From a virus: a stretch of 21,065 nucleotides of DNA. The notes beneath the pieces were generated by a model that saw nothing but the letters and a program-made list of their open reading frames with translations, was not told the DNA's origin and ran no database searches. Both the position numbers and the translations under genes were made by a program. Of this stretch, positions 1 through 21,065 are shown piece by piece (the stretch's first letter is position 1; each line of letters starts with the position of its first letter). The DNA lies in IMG/VR virus record IMGVR_UViG_3300043446_000411, positions 1-21,065 of that record; one strand, 5' to 3'.

Positions 1-49
1 AGTCCCTGATTTATTTTTAGTATCACAAAATTTTCTGTATACTTCAGTT
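1..49 (+). promoter_or_regulatory. AT-rich leader with a possible -10 element before the terminase genes
   Basis: This stretch is clearly more AT-rich than the coding DNA that follows and has no good Shine-Dalgarno site before the ATG at 50. It holds TATACT at 38-43, a good -10 hexamer. The bases 17 upstream (15-20, TTTTAG) match a sigma70 -35 box only poorly. If it is a promoter, transcription would start at about 50, almost on the ATG, giving a leaderless or nearly leaderless message. The reading frame of the next gene stays open back to base 2, so a gene starting outside the window cannot be excluded. Confidence 0.25.
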
Positions 50-616
50 ATGGATATGCTCCTTCCCGATATCGAAGACGATATTCCGCTGCCCAAAAGG
101 GCATCAGAAGCCTTTCCTGATCTGCTGCCCAACGAAGAATTGGAAATGCGGGTACGGACAATCAAGCTGTTGTCCGATCTGACGGGCGAACCGGTCGTGC
201 CAACGGCACAACATAGAATAGAAGCACATGATTTGGCGCAGCAGATGATGCAGAACCCCAAGTTGCGCCCCGACTACAACCGCTACCCCAACGAAACAAT
301 GGCGTATCTGGCGGGAATGGTGGCTCAAACCAAATGTATGTTGGTCGATGAGCTGTCTGAACTGAAGATGTACGTCATTAATAAGCTGGTGCATGAGATC
401 GAACACGCCCAGATGCCCAAAGACCGCATCGCAGCCCTGACAAAGCTCGGGGAAATCGATGGCGTGGACGCATTCAAGCGGCGAAGTGAGATCACCGTAC
501 AGATAAAGCCGATTGAAGAGGTCGAAAAGGAGCTTCTGTCGGTATTGGAGAACATCGAATACGCCGTAGAGCCTGAAATCGCCCCCATCCCCGCGCAAAT
601 CGCCCTAAATGACTGA
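50..616 (+). CDS. putative terminase small subunit
   Basis: A 188-residue, mostly helical, charged protein directly upstream of the large terminase, which it overlaps by 8 bases (ATGACTGA). Small terminases recognise phage DNA and regulate the large subunit during packaging, and they usually sit in this position. The middle and C-terminal part (about residues 110-170) is rich in Lys and Glu and contains PKDRIAAL, LGEIDGVDAFKRRSE and a closing EEVEKELLSVLE helix, which I associate with small terminases of uncultured aquatic phages. I see no obvious helix-turn-helix. The ATG at 50 is chosen because the upstream DNA is AT-rich and looks non-coding, although no stop interrupts the frame before base 2. 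The call rests on position and overall resemblance, so it is moderate. Confidence 0.6.
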   Translation: MDMLLPDIEDDIPLPKRASEAFPDLLPNEELEMRVRTIKLLSDLTGEPVVPTAQHRIEAHDLAQQMMQNPKLRPDYNRYPNETMAYLAGMVAQTKCMLVDELSELKMYVINKLVHEIEHAQMPKDRIAALTKLGEIDGVDAFKRRSEITVQIKPIEEVEKELLSVLENIEYAVEPEIAPIPAQIALND

Positions 617-2132
617 CCAAATAGCCCCGAAACTGTCACTTTCTGACATACAAAGGCTGAAAGCTGCCCTGCCCAACCTCCCGGACAAGGAAAAACGCCG
701 CGTAGCGGAGCTTTTGAAGCAGTATCAGGCGCAGATCACGCAGATTAAGGGCCGGGACTCCTTTTTGGACTTCATTGGACACGTTTACCCCGGATATATG
801 GTGGGGCCCCACCACCGGAAACTTGCCCGCATCTTTGAGGAGATCGCGGCGGGTAAGAAGAAGCGGGTGATCGTCAATATCGCCCCCCGACATGGCAAGT
901 CGGAGATGATTTCCTACCTTGCCCCGGCATGGTTTCTGGGGAAGTACCCCCAGAAGAAGATTATCATGGCCTCGCACACAGCCGATCTGGCGGTTAACTT
1001 CGGTAGGCGAGTAAGGAACCTTGTTGGAAGCGACCTCTACAACGACATCTTTCCTCAAGTCGAGCTTCAAGCGGATAGCAAGAGTGCTAGTCGTTGGGGT
1101 ACAAACTTCAATGGGGAGTATTTTGCTATTGGTGTTGGCGGCGCTCTTGCCGGTCGTGGTGCTGACCTATTTATTATTGATGACCCTCACTCAGAGCAGG
1201 AAGCCAAGCAAGGAAGACCCGATGTCTTCATCCCTGCATGGGAGTGGTTCCAGTCAGGCCCGATCCAGCGACTGATGCCGGGCGGTGCCATCATCGTGGT
1301 GATGACACGGTGGAGCAAGCTGGACCTGACGGGTCAGATCATCGACCACATGACGCGGAACGATGACGCCGATGAGTGGGAGGTGGTCGAGTTCCCCGCC
1401 ATCCTGAATGAGAAACCCCTGTGGCCTGACTTCTGGCCGCTGGAAGAATTGATGGCGAAGAAGGCGGGCATGGACCCCCGGTACTGGCAAGCCCAGTATA
1501 TGCAGCAGCCCACGGCGGAAGAGGGTGCGTTAATAAAGAGGGAGTGGTGGCAGATATGGGACAAGGACGATCCACCCAAGTGTGACTTCATTATTATGTC
1601 CTTGGACGCTGCCCAAGAGACCTCCAACCGTGCGGACTACAACGCGCTCCTGACATGGGGCGTGTTCTTCAATGAAGAGACAAACAACCACAACATAATC
1701 CTGCTGAACGCCATCAAGAAACGTCTGGAGTTCCCGGAGCTAAAGCAGATGGCGCTGGAGGAGTATAAGGAGTGGCAGCCAGACGCCTTCATCGTGGAGA
1801 AGAAATCAAACGGTGCGGCGCTGTATCAGGAGATGCGGCGCATGGGCGTGCCCATAGGTGAGTTCACCCCCGGCAAGGGGCAGGACAAGATCAGCCGGGT
1901 GAATGCCGTGTCTGACCTGTTTTCCGCCGGGATTGTGTGGGCACCTGACCGGCGCTGGGCACGGGAGGTAATAGAGGAGTGCAACGACTTCCCGGCGGGA
2001 CGGAACGATGACTTGGTGGACGCCACTACACTTGCACTGCTGCGGTTCCGTCAGGGAGGGTTTATTACTCTCCCGTCTGATGAGGTAGACTTGCCCTACC
2101 AGTATGCTCCCAGAAAGGCAGCTTATTATTAG
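609..2132 (+). CDS. terL: terminase large subunit (packaging ATPase/nuclease)
   Basis: The motor that pumps DNA through the portal into the prohead and cuts the concatemer. The 507 residues are the usual length. The N-terminal ATPase has Walker A APRHGKS (92-98), Walker B LFIIDD (187-192) and a coupling motif VMTRW (231-235). The C-terminal RNase H-like nuclease shows the expected acidic residues: D333 in SLDAA, E397 in VEKKSNG, and the D467-D471 cluster in GRNDDLVDA. This architecture matches the Terminase_6N/6C type, with a C-terminal domain of the TIGR01630 kind. The ATG at 609 overlaps the end of the putative small subunit by 8 bases, implying translational coupling. The gene is intact, with all catalytic motifs present. 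The packaging strategy (cos, pac or terminal repeats) cannot be read from this alone. Confidence 0.97.
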   Translation: MTDQIAPKLSLSDIQRLKAALPNLPDKEKRRVAELLKQYQAQITQIKGRDSFLDFIGHVYPGYMVGPHHRKLARIFEEIAAGKKKRVIVNIAPRHGKSEMISYLAPAWFLGKYPQKKIIMASHTADLAVNFGRRVRNLVGSDLYNDIFPQVELQADSKSASRWGTNFNGEYFAIGVGGALAGRGADLFIIDDPHSEQEAKQGRPDVFIPAWEWFQSGPIQRLMPGGAIIVVMTRWSKLDLTGQIIDHMTRNDDADEWEVVEFPAILNEKPLWPDFWPLEELMAKKAGMDPRYWQAQYMQQPTAEEGALIKREWWQIWDKDDPPKCDFIIMSLDAAQETSNRADYNALLTWGVFFNEETNNHNIILLNAIKKRLEFPELKQMALEEYKEWQPDAFIVEKKSNGAALYQEMRRMGVPIGEFTPGKGQDKISRVNAVSDLFSAGIVWAPDRRWAREVIEECNDFPAGRNDDLVDATTLALLRFRQGGFITLPSDEVDLPYQYAPRKAAYY

Positions 2133-2136
2133 GAGA
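2131..2136 (+). promoter_or_regulatory. Shine-Dalgarno site setting the start at 2142
   Basis: AGGAGA begins just before the terminase stop codon is cleared. It lies 5-6 bases before the ATG at 2142, a better spacing than for the in-frame GTG at 2139, which directly abuts the purine run. Confidence 0.6.
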
Positions 2137-2141
2137 AGGTG

Positions 2142-2549
2142 ATGGCTGATGAGGCTTATCAGGCATGGTTAAAGAAGTACGGTGTCAGAGAATCTAATGA
2201 TTACGATACTTATGCAGCGTTTAAAGCTGGGCTGACCCCTAGCGAAAACGGGCACCTTCCAGATACGTTCAAGCTGCCTAATCACATTACCTATTCGACT
2301 GAAAGCACTGCATCACAGAAAAAAGGTGCGGCTCCTGCGGGTAGATGGGAAGGATCAGATAAGGATGGGTGGACATTCTATGCCTCACCCACAAACATCA
2401 AGAATGCTGGTGGAGTTAAAGAACTTCAGGAATACTTCCGTTCCCACGAGAAAGGCGTGAAGTTGATACTTCCAGAGGCTACTCCTCCCAGTACTCCTGT
2501 TTCTGTACCGGATAACTACCGTGCAGGCGGCAGGGTGAGAATGATTTAA
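2142..2549 (+). CDS. hypothetical protein ending in AGGRVRMI
   Basis: A 135-residue protein of unknown function between terminase and portal. The N-terminal third (AYQAWLKKYGVRESNDYDTY) looks like a small helical module that measures residue length against a Tyr-rich repeat. The middle (GRWEGSDKDGWTFYASP, about residues 67-85) is aromatic and beta-like, and a Pro/Ser/Thr-rich linker leads to a short basic end, AGGRVRMI. That end resembles the first half of the C-terminal module found in the basic small proteins at 10497-11919. The start is the ATG at 2142, with AGGAGA 5-6 bases upstream; an in-frame GTG at 2139 is the alternative. The stop overlaps the next start as TAATG. I do not recognise a function. 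A terminase accessory or minor virion role is possible from position only. Confidence 0.8.
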   Translation: MADEAYQAWLKKYGVRESNDYDTYAAFKAGLTPSENGHLPDTFKLPNHITYSTESTASQKKGAAPAGRWEGSDKDGWTFYASPTNIKNAGGVKELQEYFRSHEKGVKLILPEATPPSTPVSVPDNYRAGGRVRMI

Positions 2550-2818
2550 TGATTACTCAGCAGCACATGGGTCGATATAGCCTGCTCAAACGCCTCACTG
2601 CACAAGTTGGCGGGGATGAGGAGATGGCTAAAAAGATTCTTATACAGCGGGGCCATATGCGCGAAGATGGTACGCTGACCCCCGAAGGCGCTTCCCGAGA
2701 CAGGATGACAGCAGAAGAGCGAGCGAAAGATCGCGCTGTCAAACTGGGCAAGGGAAGAAAAGTTAAAGATTATGTATATAATCCCGCCACAAACCGGGCG
2801 AGATTGAGGAGCCGATAA
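2549..2818 (+). CDS. small basic hypothetical protein
   Basis: An 89-residue, Lys/Arg-rich protein squeezed between its neighbours by TAATG stop/start overlaps at both ends (2547-2551 and 2816-2820), so it is probably translated by coupling. The sequence has a helical N-terminal part (LLKRLTAQVGGDEEMAKKILIQRG), a central segment (TPEGASRDRMTAEERAKDRA) and a basic C-terminal tail around YNPATNRARLRSR. Similar short proteins occur between terminase and portal in uncultured aquatic phages, but I know no assigned function. A small packaging or portal-associated factor is a positional guess only. Confidence 0.8.
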   Translation: MITQQHMGRYSLLKRLTAQVGGDEEMAKKILIQRGHMREDGTLTPEGASRDRMTAEERAKDRAVKLGKGRKVKDYVYNPATNRARLRSR

Positions 2819-5412
2819 TGAGCATCGACAAGGCTTTGAACCGTGCCCCGTCCGGGCTGGCTGATCTGTTGGGAGTTAGTGACTCCGGTCCCGCGTTGGA
2901 GATTGAGATCGAAGACCCGGAAGCTGTGCGGATAAACGCAGGCGGGATGGAGATCAACCTTGGTCCTGATGAGCAAGCGGAGGGCGACTTCAGCGACAAC
3001 TTGGCTGAGACGATGGACGAGTCGGCACTCATGTCGATGGCCGAGGAGTTGGCGGGTGATATTGAGAATGACCTTGCCAGTCGCAAAGACTGGGAGGAGA
3101 CCTACGTTGAAGGTCTGAAGTTGATGGGCCTCAAGTATGAGGAGCGGATGGAGCCGTGGAGTGGGGCCTGTGGTGTAGTCCACCCCATGATTACCGAGGC
3201 TGTTGTCCGGTTCCAAGCCGAGACGGTGATGGAGACATTCCCGTCAAGTGGTCCCGTGATGACCAAGATTATCGGCAAGGAGACGCCGGAGAAGCTGGAG
3301 GCAGCGGAGCGGGTCAAGGAGGACATGAACTATCAGCTTACGGAGCGGATGATTGAGTACCGCCCGGAGCATGAGAAGATGCTGTGGAACCTGCCCGCGA
3401 CAGGTTCGGCGTTCAAGAAAGTCTACTATGACCCGAGCCTTGGGCGTCAGGTGGCGGTGTTCATTCCCGCTGAGGATGTGGTGCTGCCCTACGGCGTGTC
3501 CGACATCTATATGTGCCACCGCGTCACTCACGTGATGCGTAAAACCAAGAATGAAATCAAGAAGTTGCAGCAGGCTGGGTTCTACCGGGACATCGACCTG
3601 CCCGACCCTGACAAGAACCGCAGTGATATAAAGAAGGCAAAAGACAGCGAGACGGGATTCAGCGACATCCATGATGAACGCTACACCCTGTACGAGGCGC
3701 ACGCCGATCTCAGCCTTGACCCGGAGGATGAAGAAGGGATCGCCCTGCCGTATGTCGTGACGCTCATCAAGGGGTCAAACGATGTGCTGGCAATTCGCCG
3801 TAACTGGCGGGAAGACGATGATCTGCGTCTCAAGCGTCAGCACTTCGTCCACTATCAGTACATCCCCGGCTTTGGTTCGTATGGCTTCGGTCTGTTCCAC
3901 CTGATCGGTAACTTCGCCAAGTCAGCTACCTCGCTGACCCGTCAGCTTGTGGACGCCGGTACGCTGTCTAACTTGCCGGGCGGACTGAAGTCCCGGAGCC
4001 TCAGGATCAAGGGAGATGACACGCCGATCTCCCCCGGTGAATTCCGGGATGTGGACGTAGGCTCAGGCACCATCCGGGACAGCATCCTGCCCCTTCCTTA
4101 TAAAGAGCCTAGCCAGACTCTGCTCCAGTTGCTGGGCAACATCATTGAGGATGGGCGACGGTTCGCCGCGACGGCAGACGTGAAGATCAGCGACATGGGC
4201 TCGCAAGCCCCTGTCGGCACGACGCTGGCGATACTGGAGCGACAGCTTAAACCACTGTCGGCTGTTCAGGCGCGAATTCACTACACGTTGAAGCAGGAGC
4301 TTAGGCTCCTTGCAGAGATCATCCGTGACTATTCGGACGACTCATACAGCTACGAGCCCGAGACCGGCACGGCTAAAGCCAAGAAAGAAGACTATGAGGA
4401 TATCGATATCCTGCCGGTGTCTGATCCCAACGCGGCCACGATGGCGCAGCGGATCGTGCAGTACCAAGCCGTCATTCAGATGGCACAGATGGCCCCGGAC
4501 ATTTATGACTTGCCGGAGCTTCACCGGGGGATGCTGAACGTCTTGGGGATCAAGAACGCTGCCAAGCTCGTGCCACTGAAAGATGACATCAAGCCGATGG
4601 ACCCCGTGACGGAGAACGCACGGGCACTGAAAGGTGAGCCCGTCAAAGCCTTCCTGCATCAGGACCACACCGCACATATCGCGGTGCATAACGCCATGAT
4701 GCAAGACCCCATGATTCAGCAGAAGATTGGGCAGAATCCTCGCGCACAGCAGATCATGGCGGCGTTGCAGGATCACATCACGGAACACGTGGCGTTTGAA
4801 TATCGTCAGCAGATTGAGTCCCAGCTTGGCCTGCCGTTGCCCCCGCCGGATGAAGAGTTGCCGCCTGAAGCGGAGAATGCGCTGTCTGCCATGATGGCGC
4901 AGGCCGGTCAGCAGCAGTTGCAGGAGTCGCAGCAGCAAGCACAGCAGCAACAGGCCCAGCAGCAAGCACAAGACCCCGTGCTTCAGATGCAGCAGCAGGA
5001 GCTTCAGATCAAGCAGCAGCAAGTGCAGATCGAGCAGCAGAAAGCTCAGACTGATATGCAGAAGTCTATGCAGGAGCTTGAGTTCCGCCGCGAGCAGATG
5101 GAGCGGGAGCTTCAGTTGAAGCAGGAACAGATGGAGCGCGACTACGAGCTTAAGCGTGAGCAGATGGAGCGGGACTACGAGTTCAAGCGGGAGCAAATGG
5201 AGGCAACTTCTCTGCGTGAGGGCCTGAAGATGGGTCTGGCTAAAGAGAAGGATGACGCCACTCATATGCGTGAAGGGATGCGCCTTGGGCTTGAGAAAGA
5301 CCGCGAGGACGCTAATCAGACAAGAGAAGGTCTCAAGTTGGGCATGAGCTACAACGCTCCTGCTAAAGAAGCACCGCAAAAAAGTAAACAACCCCCTGAC
5401 AAAAAGGAGTGA
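2818..5412 (+). CDS. portal protein with long coiled-coil C-terminal extension
   Basis: The portal is the dodecameric ring at the capsid vertex through which DNA enters and leaves. This 864-residue protein is of the large P22-like class. Residues about 70-600 look like the portal body: a helical start, WSGACGVVHPMITEAVVRFQAE (near 114-135), a Gly/aromatic stretch GFGSYGFGLFHLIGNFAKSA (351-370), and a stem-like region around 430-500. After about residue 690 it changes to a Gln-rich low-complexity stretch (698-745). Then come three 11-residue repeats beginning EQMER (759-791), and two full and one partial copies of an 18-residue repeat beginning REG (800-843). The extension is longer than in textbook portals and is probably a coiled-coil barrel or a flexible internal tail. 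The gene starts within a TAATG overlap. Confidence 0.9.
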   Translation: MSIDKALNRAPSGLADLLGVSDSGPALEIEIEDPEAVRINAGGMEINLGPDEQAEGDFSDNLAETMDESALMSMAEELAGDIENDLASRKDWEETYVEGLKLMGLKYEERMEPWSGACGVVHPMITEAVVRFQAETVMETFPSSGPVMTKIIGKETPEKLEAAERVKEDMNYQLTERMIEYRPEHEKMLWNLPATGSAFKKVYYDPSLGRQVAVFIPAEDVVLPYGVSDIYMCHRVTHVMRKTKNEIKKLQQAGFYRDIDLPDPDKNRSDIKKAKDSETGFSDIHDERYTLYEAHADLSLDPEDEEGIALPYVVTLIKGSNDVLAIRRNWREDDDLRLKRQHFVHYQYIPGFGSYGFGLFHLIGNFAKSATSLTRQLVDAGTLSNLPGGLKSRSLRIKGDDTPISPGEFRDVDVGSGTIRDSILPLPYKEPSQTLLQLLGNIIEDGRRFAATADVKISDMGSQAPVGTTLAILERQLKPLSAVQARIHYTLKQELRLLAEIIRDYSDDSYSYEPETGTAKAKKEDYEDIDILPVSDPNAATMAQRIVQYQAVIQMAQMAPDIYDLPELHRGMLNVLGIKNAAKLVPLKDDIKPMDPVTENARALKGEPVKAFLHQDHTAHIAVHNAMMQDPMIQQKIGQNPRAQQIMAALQDHITEHVAFEYRQQIESQLGLPLPPPDEELPPEAENALSAMMAQAGQQQLQESQQQAQQQQAQQQAQDPVLQMQQQELQIKQQQVQIEQQKAQTDMQKSMQELEFRREQMERELQLKQEQMERDYELKREQMERDYEFKREQMEATSLREGLKMGLAKEKDDATHMREGMRLGLEKDREDANQTREGLKLGMSYNAPAKEAPQKSKQPPDKKE
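4909..5052 (+). repeat. CAG/CAA-rich low-complexity tract in the portal gene
   Basis: Codons for residues about 698-745 are dominated by CAG and CAA, giving a Gln-rich stretch. Mixed Gln codons and interspersed Ala, Leu and Ile codons mean it is not a pure trinucleotide expansion. Confidence 0.8.
5092..5346 (+). repeat. two successive in-frame repeat arrays in the portal tail
   Basis: The first array (5092-5190) is three 33-base units encoding 11 residues each, all beginning EQMER, with a partial fourth copy EQMEA. The second (5215-5346) is two full 54-base units and one partial unit encoding 18 residues, each beginning REG and followed by a Leu/Met-Gly-Leu/Met core. The 11-residue period is typical of hendecad coiled coils; 18 residues corresponds to five helical turns. 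Confidence 0.85.
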
Positions 5413-5415
5413 TGT

Positions 5416-5610
5416 GTGGTAAAAGATTTCGCACGCGTATTGCGCGACAAAATACGCACTGACATGAACAACTTCGCGGACGACATAGCTACCGGTCGGT
5501 GTCAGTCCTTCGATGCGTACAAACAACTCTGCGGCGTGATTCAGGGCCTAGCGATGGCAGAGCGACACTTGATGGACCTGCTGGAAAAACTGGAGACCGA
5601 TGATGACTGA
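5416..5610 (+). CDS. small hypothetical protein after the portal
   Basis: A 64-residue, probably all-helical protein with a GTG start. AGGAG at 5405-5409, lying across the portal stop, is 6 bases upstream and supports this codon; the nearby ATG at 5412 is in another frame. The sequence shows an amphipathic helix (DFARVLRDKIRTDMNNFADD), a link with GRCQSFDAYKQLCGV, and a second helix AMAERHLMDLLEKLETDDD with an acidic end. Small two-helix proteins of this kind often follow the portal in podovirus-like genomes. No function is known to me. Its stop overlaps the co-chaperonin start. Confidence 0.8.
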   Translation: MVKDFARVLRDKIRTDMNNFADDIATGRCQSFDAYKQLCGVIQGLAMAERHLMDLLEKLETDDD

Positions 5611-6037
5611 CTTTATCCTGCCTCATGGCGTGACCATGCCAAAACCGATCATTGAGCGTGATACGCCTGATGAAACGGAGACTGAAGAGCAACGGGCGAC
5701 AATGTTGCCTGATCCCACCGGTTGGAAACTTCTCTGCGTCGTTCCTGACGTTTCTGAGAAATTCGATGGCACGTCGCTGCTGAAAGCGACTTCCGCCATG
5801 CGTGCTGAAGAACACGCTACGTCTGTGCTGTTCGTCCTCAAGATGGGCGCTGACGCGTACAAAGATACGGCTAAATTTCCCACCGGGCCTTGGTGCAAAG
5901 TGGGCGACTTCGTGCTGGTGCGTAACTACACCGGTACGCGATTCAAAATCTACGGCAAAGAATTCCGGGTCATCAACGATGATCAGGTTGAGGCTGTGGT
6001 GCTTGATCCTCGCGGGATTACCCGCGTTGCTGTGTAA
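5603..6037 (+). CDS. phage GroES-like co-chaperonin
   Basis: A 144-residue protein whose core (about residues 39-135) reads like the Cpn10/GroES fold. The end, from KVGDFVLVRNYTGTRFKI to GKEFRVINDDQVEAVV, lines up with the GroES segment containing KVGDIVIF and the closing DILAIVE. A middle segment, EKFDGTSLLKATSAMR, would be the mobile loop, with the hydrophobic S-L-L as the likely GroEL contact. Residues 1-38 are an acidic, flexible extension not found in bacterial GroES. GroES caps the host GroEL chamber; T4 gp31 shows that a phage version can be needed to fold the capsid protein. Its place, two genes after the portal and just before scaffold and capsid, fits such a role. ATG 5603 is preferred over 5600 because GGAG lies 7 bases upstream and the ATGACTGA overlap recurs at 609. 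Confidence 0.78.
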   Translation: MTDFILPHGVTMPKPIIERDTPDETETEEQRATMLPDPTGWKLLCVVPDVSEKFDGTSLLKATSAMRAEEHATSVLFVLKMGADAYKDTAKFPTGPWCKVGDFVLVRNYTGTRFKIYGKEFRVINDDQVEAVVLDPRGITRVAV

Positions 6038-6067
6038 CTAACCCGCCTATGGCGCATGGAGTGATGT

Positions 6068-7009
6068 ATGGCTGACGATTACAAGTTTCCCGATGAGGAC
6101 TTGGTAGCTTCCCCCGCAGACACGGGTGAAGAGATTGAATTGGAAATTGTTGATGACACCCCGGAAGTAGACAGGGGGCGTAAGCCGCTTGCGCGTCCGG
6201 TTGAAGAGCCCTCCGATGACGAGCTTGAGAACTACTCCGAAGGCGTGAAAAAGCGCATCAAAGAGCTTACTCATGCACGCCATGACGAGCGCCGGGCAAA
6301 AGAAGCAACGCTGCGGGAGAAGATTGAGCTTGAGCGCCTTGCTCAACAGCTTATTCACGAGAACCGCCAGCTTAAAGAAGTGGTTAATACGGGCACTCAG
6401 CAGTTTGCTGAAACCGCACGTACCGCCGCTGACATTTCGCTGGAAATGGCGAAGAAGAAGTACAAGGAAGCCTACGAGCTTGGGGATACGGATGCGATCC
6501 TTGAAGCACAACAAGTGCTTACCGATGCACAACTTCGCGCGCAGTCAGCAAAAAATTTCAATCCAATCTCTTTACAGGTAGATGAATATCCTGTAAATAT
6601 GCCTTACGAAGAGCCGCAAGCTCCTCAGGTTGATGAAAAAACCATGAGGTGGCAGGCGCAGAATCAGTGGTTCGGTACGCCGGGCTACGAGGATATGACC
6701 AGCTACGCACTAGGGCTGCATCAAAAACTGGTGAATTCGGGGGTAGACCCCCGCTCTGACGAGTATTTCGGGCAAATCAACGCCCGCTTGAGGTCCACTT
6801 TCCGTGACTTCTTTGGGGAGTCCGGGGGTAGATCGCCGTCTGGTGATGGCTCCAGAAAGCCCGCGACGGTAGTGGCACCGGGGACGCGTTCCACGGGAGC
6901 TAAAAAGATCAGACTGAACACATCCCAGATAACTCTGGCGAAACGTCTAGGTTTGACTCCGCAGCAATATGCTGAAGCAGTGGCAAAAATGGAGAGAAGC
7001 AATGGCTGA
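6068..7009 (+). CDS. capsid scaffolding protein
   Basis: A 313-residue protein upstream of the capsid genes. The first 60 residues are strongly acidic. Residues 60-160 are predicted long charged helices (coiled coil), ending in the helical EAQQVLTDAQLRAQSAK. A conserved-looking patch follows at 193-250 (RWQAQNQWFG, MTSYALGLHQ, DEYFGQINARLRSTFRDFFG), as in scaffold proteins of pelagic and freshwater podovirus-like phages. The C-terminus is basic (TGAKKIRLN) and ends in a helix (LTPQQYAEAVAKMERS), which would suit coat binding. Scaffolds guide procapsid assembly and then leave. GGAG at 6058-6061 is 6 bases before the ATG. The last 8 bases overlap the next gene. No protease gene is visible in the window. 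Confidence 0.8.
   Translation: MADDYKFPDEDLVASPADTGEEIELEIVDDTPEVDRGRKPLARPVEEPSDDELENYSEGVKKRIKELTHARHDERRAKEATLREKIELERLAQQLIHENRQLKEVVNTGTQQFAETARTAADISLEMAKKKYKEAYELGDTDAILEAQQVLTDAQLRAQSAKNFNPISLQVDEYPVNMPYEEPQAPQVDEKTMRWQAQNQWFGTPGYEDMTSYALGLHQKLVNSGVDPRSDEYFGQINARLRSTFRDFFGESGGRSPSGDGSRKPATVVAPGTRSTGAKKIRLNTSQITLAKRLGLTPQQYAEAVAKMERSNG
6991..6994 (+). promoter_or_regulatory. Shine-Dalgarno site setting the start at 7002
   Basis: GGAG 7 bases before the ATG at 7002, inside the scaffold gene. It favours this start over the in-frame ATG at 6969, which would overlap the scaffold by 41 bases. Confidence 0.6.
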
Positions 7010-7457
7010 ACAATCCCGGATGGCTCGTGAGCTAGAATCACGCGAAAAGCGTCCTGTTCGGACGGTATATACACCGCCCAGCACGCTTCCTGACCCCACC
7101 CCCGAGCCGGGGTACGGTTATCGTTGGGTGGCTACCCATGTACTTGGGCAAGCTGATCCGTCGAACGTATCGCGGAAAATGCGGGACGGATGGGAGCCGG
7201 TGAAAGCAGTAGATCACCCGGAGCTTATGCTCTTCGGTAACTCTGCTACCGGTAATGTGGAGATCGGTGGTCTTATGCTTTGCAAAGCCCCGATTGAGTT
7301 GATCAAGTCCCGTGATGAGTACTATGCGACTCAGGCTATCGGGCAAATGGAGTCGGTTGATAACCACTTCATGCGGAATAACGATCCGCGTATGCCGCTG
7401 TTTGCAGACCGTAAAACGTCTACGAGCCGTGGTGGCGGGTTTGGTAACGGAACTTAA
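7002..7457 (+). CDS. hypothetical protein of the head-assembly cluster
   Basis: A 151-residue protein between scaffold and capsid-region genes, coupled to the scaffold by an 8-base ATGGCTGA overlap. The N-terminus is charged; a Pro-rich hinge (VYTPPSTLPDPTPEPG) leads to a compact core with YGYRWV, LGQADPSNV, RDGWEPVKAVDHPEL and IGGLMLCKAP. A helical part (REYYATQAIGQMESVDNHFM-like) and NDPRMPLF follow, with a Gly/Arg-rich end. I associate this pattern with a conserved protein of the same position in many uncultured phages, but no function is established as far as I know. A minor capsid or assembly role is inferred from context alone. Confidence 0.85.
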   Translation: MAEQSRMARELESREKRPVRTVYTPPSTLPDPTPEPGYGYRWVATHVLGQADPSNVSRKMRDGWEPVKAVDHPELMLFGNSATGNVEIGGLMLCKAPIELIKSRDEYYATQAIGQMESVDNHFMRNNDPRMPLFADRKTSTSRGGGFGNGT

Positions 7458-7471
7458 TTGGAGCATCCTTC

Positions 7472-8113
7472 ATGGCTTCTTCTGCTACGCCTTTTGGCTT
7501 GAAGCCGGTCAACCTGATCGGTGGACAGTCCTTTAACGGTGGCACGATTCGTGAGTATCTTCTCCCCAGCAACGTAGCTGCGGCGTACTACACGGGTTCC
7601 ATCATTTACATGAACACCAACGGTGTTCCCACTGCAATCACCGCTACTCCGGTAGCACCGAAGTACACTGCCACCGCTTCTGACGGCACGGCAGGTATTC
7701 TGGGTGTAATGGTCGGCGTTCGTTACACGGACCCCAACCTGAAGTACACGGTTTTCTCGCAGTACCTGCCTACCGGCGCGTACACTGCGGGTTACCGTGA
7801 CATCTACATCCGCGTCTGCGACGATCCCGATCAGCTTTACTCGATTCAGGCTGCTACGGTTGTTGGTTCCAAGACGAACGGTGCGCGTGGTGCAATCGGC
7901 CAAAACGCTGCGGTATCGGGCTTCTCCGGTAGCGCAACCACCGGCCTCGCAACCACCGCTCTGGATACCGGCTCTAACTGGGGCTCGTGCGCCTCGACCA
8001 CTACGCTGGCTATGCGGATTGTGGATATCATCACCCCTGATGATTCTTACCCGGAAGTTCTGGTTAAGTTCAACCACGGGGTTCATTCCTACCTGAACCC
8101 GCTCGGCGTATAA
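7472..8113 (+). CDS. probable capsid-associated (decoration-type) structural protein
   Basis: A 213-residue, beta-rich, Ala/Gly/Thr-rich protein just before the major capsid protein. The N-terminus ATPFGLKPVNLIGG and the phrases FNGGTIREYLL, VGVRYTDPNLKY and VFSQYLPTGAYTAGY are typical of a protein found beside the capsid gene in aquatic phages. Charged residues are few, and Gly/Thr/Ser-rich loops are common after residue 125, as in virion surface proteins. A GGAG Shine-Dalgarno lies at 7460-7463, 8 bases before the ATG. The most likely role is head decoration or capsid stabilisation; a second capsid protein cannot be excluded. Virion proteomics would settle this. Confidence 0.65.
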   Translation: MASSATPFGLKPVNLIGGQSFNGGTIREYLLPSNVAAAYYTGSIIYMNTNGVPTAITATPVAPKYTATASDGTAGILGVMVGVRYTDPNLKYTVFSQYLPTGAYTAGYRDIYIRVCDDPDQLYSIQAATVVGSKTNGARGAIGQNAAVSGFSGSATTGLATTALDTGSNWGSCASTTTLAMRIVDIITPDDSYPEVLVKFNHGVHSYLNPLGV

Positions 8114-8126
8114 GGAGTAACTTGAC

Positions 8127-9059
8127 ATGGCTATTTCACGTTCCCAGCTTCTCAAGGAACTCCTGCCCGGTCTGAACGCACTGTTCGGCATGGAGTACTC
8201 CCGCTACGGCGAAGAGCATAAGGAAATCTACGACGTTGAGACCTCTGAGCGTAGCTTTGAAGAGGAGACGAAACTCTCCGGCTTCGCGGCTGCTCCGGTC
8301 AAAACGGAAGGCGCGGCGATTGCGTATGACAACGCGCAAGAGGCGTGGACCGCTCGCTACACGCACGAAACCATTGCTCTTGGTTTCTCCATCACCGAAG
8401 AGGCGGTGGAAGACAACCTGTATGACAGCCTGTCGGCTCGTTATACCAAGGCTCTGGCCCGTGCTATGGCGTACACCAAGCAGGTAAAAGCTGCGTCGAT
8501 CCTGAACAACGGGTTCAACGGTAGCTACCTTGGCGGTGACGGCACCACCCTGTTCGGTAACAACTCCTCCAGCACTCGTGTTGGTCACCCGCTGGTTAGC
8601 GGCGCTGTTAACTACAACAGCCCCTCGACCGGTGTTGACCTGAACGAGACGGCGCTGGAAGCAGCGGTTATCCAGATCGCAGCGTGGACCGATGAACGTG
8701 GTCTGCTGATCGCAGCCAAGCCACGTAAACTCATCATTCCTCCGGCCCTGATGTTCGTAGCCAAGCGTCTGCTTGATACGGAGCTTCGTGTCAGCACCAC
8801 TGACAACGACATCAACGCGCTGAAGCAGATGGGTGCTATCCCGGAAGGCTACACGGTCAACCACTTCCTGACCGACACCAACGCGTGGTTCCTCACCACT
8901 GATGTTCCCAACGGCCTGAAGCACTTCGTCCGTGCCCCGATGAATACATCGATGGACGGCGACTTCGATACCGGCAACGTCCGGTACAAGGCTCGTGAGC
9001 GTTACAGCTTCGGCTGGAGCGATCCGCTGGGCATCTGGGGTTCGCCCGGTTCGACCTGA
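8127..9059 (+). CDS. major capsid protein
   Basis: A 310-residue protein in the classic position after scaffold and before a strong terminator. It carries features of HK97-fold coats: an N-terminal helix (SRSQLLKELLPGLNALFGMEY), an E-loop-like segment (ERSFEEETKLSGFAAAPVK), a long spine-like helical region (ARYTHETIALGFSITEEAVEDNLYDS to KQVKAASILNNGF) and an A-domain-like portion with KPRKLIIPPALMFVAKRLL. The pattern recalls coats loosely related to Mu gpT. Codon use is strongly biased to C- and G-ending codons, as expected for a very highly expressed gene. A good Shine-Dalgarno AAGGAG lies about 9 bases before the ATG. It is expected to form the icosahedral shell and may be the client of the GroES-like protein. 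Confidence 0.88.
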   Translation: MAISRSQLLKELLPGLNALFGMEYSRYGEEHKEIYDVETSERSFEEETKLSGFAAAPVKTEGAAIAYDNAQEAWTARYTHETIALGFSITEEAVEDNLYDSLSARYTKALARAMAYTKQVKAASILNNGFNGSYLGGDGTTLFGNNSSSTRVGHPLVSGAVNYNSPSTGVDLNETALEAAVIQIAAWTDERGLLIAAKPRKLIIPPALMFVAKRLLDTELRVSTTDNDINALKQMGAIPEGYTVNHFLTDTNAWFLTTDVPNGLKHFVRAPMNTSMDGDFDTGNVRYKARERYSFGWSDPLGIWGSPGST

Positions 9060-9070
9060 TAGGTCAACCA

Positions 9071-9104
9071 CCGGGGAGGGCTTCGTCCTCCTTCTCCTCC
9101 CCGG
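9071..9104 (+). terminator. GC-rich hairpin just after the capsid gene
   Basis: CCGGGGAGG at 9071-9079 is complementary to CCTCCCCGG at 9096-9104, a 9-bp stem with a 16-base loop. It has only a four-T tail, so alone it would be a weak terminator. It may instead protect the 3' end of the capsid message or help the stronger hairpin that follows. Confidence 0.6.
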
Positions 9105-9109
9105 CTTTT

Positions 9110-9138
9110 ACGCCCCCCTCGTGGGGGCGTTTTTTTTT
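9110..9138 (+). terminator. intrinsic (rho-independent) terminator
   Basis: ACGCCCCC at 9110-9117 pairs with GGGGGCGT at 9123-9130, an 8-bp stem with a 5-base loop, followed by an unbroken T run at 9130-9138. This is a textbook intrinsic terminator and marks the end of the terminase-to-capsid transcript. Confidence 0.93.
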
Positions 9139-9149
9139 ATTTGCAGTTG

Positions 9150-9178
9150 TTGCGTCATTTACTTCTTCGTGCTATAAA
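9150..9178 (+). promoter_or_regulatory. sigma70-like promoter with extended -10
   Basis: TTGCGT at 9150-9155 and TATAAA at 9173-9178 are separated by exactly 17 bases. TG at 9170-9171, one base before the -10 hexamer, makes an extended -10. The promoter lies directly after the terminator and before the 9266 gene, so it probably drives the downstream structural genes with a start near 9185. It resembles a host sigma70 promoter rather than a phage single-subunit polymerase promoter. Confidence 0.65.
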
Positions 9179-9184
9179 AATAAA

Positions 9185-9265
9185 ACTCCGGGGAAATAGC
9201 CCCATCCGCACTGTCCCGGCAGACTATATGCAGATGGATGGGGAACTCGCATATGAGGCATCATC
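9185..9265 (+). promoter_or_regulatory. structured 5' leader with two mutually exclusive stems
   Basis: CCCC at 9200-9203 can pair with GGGG at 9190-9193 (4 bp, 6-base loop). As part of CCCCATCC (9200-9207) it can also pair with GGATGGGG (9236-9243), forming 8 bp with a 28-base loop. GAGG at about 9254-9257, ahead of the ATG at 9266, would remain free. The function is unknown; transcript stability is the simplest guess. Confidence 0.35.
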
Positions 9266-9748
9266 ATGTCGTTTTCGACTTTCTCCGGTCCTATTCGTTC
9301 GGGCACCGTTCGTGAAGGCACTGTAGCTCAGGGCCGTAACTGTGGTCTGGCGGTTCTTGCCCAGTCCTATGATTCCGGTGATCTCACCGGTACGGCAACG
9401 GGTAACATCGACACACTGATTTTCAACCTCCCCAAAGGTTCGCAGATCACTGATATTGTGGTCGATCAGGTTGTTGCTGCTACGGCGGGTACTACCACTA
9501 TTTCAGTAGGTAACGCTTCGGGCGGCGCTCAGCTTATGGCGGCAGTTGCTACCACCGCTGGTGGTCGCTTCCGTGGTACGGCAACGGCTGCTACCCAGCT
9601 TGCATGGCAGACCTCGACTTCGGCAGATACGACGGTGTATGTACGTCTGGCGGTAGCTACGGCTACCTTGACGGCGGGTCGTTTTATCCTGACTGTGCAG
9701 TACGTCCAGCGTGCAGACAACGGTACTCAGAACCCCGTTAGTGCCTAA
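9266..9748 (+). CDS. beta-rich structural protein, probably virion surface
   Basis: A 160-residue protein rich in Thr, Ala, Val and Gly, with alternating hydrophobic residues typical of a beta-sandwich. It begins SFSTFSGPIRSGTVREGT, then has NCGLAVLAQS, IDTLIFNLPKGSQITDIVV and a C-terminal strand pair, GRFILTVQYVQRAD. The SGPIRSGT opening is familiar from small structural proteins of uncultured marine and freshwater phages. It is the first gene after the internal terminator and promoter. Head decoration or fibre attachment is plausible; no enzyme motif is present. Confidence 0.6.
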   Translation: MSFSTFSGPIRSGTVREGTVAQGRNCGLAVLAQSYDSGDLTGTATGNIDTLIFNLPKGSQITDIVVDQVVAATAGTTTISVGNASGGAQLMAAVATTAGGRFRGTATAATQLAWQTSTSADTTVYVRLAVATATLTAGRFILTVQYVQRADNGTQNPVSA

Positions 9749-9770
9749 TAGCTAATCAGGGAGCAGAACC

Positions 9771-10061
9771 ATGAGTATGCAAACTGATATTAAAAGTGTC
9801 TATCTGGGTACAACCGGGACACTTGTAAGCTATCGCACGCGTATCAGAAGTCTTGTTGTAGTATCTGGTGCTGCCGCTGGCAGCATCATTTTGCGGGATG
9901 GCGGTGCATCTGGAACAGTGGAGTTTCAGATGGACATAGCAGCTTCGGCTGCTGGTACGGGCTCCACCAACAGTGTGTACATCCCAGATGACGGGATTCT
10001 GTTTGAGACGGACGTACACGCTACTTTGTCTGGCTGCACGGTGACAGCATTCTATGCCTAA
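9771..10061 (+). CDS. small beta-rich structural protein
   Basis: A 96-residue protein with alternating short strands and no enzyme motif: SVYLGTTGTLVSYRTRIRSLVVVSGAAAGSIILRD-type segments, then VEFQMDIAAS and a strand near IPDDGILFETDVHATL. GGGAG lies about 6-10 bases upstream of the ATG. The sequence resembles small decoration-like proteins found next to capsid genes in aquatic phages. It overlaps the next start by 8 bases (ATGCCTAA at 10054-10061), so the two are probably co-translated. Function is inferred only from composition and position. Confidence 0.65.
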   Translation: MSMQTDIKSVYLGTTGTLVSYRTRIRSLVVVSGAAAGSIILRDGGASGTVEFQMDIAASAAGTGSTNSVYIPDDGILFETDVHATLSGCTVTAFYA

Positions 10062-10308
10062 GTCTCCTGCTTGGACTCGTAAAGAAGGTAAGAACCCTGC
10101 TGGAGGCTTGAATGCCAAAGGCAGGGCTTCGTACAACAAGGCTAACCCCGGCAAGCCGGGCCTGAAGGCTCCGCAGCCTGAAGGCGGCCCTCGCCGCGAC
10201 TCATTCTGCGCTCGGATGAGCGGCATGAAAAAGAAGCTCACCAGCAAGAAGACGGCAAATGATCCGAATTCCCGGATCAACAAAAGTCTTCGGGCGTGGA
10301 ATTGCTAG
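10054..10308 (+). CDS. conserved basic phage protein (DUF6321-like)
   Basis: An 84-residue protein rich in Lys, Gly, Pro and Arg, probably largely disordered. Recognisable blocks are SPAWTRKEGKNPAGGLNAKG (4-23), ASYNKANPG (25-33), FCARMSGMKKKL (51-62) and a final NDPNSRINKSL-x(3)-NC, with Cys at 52 and 84. I believe this is the conserved domain of unknown function catalogued as DUF6321, but this was not checked. It opens the run of small basic proteins that continues to 14097. Basic, cysteine-bearing small proteins may bind nucleic acid or the inside of the capsid; neither is shown. Confidence 0.75.
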   Translation: MPKSPAWTRKEGKNPAGGLNAKGRASYNKANPGKPGLKAPQPEGGPRRDSFCARMSGMKKKLTSKKTANDPNSRINKSLRAWNC

Positions 10309-10317
10309 GAGATTCTC

Positions 10318-10497
10318 ATGGCTGAGAAATGGATTCAGAAAGCTATCAAGAAGCCCGGCGCTCTTCGTGCGTCTTTGGGCGTGAAAGCGGGAAAAACCAT
10401 CCCGCCCAAGAAACTCGCCGCCGCAGCTAAGGCTCCCGGCAAAATGGGCCAGCGGGCACGTCTGGCTCAAACCTTTGCGAAAATGAGGAAAGGCTAA
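10318..10497 (+). CDS. very small strongly basic protein
   Basis: A 59-residue protein with 12 Lys and 4 Arg against a single Glu, a net charge of about +15. It starts MAEKWIQKAIKKPGALRASL and ends MGQRARLAQTFAKMRKG. AGGAG lies about 5-9 bases before the ATG, and the stop overlaps the next start as TAATG, which supports real translation. The sequence family is familiar to me from small proteins of uncultured phages. A DNA-condensing or internal virion protein is a reasonable idea based on charge only. Confidence 0.75.
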   Translation: MAEKWIQKAIKKPGALRASLGVKAGKTIPPKKLAAAAKAPGKMGQRARLAQTFAKMRKG

Positions 10498-10862
10498 TGC
10501 CCGCTCGACAGCCTGTTACAAATACGTCTGACGACGAAAATGACAACGAAGACGTACCCATGACGCCGGAACGGCGTAAATTTCTTGCGGAAATGGACGC
10601 TTCGGATAAAAAAGTACAAGATGAATACGACAAGCGGGCGCAACAACGACTGCGAGAAGAGCAAGATTACACCGTAAGCCCTGAAGTTGAGAAAAGACTT
10701 CGGCAGCAGGAAGAAGACGACAAGTTCCGTAGGGCTGCTGAAAGAGCCTTTGGCGAGAACCGCGGGGAGAACCGCTACGCTAAGGGCGGCAAAGTCAAAT
10801 CCACCAAGCGCCGTGGTGACGGCTGCTGCACTAAAGGCAAAACCAAAGGGAGATTCGTGTAA
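10497..10862 (+). CDS. charged helical protein with full C-terminal KGG...KGKT module
   Basis: A 121-residue protein of unknown function. Residues 1-25 are acidic and polar (SDDENDNEDVP). Residues 25-90 are very charged and probably helical. The last 28 residues (10776-10859) switch to the basic module YAKGGKVK, a short basic spacer, then GDGCCTKGKTKGRFV. The same module ends the next two proteins. The Cys-Cys pair is specific to this copy. The gene begins and ends with TAATG overlaps. Within the module, Gly-Arg is encoded GGG-AGA, which creates GGAG at 10849-10852, 9 bases before the next start at 10862. I infer a shared binding or sorting role for the module. Confidence 0.85.
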   Translation: MPARQPVTNTSDDENDNEDVPMTPERRKFLAEMDASDKKVQDEYDKRAQQRLREEQDYTVSPEVEKRLRQQEEDDKFRRAAERAFGENRGENRYAKGGKVKSTKRRGDGCCTKGKTKGRFV

Positions 10863-11644
10863 TGGCACGTAGTTATGAACCCGGCAGTTATAGGGATGCC
10901 ATTCAAAAACTTGGCGAACGCCAACAGAAAGAAATGGAGCAAAAACGCAATAGCCGTCCCGGCCCAGTTAAAGAAGGCGGGATAAGCGTAGCTCAACGGT
11001 TTAAAAACTGGCTGATGGACGATCGCCTGCCTGAATATATGCGGCAGCCCGGCCAAGATGAGTATGGACGTAGTAAGAAAGCAGTGGCAAAAGCTGCCGC
11101 TGAAGAGGCTAAGAAAAATCCGCCTTCACAAAAAAGTCGGTCTTATAGCCCTAACGATATTCGGATGCGAAAAATTACTCCATCCAAACCGCCTTCCCAA
11201 GTTACGCCGCGTAGCGTTGGTGTTTCTGTCGGTGAGGACGCAACGAAAAGTATTCGTGCTTCTGCTTCCGCGCCTAAACCCGCTACCCCCGCAAAACGGT
11301 CAGAAGTGGTAATGGGCACGGCCCCCGCGAACAAATCTGAGCGTCCCGATCCGGTCAAGAAAGTACCGCAGGCTACGCCTACGGTATCCAAACCTGCTGC
11401 ACCGCGTAACTACTCTACGGAAGCCGCAGATAAGCTGAAAGGGCTGGGTCTTGATGAAGACAACGCAGTAATGAAAAGACTGCGTGAGCGTTCGGCAATG
11501 AGCGCAAAAGAGCGTGATGAAGCTCCGAAGTTTGAGTCGAAGTATGCGGACAAGCTCAACAAAGCTCTGGGTTTCGCCAAAGGCGGTCACGTAAAAGCCA
11601 ACGGCATTGCACGTAAAGGTAAAACTCGCGGGAGACTGATCTAA
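10862..11644 (+). CDS. disordered basic protein with full C-terminal KGG...KGKT module
   Basis: A 260-residue protein of unknown function, the longest member of the tagged set. Residues 1-80 are basic and partly helical (SYRDAIQKLGERQQKEMEQK; FKNWLMDDRLPEYM). Residues 80-185 are Pro/Ser/Lys/Thr-rich, probably disordered. Residues 190-235 look helical (STEAADKLKGLGLDEDNAVM; YADKLNKALG). The end, FAKGGHVKANGIARKGKTRG followed by RLI (11573-11641), is the shared module. As in the gene before, the Gly-Arg near the end is GGG-AGA, giving GGAG at 11631-11634, 9 bases before the next start at 11644. TAATG overlaps flank the gene on both sides. The clear split into a disordered body and a fixed tail suggests the tail carries the common function. 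Confidence 0.85.
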   Translation: MARSYEPGSYRDAIQKLGERQQKEMEQKRNSRPGPVKEGGISVAQRFKNWLMDDRLPEYMRQPGQDEYGRSKKAVAKAAAEEAKKNPPSQKSRSYSPNDIRMRKITPSKPPSQVTPRSVGVSVGEDATKSIRASASAPKPATPAKRSEVVMGTAPANKSERPDPVKKVPQATPTVSKPAAPRNYSTEAADKLKGLGLDEDNAVMKRLRERSAMSAKERDEAPKFESKYADKLNKALGFAKGGHVKANGIARKGKTRGRLI

Positions 11645-11919
11645 TGGAAAAGATGTCTGGCAAAATGGCTGCGTTCTTCGCCAAGAAAGGCAAGACCAAA
11701 CTCGCTGCTCACGAGCGGCGTGAGGCTGCTGGTAAGGAAAAGGACACTCGCAAGATTGCGAAGCAGGAAGAGCGTGCGCTGAAAGGCGCTCCCAAGAACC
11801 TGAAGCGGTACGAGGAGAAGGAACACAAGGAGATGGGGTTCCGTAAGGGTGGTCACGTCAAAGCTGACGGTGTAGCCCGCAAGGGTAAGACTGCTGGCAC
11901 GCAGATTCGGATGAAGTAA
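11644..11919 (+). CDS. small basic protein with C-terminal KGG...KGKT module
   Basis: A 91-residue, highly charged protein. The N-terminal part (SGKMAAFFAKKGKTKLAAHE) already contains a KKGKT that resembles the module. The central part is a charged helix (ERREAAGKEKDTRKIAKQEE). The end carries RKGGHVKADGVARKGKTAG (11842-11898) with a different final tail, TQIRMK. At 14 residues shared with the module of the preceding gene, 9 codons differ by synonymous changes, so the similarity is maintained at protein level. The start lies in a TAATG overlap preceded by GGGAGA. Function unknown. Confidence 0.85.
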   Translation: MEKMSGKMAAFFAKKGKTKLAAHERREAAGKEKDTRKIAKQEERALKGAPKNLKRYEEKEHKEMGFRKGGHVKADGVARKGKTAGTQIRMK

Positions 11920-11920
11920 G

Positions 11921-12058
11921 ATGCGTCCGTGTCGTGGTATGGGGGCTATTGCTCCACAGAAAAAACCACGTAAGACCCGTTTGAGTCGGAAGGATTCTCC
12001 TCAACTAATAGATGTTTATGCCAAGGGCGGCACCTGTCGCCCTTGTAACAAGAGGTAA
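11921..12058 (+). CDS. tiny Cys-containing basic protein ending in AKGG-T-CRPC
   Basis: A 45-residue protein starting one base after the previous stop codon. It begins MRPCRGMGAI, is followed by a Lys/Arg run (QKKPRKTRLSRKDS) and ends VYAKGGTCRPCNKR. It has 13 basic residues against two Asp. YAKGG matches the first half of the module in neighbouring proteins, but here it leads into a C-x-x-C pair. With Cys at 4, 39 and 42 it might bind metal weakly, but it is short. The MRPCRGMG opening is one I recall from small aquatic phage proteins. There is no strong Shine-Dalgarno; translation is probably coupled to the gene before. Confidence 0.7.
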   Translation: MRPCRGMGAIAPQKKPRKTRLSRKDSPQLIDVYAKGGTCRPCNKR

Positions 12059-12063
12059 GTGAC

Positions 12064-12711
12064 GTGGCAGATAATTCCTACTACGGCGGTGGGTTTGAAG
12101 GTGATGGCTACGGCGGTGGCTTTGGTGGCTACGGCGGCGGTTATCCGCGTCAAATGATGGGCTACGGCGGTGGCTACGGCGGCGGTTATCCGCGTCAAAT
12201 GATGGGCTACGGCGGTGGTTATGGCGGTTACGGCGGCTATGGTGGCGGCGGTGGCTACATGGGCATGATGCGTCCCCAGCCGATGGGCGGCTACATGGGC
12301 ATGATGCAGGGCGGTGGTAACCCCTACTATGCTGGTGGCTACGGCGGTTACGGCGGCGGTCGCGGTGATTACGGCGGCATGATGGATCGTATGGCGTATA
12401 TGCCCCAATATCAGCAGCAATATCCCGCGTACCAGTCAAATATCTTCCGTGGCATGGGCGGCTATGGCAGTGGTATAGGTGGCTTGTTCGGCGGTATGGG
12501 TCAGCCGACCAACTACAAACCCACTACTACGCCTTCTACGGGAACGACACCTACCACTCCCTCGACGGGTGCGGTTGCTAACGTAGCGGGTCTCCCGCAG
12601 AACCCGACGCCTCCCACGTCGCCTACTTCTCCGACGCCTCCTCCACCCCCGGCACCTCCGGCAATGCCGACGCCTCCCGGTGGACCGTCTAATCCGGGCA
12701 CGATGATCTGA
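12064..12711 (+). CDS. Gly/Tyr-rich low-complexity protein with Pro/Thr-rich tail
   Basis: A 215-residue protein in two parts. Residues 1-146 are dominated by Gly, Tyr and Met, with GYGGGY-type repeats, YPRQMM twice, and MGMM twice. Residues about 150-213 are Pro/Thr/Ser-rich (TSPTSPTPPPPPAPPA). No enzyme motif, membrane segment or charge cluster is seen, and it is probably disordered. Gly/Tyr-rich regions can condense or be sticky, but that is inference. It starts with GTG; GAGG at 12052-12055, across the previous stop, is 8 bases upstream. The reading frame is real: mixed Gly codons (GGC, GGT) still encode a steady protein pattern, and it lies in the same operon. It may be a virion surface or internal protein. 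Confidence 0.8.
   Translation: MADNSYYGGGFEGDGYGGGFGGYGGGYPRQMMGYGGGYGGGYPRQMMGYGGGYGGYGGYGGGGGYMGMMRPQPMGGYMGMMQGGGNPYYAGGYGGYGGGRGDYGGMMDRMAYMPQYQQQYPAYQSNIFRGMGGYGSGIGGLFGGMGQPTNYKPTTTPSTGTTPTTPSTGAVANVAGLPQNPTPPTSPTSPTPPPPPAPPAMPTPPGGPSNPGTMI
12124..12218 (+). repeat. 45-base tandem repeat in the Gly/Tyr-rich gene
   Basis: Bases 12124-12173 and 12169-12218 are an identical 50-base match with a 45-base period (15 codons), containing the GGYPRQMMGYGG-type unit. Exact identity over 50 bases points to a recent slippage duplication or conversion. Confidence 0.9.
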
Positions 12712-12716
12712 CCGGT

Positions 12717-13400
12717 ATGACTACTTCCGGCACCACATCGTTTGATCTTGATCTCTCCGAGATAATCGAAGAGGCGTTTGAACGCTGCGGTGCCGAGTTA
12801 CGGTCTGGTTATGATTTTCGTACCGCACGGCGATCTCTGAACCTGCTATTTCAGGATTGGGCTAACCGGGGCGTAAACCTGTGGACGTTGGAGCAAGGCA
12901 CTGTAGCTCTCACGCCGGGCACGGCTACCTACTCGCTGCCAGTAGATACGGTTGATCTTCTGGATCACGTTATCCGCACAGGCAGTGGAACGACGCAAGC
13001 TGATATAACAATCTCGCGTATCAGTTCGTCTACCTACGCCAGCATCCCGACGAAGACTGCTACCGGACGACCCATCCAAGTATGGGTCAAGCGGCTTGAA
13101 TCCCCTGAGATTACGGTGTGGCCCACACCGGACTCTTCGCAGACGTATACGTTCGTGTACTGGCGACTGCGGCGCATTCAGGACGCCGGGTCTGGTACTA
13201 ACACGATGGACGTACCGTTTAGGTTCCTTCCCGCGCTTGTCTGTGGTCTGGCTTACTATCTGTCTATGAAAGTACCTGACGCGATGGTACGGATGGAAGT
13301 CCTGAAGGCCCAGTACGACGAGGCGTGGGCTAACGCTGCCGAAGAAGACCGTGAGAAGGCCCCTGTGCGGTTTGTGCCGCGCTATATGTTCGGCAACTAA
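12717..13400 (+). CDS. head-to-tail adaptor, P22 gp4-like
   Basis: A 227-residue protein resembling the tail accessory factor/adaptor that binds under the portal in P22-like phages. The N-terminal helices (DLDLSEIIEEAFERCGAELR, RTARRSLNLLFQDWANRG) and the pattern TLEQGTVALTPGTATYSLP are typical. A beta-rich middle with RPIQVWVKRLESPEITVWPTP precedes a helical end (DVPFRFLPALVCGLAYYLSM; MEVLKAQYDEAWANAAEEDR). Adaptors form the ring that closes the portal channel and receive the tail. The ATG at 12717 has no strong Shine-Dalgarno. Its position well after the capsid genes is normal for these phages. Confidence 0.75.
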   Translation: MTTSGTTSFDLDLSEIIEEAFERCGAELRSGYDFRTARRSLNLLFQDWANRGVNLWTLEQGTVALTPGTATYSLPVDTVDLLDHVIRTGSGTTQADITISRISSSTYASIPTKTATGRPIQVWVKRLESPEITVWPTPDSSQTYTFVYWRLRRIQDAGSGTNTMDVPFRFLPALVCGLAYYLSMKVPDAMVRMEVLKAQYDEAWANAAEEDREKAPVRFVPRYMFGN

Positions 13401-13403
13401 ACC

Positions 13404-13793
13404 GTGGCAAACCAATTTGCCATAGGCAAAAAGGCGATAGCGCAGTGTGATCGCTGCGGGTTTCGCTACAAGCTGAAGCAACTCAAAACCCTGACTATCA
13501 AGACCAAGAACGTCAATATCTTGGTCTGTCCAACGTGCTGGGAGCCTGACCATCCCCAACTTCAACTGGGTATGTATCCAGTCAACGATCCACAAGCCCT
13601 GCGTAACCCGCGTCGAGATACAACCTACCAAGTCTCTGGTACACTTGCTAACGGAAACTTGGGAGAAGGCAGCAGGGTCATTGAGTGGGGCTGGAATCCT
13701 GTGGGTGGCAGTACAAACCCGGATCAGCTTCTTACCCCCAATAGCCTTCGTATGACCCTTTATGTAGGGTCAGTTACTGTAGCTGTGACATAG
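13404..13793 (+). CDS. zinc-ribbon protein in the adaptor region
   Basis: A 129-residue protein with an N-terminal treble-clef or zinc-ribbon-like pair, C15-x-x-C18 and C42-x-x-C45 (CDRCG and CPTCW), followed by the basic linker LKQLKTLTIKTKN between the pairs. After ten residues containing EPDHPQ comes a beta-rich C-terminal half with GSRVIEWGWNPVGG and a hydrophobic end. The spacing supports binding of one zinc ion. Such ribbons bind nucleic acid or protein partners. No nuclease residues (HNH His/Asn) are visible. The start is GTG with little Shine-Dalgarno signal. Placed between two adaptor genes, it may be a minor head-closure protein, but that is not shown. Confidence 0.75.
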   Translation: MANQFAIGKKAIAQCDRCGFRYKLKQLKTLTIKTKNVNILVCPTCWEPDHPQLQLGMYPVNDPQALRNPRRDTTYQVSGTLANGNLGEGSRVIEWGWNPVGGSTNPDQLLTPNSLRMTLYVGSVTVAVT

Positions 13794-13802
13794 GAGAGAA
13801 CC

Positions 13803-13943
13803 ATGAAAGGTAAATCGTGTGGTGGCAAAATGAGCAAGGGCTATGCTGCTGGTGGCAAGACCTCCATGCAGATGCTCAAGATGGGCCGGGGCCTTGCTAA
13901 AGTAGCTAACCAGAAGAAGACCGGCGGTCGCCGGGGGAGTTAA
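13803..13943 (+). CDS. tiny Lys/Gly-rich basic protein
   Basis: A 46-residue protein with 9 Lys, 3 Arg and no acidic residue. It reads MKGKSCGGKMSKGYAAGGKT, then a short helix (MQMLKMGRGLAKVANQ) and a basic end, KKTGGRRGS. YAAGGKT resembles the first half of the C-terminal module in the 10497-11919 proteins. AGGAGAG lies 4-10 bases before the ATG, a strong Shine-Dalgarno that supports expression despite the size. The stop is followed closely by the next gene. Function unknown. Confidence 0.75.
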   Translation: MKGKSCGGKMSKGYAAGGKTSMQMLKMGRGLAKVANQKKTGGRRGS

Positions 13944-13944
13944 T

Positions 13945-14097
13945 ATGGCTACCACCAAGTACAACCAACCCAAGCCCAACAAGAATCCCTTGGGGCAGAC
14001 GGGGTATCCCCAGAAAGGCATGAAGACGACCGGGACCAAGACTCGCGGTAACGGTGCAGCCACTAAAGGGGTTACGGCTCGCGGACCTATGGCGTGA
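13945..14097 (+). CDS. tiny basic protein ending in the module's second half
   Basis: A 50-residue protein with 7 Lys, 2 Arg and no acidic residue, rich in Gly, Pro, Asn and Thr, hence probably disordered. The end RGNGAATKGVTARGPMA (14044-14094) matches the second half of the module in other proteins: compare RGDGCCTKGKTKG of the 10497 gene. It begins one base after the preceding stop codon, with GGGGAG just upstream inside the previous gene. Function unknown, but the shared ending ties it to the same protein group. Confidence 0.75.
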   Translation: MATTKYNQPKPNKNPLGQTGYPQKGMKTTGTKTRGNGAATKGVTARGPMA

Positions 14098-14103
14098 GTC
14101 GAT

Positions 14104-14766
14104 ATGAACTACACCCAACTGCAAGCCGCGATTGCTGGGTACGTCGAGAATCCTGATACGACGTTTGCAGCGCAAATTCCGACGTTCATTCGTCAGGCAG
14201 AGACTCGCATCTTCAACTCGGTGCAGTTTCCGTCGCTTCGGAAAAACGTGACGGGTACGGTTACTTCTGGCAACGCTTACCTTAGCTGCCCAGATGACTT
14301 CCTTGCAGTGTACTCCCTCGCGGTGATCGACGGCACCGGGGTGTATTCGTATCTTCTGAACAAGGACGTTAACTTCATCCGTGAGGCTTACACGTCCGCT
14401 ACGACCACGGGACTTCCCCGGTACTATGCGCTGTTCGGTCCGCAGTCTGCATCACCTACGGAACTGTCGTTTATTCTTGGTCCGACTCCGGGATCAGGTT
14501 ACACGATGGAGCTTCACTACTTCTTCTATCCGGAGTCGATTACCACTGCGGCTTCTGGGCAAACATGGCTGGGTGATAATTTTGATCCTGTTCTCCTGTA
14601 TGGCTCTCTTGTTGAAGCGTATACCTACCTGAAGGGCGAGCCTGACCTCCTGCAACTCTATGACGGGAAGTACAAAGAAGCCCTCACTATGGCGAAACGC
14701 CTTGGAGATGGTATGGAGCGTCAGGATGCTTACCGGTCTGGGCAGTTCCGGCAGCCGGTGAACTGA
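14104..14766 (+). CDS. phage adaptor / head-closure protein (SU10-adaptor-like)
   Basis: A 220-residue protein starting NYTQLQAAIAGYVENPDTTF, then IPTFIRQAETRIFNSVQFPSL, a pattern typical of the adaptor family that includes the phage SU10 adaptor. A beta-rich middle (GNAYLSCPDDFLAVYSLAV; LPRYYALFGP) and a long C-terminal helical segment (DPVLLYGSLVEAYTYLKGE; GKYKEALTMAKRL) follow. These proteins join portal to tail. With the gp4-like protein at 12717, this gives two adaptor-type proteins in one block. The ATG at 14104 is only weakly served by a Shine-Dalgarno and probably relies on coupling to the gene before. Confidence 0.75.
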   Translation: MNYTQLQAAIAGYVENPDTTFAAQIPTFIRQAETRIFNSVQFPSLRKNVTGTVTSGNAYLSCPDDFLAVYSLAVIDGTGVYSYLLNKDVNFIREAYTSATTTGLPRYYALFGPQSASPTELSFILGPTPGSGYTMELHYFFYPESITTAASGQTWLGDNFDPVLLYGSLVEAYTYLKGEPDLLQLYDGKYKEALTMAKRLGDGMERQDAYRSGQFRQPVN

Positions 14767-14767
14767 T

Positions 14768-15172
14768 ATGGCGATAACCCAGACCACCACCGATGCATTC
14801 CAAGCCCAAGCTCTGACCGGGACGTTTTATCTGGCGCTGTACACAAGCGCAGCAACACTGAACAGTTCCACTACTGTGTACACGACTTCTAATGAAGTTT
14901 CTGGTGGTGGTTACACGGCAGGCGGTGTGGCTCTTACTGTGGCGGTGGGACCGACTACGGTGGACGGGGTGACGTACATTTCGTTCAACAATGCTGTCTG
15001 GTCGCCTGCATCTTTCACTGCTCGCGGGGGTCTCATCTACAACACGGCGCAGAGCAATCAGGCGGTTGCCGTGCTGGACTTCGGCGCAGACAAAACGGCG
15101 ACAAACACGTTCACCGTGCAGTTCCCCGCAGCGACATCCACTACGGCGATTCTCAGGGTAGTACGGGGGTAA
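14768..15172 (+). CDS. small tail/fibre-region structural protein
   Basis: A 134-residue beta-rich protein starting one base after the adaptor stop. Motifs include FYLALYTSAATLNSSTTVY, NEVSGGGYTAGG and SFNNAVWSPASFTARG. The arrangement (short lead, a Y-T-x-x-x-E-V-S-G-x-G-Y segment, then a strand-rich core) is common in small proteins encoded beside phage tail fibres. It has few charged residues and no catalytic motif. A tail-tip or fibre-attachment role is suggested by position. Confidence 0.65.
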   Translation: MAITQTTTDAFQAQALTGTFYLALYTSAATLNSSTTVYTTSNEVSGGGYTAGGVALTVAVGPTTVDGVTYISFNNAVWSPASFTARGGLIYNTAQSNQAVAVLDFGADKTATNTFTVQFPAATSTTAILRVVRG

Positions 15173-15175
15173 CCT

Positions 15176-16141
15176 GTGCTATACATTTTCTGCGACTCCG
15201 ACAACGGCGTCACCACGCCGGGGACGCTGTATCAGACCACTTCGACGTGGCCTGCTAACGGTGATCGCTGGTCTAGCATCGCTAACGCTATTGCCAATGC
15301 CACTATTCAGGGCTTGGCTGATGACCTGACGTTTTTGATTCAAGGTACTGCTGATTTTTCTGCTGCAAACCTAGCTGCGCTTACCGCTGCACTCTCAGTG
15401 ACCATTGAGGGTGACGCAACTGGCGCAGTGTGGGACGCAAGTAAAGCCACAATTTTGGGTGCTTCGGGCATTGGAGCGTCTATTGCAACGGCACTTGCAG
15501 TACCCGTAACCATCAAGAATCTACAGTGCGACACAGCCGTATCAAGCGGAACCCCTCGGGGAATTTACTGTAACGGTACGGGCGCGGTTGTTATCAATTC
15601 AGTCAAATTCAAAAATCGCAGTTCTTCAGTTACAGGTGGTTCGGCAATTCATGGTTCCACAGCCGCGACAAACGTCACTGCGTATAACTGCATATCTGAT
15701 GGTTCTTACTACACGGGAGCTTCTACGTCTGGTGGTATAAACCTTCAGACTGCCACTGTTGGTAACTTCTACAACTGCGTGTTTCGCGGCACAGGAACGG
15801 GCGCTACTAACCCTGACAACTGCGTCAACTGCGCCTTCTTCGGCTTTGCCACGCAAGGCGGCTCAAGCGGTAACTACAAATACTGCGCGACCGTAAACGG
15901 TACGGGGACTAACCCCATTACGGTGTCCAACTGGGCTTCAGTGTTTGTTGATTACACGAACTTTGATTATCGGCTACTGGCAGGGGCGGCGTTGATTGGC
16001 ACAGGCATTGGCCCTGCTTCAGATGCTAACGTACCGACTACGGATATCGCGGGTAACCCCCGGAGCGGAACCACAACAGATGCTGGCGCGGCAATGTACG
16101 TTGCTTCCGGTGGCATTACCACAGCTTGGCTGGTAGCGTAA
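15176..16141 (+). CDS. right-handed beta-helix-like tail protein
   Basis: A 321-residue, Ser/Thr/Gly/Ala/Asn-rich protein, with a pattern of short strands and turns every 20-25 residues between about 90 and 240. This suggests a right-handed beta-helix of the pectate-lyase type. The closing segment DYRLLAGAALIGTGI plus DIAGNPRSGTTTDAGAAMY (about 268-310) is a familiar ending of beta-helix domains. Cysteines recur as C122, C133 and several in the 172-243 part. Such proteins serve as tail spikes or fibre parts, some with polysaccharide-cleaving activity; I cannot point to catalytic residues. The GTG start has GGGGG about 7 bases upstream. Confidence 0.65.
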   Translation: MLYIFCDSDNGVTTPGTLYQTTSTWPANGDRWSSIANAIANATIQGLADDLTFLIQGTADFSAANLAALTAALSVTIEGDATGAVWDASKATILGASGIGASIATALAVPVTIKNLQCDTAVSSGTPRGIYCNGTGAVVINSVKFKNRSSSVTGGSAIHGSTAATNVTAYNCISDGSYYTGASTSGGINLQTATVGNFYNCVFRGTGTGATNPDNCVNCAFFGFATQGGSSGNYKYCATVNGTGTNPITVSNWASVFVDYTNFDYRLLAGAALIGTGIGPASDANVPTTDIAGNPRSGTTTDAGAAMYVASGGITTAWLVA

Positions 16142-16145
16142 TCGC

Positions 16146-19100
16146 ATGGCTATTTCACACGTATTTTCAAACGCTATCCCTGACGGAACGAACACCAATA
16201 TCGTTCGTCCGTCTGATTGGAACTCAGCCCATAATCAGTACTACACCCTCTCTGGCAATACGCTAGGTGCAAGCACGGTCAGCGGGACCAATGTTGTTCT
16301 CCAAGGTGGGGGTAACGTCAGTCTTTCCGGTACGGGCCAGACGGTTGTTGTCTATGGTGGTGGCGGCGGCGTAGGCGGTGGCGTAGCCATTGGCGCGAGT
16401 ACTCAGACTGCTACGTCTGGTACGGTGGTCTTCTCTAACTCCAACGGTATTTCGTTTGGACTGAATAACGGCACGCTTACGGCTAGCGCCGCAGCGGCCC
16501 CCACGGCGTATGTGTCTAGCGTCAACGGCTCTTCTGGGGCGGTTACGGTTGCTGGTACGGGCACGTCAGCTACCAACGCGTCTATTACTCTGAACTCCAA
16601 CGGCTTGGCGGTATCTGTCGCAGCGCCTCCTACCGCATATGTCTCCTCACTCAATGGTAACTCCGGTGCGTTAAGTCTGGCTGTAGGTTCCAGTTTGTCT
16701 TCTTCTGTTGTTGGATCAACAACAACCTTTGGCCTCGCCACCAACATCAGCACATATCTTCAAACCGCAGGTAACTACCTCACCACTGCTCGCGCATCTA
16801 ACGATGCAATCGGATTGAACACCGCACAGACAAACGTCACGTGGACGGTAAACTCCAGCGGCTTGAGCATTAACGCTAGTGGCTATGCGGGTACGGGAAC
16901 ATCAGCTACCAACGCATCTATCACGCTTAACTCCAACGGACTTGCCATATCCGTCGCTGCTCCGGGCGGTGGAGGTAACTTTTCAGCCGGTGTATCTAAC
17001 CTTGGTAACACAGTGGGTTCGACCGGTATTACCGGTACGCGGGTAGTATTCGTTGGTACGAACGTCATTTCGCTCAGTCAGTCTACCGATGCTAACGGCG
17101 GTACGATTTCTATCTCCGCGCCTGCTACGTCCAGCTTGTCCTCTGGCAACAACATCAGTATCAGTTCCAACGGCAGCACTATCGGTATCTCTGCGCTGGC
17201 GCTTGGTCTGAACACAGCGGCGACTAACGTCACGTGGACGGCGAATAGCAGTGGTTTGAGCATTAACGCCAGCGGATACGCGGGTACGGGTACGTCAGCT
17301 ACCAACGCCTCTGTCACGTTGAACTCTAACGGTCTGGCTATATCCGTCGCTGCTCCGGGTGCGGCTAACTACTCTATCGGTGTGTCCAACCTCGGTAACA
17401 CGGCGGGTTCGACCGGCATAACGGGTACAAGAATCGCGTTTGTCGGCACAAACAACATTTCGCTCAGTCAGTCTACTGATGCTAACGGCGCGACAATCTC
17501 CATCAACCATACCGGTGCGGCTGGCCCCACTGCGTATGTGTCTTCACTCAATGGTAACTCTGGCGCGTTGAGTCTGGCTGTTGGTTCCAGTCTGTCTTCT
17601 TCTGTTGTTGGATCGACAACTACGCTTGGCCTTGCTACCGATATCACGACTGCACTTCAGTCGGCTAACGCTAACTACCTGACTTCGCAGTCTAACCAAG
17701 CGTTTTCAGCAAGCGGCGGATCAACTACATTCCAGACGTTGAACTTCGCCAACTCAAATGGCGTGACGTTCTCCAACTCCAACGGGTCTGTAGTAGCTGC
17801 TTATAGCGTTCCGACTATTACTTCATGGACTGTATCGGACAGCGCCACTAGCGGAACTGTTGGTAGGCTGGCGTTCACCAACCTGAATGGCGTGACCCTG
17901 AGCCTGTCTACAGGTGCGGCTGGCTCACATACGATTGTGGGAAGTCACAACGGTCTGACTTCGCAGTCCAACCAAGCCTTCTCTGCAAGTGGCGGGTCTA
18001 GCGCGTTCCAGACGTTGAACTTCGCCAATACAAACGGCGTTACGTTCTCCAACTCCAACGGGTCCGTGCAAATAACGCACGACCTCCAGTACACCAGCAA
18101 TACAAGTGCGATCACCGCTAACGCACTGAATACGTCTGTCTCTCGCGTCATTAACATAGTTGCTGCTACAAACAACGCGGGCGCGGGTACGGCGTCTCTT
18201 TCCGGTAACGTCTCGTTTACCAACGCGAATGGTTTGACGTTCTACACCTCTGCGGGGGGAGCGATTGCCGGAAGCCATAACGGTCTGACCTCGCAGTCCG
18301 TTCAGACCCAAGCCTCTGGGAACATAGCGGGTGTAGGCTTTACCTCTACCACTACCACAGGTACGGCGATTACAGCATCTCTCGGGACCAACGGCCTCAG
18401 TATGGCCGTGCCCCTTTACCTCACCGCTGCTGGTGGAGGTAACTTCTCAGCCGGTGTATCCAACCTTGGTAACACCGCAGGTTCGACGGGTGTAAGCGGC
18501 TCTCGTATCGTCTTTGTCGGTACGAACAATATTTCTCTTAGCCAATCCACTGACGCGAACGGCGCGACGATTTCCATCAACCAGACGGGTGGTGCGGGTG
18601 GTGGTAACGCAATCGGTATTTCTGGCGGCGCAAACTCCGGCACAGGTGCTGCGGGTACGGTCTATCTTGCAACAGGTAACGGAATATCGTTCGGCTTTGA
18701 CGCAGCAAGCTCTCAGATCACAGCTAGCTATGCGTTTATCGTAACGGACTCTGCTACTAGCGAAGCTGTACGAAGACTTGCATTCTCTAATAGTAATGGC
18801 GTGTCGTTTGGACTCAGTACAGGATTGGGTGCAAGTGCGACTATCACCGCTAGCCACAACGGCTTGACCAACATCAACGTATCCGCAGGCACTGCGGCTA
18901 ATAACCTGTCGAACATCGTTTTCAGTAACTCCAACAACGTATCGTTTGGCCTGAACGGATCGACGGTTACGGCGAGTGCGTCGGATAACGGTGGCGTATA
19001 CGCGGGGGTATCTAACCTAAACGCGAACACCGCAGGTTCAACGGGCGTTGTATCGACAGGCAACGTAGTGTTTGCCGGAGTGAACAACATTACCCTGAGT

Positions 19101-19802
19101 CAGTCCACGGGCGCTCCGGGTTCGGCTGCCACGATATCTATCATAGGTGAACCTCCTACAAAAAGCTGGGCATATCCAAATCCAAATAATTTAACTTTTG
19201 TGTCCAACCATGTTAATGCGTCTGCGTCTATTAACATGATTCAAGTACCGTTTGATATATCTGGTACGCGAATGGACATTTTGATGTATCAGTCGCTTTC
19301 CAGTTCTGCTGCGGCTAATACCTACGCGCAAGCGTGGTCTATTTACATGGGGATATACTCTAATGATACGGCAGCAAGCCGTATCTATTCTTTGTCTTCA
19401 GGTTCTACGCAGACTACTTACAGTAATGCTTCTAACACCGCTGGAGTTACGCAAATAATTGGTTCTGGAGTTCGCCCTATATCCTGCCCTATAAACTTCA
19501 CTATGAGTGAGGGGCAATATGCGGTAGTTGCTAACTGGGTAACTACCGCCTCCTCTATCGGAGCGGCTACTACAGCACTTAACCAAACACTTAGCGTTGT
19601 AGGAAACCCCATTCAATCAGCATCTATGGCTATTGTTCCTGAATATGATGTGGTTACAGGTGCAACAAACCGTTTCACGTATCCTATGGGGATGCTGAAC
19701 GTAGCATCTACCGGCATACCCGCATCTATTTCGTATAGCCAGATCAACATGACGGGTCTGAGCCTCCTACGTGCCAATTTCTTTGTTGTGATGAGAGGGT
19801 AA
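16146..19802 (+). CDS. long repetitive tail fibre
   Basis: A 1218-residue, almost wholly Ser/Thr/Gly/Ala/Asn-rich protein in three parts. Residues 1-35 (ISHVFSNAIPDGTNTNIV, then RPSDWNSAHN) look like the conserved attachment end seen in phage fibres. Residues about 85-1000 are a mosaic of at least five repeat types reused in different orders, expected to form a long beta-rich trimeric shaft. Residues about 1003-1218 differ in composition, with more Tyr, Met, Pro and Ile and more AT-rich DNA; this is the likely receptor-binding tip. The protein probably determines host range. There is no recognisable chaperone or catalytic motif. The reading frame is intact in spite of the repeats. No clear Shine-Dalgarno precedes the ATG. 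Confidence 0.85.
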   Translation: MAISHVFSNAIPDGTNTNIVRPSDWNSAHNQYYTLSGNTLGASTVSGTNVVLQGGGNVSLSGTGQTVVVYGGGGGVGGGVAIGASTQTATSGTVVFSNSNGISFGLNNGTLTASAAAAPTAYVSSVNGSSGAVTVAGTGTSATNASITLNSNGLAVSVAAPPTAYVSSLNGNSGALSLAVGSSLSSSVVGSTTTFGLATNISTYLQTAGNYLTTARASNDAIGLNTAQTNVTWTVNSSGLSINASGYAGTGTSATNASITLNSNGLAISVAAPGGGGNFSAGVSNLGNTVGSTGITGTRVVFVGTNVISLSQSTDANGGTISISAPATSSLSSGNNISISSNGSTIGISALALGLNTAATNVTWTANSSGLSINASGYAGTGTSATNASVTLNSNGLAISVAAPGAANYSIGVSNLGNTAGSTGITGTRIAFVGTNNISLSQSTDANGATISINHTGAAGPTAYVSSLNGNSGALSLAVGSSLSSSVVGSTTTLGLATDITTALQSANANYLTSQSNQAFSASGGSTTFQTLNFANSNGVTFSNSNGSVVAAYSVPTITSWTVSDSATSGTVGRLAFTNLNGVTLSLSTGAAGSHTIVGSHNGLTSQSNQAFSASGGSSAFQTLNFANTNGVTFSNSNGSVQITHDLQYTSNTSAITANALNTSVSRVINIVAATNNAGAGTASLSGNVSFTNANGLTFYTSAGGAIAGSHNGLTSQSVQTQASGNIAGVGFTSTTTTGTAITASLGTNGLSMAVPLYLTAAGGGNFSAGVSNLGNTAGSTGVSGSRIVFVGTNNISLSQSTDANGATISINQTGGAGGGNAIGISGGANSGTGAAGTVYLATGNGISFGFDAASSQITASYAFIVTDSATSEAVRRLAFSNSNGVSFGLSTGLGASATITASHNGLTNINVSAGTAANNLSNIVFSNSNNVSFGLNGSTVTASASDNGGVYAGVSNLNANTAGSTGVVSTGNVVFAGVNNITLSQSTGAPGSAATISIIGEPPTKSWAYPNPNNLTFVSNHVNASASINMIQVPFDISGTRMDILMYQSLSSSAAANTYAQAWSIYMGIYSNDTAASRIYSLSSGSTQTTYSNASNTAGVTQIIGSGVRPISCPINFTMSEGQYAVVANWVTTASSIGAATTALNQTLSVVGNPIQSASMAIVPEYDVVTGATNRFTYPMGMLNVASTGIPASISYSQINMTGLSLLRANFFVVMRG
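16554..19139 (+). repeat. mosaic of in-frame repeats in the tail fibre gene
   Basis: Repeat R1 (about 42 residues, starting GVSNLGNT and ending near TISI) is at 16989-17114, 17379-17504 and 18456-18581, with a degenerate copy at 19005-19139. R2 (GTGTSATNAS to ISVAAP, 25 residues) is at 16554-16628, 16890-16964 and 17283-17357. R3 (PTAYVSSLNG onwards) is at 16629-16742 and 17526-17639. R4 (LTSQSNQAFSASGG onwards) is at 17679-17792 and 17955-18068. R5 (GLNTAxTNVTWT onwards) is at 16812-16889 and 17205-17282. R5 and R2 are adjacent in both places, a 51-residue block 393 bases apart, each followed by R1. Confidence 0.85.
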
Positions 19803-19803
19803 A

Positions 19804-20049
19804 ATGGCAGACGCACTTACCGCCGTAGACAGCAGCTTGGTTGGCGTCAGGCCAGAGCTAGACGCTAGCGACAACATAGTTGCACTTTATGTAAACATTG
19901 CTTTAGCATACGAAGCCGCAGACGGCGCTCGTATTGGAAGGACCGTGCAGTTCGATGCGTGGAACCTTCTGGACAGTACCCAGCAGCAAGCCCTGCAAGA
20001 CATACAACAAGTCATCAACACGTACATAGTGAGTACCTACTTCACATGA
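19804..20049 (+). CDS. small hypothetical protein after the tail fibre
   Basis: An 81-residue protein of unknown function. The N-terminal half suggests strands (SSLVGVRPELDASDNIVALYVNIALAYEA) and the rest a helix (LLDSTQQQALQDIQQVINTYIVS). GAGAGGG lies a few bases upstream of the ATG, a good Shine-Dalgarno inside the fibre end. Its stop overlaps the next gene as ATGA at 20046-20049. Similar small proteins sit between fibre and later tail genes, so a fibre-assembly helper is possible; nothing in the sequence proves it. Confidence 0.75.
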   Translation: MADALTAVDSSLVGVRPELDASDNIVALYVNIALAYEAADGARIGRTVQFDAWNLLDSTQQQALQDIQQVINTYIVSTYFT

Positions 20050-20777
20050 AGCCCCAGATAGTCTCGCTGGACGGTGGTCATCACAACCAAGACCTTTCGG
20101 CGTCTACTACCAGAATTGTTCAAGGGAATAGCTGGAAGAAGCAGCGGACGATCATGCTGATCCCCGCTGGAGCTACGATCCCAACCAAGGTCTATCTCTC
20201 TCACTGTGGTCTGATCTTCCCGCCGAACCAAGGCGCTCACCGCATGGCGGCTATCGGGATGGAGGTGGGCGAGGCGTTCTCCAACTCCATCGCGGAGATC
20301 ATCGCGCACCCGGAACTTAGTCAGTGGGAATTTCTCCTGACCATCGAACATGACAACATTCCGCCTTCGGACGGTCTGGTGAGGCTGATTCACCAGATGG
20401 AGCTTCATCCTGAGTTCGCTGCCATTGGCGGGCTGTATTGGCTGAAAGGCCCCGGTGGACATCCGCAGATTTGGGGTGATCCCAAAGACCCCGTAGTGAA
20501 CTTCCGTCCGCAGCCCCCTGATCCGAATGGTGGTCTGGTTGAGTGCTGTGGCACCGGGATGGGCTTCACCCTGTGGCGGCTGTCGATGTTCAAGGATGAG
20601 CGCCTGCGCCGTCCGTGGTTCAAGACAATTGCTGGTAAAGAGGGTGTTGGGACACAAGACCTGTACTTCTGGGGAGATGCTCGGAAGCATGGCTACCGTT
20701 GCGCTATCGACTGTTCAGTGAAGGTGGGTCATTACGATATGACCGGAGCCTTCGGCATTGAAGATTTCACTTGGTAA
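20046..20777 (+). CDS. putative GT-A-type glycosyltransferase
   Basis: A 243-residue protein with features of a GT-A (family-2-like) glycosyltransferase: a helix-strand start (TIMLIPAGATIPTKVYLSHC), a metal-site-like EHD in LLTIEHDNIPPSDGL (101-103 region), the Gly-rich FAAIGGLYWLKGPGGHP, a CCGTGMGFTLWR patch (167-178), and the C-terminal TQDLYFWGDARKHGYR and VGHYD, whose His229 would be the usual metal or acceptor-site His. It could add a sugar to a phage or host surface component, or to DNA. The ATG at 20046, overlapping the preceding stop as ATGA, is preferred to the in-frame ATG at 19959, which would overlap by 91 bases. The substrate is unknown. Confidence 0.7.
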   Translation: MKPQIVSLDGGHHNQDLSASTTRIVQGNSWKKQRTIMLIPAGATIPTKVYLSHCGLIFPPNQGAHRMAAIGMEVGEAFSNSIAEIIAHPELSQWEFLLTIEHDNIPPSDGLVRLIHQMELHPEFAAIGGLYWLKGPGGHPQIWGDPKDPVVNFRPQPPDPNGGLVECCGTGMGFTLWRLSMFKDERLRRPWFKTIAGKEGVGTQDLYFWGDARKHGYRCAIDCSVKVGHYDMTGAFGIEDFTW

Positions 20778-20786
20778 AGGATAGTT

Positions 20787-21065
20787 ATGAAAATCGATCT
20801 GGGCTGTGGCAAAAACAAGAAAGAAGGCTTTATCGGTGTCGATCAGTATCCGATGGACGGCGTAGATGTCGTGCTTGATATCGGTTCTGAAACATGGCCG
20901 TGGGAAGATAACTCCGTTGAAGAGGCGCATTGCAGCCACTTTCTGGAGCATCTGACCAACTTTGAAGGTAAGTGGCAGCGTACCCACTTCTTCAATGAGT
21001 TGTTCCGCGTATTGACTCCGGGGGCTAAATGCACCCTTATCATTCCGCATTGGGCATCCACGCGC
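20787..21065 (+). CDS. class I SAM-dependent methyltransferase, 3' truncated by window end
   Basis: The first 93 codons of a gene that runs off the window. It opens KIDLGCGKNKKEGFIGVDQY: DLGCG is the SAM-binding motif I, and the acidic residue in VDQY ends the second strand, as expected for class I methyltransferases. EEAHCSHFLEHL and RVLTPGAKCTLIIPH match the later motifs of the methyltransferase type 11 family. AAAGGA lies 5-10 bases before the ATG. The target (small molecule, protein, DNA or glycan) cannot be told; pairing with a glycosyltransferase suggests sugar or surface modification. Confidence 0.85.
   Translation, partial: MKIDLGCGKNKKEGFIGVDQYPMDGVDVVLDIGSETWPWEDNSVEEAHCSHFLEHLTNFEGKWQRTHFFNELFRVLTPGAKCTLIIPHWASTR

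What the first reader, a model, noticed from the sequence alone, without database searches (positions are those of the whole stretch)
10776..14097. A shared C-terminal module on otherwise unrelated small phage proteins
Seen directly: the proteins at 10497, 10862 and 11644 end in the same pattern, K-G-G-[KH]-V-K-x(1,6)-[DN]-G-x-[AC]-x-K-G-K-T-x-G, and the protein at 13945 ends in its second half (RGNGAATKGVTARG). The bodies of these proteins do not resemble one another. Between the 10862 and 11644 copies, 14 shared residues use 9 different synonymous codons, so the likeness is kept by selection on the protein rather than by recent duplication. Inference: the module is a tag or docking site recognised by one partner, such as a capsid-loading signal, a DNA-binding tail or a substrate mark for a protease. 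Similar endings are familiar from uncultured aquatic phages, but I know no assigned role.
Basis: partly seen in the sequence, partly recalled or inferred. Interest (0 to 1): 0.82.

Follow-up and report, generated by a model that had tools for sequence, protein, structure and literature searches.

The report
Shared end-tag on variable phage proteins
Uncultured aquatic phages put the same short protein ending on many otherwise unrelated small proteins made beside the capsid genes; it is probably a docking label that brings these proteins into the virus particle, although nobody has yet shown that they are packaged.

Summary
Three neighbouring window proteins end in one module, about [KR]-[AG]-[DN]-G-x-[AC]-x-[KR]-G-K-T-x-G. 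A profile built without the window's closest relatives finds them at E=1e-10, 1e-6 and 6e-4. It is a widespread tag of one group of Pam1/HTVC023P-like podoviruses (SU10-type adaptor). In freshwater relatives, 438 tagged bodies fall into 161 clusters; reversed ORFs give 0 hits at 15 bits, against 437 real ones. In 15 long genomes with both boundaries mapped, tags lie between capsid and adaptor genes, bar one weak copy just past the adaptor. The 13945 protein carries a second tag type that marine relatives put on other variable proteins, exactly at the C-terminus. DUF6321 protein exists with and without the tag, so the tag is detachable. Synonymous codons vary, so selection acts on the protein. 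Best explanation: a terminal docking signal for virion cargo, working like T4's capsid-targeting sequence. Packaging itself is inferred. A minority of copies are not at the C-terminus, including one small family with an N-terminal copy.

The parts
10776..10859 (+). Type A tag, C-terminus of protein 10497-10862 (YAKGGKVKSTKRRGDGCCTKGKTKGRFV)
   Evidence: Profile E=1.4e-10
11573..11641 (+). Type A tag, C-terminus of protein 10862-11644 (FAKGGHVKANGIARKGKTRGRLI)
   Evidence: Profile E=1e-6
11839..11916 (+). Type A tag with a longer end, C-terminus of protein 11644-11919 (FRKGGHVKADGVARKGKTAGTQIRMK)
   Evidence: Profile E=5.7e-4
14035..14094 (+). Type B tag, C-terminus of protein 13945-14097 (TKTRGNGAATKGVTARGPMA)
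   Evidence: Freshwater type B profile against marine type B profile: hhalign probability 97.6%, E=3e-12; type B profile matches once in 17 of 18 long relatives
10497..10862 (+). Tagged protein 1, 121 aa; body charged, no family found
10862..11644 (+). Tagged protein 2, 260 aa; body low-complexity, no family found
11644..11919 (+). Tagged protein 3, 91 aa; body basic, no family found
13803..13943 (+). Small protein at the place of a 61-74 aa family whose relatives carry the type A core at the N-terminus; in the window only the C-terminal ..MLKMGRGLAKVAN.. part is recognisable
10054..10308 (+). DUF6321 protein, untagged here; 12 of 93 relatives carry a type A tag added after the ..RAWNC end
11921..12058 (+). 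45 aa protein ending AKGGTCRPCNKR; has only the KGG part of the module
8127..9059 (+). Major capsid protein, upstream boundary of the tag block; 76-86% identical in 15 long relatives
12717..13400 (+). SU10-type adaptor 1, downstream boundary of the tag block
14104..14766 (+). SU10-type adaptor 2, directly downstream of the type B protein
2818..5412 (+). Portal protein; in marine relatives type B genes flank this gene

Best explanation
The module is a short docking signal at the end of a flexible chain. It gives a family of fast-changing small late proteins a common binding site on one conserved head-assembly component (portal, scaffold or inner capsid surface), so that they are built into the procapsid and carried in the virion, probably next to the portal, and possibly ejected with the DNA. 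Shown here: one module on many unrelated bodies; selection on the protein sequence; restriction to the portal-capsid-adaptor gene block; a detachable module; sister lineages with their own version in the same register from the C-terminus; a tail predicted to be unstructured in the one case folded. Inferred: that the proteins are in virions, which partner is bound, and ejection.
For: (1) 437 profile hits of 15 bits or more against 0 in reversed ORFs; 161 body clusters among 438 tagged proteins, next to a capsid protein 76-86% identical in 15 long genomes. (2) In the 15 genomes of 59-67 kb where capsid, DUF6321 and adaptor 1 were all mapped, the 1-6 type A copies lie between capsid and adaptor 1 and nowhere else in the genome, except one weak extra copy 0.4 kb past the adaptor. 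All 443 type A and 138 type B proteins with a window homologue nearby share a strand with one. (3) DUF6321 proteins 76-96% identical to one reference occur with (12) and without (81) the tag, which starts right after the universal ..RAWNC end; AlphaFold2 gives that tail pLDDT 34-35 against about 64-78 for the body. (4) Two body modules link to virion genes elsewhere. The N-terminal KQHxFM module (40 of 44 carry the tag) matches residues 1-42 of 'virion structural protein' families and the start of CBB_322, found in purified CBB virions with 30 peptides (PMC5259590). The TFxWxGKxY module (20 of 20 tagged) occurs in a T7-like phage protein encoded between the portal and capsid-assembly genes. 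(5) Type A and type B share R(-16), G(-13), A(-11), R/K(-9), G(-8) counted from the C-terminus. (6) Variable tag positions (-10, -3, -2, -1) are more alike within a genome than between genomes, p<=0.006, as expected for one shared partner, although duplication or gene conversion would also do this.
Against: No virion proteomics exists in the material read for any phage of this group. The CBB link rests on a 42-residue module on the opposite end of the protein. The tag is strongly basic (mean net charge +4.6 type A, +3.6 type B), which also suits DNA binding. Sixteen of 339 proteins carry the core at the N-terminus and 29 have it 16-35 residues from the end, so a free C-terminus is not required in all cases. 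No partner was identified.
Confidence: 0.5

Rival explanations
1. The tag is a nucleic-acid-binding tail: a glycine-rich basic peptide that binds packaged or replicating DNA. Any packaging would be a by-product of DNA binding, with no protein receptor.
For: Net charge of the last 17 residues is +4.6 (A) and +3.6 (B); 195 of 198 type A tags contain the Walker A string [AG]x4GK[ST]; bodies are also basic.
Against: The most invariant positions are not basic: G-13, G-8, T-6, D-14 and A-11 in type A, G/A/F in type B. The fixed distance to the C-terminus and the within-genome likeness suit a specific protein partner better. The GKT string is absent from all 94 type B tags.
Confidence: 0.22
2. The tagged proteins are a diverged paralogous family in which the C-terminus simply evolves slowest. 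They act in head or neck assembly (scaffold-like or chaperone-like) and are not packaged.
For: Genes are tandem and next to structural genes; shared residues within a genome use the same codon more often than codon usage predicts (0.53 against 0.36), so some copies arose by duplication or conversion.
Against: DUF6321 gains or loses the tag cleanly; tags sit on several unrelated body modules (KQHxFM, TFxWxGKxY, DUF6321), one of which starts virion proteins of jumbo phages without the tag.
Confidence: 0.18
3. The ending is a processing or degradation signal cut by a protease during head maturation or turnover.
For: Terminal, exposed, predicted unstructured in the one case folded; T4 internal proteins lose their targeting peptide to a prohead protease (PMC9026906).
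Against: No Peptidase_S78 in 22 relatives searched whole, while controls ring; 16-22 conserved residues are far more than a usual cleavage site or degron. Other protease families were not searched.
Confidence: 0.07
4. The likeness is a DNA-level effect: a recombination seam or a translation signal at the gene end, not a protein feature.
For: The tag ends at the stop codon, and tagged genes overlap the next start in the window (10862 and 11644).
Against: Third codon positions of invariant residues are nearly as diverse as in the bodies (for example G-13: GGC 88, GGT 80, GGA 20, GGG 8); 10 of 15 shared residues in the window use different codons.
Confidence: 0.03

Closest known systems
T4 capsid targeting sequence (CTS) on internal proteins IPI, IPII, IPIII
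   Same: Short conserved terminal peptide on small basic, poorly conserved bodies; the CTS is thought to let T4-like phages load various proteins into the head (PMC9026906).
   Different: T4's CTS is N-terminal, about 10 residues, and removed by the gp21 protease. This tag is mostly C-terminal, about 16-28 residues, no S78 protease was found, and packaging is not demonstrated. No sequence relation is claimed.
Encapsulin cargo-loading peptides
   Same: From general knowledge: C-terminal peptides on unrelated proteins that dock inside an HK97-fold shell.
   Different: Encapsulin peptides are shorter and on enzymes; here the receptor is unknown and the bodies look disordered.
Podovirus ejection proteins and crAss001 cargo proteins gp45 and gp46
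   Same: Proteins stored in the capsid near the portal and ejected with DNA (PMC10172136); a few tagged bodies have an N-terminal membrane-helix-like stretch, and gp45 has a predicted one too.
   Different: No sequence similarity to gp45 was found even for a crAss-like protein in a similar gene position that holds the TFxWxGKxY module; ejection proteins are larger and are not known to share an end tag.
DUF6321 (PF19846)
   Same: Another basic module, found both as a stand-alone protein and at the end of long phage proteins.
   Different: A separate, longer domain; it is a carrier of the tag in 12 relatives and not the tag itself.

Membership tests
T4-type capsid targeting sequence | N-terminal position | tested here: not met
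   291 of 339 type A cores lie within 15 residues of the C-terminus; 16 are N-terminal; 141 of 141 type B hits are C-terminal
T4-type capsid targeting sequence | Removed by a phage prohead protease | tested here: inconclusive
   No Peptidase_S78 in 22 genomes; other protease families not searched
T4-type capsid targeting sequence | Common peptide on divergent small basic proteins | tested here: met
   161 body clusters, mean body net charge +0.085 per residue
T4-type capsid targeting sequence | Sufficient to bring a foreign protein into the head | not testable with these tools
   Needs a phage genetic experiment
Encapsulin cargo-loading peptide | C-terminal peptide on unrelated proteins | tested here: met
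Encapsulin cargo-loading peptide | Binds the inner face of an HK97-fold shell | not testable with these tools
   No complex prediction available; capsid gene is close by
Podovirus ejection proteins | Present in virions and delivered into the cell | not testable with these tools
   Only indirect: KQHxFM module on virion protein CBB_322
P-loop NTPase | Walker A within a P-loop fold with strand, helix and Walker B | tested here: not met
   Walker A string in 195 of 198 type A tags, but these end 5 residues after GKT, the tail is predicted unstructured in the one case folded, and the string is absent from type B
Pam1/HTVC023P-like podoviruses (host virus group) | Related portal, capsid and SU10-type adaptor genes | tested here: met

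The most novel reading that the evidence does not exclude
An abundant aquatic podovirus group uses an interchangeable terminal 'address label', with lineage-specific versions (type A in freshwater, type B in marine relatives), to load a rapidly turning-over set of small proteins into its heads and deliver them to host cells: a plug-in cargo system independent of the proteolytic targeting known from T4.
Probability: 0.35. Interest if true: 0.8.

Novelty: new variant of a known kind. Interest (0 to 1): 0.6.

Why it matters
If it is a capsid-loading signal, it would give a sequence rule for spotting virion cargo among the 'hypothetical proteins' that dominate aquatic phage genomes, and a terminal tag for loading chosen proteins into phage particles without a protease. 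The natural pairs of tagged and untagged DUF6321 proteins make the idea directly testable.

Tried and rejected
tblastn of the tag or of tagged proteins against cultured phages and plasmids gave nothing: short, low-complexity queries. Of the five cultured or named phage records scanned with the type A profile, it rang only in Pag-Yong1. Pfam and PADLOC scans of 133 tagged proteins gave only DUF6321 plus marginal single hits. Homology of the crAss-like cr107_1 protein holding the TFxWxGKxY module to cargo protein gp45 of crAss001 was tested and not found. A real P-loop NTPase was rejected. Conservation at DNA level was rejected by codon diversity. The HTVC027P transcriptome text did not mention these genes. 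Searches for a published description found none, but the library lacks most subscription journals. No solved structure matched the capsid or adaptor by phmmer.

Full report
What is in the window. The window is a 21,065-base IMG/VR virus record. Its order is small terminase (guess), large terminase, portal, GroES-like (by comparison with named relatives), putative scaffold, major capsid protein, cement-like proteins, DUF6321, the tag block, SU10-type adaptor 1, small proteins, type B protein, adaptor 2, and fibre. The nearest named relatives by portal and adaptor are Phage DSL-LC04, Pelagibacter HTVC023P and HTVC027P, Roseobacter CRP-901 and CRP-902, Planktothrix Pag-Yong1 and more distant Caulobacter phages.

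Checking the observation. The endings are as described. A profile made from 192 tags of other contigs, without the window's close relatives, ranks the four named proteins first of 381 window ORFs (E=1.4e-10, 1e-6, 5.7e-4, 0.017; next E=1). The codon argument holds: 15 shared residues, 10 with different codons. On 196 tags, third positions of invariant residues are nearly as diverse as in the bodies. Some within-genome pairs share codons more than codon usage predicts (0.53 against 0.36), so a part of the copies may be related by duplication or conversion.

How common and where. The tag profile finds 437 ORFs at 15 bits or more and none in reversed ORFs; 65 of 80 contigs chosen only by their adaptor gene carry it. 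Of 124 tag contigs, 121 hold genes homologous to the window, chiefly adaptor 1, its neighbour and DUF6321, so the tag marks one phage group. A tighter pattern matched only 4 contigs in genomes of 84,980 bacterial and archaeal species. Three are phage contigs in MAGs; the fourth is a Patulibacter contig whose end looks chimeric. All 18 viral records of 59-87 kb scanned whole have 1-6 copies. In the 15 where capsid, DUF6321 and adaptor 1 were all mapped, every copy lies between capsid and adaptor 1, except one weak extra copy 0.4 kb past the adaptor in G010. In the more distant marine G001 one copy lies beside DUF6321 and a second 3.3 kb away. Every tagged gene with a window homologue nearby shares a strand with one.

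Bodies vary, the end does not. 438 tagged bodies form 161 clusters with 124 singletons, whereas the neighbouring capsid protein is 76-86% identical in 15 long genomes. Bodies are rich in K, A, G and mostly match nothing. Three recurrent body modules exist. DUF6321 occurs in closely similar forms with and without the tag (12 of 93 tagged). The KQHxFM N-terminal module (40 of 44 tagged) matches the first 42 residues of two 'virion structural protein' families and of jumbo-phage proteins including CBB_322, which was seen in CBB virions with 30 peptides (PMC5259590). The TFxWxGKxY module (20 of 20 tagged) also occurs in a T7-like phage between portal and capsid-assembly genes, in crAss-like phages and in microviruses.

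A second tag in sister lineages. The 13945 ending (KTSGIKxRGxGAATKGxxARGPMA) matches once in 17 of 18 long relatives (twice, the second weakly, in the other), as a rule downstream of adaptor 1. It is homologous to the ending RGxGAAxRGxxFxG[VI][FKRY] of marine HTVC023P-type phages (hhalign probability 97.6%, E=3e-12; both profiles include the two HTVC023P sequences, which helps the score). 116 of 117 matches end exactly two residues after FxG, and 117 of 120 contigs hold window homologues. The profile finds 141 ORFs at 12 bits with 0 in reversed sequence, all at the C-terminus, on 43 body clusters. Marine tagged genes flank the portal gene. Type A and type B share R(-16), G(-13), A(-11), R/K(-9), G(-8) counted from the end, but profile comparison is weak (probability 15-23%, P about 0.001), so their kinship is likely but unproven. 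Positions fixed in the search patterns are conserved by construction; the distance to the C-terminus is not.

Exceptions. Of 339 type A proteins with a clear core, 200 end exactly 5 residues after GKT, 291 within 15, 29 at 16-35, 16 have the core at the N-terminus of a small protein encoded beside the type B protein, and 3 are internal. The module is therefore terminal but not always C-terminal.

Mechanism. A detachable end module under protein-level selection, attached to rapidly replaced bodies, found only in the head-and-neck gene block, and more alike within a genome than between genomes at variable positions, is what a shared receptor would produce. AlphaFold2 on a tagged DUF6321 protein leaves the tag unstructured, as expected for a peptide that orders on binding. 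The head context and the CBB_322 link point to virion cargo. T4's capsid targeting sequence is the best working analogue (PMC9026906), but the tag fails its N-terminal criterion, so it works like it and is not a member. The receptor, packaging and ejection are inferred. DNA binding is the main rival, because the tag is basic and type A contains a Walker A string; the string is missing from type B.

Scores. Interest 0.6: the tag is real, strongly conserved, widespread in an abundant virus group and easily tested, but its role is still indirect.

Noticed in passing
phages OQ594354, OL906435, PP438419 (L204): Three GenBank records of identical length (65,014 bp) with identical match scores are filed under three cyanobacterial hosts; they look like one phage, and the true host may be a shared contaminant bacterium.
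   Followed up: no
L209 1-2003: At the end of a Patulibacter MAG contig, an acyltransferase frame runs into a perfect type A tag; probably a chimeric assembly.
   Followed up: partly
window 10054-10308: DUF6321 is very conserved (over 500 phage records) and occurs alone or as the last domain of a 936 aa protein encoded near the terminase in a T4-like cyanophage; its role is unknown.
   Followed up: partly
window 12064-12711: A glycine-, tyrosine- and proline-rich low-complexity protein of 215 aa sits between the tag block and adaptor 1.
   Followed up: no
window 2139-2549: The protein between terminase and portal ends YRAGGRVRMI, reminiscent of a shortened tag; in marine relatives the same place holds type B tagged genes.
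   Followed up: no
L084:888-1370, L117:398-775, L062:3324-4271; phiKZ PHIKZ165.1; CBB gp322: The MPSxSxKQHxFM..AHNPxFAKKxGIxQSVGKEF module is shared by podovirus tagged proteins and jumbo-phage virion proteins; it may be an N-terminal virion module in its own right.
   Followed up: partly
L215 4942-7320; L216 2472-2765; L219 4998-5498: The F..AF..AR..G...F.WNGK.Y.T..A module recurs in crAss-like phages, microviruses and T7-like phages.
   Followed up: partly
freshwater tagged proteins: 147 of 447 tagged proteins end in cysteine, often as GG-x-C, and 143 end in valine.
   Followed up: no
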